A stretch of 64,000 nt of DNA from Gammaproteobacteria bacterium (GTDB lineage: Bacteria > Pseudomonadota > Gammaproteobacteria > GRL18): the NCBI GenBank assembly GCA_015488755.1, contig WFNB01000104.1, positions 124,001 through 188,000 of the forward strand. Reading direction: 5' to 3'. Positions within the stretch are counted from its first letter, which is position 1; each line of letters opens with the position of its first letter. A program made the position numbers and the translations under genes. Positions 1 through 64,000 of this stretch are shown here, piece after piece. A model generated the notes under the pieces. It had not been told where the DNA came from and did no database searches. It was given only the letters and a program-made list of their open reading frames with translations.

Positions 1-941
1 AACACTTGTTTGGGACGAATGGTTGAATAATACTCATTTTCAATTTGTAGAATATTCGTATTTAATTGCTGATATTGACCATTTTTAAGTAAGCCAAACT
101 TCTCATAGGCTTTATAGGGTGTATTAATTGCCCAGTCTAATGAGCGGATATAGCTGTCAAGGTCTTTATAACAGGCTTTAATACCCGACTCATTTTCTTT
201 ATTATTTTGATAGCCTATGTCACCCATACGCAATGATGTCGCATAAGGTTCATAATAGGTACTTTTATCAAACTCATCTAAACTGGTTGAACCACCTAGT
301 AAAAAGGACTTACAAACCGCTGGCGAGGCTCCAAAGAGATAAGGTACTAGCCAACCCAAACGTTGACTATTACGGATTAAGTCAAAATAACGAGCGTTAA
401 TAAAGCTCTGTAATGGCTGTGTATTTTGTTCTAGTTCCTGCAATACTGGCCAAAAGGACTCTGCCAGAGAAAAGTTAAAATGTACACCAGCAATGAGTTG
501 CATGGCTCGACCGTAGCGATGCCCAAGTCCTCGCCGATAGACATTCTTCATTGTGGCCGCATTGGAGCTACCATAATAGGCCAAGGGTATACTGGACTCA
601 CCGGTCACAATACAGGGCATACTCGTTGCCCATAAGATTTCATCTTGAAGATTTTTATAAACAAACTTTTGTGTACTTTGTAAAAAATCCAAAGCATCGC
701 TAATCTTTGTCATTGGAGGAGTAATAAACTCACTCAGTGCTTCAGAATAATCCGTGGTAATATAAGGGTGAGTTAAGGCAGAGCCTAGTGCCTCAGGGTG
801 TTTTGTTTGCGCAATACTGCCTGAGGTATTCACCCGCAAGCTTTCTTTTTCTAAACCAATTTGATTACCACTCAAGGATTGTGATTCCACCTGAGCACTA
901 ATAGCATTCAGACGTTTCCTAAAAAGAGAATAATTGTGCAT
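1..941 (-). CDS. gshA: Glutamate--cysteine ligase, 3'-truncated by window edge
   Basis: Manual reverse-strand translation from ATG at 941: MHNYSLFRKRLNAISAQ...GLEKESLRVNTSGSIAQ...HPYITTDYSEALSEFITPP...YGRAMQLIAGVHFNFSL; GshA motifs. Not in ORF track because it runs off the edge. Confidence 0.93.
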   Translation of the reverse strand, partial: MHNYSLFRKRLNAISAQVESQSLSGNQIGLEKESLRVNTSGSIAQTKHPEALGSALTHPYITTDYSEALSEFITPPMTKISDALDFLQSTQKFVYKNLQDEILWATSMPCIVTGESSIPLAYYGSSNAATMKNVYRRGLGHRYGRAMQLIAGVHFNFSLAESFWPVLQELEQNTQPLQSFINARYFDLIRNSQRLGWLVPYLFGASPAVCKSFLLGGSTSLDEFDKSTYYEPYATSLRMGDIGYQNNKENESGIKACYKDLDSYIRSLDWAINTPYKAYEKFGLLKNGQYQQLNTNILQIENEYYSTIRPKQV

Positions 942-955
942 TGAGGGATTAAATC

Positions 956-2044
956 CTATAACTGATCATTGTTAATATCGGCAAGTCCATACAAGCCACT
1001 GGCCACATAGCTTTGATAGATATGACGTAATAATACCATCACCACAGCCGATACGGGCAAGGCAATTAGCACCCCCACAAAACCAAATAACTGCCCTCCA
1101 ACCATAATCGCAAAGATAACAGCCACAGGGTGCAAACCAATGCGATCGCCCACTAATAAGGGGGTGAGCAACATACTTTCAATCGTTTGCCCCACACCAA
1201 AAACAATTGCCATAGGTATTAATAACGATAGATCATGTAACTGCATATAGGCTGCAACAATGGCTGCTAGGATACCCACAATAAAACCTAAATAAGGCAC
1301 AAAACTAACCAAACCAGCCAATAGACCAACAAGAAATGCCAACTCTAAACCCACAAGCCATAAACCGATGGAGTAAATACACGCCAAAGCAAGCATCACC
1401 GATAGTTGACCACGCATAAAAGCCGCCAGAACATCATCAGATTCTTTTGCCAATCGAGCAACCAATGGCTCAATATGTCTGGGCAATAGATGATCAATTT
1501 TTTCTACTAAAATATCCCAGTCACGCATAAAGTAAAAGGCAATCACAGGGATCAAAACCAGATTAGATAGCCATTGTAAAATTAACAAACCTGATTTAGA
1601 AATAGAATTAACCAGATAACCAGCAACACCACCGATACTCTGCCAATTATCTGCCAGTGCTTTTTTAAGGGATGAAACATTCAGCACATGTTCTGAACTT
1701 TGATTGGCTAGCCCCATCATATTAAGCAACTTAGGTAAGGCTTGTGTTTGAATAAATTCGATAAAGCCTGGTAGCTTATTAAGTAAAGCAACAATCTGGT
1801 TTTCCATCAAAGGCACAAGTAAAAGAAGAGTCAAAAGCAATAGAGTAACAAAAAAAACGAAGACAATGGCCACTGAACTGGTACGAGAAAGCTTGCGTAA
1901 CTCAAGCCTATCCACCAGAGGATCGCCCAAGTAACCCAAAAAAGCAGCCACTAGAAAAGGAGTCAGTATTGGTGATAGCAGATAGAAAACACCCGCAATT
2001 AAAACAACAATTGACAGTAACATCCATTTTTGTGACTCACTCAT
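956..2044 (-). CDS. perM: AI-2E family transporter / PerM-like permease
   Basis: 362 aa multi-TM protein with PerM-type C-terminus (FVPYLGFIVGILAAIVAA...GDRIGLHPVAVIFAIMVGGQLFGFVGVLIALPVSAV). Confidence 0.9.
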   Translation of the reverse strand: MSESQKWMLLSIVVLIAGVFYLLSPILTPFLVAAFLGYLGDPLVDRLELRKLSRTSSVAIVFVFFVTLLLLTLLLLVPLMENQIVALLNKLPGFIEFIQTQALPKLLNMMGLANQSSEHVLNVSSLKKALADNWQSIGGVAGYLVNSISKSGLLILQWLSNLVLIPVIAFYFMRDWDILVEKIDHLLPRHIEPLVARLAKESDDVLAAFMRGQLSVMLALACIYSIGLWLVGLELAFLVGLLAGLVSFVPYLGFIVGILAAIVAAYMQLHDLSLLIPMAIVFGVGQTIESMLLTPLLVGDRIGLHPVAVIFAIMVGGQLFGFVGVLIALPVSAVVMVLLRHIYQSYVASGLYGLADINNDQL

Positions 2045-2061
2045 ACCTTTATCCTAAAGTG

Positions 2062-3354
2062 TTATTGAGCCAACCAATACTCTAACTCAGCTTGTAGTGA
2101 GTTCGGTGCGGTGGTTTCAAGTGACGCGCCATTCTGCATTGCTGATTGCTTATCTAAACCATCTAAAATGACCGGTTTATAAGCCTTCTGTGCATCTTGA
2201 GCCATGCCTTGTTCGGGGTTGCTATGAGTTTGCTCAATTGAATGCAGTACATCACCCAAACGGATTTCCTGAATCAAGGCACCTTTACTGCTGATATAAT
2301 CAATCTTATACAATAGTTTATCTTGCTCCATTTGCATTAAGACCAAGGACTTAACTGTAGCTAAATGACGTAAATAATCATCAACACCCTGAAAATCTTT
2401 AAAATCACTCACATTGTTGATTTGCAATAAAACATGGGCATTTGAACCTTCTTGAGCCACTTGAGTAAATTGCCTAGCCAATCTATCCGCAAGTTCATCA
2501 ATACCCGATGTCAACACTCGTTCTAATTTTTCATCTCGAATACTCCATGTCTGTGTTTCACCCAGCATCAACAAGGACCATTGGCTCACCCACAAACCAC
2601 TGGGTTCCCGAAACAATCGTGAAGTTAAGGTTGCTGGAGCCTGATAACGCCGAGAGGCCAACAAGACCGCATCATTAAAATTACCCCAGAGATCATTGGC
2701 AGAAATATTGGCCTGATCTTCTAAGTCTAAAAATGGGTATAATAGCGATATACCCCGCGCCTGTGCCTGCCGACTGAATATCTTGTAAATTTCTGGCTCA
2801 TCATACTGGCTCACTAAAACACGCTGACCTTTATTCGCTGAGCTGGTAGCCTCACGAGAAAACCACAGTAAGGTCTCTGGTCTGACCTTACCCCAAATAG
2901 GAATGTGGGCATCTCTTAATAAACGATTAACTGTATTGGCATTAAAACGTACCCAAAACCATTTTTCTTTCTCTTCTTGCTTAGTATCAGCATTTTCTAG
3001 CTCTGCATTTTTGGGGCTTTTATAGTCATAACGAAATTGTGATACTGCAGAATCCGCACTTTTAAGCAACTCATCATAGCTTGCCGAAGTCAATACATCA
3101 GAGCGACCAGACACTTTTACCAATACCTGCGAAAAAGCATCTTGTGTTAATTGTTTTTCAGTCCTGTCTAGCTGTGTTCTAACACTGGCTTCATACAGTT
3201 TTTCAACATTAACAGCCAACGCTGACTGAGTCAGCAATAGACTCCAAACAAAGAGCACACCAATAAATAGAGATCGCTTAAATGAAATTATGTTCTGAAA
3301 ATAGTCTGCACAGAAGCCTCTACTGTGTTTTATAGTAATAGCCAAGCCTAACAT
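2062..3354 (-). CDS. DUF2066 domain-containing protein (probable exported protein; true start may be downstream of the track start)
   Basis: LYEASVRTQLDRTEKQLTQDAFSQVLVKVSGRSDVL N-terminus, adjacency to perM as in many Gammaproteobacteria; signal-like segment SLFIGVLFVWSLLLTQSALA. Confidence 0.8.
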   Translation of the reverse strand: MLGLAITIKHSRGFCADYFQNIISFKRSLFIGVLFVWSLLLTQSALAVNVEKLYEASVRTQLDRTEKQLTQDAFSQVLVKVSGRSDVLTSASYDELLKSADSAVSQFRYDYKSPKNAELENADTKQEEKEKWFWVRFNANTVNRLLRDAHIPIWGKVRPETLLWFSREATSSANKGQRVLVSQYDEPEIYKIFSRQAQARGISLLYPFLDLEDQANISANDLWGNFNDAVLLASRRYQAPATLTSRLFREPSGLWVSQWSLLMLGETQTWSIRDEKLERVLTSGIDELADRLARQFTQVAQEGSNAHVLLQINNVSDFKDFQGVDDYLRHLATVKSLVLMQMEQDKLLYKIDYISSKGALIQEIRLGDVLHSIEQTHSNPEQGMAQDAQKAYKPVILDGLDKQSAMQNGASLETTAPNSLQAELEYWLAQ

Positions 3355-3374
3355 CCCTTTTGTCTACGCCCTGA

Positions 3375-3500
3375 TATACCAATGCTACTTAACAATGCAG
3401 ACTTTATTGTTTTAATGAAAAGCCTCAGTCATGTAGTATCAATACATTCCATCTGCTCTTAGTCAAAATGCTTCATCGCATCTTTAAAATAGATTAGGTA
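3375..3500 (-). repeat. Degenerate copy of MITE/REP-like repeat family 2 (better copy at 56835-56962)
   Basis: Reverse complement GCATTTTGACTAAGAGCAGATGGAATGTATTGATACTACATGACTGAGGCTTTTCATTAAAACAATAAAGTCTGCATTGTTAAGTAGCATTGGTATAT aligns with 56865-56962. Confidence 0.75.
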
Positions 3501-3628
3501 GATAGTATTAGGGCAAAAATTCAGAGCAATAGAATAGCAAAAAATACCTCATTAGTATAATTTTGAATTTTTCTAATAATAAAACAGACTACTTGTATGT
3601 GCAAGCAGTTTGTTTTATAGTGCTACTT

Positions 3629-4051
3629 ATGTTTGAACAATGCCTTTATTTTAATACTATTAAATTTTCACGCCTAATCAACTCTATCTGGGAGGAAGCC
3701 TTTCGCCCCTTAGGATTGTCGCCCTCTCATGCTTATGCTATGCAGTTCATTTTAGAACAACCTGGGATAAGCCCTAAAAATCTAGCTAAAGAAATGGCCT
3801 TAAACGTATCAACTGTGACTCGATTTATTGATAGCCTCGCAGCAAAGCAATTGGTTAAACGGCGCAAAGAAAATAAAGACAAAAGAGAATGCAGTATTTA
3901 TCCAACAAATACCGGTAAAAAATTACACACCAAGTTGCAATCAACTTCTAAAACTTTATATAAAAATATTCGAGAACAGTTAGGAGCAGATGAGGTTAAC
4001 AATATGGTGACACTCATTAAGGACTTTACTAACAAAATTGATTCTGAATAA
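3629..4051 (+). CDS. MarR family transcriptional regulator (track ORF starts 3563; internal ATG 3629 preferred)
   Basis: Winged HTH: ISPKNLAKEMALNVSTVTRFIDSLAAKQLVKRRKENKDKRECSIYPTNTGKKL. Confidence 0.85.
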   Translation: MFEQCLYFNTIKFSRLINSIWEEAFRPLGLSPSHAYAMQFILEQPGISPKNLAKEMALNVSTVTRFIDSLAAKQLVKRRKENKDKRECSIYPTNTGKKLHTKLQSTSKTLYKNIREQLGADEVNNMVTLIKDFTNKIDSE

Positions 4052-4115
4052 ATAAGGGATTATGAACAAGACAAATAAAAGTGTAACAAACTAAGCCATT
4101 ATGATAGGAAAAACA

Positions 4116-4736
4116 ATGAAACTATACTATTCCAACACGTCACCTTATTCACGCAAAGTACGTCTTGTCATAGCGATTAAGGGATTGGAAAAACAAATTG
4201 ACCGTCTTTTAATTAATCCTTTTGAAGATAAAGAAACGTTAAGAGCCATTAATCCTCTAGGGAAAATTCCAGTCCTTCTACTAAAAAATAATGAAATTTT
4301 ATTTGATAGCCCCGTGATTTGTCACTACCTTGATACGCTATGCGAAGACAAACGACTGATACCGGAAAAAGGCTGGCAAAAATGGATGGTATTACGGTGG
4401 GAAGCACTGGCTGATGGTTTGGTAGATGCCGCTTATAACCTCGTAATGGAAAGACGTCGACCTACTTCAGAGCAATCCATGACCGCCATCTCTCAATGGG
4501 CTGAAGAAATTCAACAGGTATTGCATGAAATGGAACTCAAATACCACGAACTTGATGGTAACATCACACTAGCACATCTTGCTGTCGGTACAGCAATTGG
4601 TTATTTAGACTTTCGTTTACCTGATTTATTATACACATCAAGTTGCCCACAGATAGCAACAAGCCCCAATTTACTGTCATGGTATGAAGCATTCAAGAGC
4701 CAACCTTTTATGCAACTCACAAAACCCATTAATTAG
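4116..4736 (+). CDS. Glutathione S-transferase family protein
   Basis: MKLYYSNTSPYSRKVRLVIAIKGLE...NPLGKIPVLLLKNNEILFDSPVICHYLD GST N-terminal fold; track start 4101. Confidence 0.9.
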   Translation: MKLYYSNTSPYSRKVRLVIAIKGLEKQIDRLLINPFEDKETLRAINPLGKIPVLLLKNNEILFDSPVICHYLDTLCEDKRLIPEKGWQKWMVLRWEALADGLVDAAYNLVMERRRPTSEQSMTAISQWAEEIQQVLHEMELKYHELDGNITLAHLAVGTAIGYLDFRLPDLLYTSSCPQIATSPNLLSWYEAFKSQPFMQLTKPIN

Positions 4737-4898
4737 TGAGCATATAACATTTCCTGATAAAGAAGAACTATCCATACTCTTGAATAACAAAAAATTGGCA
4801 CAAATGGTTTTAAAGCACTTTATTATGTTATTTCAAACCATTCATGCCAATTTTTTTGGCTGTGGACACTTCTAAGTAACTGATTTAGAGAGATACGA

Positions 4899-4980
4899 TA
4901 TTCATGTTGCTCTTTTTTTGGTTTACAACTGTTTGAACGCAGTGAGTTTTGTAAGCTAAAAAAAGAGTGACATAAATGCC
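4899..4980. repeat. Constant-loop stem-loop repeat, copy A
   Basis: GTTGCTCTTTTTTTGGTTTAC / GTAAGCTAAAAAAAGAGTGAC arms around AACTGTTTGAACGCAGTGAGTTTT. Confidence 0.85.
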
Positions 4981-5145
4981 TACTGTTACTTTTTGATGGT
5001 TGGCTGGCACGGTGTAGTTTGCTCTTAAATAACATGGTTCGTAAATCTAAATCCTAAAAGTCTGTTTTGTTTCCTCTCTTTTTATGCTAGTTTCATAGTA
5101 GCAATTATTACCCTAAACAATAAGTAAACGACTGGCAAAGAGACT

Positions 5146-6054
5146 ATGACGGATACCCCGACACCCACACAACACAAATCATTTAAACATATCGGCCTCA
5201 TTGGCAAATACGCCGACCCCAGTGTGGGGGACGCTTTGGTCAGTTTGCATGAATATTTCTTAAGCAATGACTGCTCAGTCCTATTGGATGAAAGTACAGC
5301 AGCGGTTTTTTCTGATCATGACATGCAATCAGCCAGTCGAAATCAATTAGGGGCACAATGTGATTTAATTATTATTGTCGGTGGTGATGGTACTTTGCTC
5401 AGCGCTGCCAGAAGTTTAGTGGGCTTTGGCGTCCCGTTATTAGGTATCAATCTGGGGCACTTAGGCTTCTTGGTTGATTTATGTGCCGTTGATGTCCATA
5501 AAGCTTTAGATGAGATCATGGCCGGTGAGTACACCGAAGAAAACCGCTTTTTACTCATTAGTGAAATCGAGCGTGACGGTGATTATTTTGGTGGGGGCAA
5601 TGCCTTTAATGATGTCGTGATACATAAGTCTGATGTGGCTCGTATGATTGAAATTGAGACCTATATTGATAATAAATTTATGCATTCTATGCATGCCGAT
5701 GGGTTAATTGTCTCTACTCCAACCGGCTCCACAGCGTATTCATTATCCGGTGGGGGGCCTATTTTATACCCTTCTCTTAATGTCATTGAAATGGTACCTA
5801 TTTGCCCGCACACTATGAGTAATCGCCCAGTAGTCATCTCTGGTGAGAGTGAAATTGATATTGTGGTCAGTGATCATTTTTCCACTCAGGCACAGGTCAC
5901 TTATGATGGCCAGATTAATTTTAATCTTTTACCAGGCGATCATGTTAAAATCATGCGTCATCCTAAACATATTACCATTTTGCACCCTAAGGATTATGAC
6001 TATTTTGATATACTTAGGGCCAAATTACATTGGGGTGAAAAATTACGCAATTAA
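5146..6054 (+). CDS. nadK: NAD(+) kinase
   Basis: IIIVGGDGTLLSAAR, GINLGHLGFLVDL, TPTGSTAYSLSGGGPI; upstream of recN. Confidence 0.96.
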   Translation: MTDTPTPTQHKSFKHIGLIGKYADPSVGDALVSLHEYFLSNDCSVLLDESTAAVFSDHDMQSASRNQLGAQCDLIIIVGGDGTLLSAARSLVGFGVPLLGINLGHLGFLVDLCAVDVHKALDEIMAGEYTEENRFLLISEIERDGDYFGGGNAFNDVVIHKSDVARMIEIETYIDNKFMHSMHADGLIVSTPTGSTAYSLSGGGPILYPSLNVIEMVPICPHTMSNRPVVISGESEIDIVVSDHFSTQAQVTYDGQINFNLLPGDHVKIMRHPKHITILHPKDYDYFDILRAKLHWGEKLRN

Positions 6055-6076
6055 CTTTTTAGAACACACATAACTT

Positions 6077-7747
6077 ATGCTAAACCACATTACTATTAAA
6101 AATCTGGCCGTTGTTGACTCCCTTGATCTGGAGCTTAATTCCGGTTTGAGCGTACTGACAGGTGAGACAGGAGCCGGAAAATCCATTTTAATTGATGCTC
6201 TTGGACTGGTTTTGGGTGATCGAGCCGATGCTTCCGCCATTCGCTATGGTGCTGAACGAGCCGATATTATTGCTGAATTTGAACTGCATGAGCCAAACAT
6301 TAGGCAGTGGTTACAAGAACATGAACTGGATAGTGACGGCGAATGTTTAATTCGTCGAACCATCAACACCAAAGGACGTTCCAGAGGGTTTATTAATGGC
6401 CAGCCGATTCCTTTGCAAACATTACGAGAACTGGGTGAACAATTGGTTAATATTCACGGCCAGAACACTCATCAGGCTTTACTGAATAGTGATGAACAGC
6501 GCTTACTATTAGATAACTTTGCCAATCTAAGCACTTTACGCAAAGAAGTGAATCGGTGCTATCAACAATGGAAAAAAAAATCCACACAATATCAGCAACT
6601 TAAAGAAGAAAGTAGTGAGCGTGATGCTAAGTTGGAGCTATTACGCTTTCAGGTGCAAGAACTCAAGGAGTTTGAATTACAGGAACATGAACTACCAAAG
6701 CTTGAAGAAGAACATCGTCGGCTCAGCAATGCTAATCGCTTAATTGAAACTTCTCAGACTATTTATTTCCAATTATCACAAGATGATAAAAGCAGCATTA
6801 ATATCCAACTTAACCGTTGCTTTAGTGAGTTATGTGAATTGTCTGAGTTGGATCATAAACTGACGCCTATTAGTGAACTGCTCAATAATGCCTTAATACA
6901 GGTGGATGAAGCCAGCTCTGAATTGCGTCATTATGTTGAATCATTAGAGCTTGATCCTGAACAATTGCAATGGTTGGATAAACGCATCAGTGATCTTTAT
7001 GATCTGGCACGAAAACATCGCGTTGAAGCCCATAAATTATTTGCTCATAGTGCCACCTTACAACAAGAACTCACACAACTAGAACACGCTGATGAGCACT
7101 TAGATAGTTTATTCAATGAGGTCAATCAGGCCAAGACTGATTATCACAAACAGGCCAAACAACTGAGCCAACAACGTCAAAAATCAGCATTGATATTGAC
7201 AGAGCAGGTTGTTCAACATATTCATGAATTGGGCATGGAACATTGCCAATTTGAAATTCGTCTCTTAGCCCATGAAACCGATCAGCCTCAATTACATGGC
7301 ATGGAAGCCATTGAATTTTACGTCACAACCAATCCGGGACAACCACTGCAAGCCTTAGCAAAAGTGGTTTCCGGTGGTGAGTTATCACGGATCAGTCTAG
7401 CCATTCAGGTAGTTACCGCCCAATTTAGCCAGATCCCCACCTTGATATTTGATGAAGTGGATGTTGGTATTGGTGGCGGTATTGCTGAAATGGTGGGCAG
7501 TAAATTGCGCTTATTAGGCAATCATTCACAAATTCTTTGTGTCACCCATCAGGCTCAGGTCGCCTCACAAGCACACCACCATTTGCATGTCTACAAACAA
7601 ACCGAGCAAGAAAAAACCAGCACTCACATTCGTTCACTTAATGAAGAGCAACGCATTGAGGAGTTATCCCGCATGATGGGCGGCTTGACCATTACCGAAC
7701 AGACTCGCTCTCATGCTAAAGAAATGCGTCAATTAGTAATGCCCTAA
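6077..7747 (+). CDS. recN: DNA repair protein RecN
   Basis: LTGETGAGKSILIDALGLVLGDRAD, GGELSRISLAIQVV, LIFDEVDVGIGGGIAEMVG. Confidence 0.97.
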   Translation: MLNHITIKNLAVVDSLDLELNSGLSVLTGETGAGKSILIDALGLVLGDRADASAIRYGAERADIIAEFELHEPNIRQWLQEHELDSDGECLIRRTINTKGRSRGFINGQPIPLQTLRELGEQLVNIHGQNTHQALLNSDEQRLLLDNFANLSTLRKEVNRCYQQWKKKSTQYQQLKEESSERDAKLELLRFQVQELKEFELQEHELPKLEEEHRRLSNANRLIETSQTIYFQLSQDDKSSINIQLNRCFSELCELSELDHKLTPISELLNNALIQVDEASSELRHYVESLELDPEQLQWLDKRISDLYDLARKHRVEAHKLFAHSATLQQELTQLEHADEHLDSLFNEVNQAKTDYHKQAKQLSQQRQKSALILTEQVVQHIHELGMEHCQFEIRLLAHETDQPQLHGMEAIEFYVTTNPGQPLQALAKVVSGGELSRISLAIQVVTAQFSQIPTLIFDEVDVGIGGGIAEMVGSKLRLLGNHSQILCVTHQAQVASQAHHHLHVYKQTEQEKTSTHIRSLNEEQRIEELSRMMGGLTITEQTRSHAKEMRQLVMP

Positions 7748-7785
7748 GGCTACTTTAGTCACTCCTATCCATCATCATTGGAGTT

Positions 7786-7824
7786 GGGGCTTTCGCCCCG
7801 CAAAATGAGCGGGACGAAAGCCCC
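7786..7824. terminator. Probable terminator hairpin between convergent recN and fur
   Basis: GGGGCTTTCGCCCCGC aaaatga GCGGGACGAAAGCCCC. Confidence 0.7.
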
Positions 7825-7869
7825 GATGCCAAAAATAGTACACCGTTGTAGTACACTAAGTCGTTCAAT

Positions 7870-8289
7870 TTATTTATTTTCTTTTTGGCAATCAGGGCAA
7901 ACGCCATAGATATACAAGCTGTGATCCGTCATTTTATAGCCCAGTTTTTCTGCCACTTTATGTTGGCATTTCTCAATGGTTTCTTCATAAAACTCTTCGA
8001 CTTTACCACATTGATCACAGACAAGATGATCATGGTGTGAGCCGTGGTTTAATTCAAAAACTGAGTGCCCTCCTTCAAAATGATGGCGAGAAACCAGCCC
8101 TGCAGATTCAAATTGTGTTAACACACGGTAAACCGTTGCCAAGCCGACATCATCACCCATTTCAAGTAATTTTTTATAGACATCTTCAGCACTCATGTGT
8201 CGGGTTTCAACCGTTTCCAATAATTCAAGAATTTTTAGACGTGGAAGAGTGGCTTTTAGGCCTGCTTTTTTTAAATCCTGATTATTCAC
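7870..8289 (-). CDS. fur: Ferric uptake regulator Fur
   Basis: LKKAGLKATLPRLKILELLE, HHDHLVCDQCGKVEEF. Confidence 0.96.
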   Translation of the reverse strand: MNNQDLKKAGLKATLPRLKILELLETVETRHMSAEDVYKKLLEMGDDVGLATVYRVLTQFESAGLVSRHHFEGGHSVFELNHGSHHDHLVCDQCGKVEEFYEETIEKCQHKVAEKLGYKMTDHSLYIYGVCPDCQKENK

Positions 8290-8620
8290 AAATAAGAACC
8301 TTTTATTTTGTTGGCCATTTTATTTATTACTCACTACTCGTACTATATAGTCTATAGCCAAACAAGAATTGTCTGCCTTAATATAGGTCTAGCAGGTGCT
8401 TTTATGGTGATAATATTGTATTATCCCTGCATAAAATAAATTCAGATGGTTGATGTTTTATATATCGTATGCGAACAATTTATCTCATTGTTAACATAAG
8501 TACTTTTTCTGGCAAACTGTTTAACCAATAATCCAGTAAAAAAAGTACGCTTAAAAAAACCAACCACTATCCAATTAAGCTTAATAGTATACCTATTTTA
8601 CACAAGAAATCATTATAGAA

Positions 8621-9223
8621 ATGCGAAATATTATTATTACCGCTCTGCTTTCCCTTATATTCCTACAGGCATCCTGTTCATGGGCACCGGATCTTTCTGA
8701 TGTGGGTTTACCAAGAGTTCATAAAATTGATGTGCCTCAAGGTAATGTTGTTGAACAAGATCAAATTAATCAATTACGCCCTGGGATGACTCGTCAGCAA
8801 GTACGTTTTCTTATGGGCACACCCATGTTAGTCGATTCATTTCATGCTAATCGCTGGGATTATTTATACCGTTTTAAACCCGGTTATGGCGAGATAAAAA
8901 CCCAACAAGCAAGCCTATATTTTAATGAACAAGGTAAGCTGGTTAATATTCAGGGTACTTTCCGACCCGGTGAAGAAGCCAAGAAGCAACATACCACAAC
9001 AGAAATTGTAGTGGTTCCCCTAGAAGATTTCGATGAACTTGAAGCAGAAGATAAGAGTTACTGGGGACGTTTTGTTAACTTTTTCTCATGGAGTGATGAG
9101 CATGAAGGCATCTCATCTAATGGTGGTGATATCCCTGTAGGCAGTCGTGGTGAAGGCGAAGTACAAGGCGGTACAATGGAGAAGTCCCCACAAACACAAG
9201 GTAATGAAGACACCGGTTTATAG
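8621..9223 (+). CDS. bamE: Outer membrane protein assembly factor BamE
   Basis: Lipoprotein-like N-terminus; [40 protein letters not shown]; divergent from fur. Confidence 0.94.
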
Positions 9224-9390
9224 ACGCAACCACTTTAGCCTCACAAAACAAGTAAGGCTAAAGCCATAGTTTTATCATAGCCCCGTCATTATCATAGTTC
9301 CGTCATCTCTTCAGCATAATACCCAGCTTCTAGACAACAGCACTCTTAATAAATGCACTATAGTGTAAATAGGCTATAAAAGTTGTTCTG

Positions 9391-9464
9391 GTTGCTTACT
9401 TTTTGTAAGCTTAAACTGTTTGAGCGCAGCGAGTTTTCAAGCTTACAAAAAGTAAGTGAGCAGA
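9391..9464. repeat. Constant-loop stem-loop repeat, copy B
   Basis: Perfect 18-bp arms CTTACTTTTTGTAAGCTT / AAGCTTACAAAAAGTAAG around AAACTGTTTGAGCGCAGCGAGTTTTC. Confidence 0.9.
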
Positions 9465-9521
9465 GCACTTCAGACTCATTTCAGATAATAACCTTAACAA
9501 ATAAATCTAAGTTCTGAACAA

Positions 9522-9866
9522 TTACGAACCTTTTTTCATTCTCTTACCTTCTGCAGCTCGTTGCTTTCTCACCGCCTTAGGATCAGCAATTAATTTACGG
9601 TAAATTTCAATTCGATCTTTATTCGCTACTGGCTTATCCAGCTTAGTCAGCTTACTGAACACCCCTACTTTATTGACCTTCAAATCAATTTCAGGAAACT
9701 CATCAAGAATACCTGAGGCAATAATTGCCTCTTCCACACTGGCATTTTCATTGACATCAACGCTAAAGATAACTTGTGAAGCTGGTGTCGCATAAGCCAC
9801 TTCAACAATGATCTGAGCCGGTGTCTCTTGAGCCATCATTTCGCTTTTCATTAAGGTCGCACTCAT
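9522..9866 (-). CDS. rnfH: RnfH family protein
   Basis: VEVAYATPASQVIFSVDVNENASVEEAIIASGI...KVGVFSKLTKLDKPVANKDRIEIYRKLIADPKAVRKQRA. Confidence 0.93.
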   Translation of the reverse strand: MSATLMKSEMMAQETPAQIIVEVAYATPASQVIFSVDVNENASVEEAIIASGILDEFPEIDLKVNKVGVFSKLTKLDKPVANKDRIEIYRKLIADPKAVRKQRAAEGKRMKKGS

Positions 9867-9881
9867 TCATTCTCTCCCATA

Positions 9882-10319
9882 TTAAGATTGACCATAAATA
9901 GCAACCGCTCGTTGGCAAAAAGCATCGACCATACTATTAGCAATTTGACTAAAAATAGGGCCAAAGGCCATACTCATCATTTTATTGGAAAATTCAAACT
10001 CTAAATCCAGTGAAATTTTACAGCCATTTTCATCCAGAGCATTAAAACGCCAATACCCTTGCAAATGCTTAAACGGGCCATCCACCAGTTTCATTTCAAT
10101 CATCTTATTTTTCTGCATACGATTGAGCGTGGTAAAACTTTTATTCAAGCCCAGATGTTGGATATCCACCTGACCTTTGATTTCATCATCATTTTTACTG
10201 AGCACTTTAGAACCACCACACCAAGGTAAAAAATCCTGATAGGCATCCACATCTGCCACTAAATCATACATTTTAGCAGCACTATAGGGTATTAAAGCGG
10301 TTTTACTAATACTGGTCAC
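9882..10319 (-). CDS. ratA: RatA-type / START-like (COQ10) protein
   Basis: YSAAKMYDLVADVDAYQDFLPWCGGSKVL; located between rnfH and smpB. Confidence 0.93.
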   Translation of the reverse strand: MTSISKTALIPYSAAKMYDLVADVDAYQDFLPWCGGSKVLSKNDDEIKGQVDIQHLGLNKSFTTLNRMQKNKMIEMKLVDGPFKHLQGYWRFNALDENGCKISLDLEFEFSNKMMSMAFGPIFSQIANSMVDAFCQRAVAIYGQS

Positions 10320-10340
10320 AAAAATTCCTAATAGATAAAC

Positions 10341-11756
10341 TTAGCCAATCACATTACGTACAAAAGCAACAATGCCCATGGCATTTAAAAAGACCACAAT
10401 CACCATTGCAGGTGCAATATAACGCACCAGAACAGTCCATATAGTATACCAGAAATGGCTAATATTCAGTTCTTGACGAGAGTATTCTTGCTTCATTAGC
10501 CAGCCAGCATAAATAGCAATCATTAAACCTCCTAAAGGCAACATGATATTGGCTGTTAGATAATCCAGTAGATCAAATGCGGTGGCATCTTTAAGAATAA
10601 CAAATTCACCATAATGAGTTGAGATAGTAGATGAAATGGTAAAATCACTGGCCAGATTAAAAGAAAATACCGTCAACAAACCGGTAAACCAAACCAAAAC
10701 ACCTGCAACAATAGAGGCTTTCATACGAGAAATATTAAAATTATTCATCGCCCAAGTAATCGCAGGTTCTATTAATGAAATGCTTGATGTCCAAGCAGCA
10801 AAAACAATCAATATAAAGAATAGAGTACCAAAAAACGTACCATAATTCATGTGACTAAAAGCCAAAGGTAAGGTTTTAAAAATAAGCCCCGGCCCAGCAC
10901 CTGCCTCTAAACCATTAGCAAACACCACAGGAAAAATAATCATACCCGCTAATAGTGCAACCAAGGTATCCATAAAGGCAACAACAATAGAAGCCTGAGC
11001 AATAGAAGTATGTGCAGGTAAGTACGAACCATACACCATAATAGCTCCCATACCCAAACTCAAGGTAAAAAAGGCATGCCCCATCGCAGTAAGAACGCCT
11101 TCGGTGGTTATTTTACTAAAGTCAGGGTTAAACAAATAGCTCACTCCCTGTAAAAAATATCCACTATCCATCGCATAGACAAGTAAAATCAATAACAGCA
11201 CAAACAGCATAGGCATAAGATACGTGACGGCTTTTTCTAAGCCTCCATGCACCCCTCTGGCAACCACTATCATCGTCAAAAACAAAAAGAGACTATGCCA
11301 AACAATCAATAACCATGGGTTACCCACCAAGGTATTAAAAATATTATCCACCGCCTTAGCATCCAGAGCATTAAATGCCCCTAGTGCCATTTTAGGTACA
11401 TAGGCCATAGCCCAGCCAGCAATCACACTATAATAAGAAAGGATGAGAAAACCGGCAATAACACCCATCCATCCCAATAAGCCCCATGAACGTGAATGCC
11501 CTGACTCTTTAGCCAGATTTTGCATGGTAGTCACCGGATCATGACGACCTCGACGACCAAGCATGATTTCGGCCATCATAATGGGGATGCCAATAGCCGC
11601 AATACAACACAAATAAATAAGCACAAAGGCACCACCACCATTTTCACCCGTAATATAGGGGAACTTCCAAATATTACCTAAACCAACAGCCGAGCCTGTG
11701 GCCGCTAAAATAAAAACCAGACGAGATGACCATTGCTCTCTCTTAGCTTCAGACAT
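10341..11756 (-). CDS. Sodium-dependent (NSS family) transporter
   Basis: REQWSSRLVFILAATGSAVGLGNIWKFPYITGENGGGAFVLIYL. Confidence 0.94.
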   Translation of the reverse strand: MSEAKREQWSSRLVFILAATGSAVGLGNIWKFPYITGENGGGAFVLIYLCCIAAIGIPIMMAEIMLGRRGRHDPVTTMQNLAKESGHSRSWGLLGWMGVIAGFLILSYYSVIAGWAMAYVPKMALGAFNALDAKAVDNIFNTLVGNPWLLIVWHSLFLFLTMIVVARGVHGGLEKAVTYLMPMLFVLLLILLVYAMDSGYFLQGVSYLFNPDFSKITTEGVLTAMGHAFFTLSLGMGAIMVYGSYLPAHTSIAQASIVVAFMDTLVALLAGMIIFPVVFANGLEAGAGPGLIFKTLPLAFSHMNYGTFFGTLFFILIVFAAWTSSISLIEPAITWAMNNFNISRMKASIVAGVLVWFTGLLTVFSFNLASDFTISSTISTHYGEFVILKDATAFDLLDYLTANIMLPLGGLMIAIYAGWLMKQEYSRQELNISHFWYTIWTVLVRYIAPAMVIVVFLNAMGIVAFVRNVIG

Positions 11757-11825
11757 ATCACGTTATTCCTTAATTAGTTATTATTTTTTTACCGCATTGT
11801 ATCATTTTTTTGTATAATTGCCGTT

Positions 11826-12299
11826 ATGGGAAAAAAGAAAAAGAAAACACCAAGCAATCTGATTGCACAAAACAAAAAAGCACGCCACGATTATATTCTC
11901 GAAACAGAATACGAAGCGGGTTTGGTTTTAGAAGGTTGGGAAGTAAAAAGCATTCGTGCAGGCAAAGCACAGATACGGGATGCTTTTGTACAACTAAAAG
12001 ATGGTGAAGCATTTTTACATGGTGCTTTCATCACACCTCTACTCAGTGCATCCACACACGTTCATCCAGAGCAACAAAGAAGTCGTAAGTTACTCTTACA
12101 TGGCTATGAATTGGCTCGTCTAGTGGGTGCAGTGGAACGTAAGGGCTATACCATAGTACCGCTGTCATTGTATTGGAAAAAAAGTCATGTAAAATGCAAG
12201 ATTGCGCTGGCTAAAGGTAAACAATTATATGATAAACGAGCATCTGAGAAGGAAAAAGATTGGGGTCGAGACAAGGCTCGAATTGCTAAGATGAGATAA
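11826..12299 (+). CDS. smpB: SsrA-binding protein SmpB
   Basis: [43 protein letters not shown]...[17 protein letters not shown]. Confidence 0.97.
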
Positions 12300-12409
12300 G
12301 AACTTCCGTGTATTTATTTCCCTGTTTGCTTGATTGTCTTAGTGTTCAATTTAGAAAAAATAGACTGTCTAGCTAAAAGTAATATTTAGTAGGCTGATAG
12401 TAACTGCTA

Positions 12410-12562
12410 TTAACATCCCATCTTCGCTAGTGTTCTTCTTTCAGATAGTTTTCTTGCTAGGAAATTATTATACTGCTGGATAATTGCATCAGGTAAATTT
12501 CTTGCTACCGCTCTTAACAGCTTCTCTTCATAACGAGATATTTCGATATCTAACTGTTGCAT
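12410..12562 (-). CDS. Microprotein family member 1 (50 aa), unknown function
   Basis: Manual translation MQQLDIEISRYEEKLLRAVARNLPDAIIQQYNNFLARKLSERRTLAKMGC; homologous to ORFs at 22030-22182 and 42758-42916; preceded by shared upstream module. Confidence 0.82.
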   Translation of the reverse strand: MQQLDIEISRYEEKLLRAVARNLPDAIIQQYNNFLARKLSERRTLAKMGC

Positions 12563-12603
12563 GATAATGTCCTCTGATTGCGTTGCTGTGCTTGTTTGTT
12601 CTC

Positions 12604-12678
12604 TTGCCTATTATAATAGCGAAAGACCGTACTATAAATCTGTGAAAAATTACCCATATTTTGAGTATTTATTACCCA
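12604..12678 (-). promoter_or_regulatory. Shared promoter/operator module of microprotein copy 1
   Basis: Reverse strand GGGTAATAAATAC...GGGTAATTTTTCACAGATT...GGTCTTTCGCTATTATAAT, matching modules upstream of the other two copies. Confidence 0.75.
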
Positions 12679-12870
12679 AAGTTAATAAGTGTGAACAGCA
12701 CCTCTTTTATAATGTCTGCTGTTAAGCGTTTGTTTATTAAGGTATCCACGCCAATATACTTCTATTACTTTATTAGGTATACATCATTAACTTATGATTT
12801 ATAAGATTATTATCATTTACAAATAGAACAAACCTTCAACCTAACAAGCAAAAAGAACAAGTCACCTCTT

Positions 12871-13008
12871 ATGAGCCAACCAATTGAACGAATAAAAGTA
12901 TTAAGTGCTGGTATCGCCAGTTTGATATTAATGCTAGGCATTGCTCGTTTTGCGTATTGGCGATCTTCTTTGAATGCCTTGATGAGCTATAGTACAATTT
13001 TGCTATGA
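12871..13008 (+). pseudogene. N-terminal remnant of a YbfB/YjiJ-type MFS transporter
   Basis: MSQPIERIKVLSAGIASLILMLGIARFAYW then loss of family-like sequence; ends in stop overlapping the next gene's start. Confidence 0.6.
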
Positions 13009-14564
13009 AAAAACTTCCCCTTGCTATTACCACCTTTGAAAAAATCAGAGATCTTTCTCAAAATTACCTGTATGTTGATAAAACAGCAATTGCTGGGCAA
13101 TTAATCGAGCGAGGTGAATACTATTTTTTATCTCGTCCTCGTCGATTTGGTAAATCCCTATTTGTTGATACATTAAGTGATTTATTCCAAGGGAAAAAAA
13201 ATCTATTCAAGGGGTTGGCTGTTTATGACCAATGGGATTGGTCGGTTCAGTATCCCGTTATTAATATTTCCCTAAATTCGGGTGATTTTAGTACCAAGGC
13301 AGCTATTGAAGCACAAATACTGGACGTATTAGACTCGGTAAAAGAACAATTAAGGATTGATTGCCAGAAGAACCAAAGTATAGCTGCTTGTTTTAGACAA
13401 CTAATAAAAAATAGCTACCAAAAATACCAACAAAAAGTAGTAATACTCATTGATGAATACGATAAACCAATTTTAGATAATATTAATAATCAAGAACAAG
13501 CAAGGGTTGCCAGAAACATCTTAAAAACCTTTTATAGTGTTATTAAAGACAATGACCGTTATATTAAATTTGTTTTTATCACCGGTGTATCCAAATTCTC
13601 TAAGATAAATTTATTCAGTGGCTTAAATAATCTTACCGACATCACCACCATGCCCGACTATGCCACCATTTGTGGCTATACTCATGGTGATATTAAAACC
13701 ACCTTTAAAGCGCATTTACAAGGTGTTGATTTAGACAAACTCAAGCAATGGTATAATGGTTATAACTATTTAGGTGGCAAAGAAAATACGGTTTATAACC
13801 CCTATGATATTTTATTATTTATTAATAACCATTGTGAATACAAAAATTACTGGTGGTCTACCGGTAATCCTGCTTTCTTAATTAGCAAACTCAAAGAGCA
13901 GAATTACTACATTCCTAACTTAGAAAACATTATTGTTAGTGAAGAAATCTTAGATACCTTTGATATTGAAAAAATCGATCTCATTGCCCTACTCTGGCAA
14001 ACCGGCTATTTAACCTTTGCCAAAAAAATCAACAAACGTGACAAACTCTTTTACCAGCTAAAAGTCCCCAACAAAGAAATACAATCTTCCCTAAATGAAC
14101 TCTTTATTCAATACTTAACCGATCAAAGTGTGGCCGCCATTAGTCATCAAGATGCCATATACGATGCCATTGAAGCCGATATTGAACAACTGCAAGTAGC
14201 ACTTAGCGCCCTATTTGCGAGTATCCCTTATAACAACTACGCCAATAATATCATCCAAAACTACGAAGGCTACTATGCCTCTGTTGTGTTCACTTATCTT
14301 ATGTCCCTAGGCTTTCCCTGTATTGCCGAAGATGTCACCTCAACAGGGCGTATTGATCTCACTATAAAACTTCCTAAACGCATTATTATTATCGAGTTTA
14401 AAGTCGATCAAAATGAAAAAGCGCTAACGCAAATCAAAGCCAAGCAATACTATAAAAAATATCAGCAGGAAGACAAAGAAATCATTATTGTCGGCATCTG
14501 CTTTGCCAGTGAAGAGAAAAACATTACGGAATTTGCTTGGGAATATATCAATAAGCATCATTAG
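13005..14564 (+). CDS. AAA-ATPase-like protein with C-terminal PD-(D/E)XK nuclease-like domain (PF09820/PF08011 type, DUF1703-like)
   Basis: YLYVDKTAIAGQLIERGEYYFLSRPRRFGKSLFVDTLSDLF; VVILIDEYDKPILDN; C-terminal GRIDLTIKLPKRIIIIEFKVDQ. Confidence 0.92.
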   Translation: MKKLPLAITTFEKIRDLSQNYLYVDKTAIAGQLIERGEYYFLSRPRRFGKSLFVDTLSDLFQGKKNLFKGLAVYDQWDWSVQYPVINISLNSGDFSTKAAIEAQILDVLDSVKEQLRIDCQKNQSIAACFRQLIKNSYQKYQQKVVILIDEYDKPILDNINNQEQARVARNILKTFYSVIKDNDRYIKFVFITGVSKFSKINLFSGLNNLTDITTMPDYATICGYTHGDIKTTFKAHLQGVDLDKLKQWYNGYNYLGGKENTVYNPYDILLFINNHCEYKNYWWSTGNPAFLISKLKEQNYYIPNLENIIVSEEILDTFDIEKIDLIALLWQTGYLTFAKKINKRDKLFYQLKVPNKEIQSSLNELFIQYLTDQSVAAISHQDAIYDAIEADIEQLQVALSALFASIPYNNYANNIIQNYEGYYASVVFTYLMSLGFPCIAEDVTSTGRIDLTIKLPKRIIIIEFKVDQNEKALTQIKAKQYYKKYQQEDKEIIIVGICFASEEKNITEFAWEYINKHH

Positions 14565-14644
14565 CCTCTTTACACGTTTTAAACCTAAATAAATGATAAG
14601 GAGACTATGCAGGGTGGAATTGCACACTATGGCTGAATGCATTG

Positions 14645-14842
14645 TTAAATACAATAATGCTCAATAATTAGTTCTCTGGCCTGCTTATGTGTCAGTTCGC
14701 CAGCTTCAACACGTTGCAGAGCATCAATAGTAAAATCACTGACTTTACAACCACCACTTTCAGCTATTGCAATTGAATCTTTCAATTCTACAGAGAGCTC
14801 TTGAGTTGATTGTTGTTTTTTTAGTGTCGGTATAATAATCAT
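14645..14842 (-). CDS. Small protein, possibly VbhA/Fic-antitoxin-like
   Basis: 65 aa: SIAIAESGGCKVSDFTIDALQRVEAGELTHKQARELIIEHY resembles ...GE(I/L)xxxEAxxxIxxxY antitoxin pattern; co-directional with the antitoxin gene at 14863. Confidence 0.4.
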   Translation of the reverse strand: MIIIPTLKKQQSTQELSVELKDSIAIAESGGCKVSDFTIDALQRVEAGELTHKQARELIIEHYCI

Positions 14843-14862
14843 CTTTTATCGACTCCTTCTTT

Positions 14863-15141
14863 TTAAGCTGCATCTTTAATTTTGATTTCCACTTCTTCTC
14901 CAATGGAAGCCAACATATTAACCAGCATATCCAGACTAAATAAATCAATTTTACCACGCTGTAAATCAGATATTCTAGGTTGTGTGACTCCTAATTTTTT
15001 AGCCGCTTGTTCTTGCTTCCAGCCATTGTTCTCAATAATTTTAGTGATCTGAATCATAAGATTAGCCCTTAATTTCATATTTAGAGCTTCCTGAGGTGTA
15101 TCCATCAGTGCATCCCAAATGCTTTTATGTGCTTGTCCCAT
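14863..15141 (-). CDS. XRE/HigA-type HTH antitoxin
   Basis: NMKLRANLMIQITKIIENNGWKQEQAAKKLGVTQPRISDLQRGKIDLFSLDMLVNMLASIGEEVEI. Confidence 0.9.
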   Translation of the reverse strand: MGQAHKSIWDALMDTPQEALNMKLRANLMIQITKIIENNGWKQEQAAKKLGVTQPRISDLQRGKIDLFSLDMLVNMLASIGEEVEIKIKDAA

Positions 15142-15463
15142 TATTTATCTCCAATCTCTTTAAGTCGTTTCTTTGCCAGTTCAATATCTTCCTGACGTAT
15201 TTTCTGATCTTTTTTCTGAACACATAAACCACTTCTTTAAACTTAGCTATATAGATCGTTCTGTAAATACCATCAGATGCAGAAACCTTAATTTCCTTAA
15301 CACCTGATCCAACACTGGTTATCGGTTTCCAATTATTAGGCTTCAGACCATGTTGTATTTTATGCAATTCATAGCCCGTTCGCTTTTTTGCTGCATCTGA
15401 ATATAGTTGAATATTTTCTAAAGAATTACCTAAAAATTTAATTTCTTTCATAGTTGAAATCAT
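15125..15463 (-). pseudogene. RelE/HigB-like toxin (phage Gp49-like) with apparent frameshift near its 3' end
   Basis: N-terminal part matches the family (MKEIKFLGNSLENIQLYSDAAKKRTGYELHKIQHGLKPNNWKPITSVGSGVKEIKV...YRTIYIAKFKEVVYV); the conserved C-terminus QKKDQKIRQEDIELAKKRLKEIGDK* is in another frame and ends TAATG on the antitoxin start. Confidence 0.75.
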
Positions 15464-15730
15464 ACAACACTTTGTATATTATACAAGACTTTATATGACT
15501 TATTTAGATTTATGGATCTAGGTGTGCCGTGTATTAACATTGACTCACAGTTCCTTGGCTGTTTGGAACGATAACCTCGTTGTCTAGCATTACGCTTAAG
15601 TTCTCTGCATACAGTCGATTTATTAACCCCTATTTCCTTAGCTATTGCTAATTGTGTCCACTCTATTTTATTTAGTTGATAAATAAGGTATCGCAGCTCT
15701 TGTGTCAATTGCTTGTAAGTTCTTATAAGT
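15460..15730 (-). pseudogene. Truncated IS30-family transposase N-terminus
   Basis: YKQLTQELRYLIYQLNKIEWTQLAIAKEIGVNKSTVCRELKRNARQRGYRSKQ, then family similarity stops. Confidence 0.8.
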
Positions 15731-15775
15731 CGCTTTACTCTTGCAGGAGAAAATGGCTGAGCTTACAAGCAATTG
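15706..15775. repeat. Perfect 14-bp inverted repeat CAATTGCTTGTAAG / CTTACAAGCAATTG with 42-nt spacer
   Basis: Arms 15706-15719 and 15762-15775, at the 5' end of the IS30 remnant. Confidence 0.85.
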
Positions 15776-16220
15776 GTCATTTTTTCTAGCAATTTATTGC
15801 TGTACTTATGATTGTTTCAGTTACGCCGTCAGGCACATCGCCGGCTCATAAACTAGAAAATATCATAAACGCAACTAAGTTAAGTGACACTTATAAGTTG
15901 AATTCAAGTTAAGAAACAAGCCTATTTTTAGTTTTTCTGCAAGAATACCGATCATTTTAAAATCAAATACCATCCAATTAATTAAATGATTTCAACTGCT
16001 ATTAGTGTAAATAGGTTCTGGTGTCTACCATAACAAAGCTCATAGTCACCATATGTCTAGTCGGCCATTTTTGTCTGGCTTACACGACTAAACCATTACA
16101 ACAAGCAGAACTTTATCCATTTGTGTTGCGGACTAAAGCCCCAACTCCAGTGGTGGTTGCTGTTACTTTTAGATTTGTGGCAGTAGACTCTAGAGCACAT
16201 CTAAGTAACGATAGGCTAGA

Positions 16221-16302
16221 GGTATTCATGTTGCTCTTTTGAGGCTGACAACTGTCTGAGCGTAGCGAGTTTTGTCTGCCTCAAAAGAGTAACATGAATA
16301 CC
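16221..16302. repeat. Constant-loop stem-loop repeat, copy C
   Basis: 29-nt arms GGTATTCATGTTGCTCTTTTGAGGCTGAC / GTCTGCCTCAAAAGAGTAACATGAATACC (27/29 complementary) around AACTGTCTGAGCGTAGCGAGTTTT. Confidence 0.92.
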
Positions 16303-16410
16303 GCTTATCCCTAATTACAAGTTAAGCTGAGTTAACTACCACAGTCTGACTTGCTAAGCCATTAGAGAAATAGTAACGTAAAGCAAAATAAAGCCATCAC
16401 GAGGCATAGT

Positions 16411-17151
16411 GTGAATTTAGTCTTATTGTTGCCAGAAGATTTTATCTCAGAGGATCAGGTCAAATTAACAGGGCGTAGAGCACACCATTTACTGACTATA
16501 AAACGAGTAATACTTGGTGATATACTCCTTGTCGGGCAACTTAATGGCCAACAAGGACAAGGCAGAGTGATAGCTATCGAGCAACACTCACTATTACTAA
16601 CGGTTATATTGGATACACCACCAATAGCTCCCCTACCCGTTCACTTAATTTTGGCCTTACCAAGGCCAAAAATGTTAAAACGCATTTTACAAACCATCAG
16701 CGCGATGGGAGTAAAACAGTTAAGTTTAATCCATTGTGCTAAAGTGGAAAAAAGTTATTGGCAAAGCCCTTGGCTTGAGCCAAATAAGATAGCTGAGAAT
16801 TTATTCTTAGGGCTAGAGCAAGCACAAGACACTCTGCTTCCCCAAGTCACCTGTTATCAACGTTTTAAACCCTTTGTAGAAGATAGATTAGCTGAACTTT
16901 CTACTAACACACGCAAGATTATTGCCCATCCTGGACAAGGCGAACACTGTGCTTTGGTATTGGCTAACAAGAGGACAATCGGAGCAGCAACACCGACCAT
17001 AACAACAACCTTAGCTATTGGCCCAGAAGGTGGTTTTACCGATTATGAGATTGCGTTATTTGAGCAGGCAGGCTTCAAAACCTGTCATTTAGGAGCACGA
17101 ATTTTACGGGTGGAAAATGCCATTCCGGTCTTATTGGGACAGTTTATTTAG
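16411..17151 (+). CDS. rsmE: 16S rRNA m3U1498 methyltransferase RsmE
   Basis: VKLTGRRAHHLLTIKRVILGD...LALPRPKMLKRILQTISAMGV...AIGPEGGFTDYEIALFEQAGF. Confidence 0.94.
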   Translation: MNLVLLLPEDFISEDQVKLTGRRAHHLLTIKRVILGDILLVGQLNGQQGQGRVIAIEQHSLLLTVILDTPPIAPLPVHLILALPRPKMLKRILQTISAMGVKQLSLIHCAKVEKSYWQSPWLEPNKIAENLFLGLEQAQDTLLPQVTCYQRFKPFVEDRLAELSTNTRKIIAHPGQGEHCALVLANKRTIGAATPTITTTLAIGPEGGFTDYEIALFEQAGFKTCHLGARILRVENAIPVLLGQFI

Positions 17152-17171
17152 TTTTACGTTAAAGAGGTACT

Positions 17172-17504
17172 ATGTACGAAATCAAATCACTTATTATGCA
17201 ATTTTCACACTGGCTATATCCTTGGCTGGGTGAAATTTCTATGGCGATTATGGCCACCTTATTGGTTATTTATGGCGCAGTTATTAACCGTATGCTAAAA
17301 CGACAAATTAGCCATTGGCACTTTATTTTTAGAACCATAGTCTTTATTTTATTATGTACCTTTGGCTATGGCGCACTGTTAATTTATGTCACACCCATGC
17401 TAAAACACCTCTTAGCAAGTATCGGCATGGTCTATTTAGGGCCTTTAATTGTCGGTATTTTTATTGCCTTAGGTGCCATTGCAGAGAGGAAAAATCACAT
17501 TTAG
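17172..17504 (+). CDS. DUF3392 family membrane protein
   Basis: 110 aa membrane protein, GEISMAIMATLLVIYGAVINRMLKRQISHWHFIFRTIVFILLCTFGYGAL. Confidence 0.75.
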   Translation: MYEIKSLIMQFSHWLYPWLGEISMAIMATLLVIYGAVINRMLKRQISHWHFIFRTIVFILLCTFGYGALLIYVTPMLKHLLASIGMVYLGPLIVGIFIALGAIAERKNHI

Positions 17505-18154
17505 GTCGGCATAATCTCTTTAAAAGAGTGAATGGCCTGAAATGAGCCAACCTCTTTTATGCCTGTTTGACTGTCTGGTTGATAAATCGCCAGTAAATGT
17601 CCTATGCCATGATCTTTAGCCGATTGCAGGGCATGTAAGTTATCATCAATCAATAGGGTTCTTTGTGGCTTATAATCGTAGATATGACTGAGTTTTTGCC
17701 AAAAATCGGCCTGCTCTTTAGGAAGACCTAATTGATGAGCGCTAATAATCGTATCCAATAAACCCGATAAGGGGGTGTTTTTCATCTTTAACACTAGGCT
17801 TTTTTGATGGGCATTAGTCACTAAGACACGCTGTTTACCCGCCTGTGCGAGCTGTTTTAAAAAATCCAAAACGAAGGGGTGTACTTGAATCAAATGCTGC
17901 ACTTCTTCTTTAAGCAGGGCAATATCCAAATCAAGCGCTTTGCTCCAATAGTCCACACAATACCAGTCAATTGTACCTTCCATTGACTTAAATAAGGGCA
18001 ATAATTTAGCCTTTGCATCCGCTAGTGAGAGACCCTGTTTTTCGGCATAACGCTGAGGAACATGATGTAACCAGAAATGGTTATCAAAATGAAGATCCAG
18101 TAATGTACCATCCATATCAAGAAACACGGTATCAATATTATTCCAATCCAGCAC
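17501..18154 (-). CDS. yrfG: HAD hydrolase, GMP/IMP nucleotidase YrfG-like
   Basis: IDTVFLDMDGTLLDLHFDNHFWLHHVPQRYAE; adjacent to nudE. Confidence 0.88.
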   Translation of the reverse strand: MLDWNNIDTVFLDMDGTLLDLHFDNHFWLHHVPQRYAEKQGLSLADAKAKLLPLFKSMEGTIDWYCVDYWSKALDLDIALLKEEVQHLIQVHPFVLDFLKQLAQAGKQRVLVTNAHQKSLVLKMKNTPLSGLLDTIISAHQLGLPKEQADFWQKLSHIYDYKPQRTLLIDDNLHALQSAKDHGIGHLLAIYQPDSQTGIKEVGSFQAIHSFKEIMPT

Positions 18155-18288
18155 AGATTTTCCTTTATTTTATTGTTAGAATTTCTAACAGTAGCAAAAG
18201 CATTGTAAACAAGTATCCTAAATATTCAAGAAAACTGCTATTATAGCGACTGCCAATTTATATTATTTCATACTAGCAGGCTTATTTT

Positions 18289-18852
18289 GTGATCCAGAAA
18301 ACAGTTAAAAACCCCGTTATTACTGCTTGCAAAGTGGTTGCAAAAAGTCGTTTGTTTCGTATCGAGCAACTGGATATCACCTTTAATAATGGTGCAGAAG
18401 TCGTTTATGAACGTCTTAAAGGTTCCAGTCGTGGTGGCGTTCTGGTAGTTGCATTGCAGGACAATAATCATGTGCTAATGGTCAGAGAATATGGTGTTGG
18501 TGTGGAAGGCTATGAATTGATGTTCCCTAAGGGACGTATTGAAAATGATGAGCCTATTAAAGAAGCAGCCAATCGCGAACTGCAAGAAGAAGTTGGTTTT
18601 GCAGCCAAAAAACTCACTTTAGTCAAGTCAATGACACTGGCTCCGGGCTATATGGGGCACTTAACTCATATTGTTCTAGCCGAGGATTTATACCCTGCAA
18701 CACTTAAGGGGGATGAACCTGAACCACTCGAAGTGGTATCATGGGATCTGGATAAAATTGATGAATTGGCCATGAGAGACGATGTCAGTGAAGCCCGAAC
18801 CATTGCAGCCGCTTATATTATCAAAGCATTGCTTGCCCAACGTCAAAACTAA
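18289..18852 (+). CDS. nudE: ADP compounds hydrolase NudE (GTG start)
   Basis: Nudix box GRIENDEPIKEAANRELQEEVGF; YGVGVEGYELMFPKG. Confidence 0.92.
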   Translation: MIQKTVKNPVITACKVVAKSRLFRIEQLDITFNNGAEVVYERLKGSSRGGVLVVALQDNNHVLMVREYGVGVEGYELMFPKGRIENDEPIKEAANRELQEEVGFAAKKLTLVKSMTLAPGYMGHLTHIVLAEDLYPATLKGDEPEPLEVVSWDLDKIDELAMRDDVSEARTIAAAYIIKALLAQRQN

Positions 18853-18869
18853 CAGTCTATAGGGATAGT

Positions 18870-19742
18870 ATGAGCACTGAGTCATCGGACAATAACAATA
18901 AGAACAACGATACTCTAGAAAGGCAATTACGTCAGGTATTACCTGATACGATTGAATTGGCAAGGCAAGCCGGACAAATAATCTTAAGCATCTATACAAC
19001 AGAGTTTAAAATCTGCAATAAAAAAGACAACACACCTGTGACTACCGCTGATTTTGCAGCCAATGATCACATTATCCAATCCTTATCCCAATTAACCCCC
19101 CATATCCCCATTTTATCTGAGGAATCTGAGACCATTCCCTATGCACAAAGACAAAAATGGGAAACTTATTGGCTGGTTGATCCGCTAGATGGTACCCGTG
19201 CTTTTATTGATAAAACAGGAGAGTTCAGTGTTAATATTGCCCTTATTCATCAGCATCAGCCCGTTATCGGTGTTATTTACAGCCCGATTAAACGCTGTTG
19301 TTTCTATGCCTGCAAGGACAATGGGGCATTTTATCTGGATGAAAACGATCAAGCACGAGCAATTACCGTATGCAATGATTACTCAGCAGATAAATCCAAA
19401 AAATTAATTATTGCCGGCACCCAATCAGCCCGTAGCCCTGCCTTACAAGACTATTTTGACAATGTTGCCAAACTATTTGATGGCTATGAACTGATGTACA
19501 TGGGCAGTTCGTTAAAGTCCTGTATGGTCGCCGAAGGCATAGCCGATCTATATGTGCGCTTAGGGCCCACATCAGAATGGGATACCGCCGCCGCACAATG
19601 TATTGTTGAAGAAGCCGGTGGACTCATTACGGATTTACACATGCATAAACTCAGATACAATACCAAAGAATCTTTACTAAACCCCGATTTCTTTGTTTTT
19701 GGCAATCAAAGCATTTGCTGGAGCCGTTTTTTAGGTAAATAA
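18870..19742 (+). CDS. cysQ: 3'(2'),5'-bisphosphate nucleotidase CysQ
   Basis: PVTTADFAANDHI, WLVDPLDGTRAFIDKTGEFSVNIALI, follows nudE. Confidence 0.95.
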   Translation: MSTESSDNNNKNNDTLERQLRQVLPDTIELARQAGQIILSIYTTEFKICNKKDNTPVTTADFAANDHIIQSLSQLTPHIPILSEESETIPYAQRQKWETYWLVDPLDGTRAFIDKTGEFSVNIALIHQHQPVIGVIYSPIKRCCFYACKDNGAFYLDENDQARAITVCNDYSADKSKKLIIAGTQSARSPALQDYFDNVAKLFDGYELMYMGSSLKSCMVAEGIADLYVRLGPTSEWDTAAAQCIVEEAGGLITDLHMHKLRYNTKESLLNPDFFVFGNQSICWSRFLGK

Positions 19743-19869
19743 AAATTAAGCTCACACTCTGCTAAGAGTCTGCTTGTATCCATAGAGTAACTTTTATAAA
19801 CTGAACAACGATATTTTTACCTTCCCCCTAACTAGGCTCTTACAATAATAATAAGCAATTCACTGACAC

Positions 19870-21963
19870 ATGACCCGAGATATATCTGTAAAGGATAATA
19901 ATAAAATACTAACACAAAAAAAATCCCAATTACTTCTATGGGTTATCGTATTAGCCATTATGTGGAGCCTGTCTTTTGCTCTATCCATGTGGGTTAATAT
20001 TGAAAAAAATCATGATACAGTCATGCAACTGGCTTTATTAAAAGCTAAGTCAGCTATCGGCAAGGACATGACCTATCGTCATATGGTGTCAAAAGTCGGC
20101 GGTATTTATATGCCGGTTGATCAAGGCATTATCCCAAACCCTTACCTCGAACATGTCCCTAATCGAGATGTTGTGACAAAAAGTGGCCGTCATTTAACCT
20201 TGGTCAATTCTTCTTATTTTACTCGTTTGGTTCATGACTATGAGAAAATCGCCCAACCTAATGGTATTCAGGGACATGTCACGAGTTTGAAACCACTACG
20301 TCCACAGAACTCACCCGATCAATGGGAAAAGAAAGCATTATTGGCTCTACAAGATGGTGCCAAGCAATGGACAGGCTTATCAAAGGGCAAAGACAGTGAA
20401 GAATTTCGCTTAATGTACCCCCGTTATGCAAAAGCCTCTTGCTTAGGCTGTCATACTAAACAGGGCTATAAAATTGGTGATGTCCTTGGAGGTATCAGCG
20501 TATCCTTATCACTAAAAACACTTTTAGCCAATGCCAAAACACAAAATTATCACCTTGCAATCTGGCACTTACTCTTTTGGCTATGCGGCTTATTTGGTTT
20601 ATTTTTAGGCTATTATTTACTACGCAGACAAGAACGACATATCTATTACTCTGCCCAGCATGACACGCTAACAGGTTTACCTAACCGCTTATTATTTATG
20701 GATAAACTGACCCAAAAATTAGCATTGGCAACACAACATAAATATTTTGGTGTTATTCTATTTTTAGATTTAGACCGTTTTAAAAATATTAATGACTCAC
20801 TTGGCCATGATGTAGGCGATCAACTTCTATATGCGGTCTCCCGTCGCCTACTCAATCTATTTCAAGATGAAGGTCTGGTGGCTCGTCTAGGCGGTGATGA
20901 ATTTGTGGTTTTATTGGATATACTCAATAGCGATGCTGAAGTAGTCATTAATAAAATACAACCCATTGTAAAAGAATGTGTCCAAACCTTATCCGCCCAT
21001 TTTTTAATTAACGCTCGTAAGCTCTATACACCACCTAGTATTGGTGTGGCGCTTTTTTCTCATGAAAGTAGCTCACCTAACGAGGTACTAAAACAGGCCG
21101 ATGTCGCTATGTATCATGCTAAAGATGCTGGTGGGAGTTGTTCACAATTTTTCTTACCCAGCATGCAACATACCGCTGAAAAACGCCTCAACACTGAGCA
21201 ATCTTTACGTCGTGCCATAGAAAACAATGAGTTTGAGCTGTATTACCAGCCTATTATTGATATTCAACAAGCCAACCGCATTGTAGGAGCAGAAGCACTC
21301 ATTCGCTGGCAACACCCAACCCGAGGCATTGTTTCCCCCAATGAATTTATTGGTATTGCAGAAGAGACTGGGCTAATTTTAGATTTAGGTGATTGGGTTT
21401 TACATGAGGTGTGTCGGCAAATCTACGAATGGGATCATGCAGATAGCAAGCTCCCCTATGGTTATATTTCCATTAATATCAGCCCATTTCAATTTAAACA
21501 AATTGATTTTGTCCATAGTTTAAGCCAAGTGATCACTCAAATGGAGATAGACCCCGCTAAGCTCTACTTAGAGTTAACCGAAGGCTTACTGGTGGATGAT
21601 ATTCATGATGTTGCTCATAAAATGAAGCAACTAAAATCATTTGGTCTGCATTTTTCTATTGATGACTTTGGTACTGGTTACTCATCATTAGCGTATCTAA
21701 AACAACTCCCCCTAGACACGCTAAAAATTGATCGTTCATTTATCCGTGATATTAGCACCGACCCCAATGATGCCGCCATTGTAGAGTCCACCTTGGCAAT
21801 GAGTTCCCGTATGGGCTTTCGAGTGGTTGCTGAAGGTGTTGAAACACAAGAACAATTGAATTTTCTACGTACCCACAATTGCCTTTTCTACCAAGGGCAG
21901 TTCTATAGTTCTGCTGTTTCTGCCACAAAATTTGAACAATTACTGCTCCCAACAAAGCCTTAA
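19870..21963 (+). CDS. Membrane GGDEF-EAL protein with DUF3365-type (Tll0287-like) c-heme sensor domain
   Basis: CLGCHTKQGYKIGDVLGGISVSL (CxxCH); RLGGDEFVVLL; AEALIRWQHP. Confidence 0.93.
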   Translation: MTRDISVKDNNKILTQKKSQLLLWVIVLAIMWSLSFALSMWVNIEKNHDTVMQLALLKAKSAIGKDMTYRHMVSKVGGIYMPVDQGIIPNPYLEHVPNRDVVTKSGRHLTLVNSSYFTRLVHDYEKIAQPNGIQGHVTSLKPLRPQNSPDQWEKKALLALQDGAKQWTGLSKGKDSEEFRLMYPRYAKASCLGCHTKQGYKIGDVLGGISVSLSLKTLLANAKTQNYHLAIWHLLFWLCGLFGLFLGYYLLRRQERHIYYSAQHDTLTGLPNRLLFMDKLTQKLALATQHKYFGVILFLDLDRFKNINDSLGHDVGDQLLYAVSRRLLNLFQDEGLVARLGGDEFVVLLDILNSDAEVVINKIQPIVKECVQTLSAHFLINARKLYTPPSIGVALFSHESSSPNEVLKQADVAMYHAKDAGGSCSQFFLPSMQHTAEKRLNTEQSLRRAIENNEFELYYQPIIDIQQANRIVGAEALIRWQHPTRGIVSPNEFIGIAEETGLILDLGDWVLHEVCRQIYEWDHADSKLPYGYISINISPFQFKQIDFVHSLSQVITQMEIDPAKLYLELTEGLLVDDIHDVAHKMKQLKSFGLHFSIDDFGTGYSSLAYLKQLPLDTLKIDRSFIRDISTDPNDAAIVESTLAMSSRMGFRVVAEGVETQEQLNFLRTHNCLFYQGQFYSSAVSATKFEQLLLPTKP

Positions 21964-21967
21964 CAAT

Positions 21968-22010
21968 AAAAAGCCCATGTAAGCTGAGTTTGCTTGCAGA
22001 GGCTTTTTGT
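21968..22010 (+). terminator. Rho-independent terminator
   Basis: AAAAAGCCCATGTAAGC...GCTTGCAGAGGCTTTTT. Confidence 0.7.
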
Positions 22011-22029
22011 CTTTATAGCCATTCTATTT

Positions 22030-22182
22030 TCAATGCTTTGTCTCTGAAAGCATTTTCTTTTCAGAGCGTTTTTGCGCTAAGAAGTGATAATATTGTTTAA
22101 TCACTGCATCGGGTAAATTTCTTGATACTGCGTTTTGGATTTTCTCTTCATAACGTAATATTTCAATATCTAACTGTTGCAT
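22030..22182 (-). CDS. Microprotein family member 2 (50 aa), unknown function
   Basis: Manual translation MQQLDIEILRYEEKIQNAVSRNLPDAVIKQYYHFLAQKRSEKKMLSETKH. Confidence 0.83.
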   Translation of the reverse strand: MQQLDIEILRYEEKIQNAVSRNLPDAVIKQYYHFLAQKRSEKKMLSETKH

Positions 22183-22216
22183 GGTCTGTTTCCTCTCTAT
22201 TCAAATAAATCGTATT

Positions 22217-22293
22217 GCTTGGTGATTATAATAGCGAAACAGGCCATTGAATTCCGTGAAAAATTACCTTTTTATTTAGGAAATAATACCCCA
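22217..22293 (-). promoter_or_regulatory. Shared promoter/operator module of microprotein copy 2
   Basis: Reverse strand GGGGTATTATTTC...AGGTAATTTTTCACGGAATT...CCTGTTTCGCTATTATAAT. Confidence 0.75.
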
Positions 22294-22315
22294 TTAAAAA
22301 TTAGAAAAAACACTT

Positions 22316-23125
22316 CTATGTTATTCCAAGCGTGTCTGCTTTTAATCTAAATTGATAAAAATCTTGGCTCATATTTTCAACTTTAGTAAAAGTAGTATGA
22401 ATTTTTTGTTTGTCTTTAAAAATAACAACCTCACTATCACACCAATAGCTTCGACTAAAAGGAATAATAAGAGTATTAATTTCTGCCGATAATTTTACCA
22501 TGATCGCGCCTAAAACTAATTTACCTTTGCATGGTTCATTAAGCACATTATTAATACCTGTCATGGTCACAGGATGTGCATTCAAACCAAGATGTTTTAT
22601 GGAAAATTGTACGTATTTATCATTCGGCTGCCTATTAATTTTCATTACCTGCCCAATCGTTAGTTTACTCGGTTGATCGGTGTAATCTTCAATTAAAACC
22701 AGAGAACCAATATGATAATGTTCCGTATATCCACTTTCCATTGTTTTAACACAGAGTTGACCCGCCTGCTCCTTGCCACACATAAACCATGCACTCTGCT
22801 CAGATGTACTTTTATCCTTACTTAAACCCGATGAATGTTGCGCGATTGTGTCACGTAAATATCTGTATTCAGAATTGATTGCATTTGGATAATACACATC
22901 TTTTAATTTGTCATAAATTTCTGATATACCGCTATAGATACGCAAATTATCATGTGGTACATAACTTGGGATGATGTAATCAGAGGTATCAATAAATGCA
23001 AATTTCATTAAACCATCAATAAGAGGCAAACGATATTCGGGTAATATCTTTTTTAATAACTTGGGTACTAAAAATTCATTTTTTTGGGCATTTGCATAAT
23101 ATAAACTGCGGTGATCTAATTTCAA
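22316..23125 (-). CDS. Hypothetical protein, possibly PilZ-like C-terminal region
   Basis: 269 aa; C-terminal GSLVLIEDYTDQPSKLTIGQVMKINRQPNDKYVQFSIKHLGLNAHPVTM resembles PilZ-like segments. Confidence 0.5.
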   Translation of the reverse strand: MKLDHRSLYYANAQKNEFLVPKLLKKILPEYRLPLIDGLMKFAFIDTSDYIIPSYVPHDNLRIYSGISEIYDKLKDVYYPNAINSEYRYLRDTIAQHSSGLSKDKSTSEQSAWFMCGKEQAGQLCVKTMESGYTEHYHIGSLVLIEDYTDQPSKLTIGQVMKINRQPNDKYVQFSIKHLGLNAHPVTMTGINNVLNEPCKGKLVLGAIMVKLSAEINTLIIPFSRSYWCDSEVVIFKDKQKIHTTFTKVENMSQDFYQFRLKADTLGIT

Positions 23126-23343
23126 TTGTGTTGCTAATTATGAAGGATCATTTGACTTATATCAGATTTATCCTACATGGAGGGGGTTATCTTGTAGGGC
23201 ACACGCTTTTACATAAGGTGTTTACTTAGACAAATAAAAACTCATTTGCCATGGTTCATACTCACAATACTTTAAAGTGTCTTGCTATATTTGCCTTCAG
23301 ATCCCCTACTTTTGGCCAATACATCACGAGTATAAATTAGAAT

Positions 23344-24012
23344 TTACCAGTGCTTAGGCAGCTCCCTATTAATAATAATTTGTTTATTAACTATATCAAT
23401 ATAGTTACCAATTTTAAGCTCTTTGAGTATTTTTGTGACCATTTCTCTTGAAGCCCCTACCGCATTAGCAATGTCCTGATGGGTCAATTTTGGTGTCATG
23501 CGAATGCCCTCTTCATTTTCTTTGGATTGCTCTTGCAAAATATTCGCCACTCGACCATAAGTATCTAATAAGGCCAGTTTACTGATATGTTCTGATAACA
23601 TCCGTGTTCTTTGCGCCAGTGACGGCAGAATAGATAGGGCGACTTGAGGTTCCTGATGTAAATAATCCATAAACTCACGCGCGGGTAGTATGGCCAAACG
23701 GCTATTATCCAAGGTCATTACTGATGCAGAACGTGGTGCTGGATCAAATAAAGCCAACTCACCAAAATAATCCCTTGTCTGCATAAATTTTTGGATCATT
23801 TCCTTGCCGTTATCATCACTAACAACCACTTTGAGATGACCAGATAAAACCAAATAAAGTGACTGAGAATCATCACCCTGAGTCACAACAAAGGTATTTT
23901 TCTTATATTCTCTAATAACTGTCAGCTCTTGAATAGCAATAAGATGTTCATCTGAGATGGATGAAAACAAATGAATCTGTTTTAAAAAAAGCTCTAAATC
24001 CGTATTTTTCAT
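23344..24012 (-). CDS. Crp/Fnr family transcriptional regulator (no N-terminal Fe-S cysteines)
   Basis: cNMP-binding fold GDDSQSLYLVLSGHLKVVV, FGELALFDPAPRSASV; HTH LTHQDIANAVGASREMVTKILKEL. Confidence 0.93.
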   Translation of the reverse strand: MKNTDLELFLKQIHLFSSISDEHLIAIQELTVIREYKKNTFVVTQGDDSQSLYLVLSGHLKVVVSDDNGKEMIQKFMQTRDYFGELALFDPAPRSASVMTLDNSRLAILPAREFMDYLHQEPQVALSILPSLAQRTRMLSEHISKLALLDTYGRVANILQEQSKENEEGIRMTPKLTHQDIANAVGASREMVTKILKELKIGNYIDIVNKQIIINRELPKHW

Positions 24013-24198
24013 TATTCTTATTTTAACCTTAAACTCTTATTATTAAAGGGGGAACCTTACTCTTATTATTTTTGTCATTATTTCACAAAACCACTGTCAT
24101 TTAAGCACAGAAGCTAAAAGTTACCCTTGTTATGATTATCTCACGGTATGTAGATTCCGTTCATAAGTGCAACTTAACTATCAGTGGAGATGGTGACA

Positions 24199-24315
24199 AT
24201 GATTAATTTAACTCATATTAAAGAATTTTTTCTTTCTTTTTTAACCGGTTTACTTGTTATGTCTATTATTACTTTAGCTCTGGGACTTATTTCGCCAACA
24301 CAACTCTTTATATAG
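24199..24315 (+). CDS. 38-aa single-TM microprotein
   Basis: MINLTHIKEFFLSFLTGLLVMSIITLALGLISPTQLFI preceded by GTGGAGATGGTGACA. Confidence 0.5.
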   Translation: MINLTHIKEFFLSFLTGLLVMSIITLALGLISPTQLFI

Positions 24316-24454
24316 GATCTAAATAACCATGCCGATTAACATCATTCGAGCGAGCGAAGGTAGCCCTGTTTATAGTAATACTATCAATTGCTAGCCTCAT
24401 AGAAATAAAGTGTTAGGTAAACAATTTCTCTTTGCTATTTTAGATAATTTTACG

Positions 24455-25144
24455 CTACTTTTGTGCTAAAAAGGGTTGTGAGGCCTCAGATATTTCTGCT
24501 CCTAATTGTTGTAATACCTGATTCATGGCAATTACCAAGGCTTCATAGCTGGTACCATTAACGCTTTGTTTAATTAGTGACACTCGTGTCAATAAGGGCT
24601 TATCATCACGGCCAAAGACACTCCAGCGAGATTCTAGAAAAACCTCTTTACCCAATTGACCATCAAAACGACCAATATCAATAGCAACTCGCAAATCAAG
24701 TGGGTATTGACGATCGCTTCTGGGTATCCAATACACTCGATTGGAATTAAAATTATTGGATAAATTAATAACCAGCAAACGGCTGATACTATCATTAATC
24801 GGCTCTATCCAACGATTAAATTCCGATAGTGATAATTGATGCTGTGAATTACGGGTCACAATTTGTGGCCGATTAATATACTCAGGCAAATGTATGGGGC
24901 CAACACCAATAATATGCCCCTTTTCAACGCCGGTTAAAGAAGCATTACTGGTTTCTTCAAGTTGATAAAAAGCTGTTTTTTGTGACGTGCCACAGCCTGC
25001 AATCAGCAAGATATTTAATAATGCCACTCCCAAAACAGCCCATTTAGCGTATTGTGTTAAATTCATTATTTTATTTTCTCTGTTTGCTATCAAGCGTATA
25101 TTAGTACTTCTTACCCTGAATAATTGCTTCTGGATGTCGCTCAA
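24455..25144 (-). CDS. ABC-type transport auxiliary lipoprotein (PqiC/YmbA-like); probable start MNLTQYAKWAVLG... about 25066
   Basis: Lipobox-like LLIAGCGTSQ; IGVGPIHLPEYINRPQIVTRNSQHQLSLSEFNRWIEP. Confidence 0.88.
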   Translation of the reverse strand: MSDIQKQLFRVRSTNIRLIANRENKIMNLTQYAKWAVLGVALLNILLIAGCGTSQKTAFYQLEETSNASLTGVEKGHIIGVGPIHLPEYINRPQIVTRNSQHQLSLSEFNRWIEPINDSISRLLVINLSNNFNSNRVYWIPRSDRQYPLDLRVAIDIGRFDGQLGKEVFLESRWSVFGRDDKPLLTRVSLIKQSVNGTSYEALVIAMNQVLQQLGAEISEASQPFLAQK

Positions 25145-26123
25145 GGTATTCCGTAAACACCCGCATAGATTTAGCGGCTCTTGAGAGTTCCTTCAAGCTT
25201 TGCTCTAACTCATTTCTAACCGTGCTTTTTTTATCAACTATAGCATTCATATTATTAATCACTGTTTCACTATGATCAAATGCCTGAGTGGCTGAACTGG
25301 TAAGAGTGGTTAATTTTTTATTTACATTGCTTGATAAATTCGTTAATTCAGTTAAGGTCTGAGTCAATTGAGCCTCTGTATTTTTTAATAGTGTCTGAAC
25401 CTCACTCAACCTATCTTGTGTTGATTGTGATAAAGGCAATACCTGCTCATTAAGATTATTAATCAATTGCCGACTGCCTGCAATGGTGGCATTAATATTA
25501 TCTAACACTTCTCGTCCTTCTTTGTTGGCAAAGAGTTTATTAATTTTTTTAACGGTTACAATTAAGGTTTCGGTTAATTCTTTCAGGGGAATGGTTTTAA
25601 GCAAGTTTTGTAATTTCCCCAAATCAGATTCTACCGTTGGGATCTCTAAATAACGCTTATCAATACCGGTTAAATGAATAGGGGAATTAGGGGTGATCTC
25701 AAACTCAACCATTTGCCTACCGGAGACCAAGCTTTCAATGGTCAAGCGAGCATGCAAACCGGATTTAATCATGGCCACCATAAACCCTACGGCTTGCTCT
25801 TGGGTCAGCGTGGTATTTTCAGCACCCTGATTCATCAACTCCATGACTTCTTGCTTTAGATCAATATAAACGGGTACCAGACTTTGGTGGGTTTTATTAT
25901 TATGATAAATATTAATTTCAACAACTGAGCCAATATTAACGCCCCGAAATAATACCGGAGATCCCACATGCAGACCTTTTACTGAACCAGGAAAAACAGC
26001 CATTAGACGCATATCATTTTTAAAGAAGCGTCCAGAGCCTAAGACTAACAGACTAATGACTAATAAAAATATAGCACCAATAACAAAACCACCCACAACA
26101 GTAGGACTTGCTTTTACACTCAT
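25101..26123 (-). CDS. MlaD/MCE family protein
   Basis: VVGGFVIGAIFLLVISLLVLG...FPGSVKGLHVGSPVLFRGVNIGSV. Confidence 0.93.
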   Translation of the reverse strand: MSVKASPTVVGGFVIGAIFLLVISLLVLGSGRFFKNDMRLMAVFPGSVKGLHVGSPVLFRGVNIGSVVEINIYHNNKTHQSLVPVYIDLKQEVMELMNQGAENTTLTQEQAVGFMVAMIKSGLHARLTIESLVSGRQMVEFEITPNSPIHLTGIDKRYLEIPTVESDLGKLQNLLKTIPLKELTETLIVTVKKINKLFANKEGREVLDNINATIAGSRQLINNLNEQVLPLSQSTQDRLSEVQTLLKNTEAQLTQTLTELTNLSSNVNKKLTTLTSSATQAFDHSETVINNMNAIVDKKSTVRNELEQSLKELSRAAKSMRVFTEYLERHPEAIIQGKKY

Positions 26124-26932
26124 GGCTTGTATCCCTTTTTCTCTTCTCGATCGCGTCTCAAAAATGCCTGTACGTATGGATTAGAGTCATCTTTGAGCAT
26201 GGCCTTGGGATGACCTCTGGCAATAATCGTTTGCTGCTCATGATCTAAAAAAATCGCATCATTAGCAATGCTAAAAATACTGTCCAGTTCATGAGTCACA
26301 ACCACCATAGTGATCCCCATACTATCACGTAACTCAAGTAATAATTCATCTAATAGCTTTGAACTGATGGGATCTAAGCCTGCTGATGGTTCATCAAAAA
26401 ATAAAATGGGGGGATCCATTGCCATCGCTCTGGCAATGGCGACCCGTTTTTGCATGCCACCACTAATTTCTGAGGGGTAGTAATGTTCAAAGCCTTTTAA
26501 ACCAACCAATGCCAATTTATAGGTGGCAATTTTACGAATTCTTGAAGCGCTGTATTGTGTCATTTGCGCCAACCGCATAGAAACATTTTCAAGCAACGTC
26601 ATCGAGCTGAACAAAGCACCATTTTGAAACATAACACCGTACTGTGTCATCATCCGTTGTTGTTCTGCTTTAGTCGCCTGCCAATAGCCGAGGCGACCAC
26701 TTTGACAACTATAATAGACATCACCAGCAACCGGTCGATCCAAGCCGGTCATCGCTCTCATTAAGGTACTCTTACCACTGCCACTATTACCCATAATAAT
26801 AAAAATATCATTACGTTTGACTGTGAAATTCAAATCCTGTTGAATGACTTGTTCATCATACGCCATGGTCAAATTTTCAACAATAATGGCTTCTTCGCTT
26901 AGGCATTGTTCTGTTAAAGATTCACCCGTCAT
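26120..26932 (-). CDS. ABC transporter ATP-binding protein (MlaF-like)
   Basis: Walker A GNSGSGKSTLMRAM; signature SGGMQKRVAIARA; LFFDEPSAGLDP. Confidence 0.94.
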   Translation of the reverse strand: MTGESLTEQCLSEEAIIVENLTMAYDEQVIQQDLNFTVKRNDIFIIMGNSGSGKSTLMRAMTGLDRPVAGDVYYSCQSGRLGYWQATKAEQQRMMTQYGVMFQNGALFSSMTLLENVSMRLAQMTQYSASRIRKIATYKLALVGLKGFEHYYPSEISGGMQKRVAIARAMAMDPPILFFDEPSAGLDPISSKLLDELLLELRDSMGITMVVVTHELDSIFSIANDAIFLDHEQQTIIARGHPKAMLKDDSNPYVQAFLRRDREEKKGYKP

Positions 26933-26934
26933 TT

Positions 26935-28065
26935 TTATATACCTAAAGCACCATAGATGACTGTTAAAATAGCGGCACTAACAAAAATAATGACGGTTGA
27001 TGTCACTACAGCTGAGGTTGTTGAAGAACCAACGGCTTCGGCTGTTTTACCGCAACTCATGCCCTTTTGACAGCCCACAACCGCAACAATGCCACCAAAT
27101 ACCACAGACATCAATATGCCGGCACCAACATCATTAAGAGTAACGGATTTAATCACCACACTGAGATATTGTTCTAGGGTAATATTAAGCATACCATAGG
27201 CCACCAATGCACCACCAAAAACCCCCATGAAATTGGCATAAATCGCCAATAAGGGCATCATCAGCATCATACCAATCATACGCGGCAACACCAGAAATTC
27301 CATAGGCGAGATCCCCATACTTCTTAGGGCATCAATTTCTTCATTGACTTTCATGGTACCTAATTGAGCTGCAAACGCAGCACCCGAACGCCCAGCCATA
27401 ATGATTGCCGTAATAATAGCGGCAATTTCACGAGTCATGGCGACCCCCACCATATCGCCAATAAAAATTTCAGCACCAAATTTTTCTAATTGCATAGCAC
27501 CAATATAACCCAATATCGCACCGACTAAAAAGTTCAGCAAACTGACAATAGGCATTGCCTCAGCCCCCGTTTGCTGTATCACAAGCCAAGTATCCGATGA
27601 GCGATAGACCGACTGACCTTTAAGCATACGAAAAAAAGCCGCCGCAGCATTACTAATAAAAGCAATCACATCACCGACATCTTTAATTGCGGTGATTACA
27701 TTGCTACCAACGTTATGTAAAAATGAGGTGTTTTTGACAATATGATCATCCACATTGCGTTTAGGCACTTTTGATGATAAGGCAATTAAGCGGATCATTT
27801 CATCTGGTAATTGACTGCTATCCAAGGATACCTGAAATTGCACGCACAGCTTTTTAAGAGCTAAGATTGAGGTTAATAAAGCAGAATTCCATTGGGTAAC
27901 CTGATCCATCTCAATAGTGACTTGCTTGATATCGGAATTTTGCTTGAATTGTCGCTCTAATTCGTCATCAAAATCATCGGGATATTCACTGTCGAGGATC
28001 CAGTCACCACGTAGTTGAATAGCTAATGTTGAATGAGTATAGTTTATTTGATAATCAGGGCTCAT
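26935..28065 (-). CDS. MlaE-family ABC permease with N-terminal STAS-like domain
   Basis: N-terminal STAS-like ~100 aa; VGAILGYIGAMQLEKFGAEIFIGDMVGVAMTREIAAIITAIIMAGRSGAAFAAQLGTMKVNEEIDALRSMGISP. Confidence 0.93.
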   Translation of the reverse strand: MSPDYQINYTHSTLAIQLRGDWILDSEYPDDFDDELERQFKQNSDIKQVTIEMDQVTQWNSALLTSILALKKLCVQFQVSLDSSQLPDEMIRLIALSSKVPKRNVDDHIVKNTSFLHNVGSNVITAIKDVGDVIAFISNAAAAFFRMLKGQSVYRSSDTWLVIQQTGAEAMPIVSLLNFLVGAILGYIGAMQLEKFGAEIFIGDMVGVAMTREIAAIITAIIMAGRSGAAFAAQLGTMKVNEEIDALRSMGISPMEFLVLPRMIGMMLMMPLLAIYANFMGVFGGALVAYGMLNITLEQYLSVVIKSVTLNDVGAGILMSVVFGGIVAVVGCQKGMSCGKTAEAVGSSTTSAVVTSTVIIFVSAAILTVIYGALGI

Positions 28066-28158
28066 AATGCACTCGATTTAAGACTATCAGGAGTATAGCT
28101 GAGAACACCTTAAGTTACGAATTTTCACTTAATTCAGCCAACCTTGATGCTTATCTTC

Positions 28159-29481
28159 TTATTGAACAGCCGATTTCACACATACGGTAAATTTTAAATG
28201 ATAAAGCTGGTTATCTGCTCTCTCCCAGCCCGTTGTTTTAAAACCAATATTACCAAACTGCCCCTTACTGTTTTCTGGTGGGTCAGGTTTATCAATAGCA
28301 TCTTGAAGGTACAGCTGTGATTGAATGGGGAAATTTTCAGGCACATCAAGCATGACATGAAAGCGTCCCATACGACTTAACAAAGAGAATTCAGTGCCCA
28401 GTGTTTGGTTGAATTGCTTTTGGGCCTCCGAAGCGACACCATTTATTGTGATTTTTGGGTAGTTTTGACTGGCTTGCACAACAAGAGCATCATCTTGTAC
28501 AACAGGATTCCAGTCCATTGTGGTTAGGGTTTCTAAGTGGCTGAAAAATAATCCTACACTAAACGGTATGTCAACCATGGTGTCCATTACAAAGCCACTG
28601 GGCATCATAACATAGTCAATAAAAAGAGAAGGACTTTTTAATTTCCATAGAACTTTTATTTTATTTTCAGTGCGACGAATGATCCGTAAAGGGCCTTTTT
28701 TAAGCGCCACTAAAGAAGAGTAATAATCATTTTGATCACGTTCAAAGGCAAAGCCTAAGAAATTTCCCTTGTGACGAATTTTCATCGTGTCACTCAAATC
28801 GTTATCCCATTGTGATGAATGAGGCACACGCCAATGAAATTTATCAACTAAAAAAGGGAATGATTTTGAAAAGCCCAGTTTATAGTCAGCTCCAATAATA
28901 GTGTCATGCTCTACATCATAGTCAAGTAATGCCGGGAGTTCCGCTTTTGATATAGGATTGTTTAAACGAATATAAAGCCATTTTGACATCGCCTCATTAT
29001 TTAATAACTCCAGTTCAATAACACGAGATTCTTGCAACCAAGGTGAACCTTGTTCAATACGTTGTGCCAAATCTTTTTCTCTAAAAAGCAATTCATCTTG
29101 CTTATTGAACAGGTGCTTTGTATTCTGTATATCATGAGGCAAAGGTAAAATAAAGCGTCCTTTCTCATCCCGCTGATCAATTTGAAATCTTATTTTAGAT
29201 GGGCTGGAGGAAAGATGAGAGTCAGCCAATGCTTTCCTATAGGAAAACAATGATAAGCTCTCGATATCATGCCCTAGTAGCATGGGAAGTTGTTTACCTA
29301 AGAGCACCACAAGATCATTATCCTGAGCGCATAATGAGTGGATTTTAATCGTATGAGTTGCAATAATGGCTGCTTGAATACGTTCAACAGAGAAAAAAGT
29401 TAATAGTAATAGCAATAAAATGCTCACAAAAATGTGCTGTGTTTTTTGGTGATTATTTCTAACTACTTGATTTAATTCCAT
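28159..29481 (-). CDS. Hypothetical exported protein
   Basis: 440 aa with signal-like N-terminus FVSILLLLLLTFFSVERIQAA; no confident family. Confidence 0.75.
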   Translation of the reverse strand: MELNQVVRNNHQKTQHIFVSILLLLLLTFFSVERIQAAIIATHTIKIHSLCAQDNDLVVLLGKQLPMLLGHDIESLSLFSYRKALADSHLSSSPSKIRFQIDQRDEKGRFILPLPHDIQNTKHLFNKQDELLFREKDLAQRIEQGSPWLQESRVIELELLNNEAMSKWLYIRLNNPISKAELPALLDYDVEHDTIIGADYKLGFSKSFPFLVDKFHWRVPHSSQWDNDLSDTMKIRHKGNFLGFAFERDQNDYYSSLVALKKGPLRIIRRTENKIKVLWKLKSPSLFIDYVMMPSGFVMDTMVDIPFSVGLFFSHLETLTTMDWNPVVQDDALVVQASQNYPKITINGVASEAQKQFNQTLGTEFSLLSRMGRFHVMLDVPENFPIQSQLYLQDAIDKPDPPENSKGQFGNIGFKTTGWERADNQLYHLKFTVCVKSAVQ

Positions 29482-29542
29482 AACACCCCACCTCTTTACA
29501 TGTATCCCTAATCAATCCCACAAATTTTAGCAGCCCCTAATT

Positions 29543-30907
29543 ATGAAAAAAAATCACACTAATTTCCAACCTTGGGAAAAATCATTTGACAAGATACTGA
29601 CACCTTTTGAAGAATTTATCCATCAGGAAACGGCTTCTGGGCTTATTTTAATGGTCAGTGCCATTTTAGCCATGTTTTTTGCTAATAGCTTTTTGCTACC
29701 ATATTATGAACATATTTTACATACTGAAATTGCTATTTCAATTGCCGGATTCGGGGAGCTAAAGCATTCGCTACACCATTGGATCAATGATGGTTTAATG
29801 GCTTTTTTCTTCTTTATTGTCGGCTTAGAAATAAAACGTGAGGTTATTGTCGGTGAACTGTCTGATCCTAAAGCGGCAATGATGCCTATTATTGCTGCCA
29901 TTGGTGGTATGTTGGTACCCGCTGTTTTATTTTACTTTATTAATAGTGGTACACAGGCAGCCAATGGTTGGGGGGTTCCTATGGCGACTGATATTGCCTT
30001 TGCAGTGGGCGTATTGGTATTATTAGGTTCCCGCATACCCAAAACAGTACTCACATTTTTAGTCGGTTTAGCCATTGTTGATGATCTAGGTGCCGTAGTC
30101 GTTATTGCTTTATTTTATACCGAACAAATATTTATTAACTGGCTTATTGTTGTTGCCTGCACGTTGCTTATTTTAATTGTCTTTAACCGCATGGGTATCC
30201 GCAAACCACTACCCTATTTTATTGTGGGTCTAATTATGTGGCTAGCCATGTTAGAATCTGGTATTCATGCAACCCTAGCAGGTGTGTTAGTTGCTCTAAC
30301 CATTCCAGTAAAACCCAAGTTTAACCATACTTTGTTTGTGGATAATATGAGCGATATTTTAGACCACTTAAAAGCCACACAAAAGAAAAATACTGACGAT
30401 AAAAACACCTGCATTATTCATGATAGTAAGTCACGAGCATTATTACAGACCTTAGAAAATGGCATTCATTCTGTTGAGTCTCCCCTACAGCGTCTGGAAC
30501 ACAGTATGCACACCCCAGTTGCCTTTATCATTATCCCACTTTTTGCTTTGGCTAATGCGGGCATTCCTGTGGAACTCGGTAGTTTGGGACAAACACTTTC
30601 ACACCCTGTTGCAATGGGTGTCATGGCTGGCTTGATATTAGGTAAATTGGCCGGTGTTGCCGGTATCACTTGGCTGGCAATAAAATTAGGTATTGGGAAA
30701 TTACCTGAAGGCATGACAGGCCATCACTTAATTGGTGTTGGCTTATTGGCAGGTATTGGTTTTACTATGTCTATTTTTATTGCTGAATTAGGCTTTGCTA
30801 ATAATGCAGAACATCTATTGATGGCAAAAACAGGGGTATTATTCGCCTCTATTGTTGCAGGAACAGGTGGTTATTTTTGGTTACGACTAACATCTAAAAC
30901 AGTATAA
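29543..30907 (+). CDS. nhaA: Na+/H+ antiporter NhaA
   Basis: GLMAFFFFIVGLEIKREVIVGELSDPKAAMMPIIAAIGGMLVPA; MATDIAFAVGVLVLLGSRIP. Confidence 0.97.
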   Translation: MKKNHTNFQPWEKSFDKILTPFEEFIHQETASGLILMVSAILAMFFANSFLLPYYEHILHTEIAISIAGFGELKHSLHHWINDGLMAFFFFIVGLEIKREVIVGELSDPKAAMMPIIAAIGGMLVPAVLFYFINSGTQAANGWGVPMATDIAFAVGVLVLLGSRIPKTVLTFLVGLAIVDDLGAVVVIALFYTEQIFINWLIVVACTLLILIVFNRMGIRKPLPYFIVGLIMWLAMLESGIHATLAGVLVALTIPVKPKFNHTLFVDNMSDILDHLKATQKKNTDDKNTCIIHDSKSRALLQTLENGIHSVESPLQRLEHSMHTPVAFIIIPLFALANAGIPVELGSLGQTLSHPVAMGVMAGLILGKLAGVAGITWLAIKLGIGKLPEGMTGHHLIGVGLLAGIGFTMSIFIAELGFANNAEHLLMAKTGVLFASIVAGTGGYFWLRLTSKTV

Positions 30908-30930
30908 ATCACTAAGCCATTACATAAAAA

Positions 30931-30966
30931 AACAGGATACCTTATGCTAATAAGGTATCCTGTTTC
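30931..30966. terminator. Bidirectional terminator
   Basis: AACAGGATACCTTA TGCTAA TAAGGTATCCTGTT between convergent nhaA and TonB receptor. Confidence 0.85.
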
Positions 30967-31004
30967 CACTCAAAGAGTTTCTTTACCAGAGTACGATCGC
31001 ACGT

Positions 31005-33275
31005 TTAAAACGCATAGTTTAGTCCCGCATACACTGAGCGCCCCATACCGGGAACAGAAAGTCCCCATGGCACACTGGCTGGTTTGCCATCAGTCATTGT
31101 TTGCCCTTCACCAAAGTATGCACCGCCTAAAGGATGATTGTAGAATCTATCAAAGACATTCTCGATGCCCACATCAATACGCAATTTTTTCCATGTATAA
31201 CTGCTACGTAAGTTAAATAGACCGTAGCCACTGGTTGCTAGCTCATTTCTGGTTTTTGAAACCTTATCTTTTTTGCTCACCAATTCAATTTCAGCGGTAT
31301 TTGTCCACTGTCCCCAATTTTGTATCACCGCCAGCTTGGCATTTAAGGGCATCATATTATACAAGTTATCATGGGTATCCTGATTCTTACCCCGAACATA
31401 GCTTAACATGCCCGTCGCGGTAAAATTACCATAGACAGAGTGTTCTGCTAGAGGAAAAAAACCTGAAACATCCACACCATAGAGTTTGGCTGACTCATTG
31501 ACAAATTGCAGATACACAAAGCGTTCTGTAGCAGTTTGATTCGCCGCAGTACAGGCACTATAAGATGCATTGGCACTACAACGGGCTGCATCAATATAAT
31601 CACTGATATAGGTATAGTAAGGTGTTATTTTTAGCCCCCATTGACTCTGTGTAACATCATGAATATCAATGGTGGCACTAATGGTATGAGAAGTTTCGGG
31701 CTCTAAATTAAGGTTACCTACATAACCATTACCATCACCGGCCATATTCACCATACGCATTACCATACCACCGGTAGACCATGCATAGCGCTCATAAAGA
31801 TTAGGGGATCGTGTTTTTTGAGCATAGCCAAACTCAAAGGTTTTACTTTCATCCCAATTTAAACGTGCTAAGGCCGTTAAATCAATATTGTGATCGGTTT
31901 TACTGCGATCAGCAACATTAAAGGCGGCAGCTTCTGAGGCATATTGAGCATTGTAGCCTTGAACCTCATCGGCATTCATATTCACCGTTTCACCTCGAAT
32001 ACCTAACACGGTTTGCCATTGCGGATTCCATTCAGCTTCCCATTCTGCAAATAAAGCCGTTCTATCACGTTCACCATCATTAATATTAACAAAAGTATTT
32101 GGCCACATTGCTCGTCCCGAAGGCTCCCACCAGTCATTTAAGGTATAGTTTTGCAGTTCTGCTCCCACTCGGAGTAAGTCCCGTGATGATAAAAAAACAT
32201 CAGCCTTAATCGTCGCTCCTGTATTGTTGCCTTTGGTATTCATAGGCATACCGGCAGCACAGCCCATCATTCCACCACTGGGTACACAGGGCATTCCCAT
32301 TATATACCAATATTGTTTGTCATCACCAAATTGCATTGTATGACGAGTATTTTCTTTATAGAGTCGAGCATCCAAATTACCCCAATCATACTCACCATTA
32401 TAGCTGAGGTTATATTGCTCACTATCATTACCCGTCATATCCATACGTTGATTAACCCAATTTTGATAGGGTATATCCTGCTCACCATATTTGAATTCAA
32501 AGGTATGATTATCCTGTTTTAAAGCCATAGAAATGGATTGATTGGTGGATTTATAGCTGCTTGAGCCCACTTCATCCCGATCTACGTGATCGGCTCCTGC
32601 CGTTGTCATACCAACTGCTTTAAAATTATCACCCGCCGTATAATTATCTGATTTGGATGTTGTACCTTGATAGTTAAGACTGAATATTTCACCTGCAACT
32701 GTGGCAGAAATATTAGCTCCATGTGCATTGCCATTACTGCGAAAAAAAGTTCCTATTTCACCTTTGGTCAGTAAGCCTACACCTTCTTGGGAAAATTCAG
32801 GTGCCTTAGAATTCACTAAAATTGTACCTCCGATACTATCTCCACCCACACTTACCGGTGAAATACCCGCAAAGATTTTGGCACTGCCTACATTGTTGGG
32901 GTCAATATAAGAAAGCGCTGGGTTCATATGATTTGCACATGCTGAAATCAAATCCATACCATCCACTTTAATGCGTAAGCGATCATCCGCCAAACCACGC
33001 ATAACAGGCAAACCAGATACACCACCCGATTGTTGTATGGACACACCTGGAATATTTTTTAATAGTGAACTGGTATCACTGGTAGAGGGTGACATAGACT
33101 TTAAATCCTCTACACTCAGAATGGGAGTACTTAATGTCTGCTCAATAGGACTTGCAGAAACACTGATATCTGAGAGCGATGTCTCCTCAGCAAACGCAGT
33201 GCTATGACACATAGTAGCAATAACGATAGTGAGGGCGGCAGATGCTTGATCCGCCTTTGGAAATGGAACGTGCAT
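31005..33275 (-). CDS. TonB-dependent copper receptor (OprC/NosA type)
   Basis: Plug: LKNIPGVSIQQSGGVSGLPVMRGLADDRLRIKVDGMDLISACANHMNPALSYIDP; Met/Cys-rich MPCVPSGGMMGCAAGMPM. Confidence 0.92.
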   Translation of the reverse strand: MHVPFPKADQASAALTIVIATMCHSTAFAEETSLSDISVSASPIEQTLSTPILSVEDLKSMSPSTSDTSSLLKNIPGVSIQQSGGVSGLPVMRGLADDRLRIKVDGMDLISACANHMNPALSYIDPNNVGSAKIFAGISPVSVGGDSIGGTILVNSKAPEFSQEGVGLLTKGEIGTFFRSNGNAHGANISATVAGEIFSLNYQGTTSKSDNYTAGDNFKAVGMTTAGADHVDRDEVGSSSYKSTNQSISMALKQDNHTFEFKYGEQDIPYQNWVNQRMDMTGNDSEQYNLSYNGEYDWGNLDARLYKENTRHTMQFGDDKQYWYIMGMPCVPSGGMMGCAAGMPMNTKGNNTGATIKADVFLSSRDLLRVGAELQNYTLNDWWEPSGRAMWPNTFVNINDGERDRTALFAEWEAEWNPQWQTVLGIRGETVNMNADEVQGYNAQYASEAAAFNVADRSKTDHNIDLTALARLNWDESKTFEFGYAQKTRSPNLYERYAWSTGGMVMRMVNMAGDGNGYVGNLNLEPETSHTISATIDIHDVTQSQWGLKITPYYTYISDYIDAARCSANASYSACTAANQTATERFVYLQFVNESAKLYGVDVSGFFPLAEHSVYGNFTATGMLSYVRGKNQDTHDNLYNMMPLNAKLAVIQNWGQWTNTAEIELVSKKDKVSKTRNELATSGYGLFNLRSSYTWKKLRIDVGIENVFDRFYNHPLGGAYFGEGQTMTDGKPASVPWGLSVPGMGRSVYAGLNYAF

Positions 33276-33434
33276 TATAAAAATTCCTTTGCTTTAGGGA
33301 TTACTTCAAGGGTAAACCCTAGCTACAGCAAAATTTAAGCCATAGGAATTTTTTTCTTTGTTAATTAATTAGTTAATTTATTTTTTACCAAAATCAAACC
33401 ATATATTCTGGTACTATGCACTCTCTATTTGGGG

Positions 33435-33494
33435 GATATAACACAGCAATTGAGTGATATAACACAGATTTAAAATTGCATTGAGTCACATCAA
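33435..33494. promoter_or_regulatory. Candidate FNR/DNR-type operator cluster
   Basis: GATATAACACAG twice (33435, 33456) and TTGAGTGATATAAC / TTGAGTCACATCAA (33481-33494), close to TTGATNNNNATCAA. Confidence 0.4.
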
Positions 33495-33505
33495 TAAAAA
33501 GTAGG

Positions 33506-33541
33506 CAAAAAAAAGGGCTAAGACCTGCTTACCCCTTTTTA
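33506..33541. terminator. Probable bidirectional terminator
   Basis: AAAAAAAGGGCTAAGACCTGCTTACCCCTTTTT. Confidence 0.6.
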
Positions 33542-33588
33542 TTCTAAAAAATTTGTAACTTAGAAGCATATTATATGCCTCGAACAGA

Positions 33589-33704
33589 GTATCCAGCGTG
33601 CAAGTCGGTGTTTCAGGGGGTTATGAAAACATGGATGTTTTCATTAAAGCGTTACATGGATGTACTTGAGCGTCCCCTGAAATGCAGACTTGTAGGCTGG
33701 ATAC
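33589..33704. repeat. 116-bp palindromic (REP/MITE-like) element
   Basis: GTATCCAGCGTGCAAGTCGGTGTTTCAGGGG ... CCCCTGAAATGCAGACTTGTAGGCTGGATAC. Confidence 0.85.
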
Positions 33705-33751
33705 GGTCAGTATTACTGAACAGTTACAAAAATTTTTTAAATTAAACCGAC

Positions 33752-34072
33752 TTAGCCTTTTGCAACAGCCTCTTCGCAAACAGTTTTTAATTGACCATTT
33801 TGAAACATTTCTATAATAATATCACCACCACCTGTTAATTCATGGTTAATGTATATTTGTGGAAAAGTCGGCCAATCCGCATAGCGTGGTAGGTTTTCAA
33901 AAATTTCTGGGTCAGTCAAGACATTGACATAAGAAAATTCAACACCTGTGTTTATTAACGCTTCTGCTGCACGAGCAGAAAAACCACACGAAGGCATTTG
34001 GGGTGTACCCTTCATAAAAATAACAATAGGATTACTTTTTACTGCTTCATCAATACGTTGCATAACGTCCAT
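33752..34072 (-). CDS. grxD: Monothiol glutaredoxin Grx4 family
   Basis: NPIVIFMKGTPQMPSCGFSARAAEAL (CGFS); WPTFPQIYINHELTGGGDIIIEM. Confidence 0.96.
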   Translation of the reverse strand: MDVMQRIDEAVKSNPIVIFMKGTPQMPSCGFSARAAEALINTGVEFSYVNVLTDPEIFENLPRYADWPTFPQIYINHELTGGGDIIIEMFQNGQLKTVCEEAVAKG

Positions 34073-34205
34073 AACATTGACCCTTAAGTGAGATAAATTA
34101 AAGTTATAATAGATAATTTATATAGTTGACTGATTTAATAAGTTAAGTCTAATATAGGGGTAGGAAATAATAATTTCAAGCTTAAGCTCTTCACAAGGAT
34201 AAAAA

Positions 34206-36599
34206 ATGTCCCGCCCTATCTCAATTCGTATCAGTATTCTCAGCAGTTTCTTTATTGTTATAGGGATCATTGCTGCTTCTCTACTAGGGCTACAATACTA
34301 TTTTAGCCAAGAACTTGCTATGTCAGCCGCTCATAAAAGTTTTACTCAAACAGCACACACTATTACTCAATACCTAGAATCAAGAGATGCTTTTTCTAAA
34401 AACATACTCAACCTTGCTGAACAATACCCTGATTTACTACTCACACCAAGTAGTCATAAAAACCCTAAAACTATTAAGCGTTTTGCTCATATCATACAAA
34501 AAACACCGACTATTTATGCCATGTATATAGGCCATAAAAATGGTGATCTCTTTGAAGTAATTAATATGCAACTTTCTACTAAACTTTATAAGCATTTTAA
34601 AGCACCTGCCAATACTCGTTGGACAAGCATTAGGATCTTTCAAGATAACGTAAATAAGGGTGGAAAAAGTACCCGCCTATTTGATTTTTATAATAAAGAT
34701 TTTACCTTGATCCACTCCCGCTCCGATCAGCTCGTTTATCAAGCTAACAAACGCCCTTGGTTCACTCAAGCATTGCATAGTAAGCAAGCGGTGAGAACTG
34801 AGCCTTATCTATTTACTAACTTACAACAAAAAGGGATTACCTTCGCTAAAAAACTTTATAATTCTGATGCCGTAATAGCAATTGATATTACTTTGGCTCA
34901 ATTAAACAAGGTATTAAGACTACAAAAAATTGATCCCAGCAATGAGTTATTTTTGCTCGATAAAAAAGGGCAAATTATCAGCTCATCACAAGATAACCTC
35001 ACTCAGACTTCAGCCAAGCAAAATTTACAAAATTTTCTAATACGGATCATAGAAACAAACAAAACAGGCCAAGTATTACATTATCAGACAACAGACAGCA
35101 TAAGCAAAAAAACGACTAATAAATTGATTATGCTGAATACTTTTTCCACAGAATTTAGCTCTGATACGAATATAGCCATGAGTATTGATGCTCAAGTAAT
35201 ACTCAAACCTTATATGGATAAAATACTCTATTCAATGATAATTGCATTTATTTGCTTAATCCTCGCCATTCCTTTGACTTTATATATGACGTCTCATATT
35301 GTAAAACCCATTAAATTATTAATGCAGCAAAACCATAAAATTAAGGCTCGGGATTTTTCCAAAGTAAAGTTTATCAATTCTAATATTATTGAACTCAATG
35401 ATCTCTCTAACTCTCTTGTCTCTATGTCAAAAAGTATTCAGGAATATCAACAAGCTCAGCAACACTTGATGTATTCTTTTATTCATTTAATTGCTCAAAC
35501 CATTGATGAAAAGTCAGCATATACCGGTGGACACTGCCAGCGTGTTCCTAAAATTGCAATGATGTTGGCTAATGAAGTCAGCAACATCAAAGAAGGTTTG
35601 TTCAGCCAGTTTACATTAGCAACAGAAGATGAATGGCGTGAGTTTGAAATGGGCGCATTATTACATGACTGTGGCAAAGTAACGACACCCGAATACGTTG
35701 TTGATAAAGCCACAAAATTAGAAACCATATACAATCGTATTCATGAAATTCGTACCCGTTTTGAAGTGCTCTGGAGAGATATTGAGATCCGCTATTATCA
35801 AAAATTAATCAATAATAAAAACCATGACTCTATAGAGAGATGGCGCAAAAAAGCACAGCAACAATTACATGATGATTATGCTTTTATTTGTGCAACAAAT
35901 ATTGGCGGTGAATTTATGAGTGATGAGAAAAAATTACGTCTACAAAACATCGCTAAGCAAACATGGCAACGCCATTTTGATGATCGAATTGGCCTATCAG
36001 AAATAGAAAAATTACGCTATAAAAACACTTCGCCCCAAACTCTGCCCGTCACTGAGCAATTACTTGATGATAAAGAGGAACATTTGGTTGAGCGACTAAA
36101 TTTTGATCAACAAAGCTACCAAGAATTAGGTTTTAAAGTCGAGGTACCTGAGCATTTATATAATTATGGTGAACTCTACAATCTAAGTATTGAGAGGGGA
36201 ACGCTTAGCAAAGAAGAGCGATTTAAAATCAATGAACATGTGATTATGACCATTAAAATGCTTGAGCTTTTGCCATTCCCTGAGAATATGCAAAAAATCC
36301 CCGAATACGCGGGTACTCACCATGAAACCATGAACCATACCGGCTATCCTAGAAAATTGGGGCGAGAGCAATTATCCATTCCCGCCCGAATTATGGCCAT
36401 TGCTGATATTTTTGAAGCCTTAACTGCCTCCGACCGCCCCTATAAAAAAGGCAAAACACTCTCAGAAGCCATCCGAATCATGGGTTTTATGAAACAGGAA
36501 CAGCATATTGATGGTGATCTTTTTGATATTTTTGTGCAATCAGGTGTTTATAAAGACTATGCAAAGAAGTATCTTAAGCCTGAGCAAATTGATAGTTAA
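34206..36599 (+). CDS. Sensor HD-GYP-type phosphohydrolase with periplasmic sensor region and HAMP
   Basis: MGALLHDCGKVTTPEYVVDKATKL; HHETMNHTGYPRKL; IPARIMAIADIFEALTASDRPYKKGKT. Confidence 0.9.
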   Translation: MSRPISIRISILSSFFIVIGIIAASLLGLQYYFSQELAMSAAHKSFTQTAHTITQYLESRDAFSKNILNLAEQYPDLLLTPSSHKNPKTIKRFAHIIQKTPTIYAMYIGHKNGDLFEVINMQLSTKLYKHFKAPANTRWTSIRIFQDNVNKGGKSTRLFDFYNKDFTLIHSRSDQLVYQANKRPWFTQALHSKQAVRTEPYLFTNLQQKGITFAKKLYNSDAVIAIDITLAQLNKVLRLQKIDPSNELFLLDKKGQIISSSQDNLTQTSAKQNLQNFLIRIIETNKTGQVLHYQTTDSISKKTTNKLIMLNTFSTEFSSDTNIAMSIDAQVILKPYMDKILYSMIIAFICLILAIPLTLYMTSHIVKPIKLLMQQNHKIKARDFSKVKFINSNIIELNDLSNSLVSMSKSIQEYQQAQQHLMYSFIHLIAQTIDEKSAYTGGHCQRVPKIAMMLANEVSNIKEGLFSQFTLATEDEWREFEMGALLHDCGKVTTPEYVVDKATKLETIYNRIHEIRTRFEVLWRDIEIRYYQKLINNKNHDSIERWRKKAQQQLHDDYAFICATNIGGEFMSDEKKLRLQNIAKQTWQRHFDDRIGLSEIEKLRYKNTSPQTLPVTEQLLDDKEEHLVERLNFDQQSYQELGFKVEVPEHLYNYGELYNLSIERGTLSKEERFKINEHVIMTIKMLELLPFPENMQKIPEYAGTHHETMNHTGYPRKLGREQLSIPARIMAIADIFEALTASDRPYKKGKTLSEAIRIMGFMKQEQHIDGDLFDIFVQSGVYKDYAKKYLKPEQIDS

Positions 36600-36618
36600 C
36601 CTTAAAAAACAGCTGAAA

Positions 36619-38433
36619 TCATGTATCAATATGTGTCTGTAACCACATTTCTAGCAGAGCCATATGCCAAAGCTTGCTACCTTTAAGACGAGTCATATTT
36701 TCTTCTGATTCTGGGTTTTTCAGCAAACGCTGAATATAAGCAGCTTCAAACACGCCTCGTTCACGACAACGCTTAGAGTTGAGAACATCAGTCATCATAT
36801 CTAAAAACTCACCCCGCACATATTTTAATGCCGGCATGGGGAAATATCCCTTGGGGCGATCAATCACTGCATCGGGAATTTTGCCTCGAGCAATACTTTT
36901 AAGCACATGTTTTGCGCCATGTTGACCAATTTTATACTGCGCTGGCATTTGTGCAGCCAATTCGACCAGTTGATGGTCTAAAAAAGGCACTCGTGCTTCA
37001 AGCCCCCATGCCATCGTCATATTGTCCACTCGTTTTACTGGATCATCCACAATTAAAGTGGTGGTATCCATACGCAAAACCCGATCAAGAAAATCATCTG
37101 CATAGGGAGCGGTTAATAAATCATTGACTAACTCACTGGTATGATCCTGACCATGATATGGTGATGTAACGCTTTGTAGAAATTCATCATGATGACGATC
37201 AAAATAATAGGGTGCAAAACAACTCACTGCACAATTTTTCTTACGTCGGTCTCGGTTACGAGCTGCTTCAACCATTTGTGGATACCAGAAATAACCCGCA
37301 AAGACTTCATCAGCCCCCTGACCACTTTGCACCACTTTCACTTCTTGTGAGACTTTTTCTGATAATAAATAAAATGCCACTGCGTCTTGCCCAACCATAG
37401 GCTCTGCCATGTGTTCTATGGCTTCTGGCAGGCGCTCTAAGACAGCCTGATTAGGGATCATATATTTATGATGCACTGTTTGATAGCGTTCAACTACTTG
37501 ATCGCTATAGTCAAATTCACTGCCCTGCTCATTACCAATATCATTAAAGCCTATAGAGAAAGTACGAATGTCTTCCACCCCAGCCTCTGCTAATAGAGCG
37601 ACCAATAAGCTCGAATCCAAACCACCCGAAAGTAGCACACCAACCGGAACATCGGCAATGGCTAAGCGTTTTTTGACCGCACCTAATAAACTCTGGTGAA
37701 TGGCATCTGTCCAGTTGGCCTCAGTCCAACTTTCTTTATCAGGGTCACGAATTGCTTTAAGGTGCCAATAGCGATGATATTGCATCCCCCCAGTGGCATC
37801 AATGGTAAGTGTTGTCCCTGGTGCCAGTTTTTTTACCCCCTCAAGAATGGTATCTGGTGCGGGGATCACGGCATGCAAGGTCAGTTGATGATGCAAACCA
37901 ATGGGGTTAATTTCTTTATTAATATGCCCTGCTGCTAATAAGGCTTGCATATTGGAGGCAAAGACAAAACGATTGTTATCAAGACTATAATATAAGGGTT
38001 TAATACCTAGGCGATCACGGGCAACAAATAGGCTATAGTCACGCAAATCGACAATGGCAAACGCAAACATGCCGTGCAAATGCTCAACACATTGCTCACC
38101 CCAATGGGCATATGCTTTAAGAATAACTTCACTATCCCCTTCAGAAAAAAAACGATAGCCTTTGTGACTCAGCTCTTTTCTCAATTCAGGGTAGTTATAA
38201 ATGGTACCATTAAATACCAAAGCCAGTTGCAGTTCATTATCGACCATAGGCTGATTGGATTGTTCAGATAGATCGATAATAGAAAGACGCCTATGCCCAA
38301 GGGCAATAGGCCCTTCATGGAACAACCCTTTATTATCAGGGCCACGACGTTCCAATTTTTTTAACATATTATCAATTACATTCAGATTGGGCTTACTGCC
38401 ATCAAAATGATAATCACCACAAATACCACACAT
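36619..38433 (-). CDS. Class II amidotransferase/asparagine synthase, N-acetylglutaminylglutamine amidotransferase-like
   Basis: MCGICGDYHFDG...RRGPDNKGLFHEGPIALGHRRLSIIDLS; LLSGGLDSSLLVALLAEAGVEDIRTFSIGF. Confidence 0.88.
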   Translation of the reverse strand: MCGICGDYHFDGSKPNLNVIDNMLKKLERRGPDNKGLFHEGPIALGHRRLSIIDLSEQSNQPMVDNELQLALVFNGTIYNYPELRKELSHKGYRFFSEGDSEVILKAYAHWGEQCVEHLHGMFAFAIVDLRDYSLFVARDRLGIKPLYYSLDNNRFVFASNMQALLAAGHINKEINPIGLHHQLTLHAVIPAPDTILEGVKKLAPGTTLTIDATGGMQYHRYWHLKAIRDPDKESWTEANWTDAIHQSLLGAVKKRLAIADVPVGVLLSGGLDSSLLVALLAEAGVEDIRTFSIGFNDIGNEQGSEFDYSDQVVERYQTVHHKYMIPNQAVLERLPEAIEHMAEPMVGQDAVAFYLLSEKVSQEVKVVQSGQGADEVFAGYFWYPQMVEAARNRDRRKKNCAVSCFAPYYFDRHHDEFLQSVTSPYHGQDHTSELVNDLLTAPYADDFLDRVLRMDTTTLIVDDPVKRVDNMTMAWGLEARVPFLDHQLVELAAQMPAQYKIGQHGAKHVLKSIARGKIPDAVIDRPKGYFPMPALKYVRGEFLDMMTDVLNSKRCRERGVFEAAYIQRLLKNPESEENMTRLKGSKLWHMALLEMWLQTHIDT

Positions 38434-38439
38434 AAAGAC

Positions 38440-38892
38440 CTACTTCTGTTGTGAACGAACTTTAATAACAACCAATTTAGAAACCACTCGAGTTACGCCA
38501 CGAGTGCTTTTGGCAATAGCAATGGCATGGATTGCACTATCATCCGAATTAACATTACCTGTTAATGTCACCACACCAGCATTCACTTCAATACCCACAT
38601 CCTCAGGATTAACCATCTTACTTTGCTGATATTTTTGGCTGATCTGCACACTGATTTTAGCATCTAATTCCGATGCACTTTGAGTCAAAGGAGCAAATGC
38701 TGCTTTATCAATATAATCTTCACGTTCTTTAGCCATCACCTTTTTCACTTGCTGCTGTTGTTTGGCTTGAACTTCTTCATTACTATCCACACCGGGTATC
38801 CAATCTGTCGTGTCTCTTACGGTTGAACAAGCAGATATAACTAAGACCGCGATTGCAATAGAACCATTGCGCATAAATACTGTATTTTTCAT
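38440..38892 (-). CDS. BON domain-containing (lipo)protein
   Basis: VLVISACSTVRDTTDW; DVGIEVNAGVVTLTGNVNSDDSAIHAIAIAKSTRGVTRVVSKL. Confidence 0.9.
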   Translation of the reverse strand: MKNTVFMRNGSIAIAVLVISACSTVRDTTDWIPGVDSNEEVQAKQQQQVKKVMAKEREDYIDKAAFAPLTQSASELDAKISVQISQKYQQSKMVNPEDVGIEVNAGVVTLTGNVNSDDSAIHAIAIAKSTRGVTRVVSKLVVIKVRSQQK

Positions 38893-38932
38893 TGATTACC
38901 TTTTCCTAATTGGGTATAGATTGCTATAAGAA

Positions 38933-40519
38933 TTATTTATCAACACCCCAGCCACCACCACCGGGAGTTTTTATCGTTAATTTTTGCCCTGTTTGAGCAC
39001 TTAAAAAGAGCTTTGCTGCTAGTAGAGTATCATCCAACCAATTTTCACCGGTTTTGCCCTGTTTACCACCAGATAAGCCCCAAGGAGGGTGATAACGGCG
39101 TTCAGTTAATAGGGTGATCTGGGTCGGCTGTAAAAACTCTATTTCACGGATCAAACCCATACCGCCTTGGTGAAGCCCCTGCCCCCCTGAGTCTTGGCGC
39201 AAACAATAGCGAGTAACCCGTAAAGGATAGTGGTGTTCTAAGGATTCAATCGGTGTATTTAAGGTATTGGTCATATGTGCCTGAGCACCACTTAAACCAT
39301 GAAAAGCCTGATTCGCACCATGACCACCGCCAATTGTCTCATAATAATCCCATTGTTGCCCACTATCACGACTACCCATAGCAACATTATTCATTGTGCC
39401 ATAACTGGCCGCTGGAATTTTGGCCAAGAGTGCATCATGGTCTGCACTCTTATTCTGGGGGCTTTGTGCTAATGCACCCAAAATAACATCCACCACACGA
39501 GTCGATGTTTCCACATTACCGGCAGCAACCGCAGCTGGATACTGTGCATTGAGTAAGCACCCTTTGGGCGCATACAGTTCTATCATACGAAAGGTTCCTG
39601 CACAAGCAGGTGTTTGTAAGGGCATTAAGCAACGAAATACATAATAAACTGCTGCCGCAGCCACTGATAATGGACAGTTAATATTGCCATTAACTTGTGT
39701 ATCCGTACCACTAAAATCAACGTTAATAGACTCTTTTGTTACCTTAATAAGCACATTAATGCTAATATTTTCTGCCCCCGCACCGTCATCATCCATCACA
39801 TCATGAAATTGGTATCGGCCTTCTGGAATAATGGCTAAAGCATCTCTGGCAATGCGTTCACCATAGTCATTAAGCTCTTGCAAAGCTTCAATAAAAGTCT
39901 CTTTGGTCACTTTATTAAGTAACTCATTTAAGCGCATGACTCCTGTTTGATTGGCACTAATCTGTGCTAAAAAATCTCCCCTAGCAAAATCAGGCTGAGT
40001 CATTTTAGCCGTGATCTGGGTTAATACAGCATCTTCTATTTTCTGCTTGTGCATAATAAAGGTTGGAGGAATAACTAAGCCTTCTTCATGTAAGGATTGT
40101 GACATCGGCATAGAACCTGGTGTATCGGCACCAATATCTGCATGATGAGCACGATTGACCATAAAAGCAATGGGGCTTTGTGGTGCACAGTCTAAGTCCT
40201 CAGCAAAAACAGGGGCAATTAAGGTCACATCTGGTAAGTGAGTACCTCCTAAGTAGGGATCATTCAATACCAACATATCACCCTTTTGCCATAATTGTGT
40301 TTTGACAATATCAGCCATTGCATAAGCCATACTCCCCAAATGCACAGGAATATGTGCCGCCTGAGCACATAGCTCACCCGCACCATCAAAAACAGCACAA
40401 GAATAATCCAGACGATCTTTAATATTGGGAGAAAAGGCACTACGACGCAATACCGCTCCCATTTCTTCGCAAATGGATTCAATACGGCTGACAAACACAC
40501 TCAATTCAATAGGATTCAT
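38933..40519 (-). CDS. Hydantoinase B/oxoprolinase family protein
   Basis: MNPIELSVFVSRIESICEEMGAVLRRSAFSPNIKDRLDYSCAVFD; C-terminal LTIKTPGGGGWG. Confidence 0.94.
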   Translation of the reverse strand: MNPIELSVFVSRIESICEEMGAVLRRSAFSPNIKDRLDYSCAVFDGAGELCAQAAHIPVHLGSMAYAMADIVKTQLWQKGDMLVLNDPYLGGTHLPDVTLIAPVFAEDLDCAPQSPIAFMVNRAHHADIGADTPGSMPMSQSLHEEGLVIPPTFIMHKQKIEDAVLTQITAKMTQPDFARGDFLAQISANQTGVMRLNELLNKVTKETFIEALQELNDYGERIARDALAIIPEGRYQFHDVMDDDGAGAENISINVLIKVTKESINVDFSGTDTQVNGNINCPLSVAAAAVYYVFRCLMPLQTPACAGTFRMIELYAPKGCLLNAQYPAAVAAGNVETSTRVVDVILGALAQSPQNKSADHDALLAKIPAASYGTMNNVAMGSRDSGQQWDYYETIGGGHGANQAFHGLSGAQAHMTNTLNTPIESLEHHYPLRVTRYCLRQDSGGQGLHQGGMGLIREIEFLQPTQITLLTERRYHPPWGLSGGKQGKTGENWLDDTLLAAKLFLSAQTGQKLTIKTPGGGGWGVDK

Positions 40520-40808
40520 AAAATAAGGGCTTTCCCACTAAGTAACCTTGCTAGATTTAAGTTTATAATTAGCTTCATAACTAAATAATCATCTCATTTA
40601 GTGACCAGCATTTAGACCTAAACAGTTTCATTCAATGGTATTAAAATAACAAGGTCAGAGCAACTATAGTGCCCAAGATTAGATGATAGAGAAATAAATT
40701 TTTAATAACCAAGCAATTTACTATGGTATTAATATAAGAAGTACGATATAATCCACTCATAATAATTAGCAAGCCATATTTATTACTAAATAATAGAAAG
40801 CAACCTCA

Positions 40809-41396
40809 ATGGAGTACAACATGACTTTTGAATTACCTGCGCTACCTTATGAAAAAAATGCCCTTGCACCTCATATTTCCGAAGAAACACTTGAGTTTCA
40901 TTATGGCAAGCATCACAACACTTATGTTGTAAACTTAAACAATTTAGTTGCTGGTACTGAATTTGAAAATATGTCTCTAGAAGACATCATTAAGAAATCC
41001 GATGCGGGTATTTTTAACAATGCCGCTCAAGTATGGAACCACACATTCTATTGGAACTGCCTAAGCCCAAATGGCGGCGGTGAACCTACTGGCGCTATTG
41101 CTGATGCCATTACATCAACATTTGGCTCTTTTGACAAATTTAAAGAAGAGTTTACAGCTGCCTGTATCACCAATTTCGGTTCTGGCTGGACATGGCTCGT
41201 TAAAAACAGTGATGGTGCAATTGAAATTGTAAAAACATCCAATGCGGGTTGCCCACTAACTAATGGTGTGACACCACTAATGACCTGTGATGTTTGGGAA
41301 CATGCGTATTATATTGATTATCGTAATGCTCGCCCTAACTATGTGGCCGCATTCTGGAATCTAATTAATTGGGAATTTGTTAATAGTAATATCTAA
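40809..41396 (+). CDS. sodB: Fe superoxide dismutase
   Basis: [62 protein letters not shown]. Confidence 0.97.
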
Positions 41397-41408
41397 ATAT
41401 TTCCCCTA

Positions 41409-41445
41409 GAATGTGATGCAGTTGTTGCCATCACATTCTCTATAA
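41409..41445. terminator. Hairpin downstream of sodB, possible terminator
   Basis: AGAATGTGATG cagttgttgc CATCACATTCT, 11-bp stem, no strong T-tract. Confidence 0.45.
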
Positions 41446-41525
41446 TGTGCTATAGTTATATCTAATAGTCTGGTATCTTGCCTTAAGAAGATACTATAGG
41501 AATTCATTTATTTACAGGTATAATT

Positions 41526-42491
41526 ATGGCGCACTATAACCTCATTTTTCAGGGAAAAATTGCTGATGACGCATCACTTGATGAGGTAAAACAACATTTC
41601 GCACGTCTATTCAAGGCAGATAAGAAAAAACTAGCCGCTTTATTTTCTGGTAAAAAAGTCATTATTAAAAAAAATATTGACATCGAATCCGCAAAAAAAT
41701 ACCTTGCCATTCTAAAAAAATCCGGAGCTATCATTCAAGCAGTTAAAGTGCCTACTGCAAAGCAAGAAAAAGAAGTCAGTACAACAACCAAGGCAAGTGC
41801 TTCAGATCAAGCACCACAACACTCAAATCCAAGCTCAGGCTCAAACCTAAGCTCAGGCTCAAACCTAAGCTCAGGGCTGTCCTCACTTATTAACTACAAT
41901 AAAAGTACCACACAAGACAGTGCCACTACCGTTTCTAATACAGCTATTTCTGACCAGCACACAGCTCCCGCAGAAGCAGCACCAATCAAGCAAGCAAGCA
42001 GTAGCAGTCTACAGCTAGCACCTAGTGGTAGCGACATTTTACCAATAGCAAAAAATCCCCCCATCATTGAAACTCCAGATATCAGCCATATCAGTATGTC
42101 AGAAGCACAAACTGGTTCATTAGAAGAGTTTGCACAAAAAGTAGCAGCCATTGAATTGCCTGATATTGATAATCTGAGCATGGGTGGTGCTAATGAAGGT
42201 TCGCTATCAGAGTTCTCAATTAAAACAGAAGCTGCCGAACTCCCAGACATTAGTAATTTAGACATAACCAAACAAGATGAAACACCGCTATCATCACAAA
42301 GTGCTAAGAAACACCCTATAGACATTCCAGATATCAGCCGTTTATCAATGTCTGGTGCACAAGAAGGCTCACTTGAAGGTATTGAGAGTAAAGCCAAGCC
42401 TATTGAAATCCCCGATATCAGCCATTTGAGTATGGAAAAACATCAAACTAAGGAAAATAATATGGGTAAAGCAAGCTTTCAAATTGACTAA
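41526..42491 (+). CDS. Two-part protein: conserved ~75 aa N-terminal domain plus four 28-aa PDIS repeats and a partial fifth
   Basis: Repeats start at nt 42075, 42159, 42243, 42327, 42411 (84-nt spacing): PDISHISMSEAQTGSLEEF..., PDIDNLSMGGANEGSLSEF..., PDISNLDITKQDETPL..., PDISRLSMSGAQEGSLEGI..., PDISHLSM... Confidence 0.88.
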   Translation: MAHYNLIFQGKIADDASLDEVKQHFARLFKADKKKLAALFSGKKVIIKKNIDIESAKKYLAILKKSGAIIQAVKVPTAKQEKEVSTTTKASASDQAPQHSNPSSGSNLSSGSNLSSGLSSLINYNKSTTQDSATTVSNTAISDQHTAPAEAAPIKQASSSSLQLAPSGSDILPIAKNPPIIETPDISHISMSEAQTGSLEEFAQKVAAIELPDIDNLSMGGANEGSLSEFSIKTEAAELPDISNLDITKQDETPLSSQSAKKHPIDIPDISRLSMSGAQEGSLEGIESKAKPIEIPDISHLSMEKHQTKENNMGKASFQID

Positions 42492-42651
42492 AATTTTATT
42501 ACATATAAGAGCTTGAATATTATTCCAAATATTCACATCTCTAAGAGACCTTGCCAATTTCACCGAATACTTCTCACAAATTAGCTATTATTATTTAACA
42601 TCAAGCACGCTTGCTTTATAATGCCCCTTTTTCAAAGCCTCCATTTTCAAT

Positions 42652-42722
42652 AGGGTATTAAATTGCAAAATAAGCGGTAATTTTTCACAGAATCTAGGCA
42701 CCTGTTTCGCTATTATAATAAC
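42652..42722 (+). promoter_or_regulatory. Shared promoter/operator module of microprotein copy 3
   Basis: AGGGTATTAAATTGCAAAATAAGCGGTAATTTTTCACAGAATCTAGGCACCTGTTTCGCTATTATAAT. Confidence 0.75.
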
Positions 42723-42757
42723 CAAGGAAACAAATTATTAACTAGAGGAACATCATC

Positions 42758-42916
42758 ATGCAACAACTAGACATTGAAATTTTACGTTATGAAGAAAAAT
42801 TATTACACGCTGTATCCAGAAATTTACCTGAAGCAGTCATTCAGCAATATAATCATTTTTTAGAAATGAAACAAACTGAAAAAAGAGCACAATCAAAGCA
42901 AGTACGTTACCACTAA
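42758..42916 (+). CDS. Microprotein family member 3 (52 aa), unknown function
   Basis: Manual translation MQQLDIEILRYEEKLLHAVSRNLPEAVIQQYNHFLEMKQTEKRAQSKQVRYH; RBS-like GAGGAA upstream. Confidence 0.83.
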   Translation: MQQLDIEILRYEEKLLHAVSRNLPEAVIQQYNHFLEMKQTEKRAQSKQVRYH

Positions 42917-43041
42917 TAGTTATAGCCAAAGCATACCTTTATTTAACCGTATTATGGTAAAAAATACGGCTTTATTTCTCTGGACATTTGGCAATATTTA
43001 ACTAAATTTTATTATTAAATAGCATTAAAAAGGTTAATCTC

Positions 43042-43323
43042 GTGGCATATCTTAGAGTAGAAGTAGAAAATAACATCTATAAGGATTTTGATTTAGAGCA
43101 GGGACGGACATCCATCGGTCGCAATACTAAAAATGGTATTGTAATTGACAGCCCATCGGTATCTAATAACCATGCCCATCTTAATTTTGAACAGGGCTTT
43201 TTTCTAACCGATCTGCGTAGCTCCAATGGCACATTTATTAATGGCAAAAAAATATTACATACTAAGTTAAAAGATAAAGATATTATTAATTTTGCAGACA
43301 TTCCTGCAACATTTTATGAGTAA
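43042..43323 (+). CDS. FHA domain protein
   Basis: TSIGRNTKNGIVIDSPSVSNNHAHLNFEQGFFLTDLRSSNGTFINGKKI. Confidence 0.93.
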   Translation: MAYLRVEVENNIYKDFDLEQGRTSIGRNTKNGIVIDSPSVSNNHAHLNFEQGFFLTDLRSSNGTFINGKKILHTKLKDKDIINFADIPATFYE

Positions 43324-43384
43324 ACAAAAAAACAATATAAACGTTAACTCTATCTATTAAAAAACGGAGCAATAACGAAGGGAC

Positions 43385-43651
43385 TCATTTTACTAGATTA
43401 TTTTTTTGCATCACTCGATAAATTTTTTTACTGGTTTTAGCAATCCGCTGTATCTCACCAAAATCAGGTTCTTCACCGACACGTAGACGATATTCCCAAT
43501 CTTCCAGTTCCATATCCAAATAATCCAATAATTTTTGCGAACAGCCATTACATTTTCCTGAACATAAGTTTGCTTCAGGCAAATCAAAAGGCATAGCCAC
43601 TCGAACTTGTTCAATCAATTGTTGCATGGCCATGCTACGGTTGGGTTTCAT
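43385..43651 (-). CDS. Conserved hypothetical protein with CSGKCNGCSQK motif
   Basis: 88 aa, overlaps start/stop with downstream hydrolase gene. Confidence 0.75.
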   Translation of the reverse strand: MKPNRSMAMQQLIEQVRVAMPFDLPEANLCSGKCNGCSQKLLDYLDMELEDWEYRLRVGEEPDFGEIQRIAKTSKKIYRVMQKNNLVK

Positions 43652-44511
43652 AGCTGGCTACTCTCTTTTTTCAGATAGTATTGCAGCAAAGAAACAAAGC
43701 GTTCTGGCTGCTCTGCATGCAACCAATGCCCAGCTTTTTTTAATGTTGTAAATAGGGCTTTGGGAAATAATTGCTTAGTTTTATCTCGATTATTTTTATT
43801 GAGATAATCAGAGTATTCCCCCCCGATAAAAAAGACTTTTTTTGCAAATAAAGAACTGTTTTCCAGCTCAGGAAAAGCAATAATATCCGCCATAGAAGTA
43901 GCAATAGCCTCTAAATTTAAGCGCCATTGATACCGTCGTAGTTTTGAGTGTGCTATTTGTGCCCCTTTATTTTGACCCAAGTATAAATTTTGTAAGAGAA
44001 ACTGGCGCAAACTTCTCTCTTCTAAATAAGTAGCCAATATAGTATCAGCCTCAGTACGAGAGCGAATTTTATCTAGGGGGATCGCAGATAAACCTTTGAG
44101 TATGTGTGAAAAATCATGCTCATATTTTACTGGAGCAATATCGACAACAATCAGTTTATGTATTATTTTAGAATGTAATAAGGCCAGACACATAGCGACT
44201 TTACCCCCCATACTATGGCCAATAATATCAACCGAAGCACACTGCAGATCTAAGGTTTTAATAAAATCGAATACGGCCTGAGCCATAGACGGATACGTCA
44301 TGTGTTGACAAGAAGGTGACTGACCGTGATTAGGCAAATCTAAACAATACACGATACGTTTTTCTGCTAATAGTTTAGCAATAGGATGCCAGTTTCGGCT
44401 ACTGCCAAACAAGCCATGCAAAATAATAATAGGGCGTTGCTGATCGCACTTGGCAGAGGGCGTTTGTGCTAATTTTATATGAGGTGTGTATTGGGTAGCA
44501 TATAACTTCAT
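43648..44511 (-). CDS. Alpha/beta hydrolase (YbfF-like esterase)
   Basis: PIIILHGLFGSSRNWHPIAKLL; VDIIGHSMGGKVAMCLAL; AGHWLHAEQPERF. Confidence 0.92.
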   Translation of the reverse strand: MKLYATQYTPHIKLAQTPSAKCDQQRPIIILHGLFGSSRNWHPIAKLLAEKRIVYCLDLPNHGQSPSCQHMTYPSMAQAVFDFIKTLDLQCASVDIIGHSMGGKVAMCLALLHSKIIHKLIVVDIAPVKYEHDFSHILKGLSAIPLDKIRSRTEADTILATYLEERSLRQFLLQNLYLGQNKGAQIAHSKLRRYQWRLNLEAIATSMADIIAFPELENSSLFAKKVFFIGGEYSDYLNKNNRDKTKQLFPKALFTTLKKAGHWLHAEQPERFVSLLQYYLKKESSQL

Positions 44512-44536
44512 GGACTAATATCCATTAGGCCAATAA

Positions 44537-45262
44537 TTATTTTGCAGATAAGTAGCTTTGCTTACGCTTAGCATAGTTATCAATAACCTCTGATAATTGT
44601 TCGGCATCATACTCACGTAAACCACTTAATAATAAATTTTTTGCCCCATGACCAATTTCTTTAGCCTCATCGGTAATGCTAAATTCAAGACGTACTTCAG
44701 CTTTTTTGCCCTTATTTTTTAATATTGCCTGTGTCAATGATAGGTCAATTTGACTCGCTTCTTTATTAGCCTCTAAATTATCAAGATAAATTTCCATATT
44801 CTTATAAATAACCAAAGGTCGAGCCGGATTAATCATAACCTTTTCTTGTTCCATCAAAGGGACAAGAATATCAGGAAAGGTTTTACTGGAAAATTGTACA
44901 TATTTCTCTGATAAAGCTGCAATAAAATCAGCATTGTGTGTGCTTGCTCCACTGGCAATAACATCCATATAGTCTTTTGCATTATCATCCTGAAGACTAA
45001 AAGTATCTGGGATCTGCTCAGGAGAAATTAATACCGTCGTATCATTTACCATACCAGAAAACTCAAATTTCATTTCCTGACGAATACCATATTTGGCCAG
45101 AAAAACTGAGAACAACAGATCGCCAGGTACACAAAAACGTCGTGCGTCTTCATCATGAATCGGGTTAAAATCACCGGCAACCCCTTTAGCAAACGTGCTT
45201 GCCTGATGTCTTGTAAAGCGAATAGTCTGATCGTTATAATTAAAATAGTTTTCAATGTTCAT
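44537..45262 (-). CDS. DUF3581-like conserved protein
   Basis: FTRHQASTFAKGVAGDFNPIHDEDARRFCVPGDLLFSVFLAKYGI. Confidence 0.8.
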   Translation of the reverse strand: MNIENYFNYNDQTIRFTRHQASTFAKGVAGDFNPIHDEDARRFCVPGDLLFSVFLAKYGIRQEMKFEFSGMVNDTTVLISPEQIPDTFSLQDDNAKDYMDVIASGASTHNADFIAALSEKYVQFSSKTFPDILVPLMEQEKVMINPARPLVIYKNMEIYLDNLEANKEASQIDLSLTQAILKNKGKKAEVRLEFSITDEAKEIGHGAKNLLLSGLREYDAEQLSEVIDNYAKRKQSYLSAK

Positions 45263-45319
45263 GATGGTTTCTTATGGTTTTATAGAATCAATTGACGTTA
45301 AGAACTAACGTACTCTCAA

Positions 45320-46429
45320 TCAGGTTAAAATAGTACGTAAACTGTTAATAAAGGCCTGATTTTCCGTAGCACTACCAACGGTTACTCGAAGGCAGTTCAC
45401 GAGAGGCCCATGACTATCTGCCAACCGTTTTATTAAAATACCAGATTCTTTTAAGGCATCAAATAGGATCTGTGAGTCCATATTTTTAACCTTAAAAAGA
45501 ATAAAATTAGCAGCACTTGGGTATTGATGTAGCTGATCAAACGTCGATAGTTCTGTTTGCAAAAGCGTTCGATCACGGCAAATTTGATCCGTTTGCTGTT
45601 TTAAAACATCCGCTTGAGATAAGGCAAATTCGGCACTGGCCTGAGTTAAGACATTAATATTATAAGGCAGGCGTACTTTATCAAATTCACCCAACCATTC
45701 TTCAGCACCACTTAATAGACCTAAGCGAAGCCCTGCTAAGCCCATTTTTGATACAGTACGCATGACCACAAGATTATCGTATTCTGATAACATTGGCATA
45801 AAGCTATGACCAGCAAAGGCATGGTAGGCTTCATCCACAACCACAAGTCCAGAAGCCTTAGCAATAATTTCACGCACATCCTGTTCAGAAAATAGGTTTC
45901 CAGTCGGATTGTTAGGATAGGCTAAAAAGATAACCGCTGGCCGATGTGTTTCTATCGCTTCAAGCATTGCAGGCATATCCAATTGAAAATGCGGATCAAG
46001 AGGAATGCCCTGATAGCCCATATTGGTAAACTGAGCGATCATTTTATACATAACAAAGGTTGGCTCAGGTGCCATCACAATGCTAGGCGCGTCACTTGCA
46101 GAGGCTGGTTTAGCCAGTGCCATACAAATCATTTGAATGAGCTCATCCGAACCATTACCCAAAATAGAACGCATTCCCTGAGGCACACCCATCACTTGTT
46201 CTAATCGTTTTGTTAGTTTTGCCGCCGATGGATCAGGATAGCGGTTCATTGCGGTGTCTGATAAGAGTGTCAGCCATTGTTGCTTCATGGCATCTGGCCA
46301 GAGATACGGGTTTTCCATCGCATCCAGTTTAATCATCTCACCAGGGTCGGGTACATGATAAGCCGATAAGGCTCGAATATCCTCTCGAACCCATTGTTTA
46401 ACCAGTTTAGATTTTGTTGACTTGCTCAT
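45320..46429 (-). CDS. hisC: Histidinol-phosphate aminotransferase
   Basis: LSAYHVPDPGEMIKLDAMENPY; LAYPNNPTGNLF; VVDEAYHAFAG; MRTVSKMGLAGLRLG. Confidence 0.95.
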   Translation of the reverse strand: MSKSTKSKLVKQWVREDIRALSAYHVPDPGEMIKLDAMENPYLWPDAMKQQWLTLLSDTAMNRYPDPSAAKLTKRLEQVMGVPQGMRSILGNGSDELIQMICMALAKPASASDAPSIVMAPEPTFVMYKMIAQFTNMGYQGIPLDPHFQLDMPAMLEAIETHRPAVIFLAYPNNPTGNLFSEQDVREIIAKASGLVVVDEAYHAFAGHSFMPMLSEYDNLVVMRTVSKMGLAGLRLGLLSGAEEWLGEFDKVRLPYNINVLTQASAEFALSQADVLKQQTDQICRDRTLLQTELSTFDQLHQYPSAANFILFKVKNMDSQILFDALKESGILIKRLADSHGPLVNCLRVTVGSATENQAFINSLRTILT

Positions 46430-46466
46430 TATTTTACTTATCCATTGTCTTACTTAGTCTGACTCA

Positions 46467-47825
46467 TTATTTTTTAATACGATATTCAGCACTGCAAGCA
46501 TGAGCAATCAAACCTTCACCACGAGCCATCACTGAGGCAATTTTACCTAGTTCTGAAGCACCCTCTTGTGAGCACATAATTAAGCTGGAACGTTTTTGAA
46601 AATCATACACACCCAACGCTGAACTAAAACGAGCCGTCCTAGATGTTGGCAAAACATGGTTAGGCCCAGCACAATAGTCACCTAAGGCTTCTGCTGTATA
46701 ACGCCCCATAAAGATAGCACCTGCATGGCGTATTTTAGGTAGCATTGATTGTGGATCATCAACCGATAATTCCAAATGCTCGGGCGCAATATAATTGCAT
46801 ACTTCAATTGCTTCATCCATATCACTGACATGAATCAGAGCAGCTCGCTCATTGAGTGACACTTCTATAATTTTTTTACGTTCCATATCCAGTAGTAAGC
46901 GTTCCATAGACGCTTGCACCTTATCTAAGAAGTCAGCATCTGGAGAGATCAAAATAGGCTGAGCATCTTCATCGTGCTCTGCTTGAGAAAACAAGTCCAT
47001 GGCAATCCAATCAGGATCAGTTTTACCATCACAAATAACTAAGATCTCTGAAGGACCCGCAATCATATCAATGCCCACAGAACCAAAAACCATTCCTTTA
47101 GCGGTGGCCACATAGATATTGCCAGGACCAACAATTTTATCTACCTGAGGGACGGACTCTGTACCATAAGCCAAAGCAGCAATCGCTTGAGCACCACCGA
47201 TAGAAAAGACTTTATCAACCCCCACAAGTGCCGCTGCAGCAAACACCAGCTCATTAATCTGACCATCGGGCGTTGGTACAACCATAATGAGTTCTTTGAC
47301 ACCGGCTACTTTGGCAGGAATGGCATTCATTAACACCGAGGAAGGATAGGCAGCCAAACCACCGGGCACATAAAGACCCACTCGATCCAATGCCGTTACT
47401 TGTTGACCGAGCAAAGTATCATCGTCTTCAGTATAAGACCATGAGGCCATTTTTTGTTTTTCATGATAACGACTGACACGCTCTACAGACACTTCCAAGG
47501 CATGACGTTGATCCGTTGGCAAACCATCCAATGCCTGTTGTAAACGGTCTTTAGGAATACTGAGCACCGACATATCAGCCGCATCCATACGATCAAATTT
47601 ATTGGTATAATCCACCAATGCCTTATCACCTTCTTTGCGGATATCATTTAAAATTTGTCTCACTGTAGACTGCACAGAATCATCTGAGACATTATCCCAA
47701 GCGAGTAAATCTTTCATTTGCGCCCAGAATGTGGCGTCATTGGTTTGCAGACGATTAATATCAAGCATGATACACTCCGGTAAATTATTTCTTGATGGGT
47801 TCTTATAGTAGATGCATAAGCTCAA
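46467..47825 (-). CDS. hisD: Histidinol dehydrogenase (likely start at [11 protein letters not shown], about nt 47768)
   Basis: [54 protein letters not shown]. Confidence 0.96.
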
Positions 47826-47968
47826 AACAACGATGCACTTATTTATAGATGCATCAAAATCATAGCTTAAATTACTCTAACGATTCAGCTTAGTCATTAA
47901 GCTAGTTATCAATGCTTAATAAATATCTTAATGGATACAGCAACACCCTGAATCGTTATAAATTATTT

Positions 47969-48607
47969 CTATTGCGATTGTTGAACGGCTTCAGCAATAC
48001 GATCAATGAGGTGTTTTACCCGTTGATGTTTCATTTTCATAGCGGCTTTATTAATCACTAGACGAGAACTGATGTCAGCAATATGTTCCAAAGGTGTTAA
48101 GCCATTGGCTTTTAAGGTATTGCCCGTATCGACAACATCGACAATACGATCAGCAAGTCCAACTAAGGGGGCTAATTCCATTGAGCCATAAAGTTTTATG
48201 ACCTCAACTTGAATGCCTTTTTCAGCATAAAAACGCTTTGCGGTATTAACAAACTTAGTCGCCACACGTAAGCGCCCTTGAATAGGCTGCTCTGTTACCG
48301 GCCCTGCCGTCATAAGGCGACATTTAGCAATGTGTAAATCTAATGGCTCATATAAGCCATCACCACCATGCTCCATTAAGACATCTTTACCCGCAACTCC
48401 CACATCAGCAGCACCATATTGTACATAGGTGGGTACATCAGTAGCACGTATAATAACCAGTTTAATCGTGTCGTGATTGGTATCCAGAATTAATTTTCTG
48501 CTTTTATCTGGATCATCAATTGGGTAAATATCTGCATGGGCAAGCAAGGGCAATGTTTCTTTGAAAATTCGTCCTTTGGATAATGCTATCGTCAGGGTAT
48601 CACTCAT
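47969..48607 (-). CDS. hisG: ATP phosphoribosyltransferase
   Basis: [51 protein letters not shown]. Confidence 0.96.
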
Positions 48608-48658
48608 TGGTTTATCTCTTTATATGATTTATTTTATAACTTTTTTATACTTAAGCTA

Positions 48659-49918
<1,260 letters not shown>

Positions 49919-50159
49919 TCAGAACTACCATATTTTAATATATTAAGACTGCATGCAAACCTAGGCAACTTGAAACTAGAAAAATAACTTAATGCCATGC
50001 CTCGATGCAACACCTCGTGCTACACTTCTCATTACAATATAAAGTGTAGCCTACAACTCGATTGCTAATCGTTTGATGTAAAAAAACAAGCTAGTTTACC
50101 CTTTCTTGTTATCATAGTCACTGAAATAACAGGGTTTATTGTTTTTTTAGCCTAAATAA

Positions 50160-50342
50160 CCTGAGTTCTGGATAACTAAACTAGTAACGTATTGACTAGC
50201 CTGCATTTGTTACAGAAGTCGCCGTAAATACATCCTTGTAGGCTTCACTTTGGCATCCATGCCAAAGAGACTTCTTCCACAAATGCAAGCCAATCAACAC
50301 TCTGAAGTTATTTTCAAGATCATCTTATCCAGAGTTCAGGTT
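50160..50342 (-). mobile_element. MITE-like element family 1, copy 1 (183 bp), TSD AAAT
   Basis: TIRs AACCTGAGTTCTGGATAA ... TTATCCAGAGTTCAGGTT; flanked by AAAT (50156-50159 and 50343-50346); near-identical inverted copy at 61461-61644. Confidence 0.88.
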
Positions 50343-50353
50343 AAATAATAAAT

Positions 50354-50608
50354 TTAACCAATAAGCAATTTGCTGGCTCTCGCCCATTCTTGTGGCGTGT
50401 AAGCTTTGATACTTAGGGCATGAATTTCGCCACTGGTAATTTGACTATTCACTGTGGCATAGACCATTTGCTGTTTCTTAACGGGAGACAAGCCAGCAAA
50501 CTGTTCCGAGACAACAATCGTATCAAACATACCACCGTCACCTTTAACACTCACATGCGTCGTATTAATAGCGGCTTCAATTAATTCTTTAATTTCATTT
50601 ATGGTCAT
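50354..50608 (-). CDS. ibaG: BolA/IbaG family protein
   Basis: MTINEIKELIEAAINTTHVSVKGDGGMFDTIVVSEQFAGLSPVKKQQMVYATV; adjacent to murA. Confidence 0.93.
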   Translation of the reverse strand: MTINEIKELIEAAINTTHVSVKGDGGMFDTIVVSEQFAGLSPVKKQQMVYATVNSQITSGEIHALSIKAYTPQEWARASKLLIG

Positions 50609-50683
50609 GATTTTATTCTTCTGTAGAGGCTTCTTAAAAAAAGCAAATAAGGTTTATTAAGCAGGTGCAAGTGAATTATTGGC

Positions 50684-51022
50684 TCAGTTCAGGCTGGACT
50701 CTGTTAACATCAAGGGTAAAATATCATTTAAGCCACTGATATGAGCAATCGCATACATTTGCTTAGGCAGATCAAAAAATCGGATTTTTTTATTCTGCTT
50801 TTCTGCCTCTCGATACCATTCAATTAATAATGCCAAACCAGAACTATCAGAGCGCTCAATTTGTGACATATTAATTGCTATGGTTTCTGCTTCATCAGCA
50901 AACAAAGCCTGACGATTTTCTAGCCATAATTGCGGCACAGACGTAAAACTTAGCTGACCTTTGAGTAAGTAATGCCCCGAGGAGATTTTTTCAAGCTGTG
51001 GACTACTGATAGTTTCTGTCAT
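50684..51022 (-). CDS. mlaB: STAS-domain lipid asymmetry protein MlaB
   Basis: LWLENRQALFADEAETIAINMSQIERSDSSGLALLIEWYREA. Confidence 0.88.
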   Translation of the reverse strand: MTETISSPQLEKISSGHYLLKGQLSFTSVPQLWLENRQALFADEAETIAINMSQIERSDSSGLALLIEWYREAEKQNKKIRFFDLPKQMYAIAHISGLNDILPLMLTESSLN

Positions 51023-51088
51023 AGTATGGCGTATTTTCTTAAGGTCTCTTGAATAAAAAAAATGGATAACAAAATGAATAATAAAAAT

Positions 51089-51556
51089 TTATTTTTTATT
51101 ACTGGACTGACTAAATAAAAATTGACTGATCAGTTTTTCAAGTACAATAGAAGATTGAGTTAAGCGAATAACACTCCCCTCTTCCAAGTAATCAGGTGCT
51201 CCACCAGGTTCAATGCCGACATATTTTTCACCCAACAAACCTGCGGTGTAAATCCCCACTGACGAATCAATAGGCACTTCCTTAAAACGCGAATCAATAG
51301 TCATTTTCACAACGGCTTCATAAGTCACTGGATCAACCTCAATGCTACTGACTCGACCAATCGTAACACCTGCAATCGACACAGAAGAACGCGCTTTAAG
51401 ACCACTGGCATTATCAAAATTAGCAACAATAGTATAATGATCACCACCACCAAAACCACTCACATTACTAACATTAACGGCCAAAACTAATAAAGCCGCC
51501 ATGCCAAATGCCACAAAGATCCCAACTGAAATTTCCACTATTCTGGAGTTAAGCAT
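51089..51556 (-). CDS. mlaD: Outer membrane lipid asymmetry protein MlaD
   Basis: VEISVGIFVAFGMAALLVLAVNV...FDNASGLKARSSVSIAGVTIGRV. Confidence 0.94.
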   Translation of the reverse strand: MLNSRIVEISVGIFVAFGMAALLVLAVNVSNVSGFGGGDHYTIVANFDNASGLKARSSVSIAGVTIGRVSSIEVDPVTYEAVVKMTIDSRFKEVPIDSSVGIYTAGLLGEKYVGIEPGGAPDYLEEGSVIRLTQSSIVLEKLISQFLFSQSSNKK

Positions 51557-51586
51557 TTCTATTTACCATAAATTTTGTCATGTTCA

Positions 51587-52360
51587 TTACAACATGATTG
51601 CTGTTAATAAGAAGTCCAAGCCCAACACGGTCAAGGCAGAATAAACCACTGTACGAGTGGTCGAACGACTCACACCTTCAGAGGTCGGCAAACAAGTATA
51701 GCCTTCATAGATGGCAATCCATGTGACCACCACACCAAAGACTGCACTCTTAATAACGCCATTAACGATGTCTTTATGAAAATCTACATTTGACTGCATT
51801 TGTGACCAATAAGAGCCTGTATCAACACCGAGTAAGTCCACCCCAACCAGATAGCCACCAAAGATGCCTACCGAACTAAACATGGCTGCTAATAAGGGCA
51901 TGCTGATGATCCCAGCTAATAATCTTGGGGCTAAAATCCGCTCAACGGGATTAATCGCCATCATTTCTAAGCCTGACAACTGCTCGGTTGCTTTCATCAA
52001 ACCAATTTCAGCCGTCAAAGCAGACCCTGCCCGACCAGCAAAGAGTAATGCAGTTACCACCGGACCTAATTCACGCACCAATGAGAGGGCCACCATAACA
52101 CCCAGAGATTCTTCAGCACCAAAATCAACAAGCGTGTTATAGCCCTGCAAACCCAGCACCATACCAACAAAAAAACCTGACACAATAATAATCAGCATGG
52201 AACGAACACCAATTGAAAATAATTGTTGAATCACAAGACTTGGACGCCAAATAAGCGCATAGAAGCCCTTTACTGTCTGCAAAAACAATAAAAATTCAGC
52301 ACCTAAACGGGCTAAAAAATCAACGGTATTTCGACCAATTACGGCAAACCAATCAAACAT
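51587..52360 (-). CDS. mlaE: Lipid asymmetry ABC permease MlaE
   Basis: ALSLVRELGPVVTALLFAGRAGSALTAEIGLMKATEQLSGLEMMAINPVERILAPR. Confidence 0.95.
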   Translation of the reverse strand: MFDWFAVIGRNTVDFLARLGAEFLLFLQTVKGFYALIWRPSLVIQQLFSIGVRSMLIIIVSGFFVGMVLGLQGYNTLVDFGAEESLGVMVALSLVRELGPVVTALLFAGRAGSALTAEIGLMKATEQLSGLEMMAINPVERILAPRLLAGIISMPLLAAMFSSVGIFGGYLVGVDLLGVDTGSYWSQMQSNVDFHKDIVNGVIKSAVFGVVVTWIAIYEGYTCLPTSEGVSRSTTRTVVYSALTVLGLDFLLTAIML

Positions 52361-52399
52361 TTTTGCTCTATTACTCTAGTCTATTAATAGGAAAGTGAA

Positions 52400-53221
52400 T
52401 TATAACTCTAGGTGACACTCAGCCATGAGATCTTCTTTATAAGGACATGCCTGATAGTGAAAGCGCACAGGGCCATCGGCATCACCATGCACAAATTGGC
52501 TGATCCATGGTGACTCCGATTGATTCATCTGTTCAGGACTACCATGCCCCATTATTTTACCCTGTGAAATAATGTAAATTTTATCTGCAATGGCCAGTGT
52601 TTCTTGAATATCATGAGAAACAATCACACTGGTTAGCCCCAAGGAATCATTCATTGAGCGGATCAATTGTACCAGCACACCCATTGAAATAGGATCTTGT
52701 CCCGTAAAAGGCTCATCAAACATCACCATTTCAGGATCTAGGGCAATTGCCCTAGCAAAGGCAACTCGACGCGCCATACCACCGGAAAGTTGGCTTGGCC
52801 TTAAATCACGTGCCCCTCGTAGCCCAACAGCTTGCAATTTCATCAATACCAAGTCACGGATCATCACTTCTGGTAAGTCCGTGTGTTCCCGTAAGGGAAA
52901 AGCAATATTGTCAAAGACACTCATATCCGTTAGCAATGCCCCACTTTGAAATAACATGCCCATTTTTTTACGAGCCTCATAGAGCTTTTTGGTCTTCATG
53001 GTCGGTATTTCTTCACCATGAAACTGTATCGATCCTTTTTGTGGTTTAAGCTGACCACCTATCAATTTAAGTAAGGTTGTTTTACCCGTACCACTAGGCC
53101 CCATAATGGCGGTGATTTTCCCCTTTGGGATCGTAATATCAATACCATCAAATATTTTCGAGCGACCACGAGAAAAATGCAGATCTCGGATACGAACTAA
53201 ATTGTTATCATTGACAGACAT
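52400..53221 (-). CDS. mlaF: Lipid asymmetry ABC ATPase MlaF
   Basis: MGPSGTGKTTLLKLIGGQ; LSGGMARRVAFARAIALDPEMVMFDEPFTGQDP. Confidence 0.95.
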   Translation of the reverse strand: MSVNDNNLVRIRDLHFSRGRSKIFDGIDITIPKGKITAIMGPSGTGKTTLLKLIGGQLKPQKGSIQFHGEEIPTMKTKKLYEARKKMGMLFQSGALLTDMSVFDNIAFPLREHTDLPEVMIRDLVLMKLQAVGLRGARDLRPSQLSGGMARRVAFARAIALDPEMVMFDEPFTGQDPISMGVLVQLIRSMNDSLGLTSVIVSHDIQETLAIADKIYIISQGKIMGHGSPEQMNQSESPWISQFVHGDADGPVRFHYQACPYKEDLMAECHLEL

Positions 53222-53350
53222 AGCTAAGGCTGATTTCCATTATTGTGTTAATGATTTTTTAGGTTTGATTAAAACAGCGGACAATTGTACCAAAGAAAGT
53301 CGCTCCTATAAAAGTATTTAAAATCCCTTATTATTTAGGAGTGATTCGTA

Positions 53351-53974
53351 TCACATCAGACTGGCCAATAAAATGGCATTTCGACAATCCGATAATGCTG
53401 ACTTATCTGAGCTGAAAAAAATGCTTATTTTATCCAATTTATATTTCTGAGCATATAAATTAGCTTGTTCGATTATCTTTCTCAATGCAATAGAGGCAAG
53501 CTTGTTCTGATTTGTTACGATATAAGCACCATGCTTAGAACACGTTTCACCACTAACTAACCCCATAAAAAAAAGCCTGTCCGTGTCATGAATTATTTTT
53601 TTTAACTGTGTATCTGGAATAATATATTTCATGCTACTCTGAGCCACTATCCTAGTTTTATTGGTTGCAGATAATCTTGATACATCAAAGAGTAGTCGAA
53701 AATTATCATCAATATTTTCATCAAGCATATCAACAAAGTAGTGAAAGTTATCATCCGTTACATAAGCTAACAAGGCATTAAATTCATTATGATAAAAATC
53801 CAAACGCCAATCTTCAGGCAAATCTTCTGGAAAAAATTCCCTAAATAATGAGGGGTTATCAAAACCCGAAATACCAAATTCTATTTCACACGCCTGCTGA
53901 CAAGTGCTAGACTTTATTTTGCTAGGCTTGGTTTTACTGGCGTTTGTTTCGGATGAATGTTGCACTACGTTCAT
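53351..53974 (-). CDS. Hypothetical protein, DUF72-like N-terminal region
   Basis: EIEFGISGFDNPSLFREFFPEDLPEDWRLDFYHNEFNALL. Confidence 0.6.
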   Translation of the reverse strand: MNVVQHSSETNASKTKPSKIKSSTCQQACEIEFGISGFDNPSLFREFFPEDLPEDWRLDFYHNEFNALLAYVTDDNFHYFVDMLDENIDDNFRLLFDVSRLSATNKTRIVAQSSMKYIIPDTQLKKIIHDTDRLFFMGLVSGETCSKHGAYIVTNQNKLASIALRKIIEQANLYAQKYKLDKISIFFSSDKSALSDCRNAILLASLM

Positions 53975-54010
53975 GTTGTTCTTCTATTATCTATTAACCC
54001 ATTAGCTCTC

Positions 54011-54205
54011 ATGGCCAATATTACCCATATTCAACAATTTAAAAAACAGCAACTTAAGAAAAAAGCCAAAGCTAACACACTTTGCCTGAGTGGCTTTCAC
54101 AAATGGGAAATTATTCATCACAATCAATTTGATGTAAAGCAGGGTAAACTGGTCACGACAATGCGGTGTATTCATTGCAAAAAGAGTAAAGTGCAAAGCC
54201 AATAA
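54011..54205 (+). CDS. Small conserved protein with C-terminal CxxC (track ORF start 53957)
   Basis: MANITHIQQFKKQQLKKKAKANTLCLSGFHKWEIIHHNQFDVKQGKLVTTMRCIHCKKSKVQSQ. Confidence 0.78.
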   Translation: MANITHIQQFKKQQLKKKAKANTLCLSGFHKWEIIHHNQFDVKQGKLVTTMRCIHCKKSKVQSQ

Positions 54206-54426
54206 GCAAAATAAGAACGATATTAAAAAATAAACGAGCACACGTTCACTGCCTATAGGATTGAGATTACAAAATAAACACCAACAGACTATTTTCTTTG
54301 ACTCAGCTCTAAATATTAGTCTTATTTAAAGCAATATGTTTATTTAATTTTTAATTTTAATTATCATACCCTATTTGCACAATATAAGTTCTACCATGGC
54401 GAAACAATAGCAGACATAATAAAACT

Positions 54427-55167
54427 ATGATACCTTTGATACCCAAACAGCACGCTCAAAACACTGCCCTAGCTCTTTTTTTAGGCTTTATATTATTACT
54501 GACCGGTTGTGCCTCAACCACACCCGATGGTGAGGTCAATGATCCACTTGAAACAGCCAATAGAAGTATTTATAAATTTAATGAACATTTTGATCAGTAT
54601 CTATTAAAACCAACCGCCCTTGGCTTTCAAAAATTACCGACTCCCGTTCAAACAGGTACTCATAACTTTTTTATGAATCTTAATGATGTCGTCGTTATTA
54701 CCAATGATATTTTGCAACTGAATCTTGAGCAGGGCACATCGGACACTCTGCGTTTTTCTGTTAATACGGTGTTTGGTATCTTAGGGCTCATTGATATGGC
54801 AACACCAATGGGCTTGCCTAAGCATCAGGAATCATTTGCTGAAACATTAGGCCATTGGGGTGTTGGCTCAGGTCCCTATTTAGTTATACCTTTTTTAGGG
54901 TCAAGCAGTTTACGTGATGCCCCAGCCTTGGTGGTCGATTTTTTTACCCACCCCGCCAGTGCTCTCTCTGCAACCAACGATATTATTGGTCTCGCCGCAG
55001 TTAGAATGGTTGATGTCCGCTCACAATTACTAAAAACGACTGACATACGAGATCAGCTTGCACTTGACCCTTATATTTTTACCCGAGAAACCTATTATCA
55101 ATGGCGTCAAAACAGGATCTATGACGGCAATCCCCCTAAGGTCATTATTGAAGATTTTGAAGAGTAA
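54427..55167 (+). CDS. mlaA: MlaA (VacJ) family lipoprotein
   Basis: LLLTGCASTTPDGEVNDPLETANRSIYKFNEHFDQYLLKP; GLIDMATPMGLPKHQESFAETLGHWGVGSGPYLVIPFLGSSSLRDA. Confidence 0.96.
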   Translation: MIPLIPKQHAQNTALALFLGFILLLTGCASTTPDGEVNDPLETANRSIYKFNEHFDQYLLKPTALGFQKLPTPVQTGTHNFFMNLNDVVVITNDILQLNLEQGTSDTLRFSVNTVFGILGLIDMATPMGLPKHQESFAETLGHWGVGSGPYLVIPFLGSSSLRDAPALVVDFFTHPASALSATNDIIGLAAVRMVDVRSQLLKTTDIRDQLALDPYIFTRETYYQWRQNRIYDGNPPKVIIEDFEE

Positions 55168-55315
55168 TTAATTAAAGCCTTTCACTTGAGAAACTGCTAA
55201 AATACCCTGCTATGATGCCATAACGGGGTATTTTTTTGAACGTTTTTTATGCTCTAATTAATAAAGTGTCAACAATATTCTTAACCCTTACTTAAAGGAA
55301 ACACGGTTTACATTA

Positions 55316-56302
55316 ATGGAAATATTCTTAAGCAGTCTTGCTATTTTAGCCGGTTTTTTATTATTAATTTGGAGTGCTGATCGCTTTGTTATCGGTGCTT
55401 CTGGCATTGCCCTTAACTTTGGTGTTTCACCACTAATCATTGGCCTAACGATTGTCGGTTTTGGCACGTCTGCCCCTGAAATGATTGTCTCTGGCGTAGC
55501 CGCTTATGAAGGCACTCCCAATCTTGCTGTTGGTAATGCCTTGGGCTCAAACATTACTAATATTGCCTTAGTTTTAGGCGTGACAGCCCTTGTTACCCCA
55601 CTGATGGTTCACTCTCGTATTCTAAAACGTGAATACCCTATTATGTTTAGCATCATGTTATTGGCATTGGCACTGCTCTGGGATGGGGAACTCAGTCATT
55701 TAGATGGTGTTATTTTACTCTCAGGAATGTTGTTTTTAATTATCTTTATTACCTTTATGGGTATTAAAGAGAAACAACAAACACACTCTTCTACCGATCC
55801 CTTAGAAGAAGAATTTAGCGAAGAAATCCCTAAAGATATGTCTACAGGCATGGCATTTTTATGGCTATTTATTGGCTTAGTGGTACTTTTGATCAGTTCT
55901 CGAATGTTAATATGGGGCGCCGTTAATATTGCTCATAATTTTGGTGTCAGTGATCTGGTCATTGGCCTCACCATTGTGGCGATAGGCACCAGCTTACCTG
56001 AGCTAGCGGCTTCCATTACCAGTGCCTTAAAAGGTGAGCACGAAATTGCTATTGGTAATGTGATTGGTTCTAATATGTTCAATCTACTTGGTGTACTTGG
56101 CATCCCCGGAGTAATGACGGGTGCCATACTCGATCCCAATGTACTGAGCCGCGATTATCCCGTTATGATTGGCCTATCAATACTACTTTTTCTCTTTGCC
56201 TATGGATTTAAAGGCCAAGGAAAAGTAAATCGCCTAGAAGGTGGTATATTACTTAGCTGTTATATTGCTTATATGTTTGTTATCTTTGAACAAAGTGTCT
56301 AA
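55316..56302 (+). CDS. yrbG: Calcium/sodium antiporter YrbG
   Basis: Two alpha repeats: GLTIVGFGTSAPEMIVS...GNALGSNITNIALVLG and GLTIVAIGTSLPELAASITSALKGEHEIAIGNVIGSNMFNLLGVLG. Confidence 0.95.
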   Translation: MEIFLSSLAILAGFLLLIWSADRFVIGASGIALNFGVSPLIIGLTIVGFGTSAPEMIVSGVAAYEGTPNLAVGNALGSNITNIALVLGVTALVTPLMVHSRILKREYPIMFSIMLLALALLWDGELSHLDGVILLSGMLFLIIFITFMGIKEKQQTHSSTDPLEEEFSEEIPKDMSTGMAFLWLFIGLVVLLISSRMLIWGAVNIAHNFGVSDLVIGLTIVAIGTSLPELAASITSALKGEHEIAIGNVIGSNMFNLLGVLGIPGVMTGAILDPNVLSRDYPVMIGLSILLFLFAYGFKGQGKVNRLEGGILLSCYIAYMFVIFEQSV

Positions 56303-56317
56303 GAAGGAAAGTCAGAA

Positions 56318-56845
56318 ATGCAGGATATTTTAGCTAAGGCCAGTATCGTAAAACTGCTCATCTGTGACGTTGATGGTGTGATGACCGATGGCCGTCTTTT
56401 TTTTAGCGATGCCGGCTTGGAATATAAGGCCTTTCATTCCAGAGATGGTCTGGGTATTATTATGTTACAACGCTCCGGTATTCCATTGGCCATCATTACC
56501 GCTCGTCGCTCTGATGTGGTCACTCATCGTATGAAAAATCTGCATATTGAGCTGGTCTTTCAAGGGCAAAAAAACAAGCTTCAAGCATTTCATGAGATTT
56601 GTCAGCAATTAGATCTACAGCCAGAGCAAATAGCCTATATTGGTGATGATTTAGTTGATCTCCCCGTAATGAAAAATGTGGGCTTATCCATTGCCGTGGC
56701 TGATGCCCATGAGCGAGTAAAACAACACGCTGATTGGGTCACAAACCATTCTGGTGGACAAGGGGCAGTACGCGATGTCTGTGAACTATTAATGCAGGCT
56801 CAGGGTACCTTAGAAGAGCAGTTTTCAGTTTATCTATACCCATGA
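56318..56845 (+). CDS. kdsC: KDO-8-phosphate phosphatase KdsC
   Basis: LLICDVDGVMTDGRLFFSDAGLEYKAFHSRDGLGI. Confidence 0.95.
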   Translation: MQDILAKASIVKLLICDVDGVMTDGRLFFSDAGLEYKAFHSRDGLGIIMLQRSGIPLAIITARRSDVVTHRMKNLHIELVFQGQKNKLQAFHEICQQLDLQPEQIAYIGDDLVDLPVMKNVGLSIAVADAHERVKQHADWVTNHSGGQGAVRDVCELLMQAQGTLEEQFSVYLYP

Positions 56846-56962
56846 TAGTTGGAAATGCAGCGAGGCATTTTGACTAAGAGCCGATTGAGTGTATAAGTAC
56901 TACAGGAATTGAGGCTTTTAGTTAAAATAACGAAGACTGCATCTTCAAGTATAATGGGTATA
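56835..56962 (+). mobile_element. MITE-like element family 2, better preserved copy (128 bp)
   Basis: Imperfect TIRs TATACCCATGATAGTTGGAAATGCAG / CTGCATCTTCAAGTATAATGGGTATA; related sequence at 3375-3500. Confidence 0.78.
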
Positions 56963-57005
56963 TAAGCATATCACCGGCACATATCACTGACATAGACAAG
57001 GCCTT

Positions 57006-57596
57006 ATGGATAAAAAACTTCTCTTCATGCTCGTTAGTATCCCCGTTATCTCTGTTTATCTTGCATGGTCTGTGCTTGACCAAAATAAGACAAGTAACAC
57101 ACAAACCATTTTTCCAACTCAGGATAAAAACCAAAAAAGCGCTGATACTTTCTTTAACCAAGCCACTATCTTAAATTTTAATGACACCGGTTTGCCCAAA
57201 AGTAAAATCATTGGCAAACAAATATTTCATTATCCAAATGAAGAAGATTCTGAAATTATCAGTCCACAAATTACTCTTTTTAGGGAAAGCGGTTCACCTG
57301 TACATATCACTGCTGATCAAGGCTGGATAAACCATGATGGAACCCGTGTCATTTTAAAAGGTCATACCATAATAAGACGAGAACAATCTCAGACAAACCA
57401 GTTTTCACAATTAGAAACACCTGAACTAACTGTCTGGCCCAATAAAGAATATGCCGAAACCACTGAGGCGGTTAAAATAACCACTAACTCAACGATAGCC
57501 ACCGGTATCGGAATGGAAGCCTATTTGGATCAAGCACACTACTATTTATTAAATAATGTTAAGGCTAGACATATCCCCATAAAAAAACCAAAATAA
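57006..57596 (+). CDS. lptC: LPS export protein LptC
   Basis: ATILNFNDTGLPKSKIIGKQIFHYPNEEDSEIISPQITLFRESGSPVHITADQGWINHDGTRVILKG; between kdsC and lptA. Confidence 0.92.
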   Translation: MDKKLLFMLVSIPVISVYLAWSVLDQNKTSNTQTIFPTQDKNQKSADTFFNQATILNFNDTGLPKSKIIGKQIFHYPNEEDSEIISPQITLFRESGSPVHITADQGWINHDGTRVILKGHTIIRREQSQTNQFSQLETPELTVWPNKEYAETTEAVKITTNSTIATGIGMEAYLDQAHYYLLNNVKARHIPIKKPK

Positions 57597-57650
57597 TGTG
57601 ATACTGTATATTCCTTATACCCACTGCTCATTTATAGGACAGGCGCTATT

Positions 57651-58190
57651 ATGACGACAAAAGCTTATTTTTTCTTAGTAATTCTTTTTTTACTTTCTTT
57701 GCCAATGGAAGCTATAGCATTATCCAATGATCGCGATCAACCCATTGACCTCGAAGCCGATACAGCCGATATTGATGATGCAAAAGGTATTAGTATCTAT
57801 ACTGGCAATGTTGTTTTGACTCAGGGTAGCATGCAGATTAAGGCTCATAAACTGACCTTGTATAACAACAAAAACAATGAATTAGAAAAGGCCATTGCTG
57901 AAGGCAGTAGTAAAAAACTCACCACCTTTAAACAACGCCCCGAAGGTAAGGATAATGATTTTTTTGCCCGCTCAGAAAAAATTATTTATTATCTGACTCA
58001 ATCTAAAATTCATCTGCTTAAAAAAGCCTATGTCAGTCAAGATGGTGATATTTTCCGAGGCAATAAAATTGTTTATGACACAAAGAATGAAACCATTGTT
58101 GCCTCCAGCGAAAAGAATAAAGAAGGTCAGCCTGTTGCTAATGGTGAGAGAATACACATCACATTACAACCAAGAAGTAACAATAAGTAG
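57651..58190 (+). CDS. lptA: LPS transport periplasmic protein LptA
   Basis: DRDQPIDLEADTADIDDAKGISIYTGNVVLTQGSMQIKAHKLTLY. Confidence 0.95.
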   Translation: MTTKAYFFLVILFLLSLPMEAIALSNDRDQPIDLEADTADIDDAKGISIYTGNVVLTQGSMQIKAHKLTLYNNKNNELEKAIAEGSSKKLTTFKQRPEGKDNDFFARSEKIIYYLTQSKIHLLKKAYVSQDGDIFRGNKIVYDTKNETIVASSEKNKEGQPVANGERIHITLQPRSNNK

Positions 58191-58210
58191 GGTAATCAAG
58201 CAAAAGAATC

Positions 58211-58945
58211 ATGTCTAACTTACTAGAGCTACGAGCAGAAAAACTCAATAAAACGTTTAAATCCCGCCAAGTTGTTAATGATGTCTCTTTTCGTGTGCAA
58301 AAAGGAGAAGTCGTTGGTTTACTAGGTCCTAATGGTGCCGGTAAAACCACCAGTTTTTATATGGTTGTCGGTTTAATTAAACCCGATAGTGGCACCATAA
58401 CTTGCCGTGATCAGGATATCACTCACCAACCTATCCATAAACGTGCCCAACAAGGCATCGGTTATTTACCTCAAGAAGCCTCTGTCTTTAGAAAACTCAG
58501 TGTGGAAGAAAACATTTTAGCTATTTTACAAACCCGTAAGGATCTCAATAGCACAGATCAGCGCGATCATCTTGAACAATTACTCAATGAACTGAGTATT
58601 AGCCACATTCGAAAATCCATTGGTATCAGTCTTTCAGGTGGTGAGCGACGGCGGGTTGAAATTGCTAGAACATTATCTATGGAACCTGACTTTATTTTAC
58701 TCGATGAGCCTTTTGCTGGTGTTGATCCTATTTCTGTCAATGATATTCAAGCCATTATTTTGCATCTTAAAGAAAAAAACATCGGTGTGCTTATTACCGA
58801 TCATAATGTTCGAGAAACACTCAGTGTTTGTGAGCGAGCTTATATTATGAATAACGGCAGTGTTATTGCCAAAGGTGAGCCTGAAGAGCTACTCAATAAC
58901 AAGCAAGTTAAAGAAGTCTATTTGGGTACTAATTTTAAAATTTAA
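58211..58945 (+). CDS. lptB: LPS export ABC ATPase LptB
   Basis: [66 protein letters not shown]. Confidence 0.96.
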
Positions 58946-59051
58946 CTACAAGCTAAGCAATTGATTTATAATAAAAAGACTGTCTTCTTAAAAAAAAGTT
59001 ACTCTTTTTGATCCTTATCAACTGCAATGGCACGCAATTTGCGCTACTATT

Positions 59052-59095
59052 AGATTAGAGACAAACATTTAGATTAGAGACAAGATTAGAGACAA
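59052..59095 (+). repeat. Three direct copies of AGATTAGAGACAA upstream of rpoN
   Basis: 59052-59064, 59071-59083, 59083-59095. Confidence 0.9.
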
Positions 59096-59191
59096 ATAGT
59101 AAAGAACGCTTATCTCTTAATTTGATTTATATAAAGAATGCATTTTCAATACTATTTTTAACAGACAACACAGGTATAAGTTACTTAATAT

Positions 59192-60724
59192 ATGAAACAA
59201 TCGCTTCATCTTCGCTTAGGTCAACAACTGACAATGACGCCTCAATTACAGCAGGCGATAAAGTTGTTGCAACTATCCAGTCTGGATCTTCAACAAGAGA
59301 TACAAGAAGCTTTAGATAGTAATGTTATGCTTGAAGTTGACGAAAACAATTCACCCGATAGTGATAGTAATCCCGAAGATATAAAAAACGAACAAGCGAA
59401 TAAGTCTTCATCTAATGACAATACAGAGCATGTCAGTAACGATGATTTTGCCAACGAAATTAATGATACTCAAGTTGATTTTGAAAACAGCCAGAACAAC
59501 ATTCCTACTGAACTTTCTACCGATTCAAACTGGGACGACACCTATGATGCAACTCCTAGCTATACCGCAGGCCAAAGCATCAGCAACTCTTATAATGGCG
59601 ATGATAATAATCTTTTTGAAAACAATGGTAAGACCGAAGATAGCCTTCAGGAACATCTGATTTGGCAACTAGAGATGACCCCCTTCAGCGATATTGATCG
59701 CATGATAGCCAACACAATTATTGATGGCATTGACAATAGCGGTTACTTAACCCAAAGTATGGAAGACATTCTCAGCTCATTTACTCCAGAAGATGAGGTT
59801 GATAGCGAAGAAGTTGAAGCCGTATTACATCGTATCCAGCACTTTGACCCTCCCGGTGTTGGCGCTCGAGATTTACAAGAAAACCTACTCCTACAACTCA
59901 GAGTACTGGAGCATGACACATTATGGCTAAATGAAGCCAAAATCCTAGTTAGCCGACACTTGAAACTATTGGCCAATCGTGATTTTGCTACTCTCAAACG
60001 TCGCATGAAACTGGATGAGACTAAGCTTGCTCAAGTGATCACTCTGATTAAAAGCCTCAGCCCAAGACCTGGAGGCCATATTTCTGATGATCGCCCTCAT
60101 TATGTCACACCTGATGTCTATGTAAAAAAAATCAATGGTGAATGGGTCTGTAGTTTAAACGCCGATTGTGCCCCTAATATTAGAATCAATGAGCAATATC
60201 TTAGCTTGGTCAAAGGGGCAAAAAAAGACAGTGATATGAGCTCCATTAAAGATCACTTACAAGAAGCTCGCTGGTTTATTAAAAGCCTGCAAAGCCGTAA
60301 TGAAACCTTATTAAAAGTAGCACGTTGTATTTTAGATTTCCAAAGAGATTTTTTTGAATATGGCGAAGAACACATGCGAGCACTGGTACTTGCAGACGTA
60401 GCAGAAGTTGTCGAGATGCATGAGTCCACGATATCCAGAGTAACCACTCAAAAATACATGCATACCCCAGGGGGCATTTTTGAGCTTAAATACTTTTTTT
60501 CCAGTCATGTGACAACTGCCAGCGGTGGCGAAGCTTCAGCAACGGCCATTCGAGCCATTATTAAGAAAATTATCGCAGCTGAAAATACTCGCAAGCCATT
60601 AAGTGATAACAAAATTTCCAGCATGTTAGCAGAGCAGAATTACAAGGTCGCTAGACGCACTGTCGCCAAATACCGTGAGTCTATGGCAATTCCTCCCTCT
60701 AATGAAAGAAAGAATATTGCTTAA
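59192..60724 (+). CDS. rpoN: RNA polymerase sigma-54 factor
   Basis: LRLGQQLTMTPQLQQAIKLLQLSSLDLQQEIQEALDSNVMLE; RpoN box ARRTVAKYRESMAIPPS. Confidence 0.97.
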   Translation: MKQSLHLRLGQQLTMTPQLQQAIKLLQLSSLDLQQEIQEALDSNVMLEVDENNSPDSDSNPEDIKNEQANKSSSNDNTEHVSNDDFANEINDTQVDFENSQNNIPTELSTDSNWDDTYDATPSYTAGQSISNSYNGDDNNLFENNGKTEDSLQEHLIWQLEMTPFSDIDRMIANTIIDGIDNSGYLTQSMEDILSSFTPEDEVDSEEVEAVLHRIQHFDPPGVGARDLQENLLLQLRVLEHDTLWLNEAKILVSRHLKLLANRDFATLKRRMKLDETKLAQVITLIKSLSPRPGGHISDDRPHYVTPDVYVKKINGEWVCSLNADCAPNIRINEQYLSLVKGAKKDSDMSSIKDHLQEARWFIKSLQSRNETLLKVARCILDFQRDFFEYGEEHMRALVLADVAEVVEMHESTISRVTTQKYMHTPGGIFELKYFFSSHVTTASGGEASATAIRAIIKKIIAAENTRKPLSDNKISSMLAEQNYKVARRTVAKYRESMAIPPSNERKNIA

Positions 60725-60828
60725 GTAACTATTAGGGCAAATGAATAAAAGAATTAGCGGTCAAATAATATAAATGGCATTTAGTATTTATATTATTTAA
60801 CCCCACCCCATATTAGGGGTATAAGAGA

Positions 60829-61048
60829 GGATAAGGTACTCTAAAGGATAAATCCCTAAGAGTACCTAATGCAGGACAAGGTGCTTTAAGGAATAAATCC
60901 CTAAGAGCACCTAACGCAGGATAAGGTGCTCTAAGGAATAAATCCCTAAGAGTACCTAACGCAGGATAAGGTGCTCTAAGGAATGAATTCCTAAGAGCAC
61001 CTAACGCAGGATAAGGTGCTCTAAGGAATGAATTCCTAAGAGCACCTA
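60829..61048 (+). repeat. Five tandem 45-bp imperfect-palindrome units
   Basis: Hairpins begin at 60834, 60879, 60924, 60969, 61014, e.g. AGGTGCTCTAAGGAATGAATTCCTAAGAGCACCT. Confidence 0.93.
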
Positions 61049-61054
61049 AACACA

Positions 61055-61091
61055 GATAAATAATTTTTTATCTGTTTAAAAATTATTTATC
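61055..61091 (+). promoter_or_regulatory. AT-rich hairpin in hpf leader, overlapping a mutually exclusive hairpin
   Basis: GATAAATAATTTTT (9-nt loop) AAAAATTATTTATC, 14-bp perfect stem; competing CAGATAAA...TTTATCTG at 61053-61074. Confidence 0.6.
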
Positions 61092-61113
61092 ATATAACGA
61101 GGAGCTAAATCTT

Positions 61114-61437
61114 ATGCAAATAGATATAACCGGACATCATATCGATATCACTGATTCACTACGTGATTACGTTAACCAGAAAATGGAGCGTGTTGAGCGT
61201 CATTTTGATATTGTGAATAATAGTCATGTTATTTTAAGTGTAGAGAAACAACGCCAAAAAGCAGAAGCAACATTGATGGTCAAAGGAAGCAAAGTGTTTG
61301 CTGAAGCAGTTGATGAAGATATGTATTCTGCCATCGACAGTTTAATTGATAAGCTTGATCGCCAAGTGAAAAAACACAAAGAAAAAATGACTAATCACCA
61401 TCGTGGTGAAGAAAGTCTGAAAACACACGAGTTATAA
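61114..61437 (+). CDS. hpf: Ribosome hibernation promoting factor
   Basis: MQIDITGHHIDITDSLRDYVNQKMERVERHFD; between rpoN and ptsN. Confidence 0.96.
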   Translation: MQIDITGHHIDITDSLRDYVNQKMERVERHFDIVNNSHVILSVEKQRQKAEATLMVKGSKVFAEAVDEDMYSAIDSLIDKLDRQVKKHKEKMTNHHRGEESLKTHEL

Positions 61438-61443
61438 TTTAGT

Positions 61444-61673
61444 GCCCTCTGTTGCTAATTAACCTGAACTTTGGATAAGATGATCTTGAAATAACTTCAG
61501 AGTGTTGATTAGCCTGTATTTGTGGAAGAGGTCTCTTTGGCATGGATGCCAAAGTGAAGCCTACAAGGATGTATTTACGGCGACTTCTGTAACAAATGCA
61601 GGCTAATCAATACGTTACTGATTCAGTTATCCAGAACTCAGGTTAATTACTTATGTTTGCAGAGGGCTTTTTT
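61444..61673 (+). terminator. hpf terminator apparently split by a MITE in its loop
   Basis: GCCCTCTG (61444-61451) and CAGAGGGC (61660-61667) followed by TTTTTT; the MITE lies between. Confidence 0.72.
61461..61644 (+). mobile_element. MITE-like element family 1, copy 2 (184 bp), TSD AATT
   Basis: TIRs AACCTGAACTTTGGATAA ... TTATCCAGAACTCAGGTT; flanks AATT (61457-61460, 61645-61648). Confidence 0.88.
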
Positions 61674-61699
61674 ACTATGATGTCTTTAACTAAATAACC

Positions 61700-62149
61700 A
61701 TGAAATTTAATAATCTTATCAAGATTGATCAAATTCAACTCAATAATAGCGCTACCAGTAAAAAAAAGGTATTAGAAACTATCAGTCAGATTGTCAATGA
61801 CAATTACCCAGAATTGAGCACTCACTCTGTATTTGAAACACTCATTGAGCGAGAACGACTGGGTAGCACAGGCATTGGTCATGGTGTGGCTCTACCCCAT
61901 GGACGTTTAAGTGACTGTACAGATACCATTGGTATTTTTATCAGTCTGAGCGAAGGTATTGATTACGATGCCATTGACGGCCAACCGGTTCAGCTTCTTT
62001 TTACCTTATTAGTGCCGGATAATTCCACTGAAGAACATTTAAAAATATTAGCCAAACTGGCTGAATTTTTTCGCAATGAAACAAATCGACAAACACTTAA
62101 TAACGCAACATCTCCTGAAAGCGTCTATAATATCCTTATTAATATTTAA
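61700..62149 (+). CDS. ptsN: Nitrogen PTS EIIA protein
   Basis: LIERERLGSTGIGHGVALPHGRLSDCTDTIGIF; PVQLLFTLLVPDNSTEEHLKILAKLAEFF. Confidence 0.96.
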   Translation: MKFNNLIKIDQIQLNNSATSKKKVLETISQIVNDNYPELSTHSVFETLIERERLGSTGIGHGVALPHGRLSDCTDTIGIFISLSEGIDYDAIDGQPVQLLFTLLVPDNSTEEHLKILAKLAEFFRNETNRQTLNNATSPESVYNILINI

Positions 62150-62242
62150 GATGAACACCCACACACCATCAGAATAACACCAAAAGCACAGGTATCACTC
62201 AGTGCAAATAAATTAATAGCAAACATCTATGGCACTGATTAT

Positions 62243-62716
62243 ATGAGCATCTCACCCCTACCAGAACATGGTGTACTCATCCGATTAAACACAATGGGTA
62301 TTTATTTTATTGGTGATAGCGGCTCAGGCAAGTCAGAAACGGCTCTGCAACTTATCCATCAAGGTGCTCAGCTTGTCTGTGACGATGCACCAGAACTTTC
62401 CCTGAAAAATAACACTATTGTTGGCACCTGTCCTGATGGCTTTCACGGTAAGATGCACATACATGATTTAGGTATTATTAATATCAAAAAAGTGATTGGT
62501 CAACATGCCTTTGTAAAACAATCTACAATTGATTTTGTTTTTAATCTGACCAAAACTAAGAGGTATAGCCCATGTTCCCCACAGCAATTATTATATGCCA
62601 ATCAACAGCAGTGGCAGTTTCAGCAGTGCCCTGTCTCTGGTATCGGCATACACTTATATCCTAATCGCGATATTGCCACCATTATCAATACAGCGATAAA
62701 CTATTATCTTTTTTAA
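62243..62716 (+). CDS. hprK: Short HPr kinase/phosphorylase-like protein
   Basis: GIYFIGDSGSGKSETALQLIHQGAQLVCDDAPEL; between ptsN and rapZ. Confidence 0.88.
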   Translation: MSISPLPEHGVLIRLNTMGIYFIGDSGSGKSETALQLIHQGAQLVCDDAPELSLKNNTIVGTCPDGFHGKMHIHDLGIINIKKVIGQHAFVKQSTIDFVFNLTKTKRYSPCSPQQLLYANQQQWQFQQCPVSGIGIHLYPNRDIATIINTAINYYLF

Positions 62717-62783
62717 TATCATAAGCAACTTGTTCTCTGTAGGTTTAAGTTCATTACCATTCAATGCCAAAAGGATTTATTGC

Positions 62784-63638
62784 ATGAAACTACAAATTGT
62801 CAGTGGCCTATCAGGTTCAGGAAAAACCATTGCACTGCAGGTACTTGAAGATCTTGGCTACTATTGCATTGATAATCTTCCCTTAGAGTTACTTTCTGAG
62901 TTGGTTGACAAAAGCTTAAAAAATCGCCTTTACATCGACAAAATTGCGGTAGGGATTGATGCTCGAACAGCAGGTAATAATTTTGCTAACTTTTCTGATA
63001 TCTTACAAAAAATAAAACAGATGGCTATTGACTGCCATGTTTTATTTCTCCATGCAGACGTCCCAATATTACTCAAACGTTTTAGTGAAACCCGACGTAA
63101 ACATCCTTTGACTAATTATCAAACATCATTAGAAGAAGCCATTAATCGTGAACGTCTGATCTTACAATTGATTCAGGATGAAGCCAGCCAAAAAATTGAT
63201 ACCTCTAATACCAATGTTCACCAATTACGTGATCGCATAAAAAATATCATCACTTTAAACGATCACCCTATAATGGCTCTACAATTTTTATCTTTTGGCT
63301 TTAAACATGGACTTCCTGATGATATGGACATTATGTTTGATATGCGTTGCCTGCCCAACCCTCATTGGGAACCTGCTCTGCGTCCGCTCACAGGCAAAGA
63401 TCAAGCTGTCGTCGATTTTTTAACACAGCATGATAGCTGCAATGAGATGTTTCACGATATTACTCATTATATTGATAAGTGGCTCAACTGTTATGAAGAC
63501 AATAACCGCAATTATTTAACCATTGCCATTGGCTGTACCGGTGGACAGCATCGCTCTGTTTATATGGTAGAGCGCTTAGCTCAGTATTTTCAACAACATA
63601 GAGAAGCCGTTATCGCCCGCCATAAAGAACTCCTTTAA
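62784..63638 (+). CDS. rapZ: RNase adapter RapZ (track ORF start 62730; ATG 62784 preferred)
   Basis: MKLQIVSGLSGSGKTIALQVLEDLGYYCIDNLPLELL; IAIGCTGGQHRSVYMVERLA. Confidence 0.96.
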   Translation: MKLQIVSGLSGSGKTIALQVLEDLGYYCIDNLPLELLSELVDKSLKNRLYIDKIAVGIDARTAGNNFANFSDILQKIKQMAIDCHVLFLHADVPILLKRFSETRRKHPLTNYQTSLEEAINRERLILQLIQDEASQKIDTSNTNVHQLRDRIKNIITLNDHPIMALQFLSFGFKHGLPDDMDIMFDMRCLPNPHWEPALRPLTGKDQAVVDFLTQHDSCNEMFHDITHYIDKWLNCYEDNNRNYLTIAIGCTGGQHRSVYMVERLAQYFQQHREAVIARHKELL

Positions 63639-63731
63639 GCATATATCATATATCCCTTTTGCGCCTCTATTAAAGACACAATTTTCAGCATATAATTCTT
63701 ACTTCTTTCAATTGTTTAAGGGTTCGGTTGC

Positions 63732-64000
63732 ATGGGTGTCTCATTATTACTCATCACTCACGACAATGTCGGCAGTAGCTTATTAGACACAGCCACCAAT
63801 ATGATGGCGGTCTCACCTCTGAGCTGCAAAAATCTGGCTGTCACAAAGAGTATGGACATTGAACAAGGCTACACTCAGGCGCACCAGCTATGTAGTCAGT
63901 TCAATAAAGACGATGATATTCTTATTATTACCGACATGTATGGCTCAACTCCCAGTAATATTGCCGCTAAATTAGTCGAACATAATCGTTCTCAGCAACT
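63732..64000 (+). CDS. PTS EIIA (mannose/fructose-type) protein, 3'-truncated by window edge
   Basis: Manual translation MGVSLLLITHDNVGSSLLDTATNMMAVSPLSCKNLAVTKSMDIEQGYTQAHQLCSQFNKDDDILIITDMYGSTPSNIAAKLVE. Confidence 0.9.
   Translation, partial: MGVSLLLITHDNVGSSLLDTATNMMAVSPLSCKNLAVTKSMDIEQGYTQAHQLCSQFNKDDDILIITDMYGSTPSNIAAKLVEHNRSQQ

Follow-up and report, generated by a model that had tools for sequence, protein, structure and literature searches.

A short reading frame with conserved DNA in front of it may be a gene or a coincidence of repeated sequence. Three similar frames of about 50 codons, each with the same upstream motifs, occur in the 64,000-nucleotide stretch of DNA that was analyzed here (the window). 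We asked whether these frames constitute a family of functional genes, what their promoters might respond to, and what their products might do.

A family of small protein-coding genes

The 50-aa minus-strand frame that had been predicted as copy 1 was present exactly as written (Table 1). A tblastn search of the window with this peptide detected relatives at 42758-42898 on the plus strand (copy 3; 33/47 residues identical; E, 1e-18) and at 22042-22182 on the minus strand (copy 2; 31/47 identical; E, 1e-17). The similarity to frames at 22.1 and 42.8 kb had been described for the first 36 residues; the relatives were found, and the similarity runs further, to about residue 47, with 66 to 70% identity to copy 1 over 47 residues. 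The next match in the window was at chance level, and a search of the whole genome yielded nothing above chance besides the three copies. A purine-rich Shine-Dalgarno sequence precedes each copy, and the ATG is conserved. Each of the three copies appears to be a gene in its own right, with convergent neighbors at copy 1 (smpB) and copy 2 (a GGDEF/EAL gene); these names, like those of the msh genes below, are from sequence only. A small FHA-domain ORF is located downstream of copy 3. The 50-aa protein was previously unannotated.

Homologs were also present outside the window. Of the 15 other genomes of the genus, 5 (G004, G005, G008, G009, and G012), representing as many species, each have a single intact ortholog. 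The recurrence of these orthologs and of the upstream module in five other species puts the three-copy pattern far beyond chance. Searches of the remaining genera of the order (24 genomes in all), of a class-wide sample of 369 genomes, and of viral, phage, and plasmid collections yielded no relative. When 84,980 species genomes were scanned by a pattern-based method, only the five same-genus relatives were recovered, all of them Gammaproteobacteria MAGs, and literature searches on the family found nothing. The microprotein family is restricted to one genus.

Selection on the reading frame was analyzed with 46 codons of eight sequences. Values of pS ranged from 0.46 to 0.92 and those of pN from 0.05 to 0.35. 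The dN/dS ratio of the paralogs was 0.09 to 0.14, the larger dS values being rough owing to saturation, and dS values above 1 between the copies showed that they are strongly diverged. Extra states by codon phase numbered 33, 33, and 68, and the third-phase value was reached in none of 20,000 permutations. The low dN/dS and the third-phase excess indicated that the frame is constrained as a protein, and purifying selection across the orthologs identified a functional protein-coding gene family. Sixteen residues (M1, Q3, D5, I6, R10, Y11, E12, A18, V19, L23, P24, I28, Q30, Y31, K38, and E41) were invariant.

Structure prediction with AF2 from an eight-row alignment gave helices at residues 3 to 20 and 25 to 49 with a mean pLDDT of 90.5. 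Foldseek detected no match below an E value of 0.9, and the VIA matches formed a plateau at Z scores of 6.4 to 8.2 that comprised designed hairpins, CsoR/FrmR, a Spo0E-type phosphatase, L29, and RNAP beta' helices. The structure used to test for a Spo0E/Sda fold, 2c0s, reached a Z score of 7.2 over 50 residues and was tied with the designed hairpins, CsoR/FrmR, L29, and the RNAP beta' helices. Mimicry of the RNAP beta' clamp helices was considered and set aside, as beta' hairpins were listed by Foldseek and VIA (0.5 A over 35 to 37 residues; Z, 7.3) but so equally were designed hairpins, CsoR, L29, and other structures. The best Pfam match scored 15.5 bits against a cutoff of 27, no Spo0E-type phosphatase or Sda-type signature was matched in Pfam at an E value of ≤10, and NCBIfam had no family match. 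Matches in PHROGs covered only short helical stretches, the best being 1.7e-4 over 17 residues. As modeled, the microprotein is a generic two-helix hairpin, and no function follows from its fold.

Table 1. Microprotein genes, their promoter elements, and neighboring genes in the window
Feature	Position	Strand	Basis or remark
Copy 1 microprotein ORF, 50 aa (MQQLDIEISRYEEKLLRAVARNLPDAIIQQYNNFLARKLSERRTLAKMGC)	12410..12562	-	ORF, tblastn, selection
Copy 1 Shine-Dalgarno-like AGAGGA	12570..12575	-	sequence
Copy 1 TATAAT (-10-like), preceded by CTTTCGCTAT	12610..12615	-	
Copy 1 proximal promoter box GGTAATTTTTCACAGA	12639..12654	-	
Copy 1 distal GGTAAT box, 22 bp upstream of proximal box	12671..12676	-	pattern search
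Copy 2 microprotein ORF, 50 aa, likely ancestral locus near CRP-like gene	22030..22182	-	tblastn
Copy 2 module: GGTATT box, N16, GGTAATTTTTCACGGA (22253-22268), N22, TATAAT (22225-22230)	22225..22290	-	
269-aa ORF between CRP-like gene and copy 2	22316..23125	-	no Pfam or NCBIfam match
CRP-like regulator, cNMP-binding domain and Crp HTH, 222 aa	23344..24012	-	profile matches; same strand as and upstream of copy 2
Copy 3 module: GGTATT box, N16, GGTAATTTTTCACAGA (42676-42691), N22, TATAAT (42714-42719)	42654..42719	+	
Copy 3 microprotein ORF, 52 aa	42758..42916	+	tblastn

A promoter module found before the microprotein genes

The upstream module claimed to be common to the three copies was found before each of them (at 12610-12676 for copy 1). 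Its consensus is GGTAWT-N16-GGTAWTTTTTCACRGA-N22/23-TATAAT, with a 23-nt spacing in copy 1 and a 22-nt spacing otherwise, and positions 12642-12676 of copy 1 fit the full pattern with 0 mismatches. Two direct GGTAWT boxes are exactly 22 bp apart in seven of eight promoters. The divergent G009 copy departs from this pattern: only the proximal box is kept, in the form GGTACTTTGTCACAGA, and TATTAT comes 19 nt after it. A -35 element common to the copies was not recognized. Comparison of the eight genes detected 91% identity over all pairs in the 15 bp TAATTTTTCACAGAA, 75% in the -10 block, 42 to 50% in DNA further upstream, and 63 to 83% in most of the coding region. The proximal box is thus better conserved than the coding sequence, and TCAC is invariant within it.

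Pattern searches of the 16 genomes of the genus detected exact modules only before the microprotein gene, and weaker matches elsewhere were at the level of a reversed control. A larger regulon was rejected, as both full-module and box-plus-TATAAT searches of the 16 genomes gave only background elsewhere; a one-mismatch box at C53 of this genome was also discarded as a site, since it falls within a coding region, at its 3' end, and looks accidental. As the module is kept between paralogs and species and exact matches precede only the microprotein gene, co-regulation of the copies can fairly be inferred. The view of the three copies as a functional, probably co-regulated paralog set was thus borne out, with a frame under selection and a retained module; two outcomes named in advance as refuting it, a lack of homologs beyond the window and a frame free of purifying selection, were not what the analysis showed. 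The module looks like an activator-dependent promoter that is private to the microprotein family, and we regard it as close to certain that the family and its private promoter are real.

A linked CRP-like regulator

Copy 2 is about 1.2 kb from a gene for a CRP-like regulator. The matches of this protein to PF00027 (7.7e-22), PF13545 (1e-11), and PF00325 (5.6e-8) placed it in the CRP/FNR family. It aligns with Escherichia coli CRP through the recognition helix, where SREMVTKIL corresponds to SRETVGRIL, but its score of 128.4 bits against the NCBIfam CRP model (NF008732) was below the equivalog cutoff of 266, and it was not classed as an ortholog of CRP proper. In CRP, recognition of the GTGA/TCAC half-site falls to R180 and E181. 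The class II palindrome TGTGA-N6-TCACA was not found in the module, which has the TCAC half only, with GGTAAT as the left arm. The box resembles that of a CRP class II promoter in being just upstream of the -35 position; it differs in that the spacing would put a CRP center near -44.5, or -41.5 with TATTAT as the -10 element. A further difference from E. coli CRP is that this regulator seemingly has a single target gene.

Among the 16 genomes, an ortholog of the regulator (74 to 76% identical) was present only in G000, G004, G005, G008, and G012. All five have the microprotein, a sixth genome has the microprotein alone, and the other 10 have neither gene. The probability of such an overlap by chance is 6/4368 = 0.0014 if the genomes are independent, which they are not. 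In four other species the microprotein gene is likewise close to the ortholog: it immediately follows the gene of a 223-aa CRP-like regulator in G004, G005, and G008, and a few genes separate the two in G012. In G009, which has the microprotein, the CRP homologs are all distant (31% identity). No module was seen upstream of the regulator in five species, and autoregulation of the CRP-like gene was therefore rejected. Because the regulator ortholog is located upstream of copy 2, this copy is likely the original, with copies 1 and 3 as its probable dispersed duplicates. The original prediction had overlooked that copy 2, and not copy 1, likely occupies the ancestral setting; this locus near a co-occurring CRP-like regulator, the conservation of the box above that of the protein, and the restriction to one genus are new. 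In trees, the three copies of this genome grouped on DNA (85/87 support) and not on protein, the sequences being too short to order the duplications.

The regulator-microprotein pair is at an MSHA-type pilus cluster in four species; in three of these it is flanked by mshC-like and mshA-like genes, and G004, G005, and G008 have it at one place in the msh gene cluster. The msh cluster of G013 has only about 140 bp at this place. Pilus genes elsewhere occur without the pair, as mshE was present in G007, G013, G014, and G015, none of which has it, and this genome has the pair with no mshE match at 1e-150. An MSHA pilus was therefore ruled out as a necessary partner, and this separability indicated that the pair is independent of the pilus. 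Some irregularities were seen in these clusters. In G013, an insertion of about 1.5 kb near codon 480 apparently interrupts mshE (L106, 9582-11050), and in G015 this gene contains one in-frame TAG (L108, 8609-10318), which may reflect a pseudogene or an assembly error. A decayed second microprotein copy with two in-frame stops and no promoter module is beside mshA in G005 (L109, 15390-15506); the intact copy adjoins the CRP-like gene 8.5 kb away, and sensor-kinase-like genes occupy the interval.

A candidate circuit and competing explanations

The features described above suggest a mechanism in which each copy would express a soluble hairpin protein of about 50 residues from its own short transcript. 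The promoter would be of the sigma70 type, with TATAAT and no conserved -35 element, and the CRP-like regulator with bound cyclic nucleotide would read the proximal box, with its TCAC, and from this site just upstream of the -35 position would recruit RNA polymerase, so that the microprotein would be its dedicated local target. The hairpin might act by protein-protein contact, most simply, and on weaker grounds, as a feedback modulator or adaptor of the same regulator. The unit of promoter and ORF would have been copied twice from the copy 2 site, giving a higher dosage or a split function. Small helical antagonists are known to be encoded beside regulators or to act on them, namely, SinI for SinR, Sda for KinA, and Spo0E for Spo0A~P. 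The microprotein resembles these proteins of about 40 to 85 residues in forming a helical hairpin or coiled pair and in being, in part, encoded beside a regulator gene, and Sda and a Spo0E-type phosphatase were present in its fold lists; it differs in having no Pfam match to those families, in fold matches that designed hairpins equal, and in that its target is a putative one.

That the microprotein is a target, and perhaps a modulator, of the neighboring CRP-like regulator is put forward tentatively, as a reading somewhat short of an even chance. Points against it are that G009 keeps the gene and a recognizable proximal box with no regulator ortholog, that there is one half-site only, and that genes intervene in G012 and in this genome (the 269-aa ORF). 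The microprotein could instead be real and selected but controlled from its promoter by another regulator, such as an OmpR- or NarL-type response regulator that binds as tandem dimers to the two GGTAWT boxes, which are separated by two helical turns; the CRP-like gene would then be a neighbor by history only. The exact spacing of the direct boxes, the lack of a CRP palindrome, and the situation in G009 all agree with such a regulator, but the invariant TCAC suits a CRP-type recognition helix, and the two genes occur together in five genomes and are both absent from 10; we consider this explanation doubtful, though a serious contender. We think it unlikely that the microprotein lacks any regulatory link and is an accessory of some other process, such as one of the envelope, pili, or ribosome, its distribution being shared with the regulator only because one segment was gained or lost. 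The position of the pair at the pilus cluster in four species would fit, and the pattern of presence and absence may reflect few events only, but the pair and the MSHA genes each occur without the other in the genomes named above.

The three scattered copies here and the decayed copy in G005 would be compatible with a cassette, mobile or selfish, or a gene of phage origin that spreads within genomes. However, no plasmid, phage, or viral contig was matched, the weak PHROG matches span short helical stretches only, and the copies, which are strongly diverged, share the promoter and ORF only and have no element ends; such an origin is very improbable. That the transcript units are short and independent and the promoter conserved could also signify that a small RNA is the selected product and the ORF incidental, but this is scarcely credible given the third-position excess, the low pN/pS, the Shine-Dalgarno sequence before a conserved ATG, and the lack of any Rfam match in the window.

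The preferred reading, control of the microprotein by the CRP-like regulator, can be extended to a one-regulator, one-target circuit in which a CRP-like cyclic-nucleotide sensor would have the hairpin-protein promoter as its sole target, the hairpin would feed back, and two dispersed duplicates would amplify the output. This full circuit is improbable as it stands; if true, the private pair would be a compact cyclic-nucleotide regulator with a single small-protein output. Small proteins are routinely omitted from annotations, and this one has a selected frame, a conserved box, and a co-occurring candidate regulator, which together make its function directly testable.

Minor observations were made elsewhere in the window. 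After ATGAGCCAACCAATTGAACG, the start of an ORF at 12872-13007 resembles the N terminus of a YbfB/YjiJ-type MFS transporter and ends after about 45 residues, and it is probably a truncated gene; an AAA-ATPase-like gene follows directly at 13005. Two separate lipid-transport (Mla/Pqi-type) ABC-like gene sets, as judged from their sequences, are located at 24455-28065 and 50684-53221.
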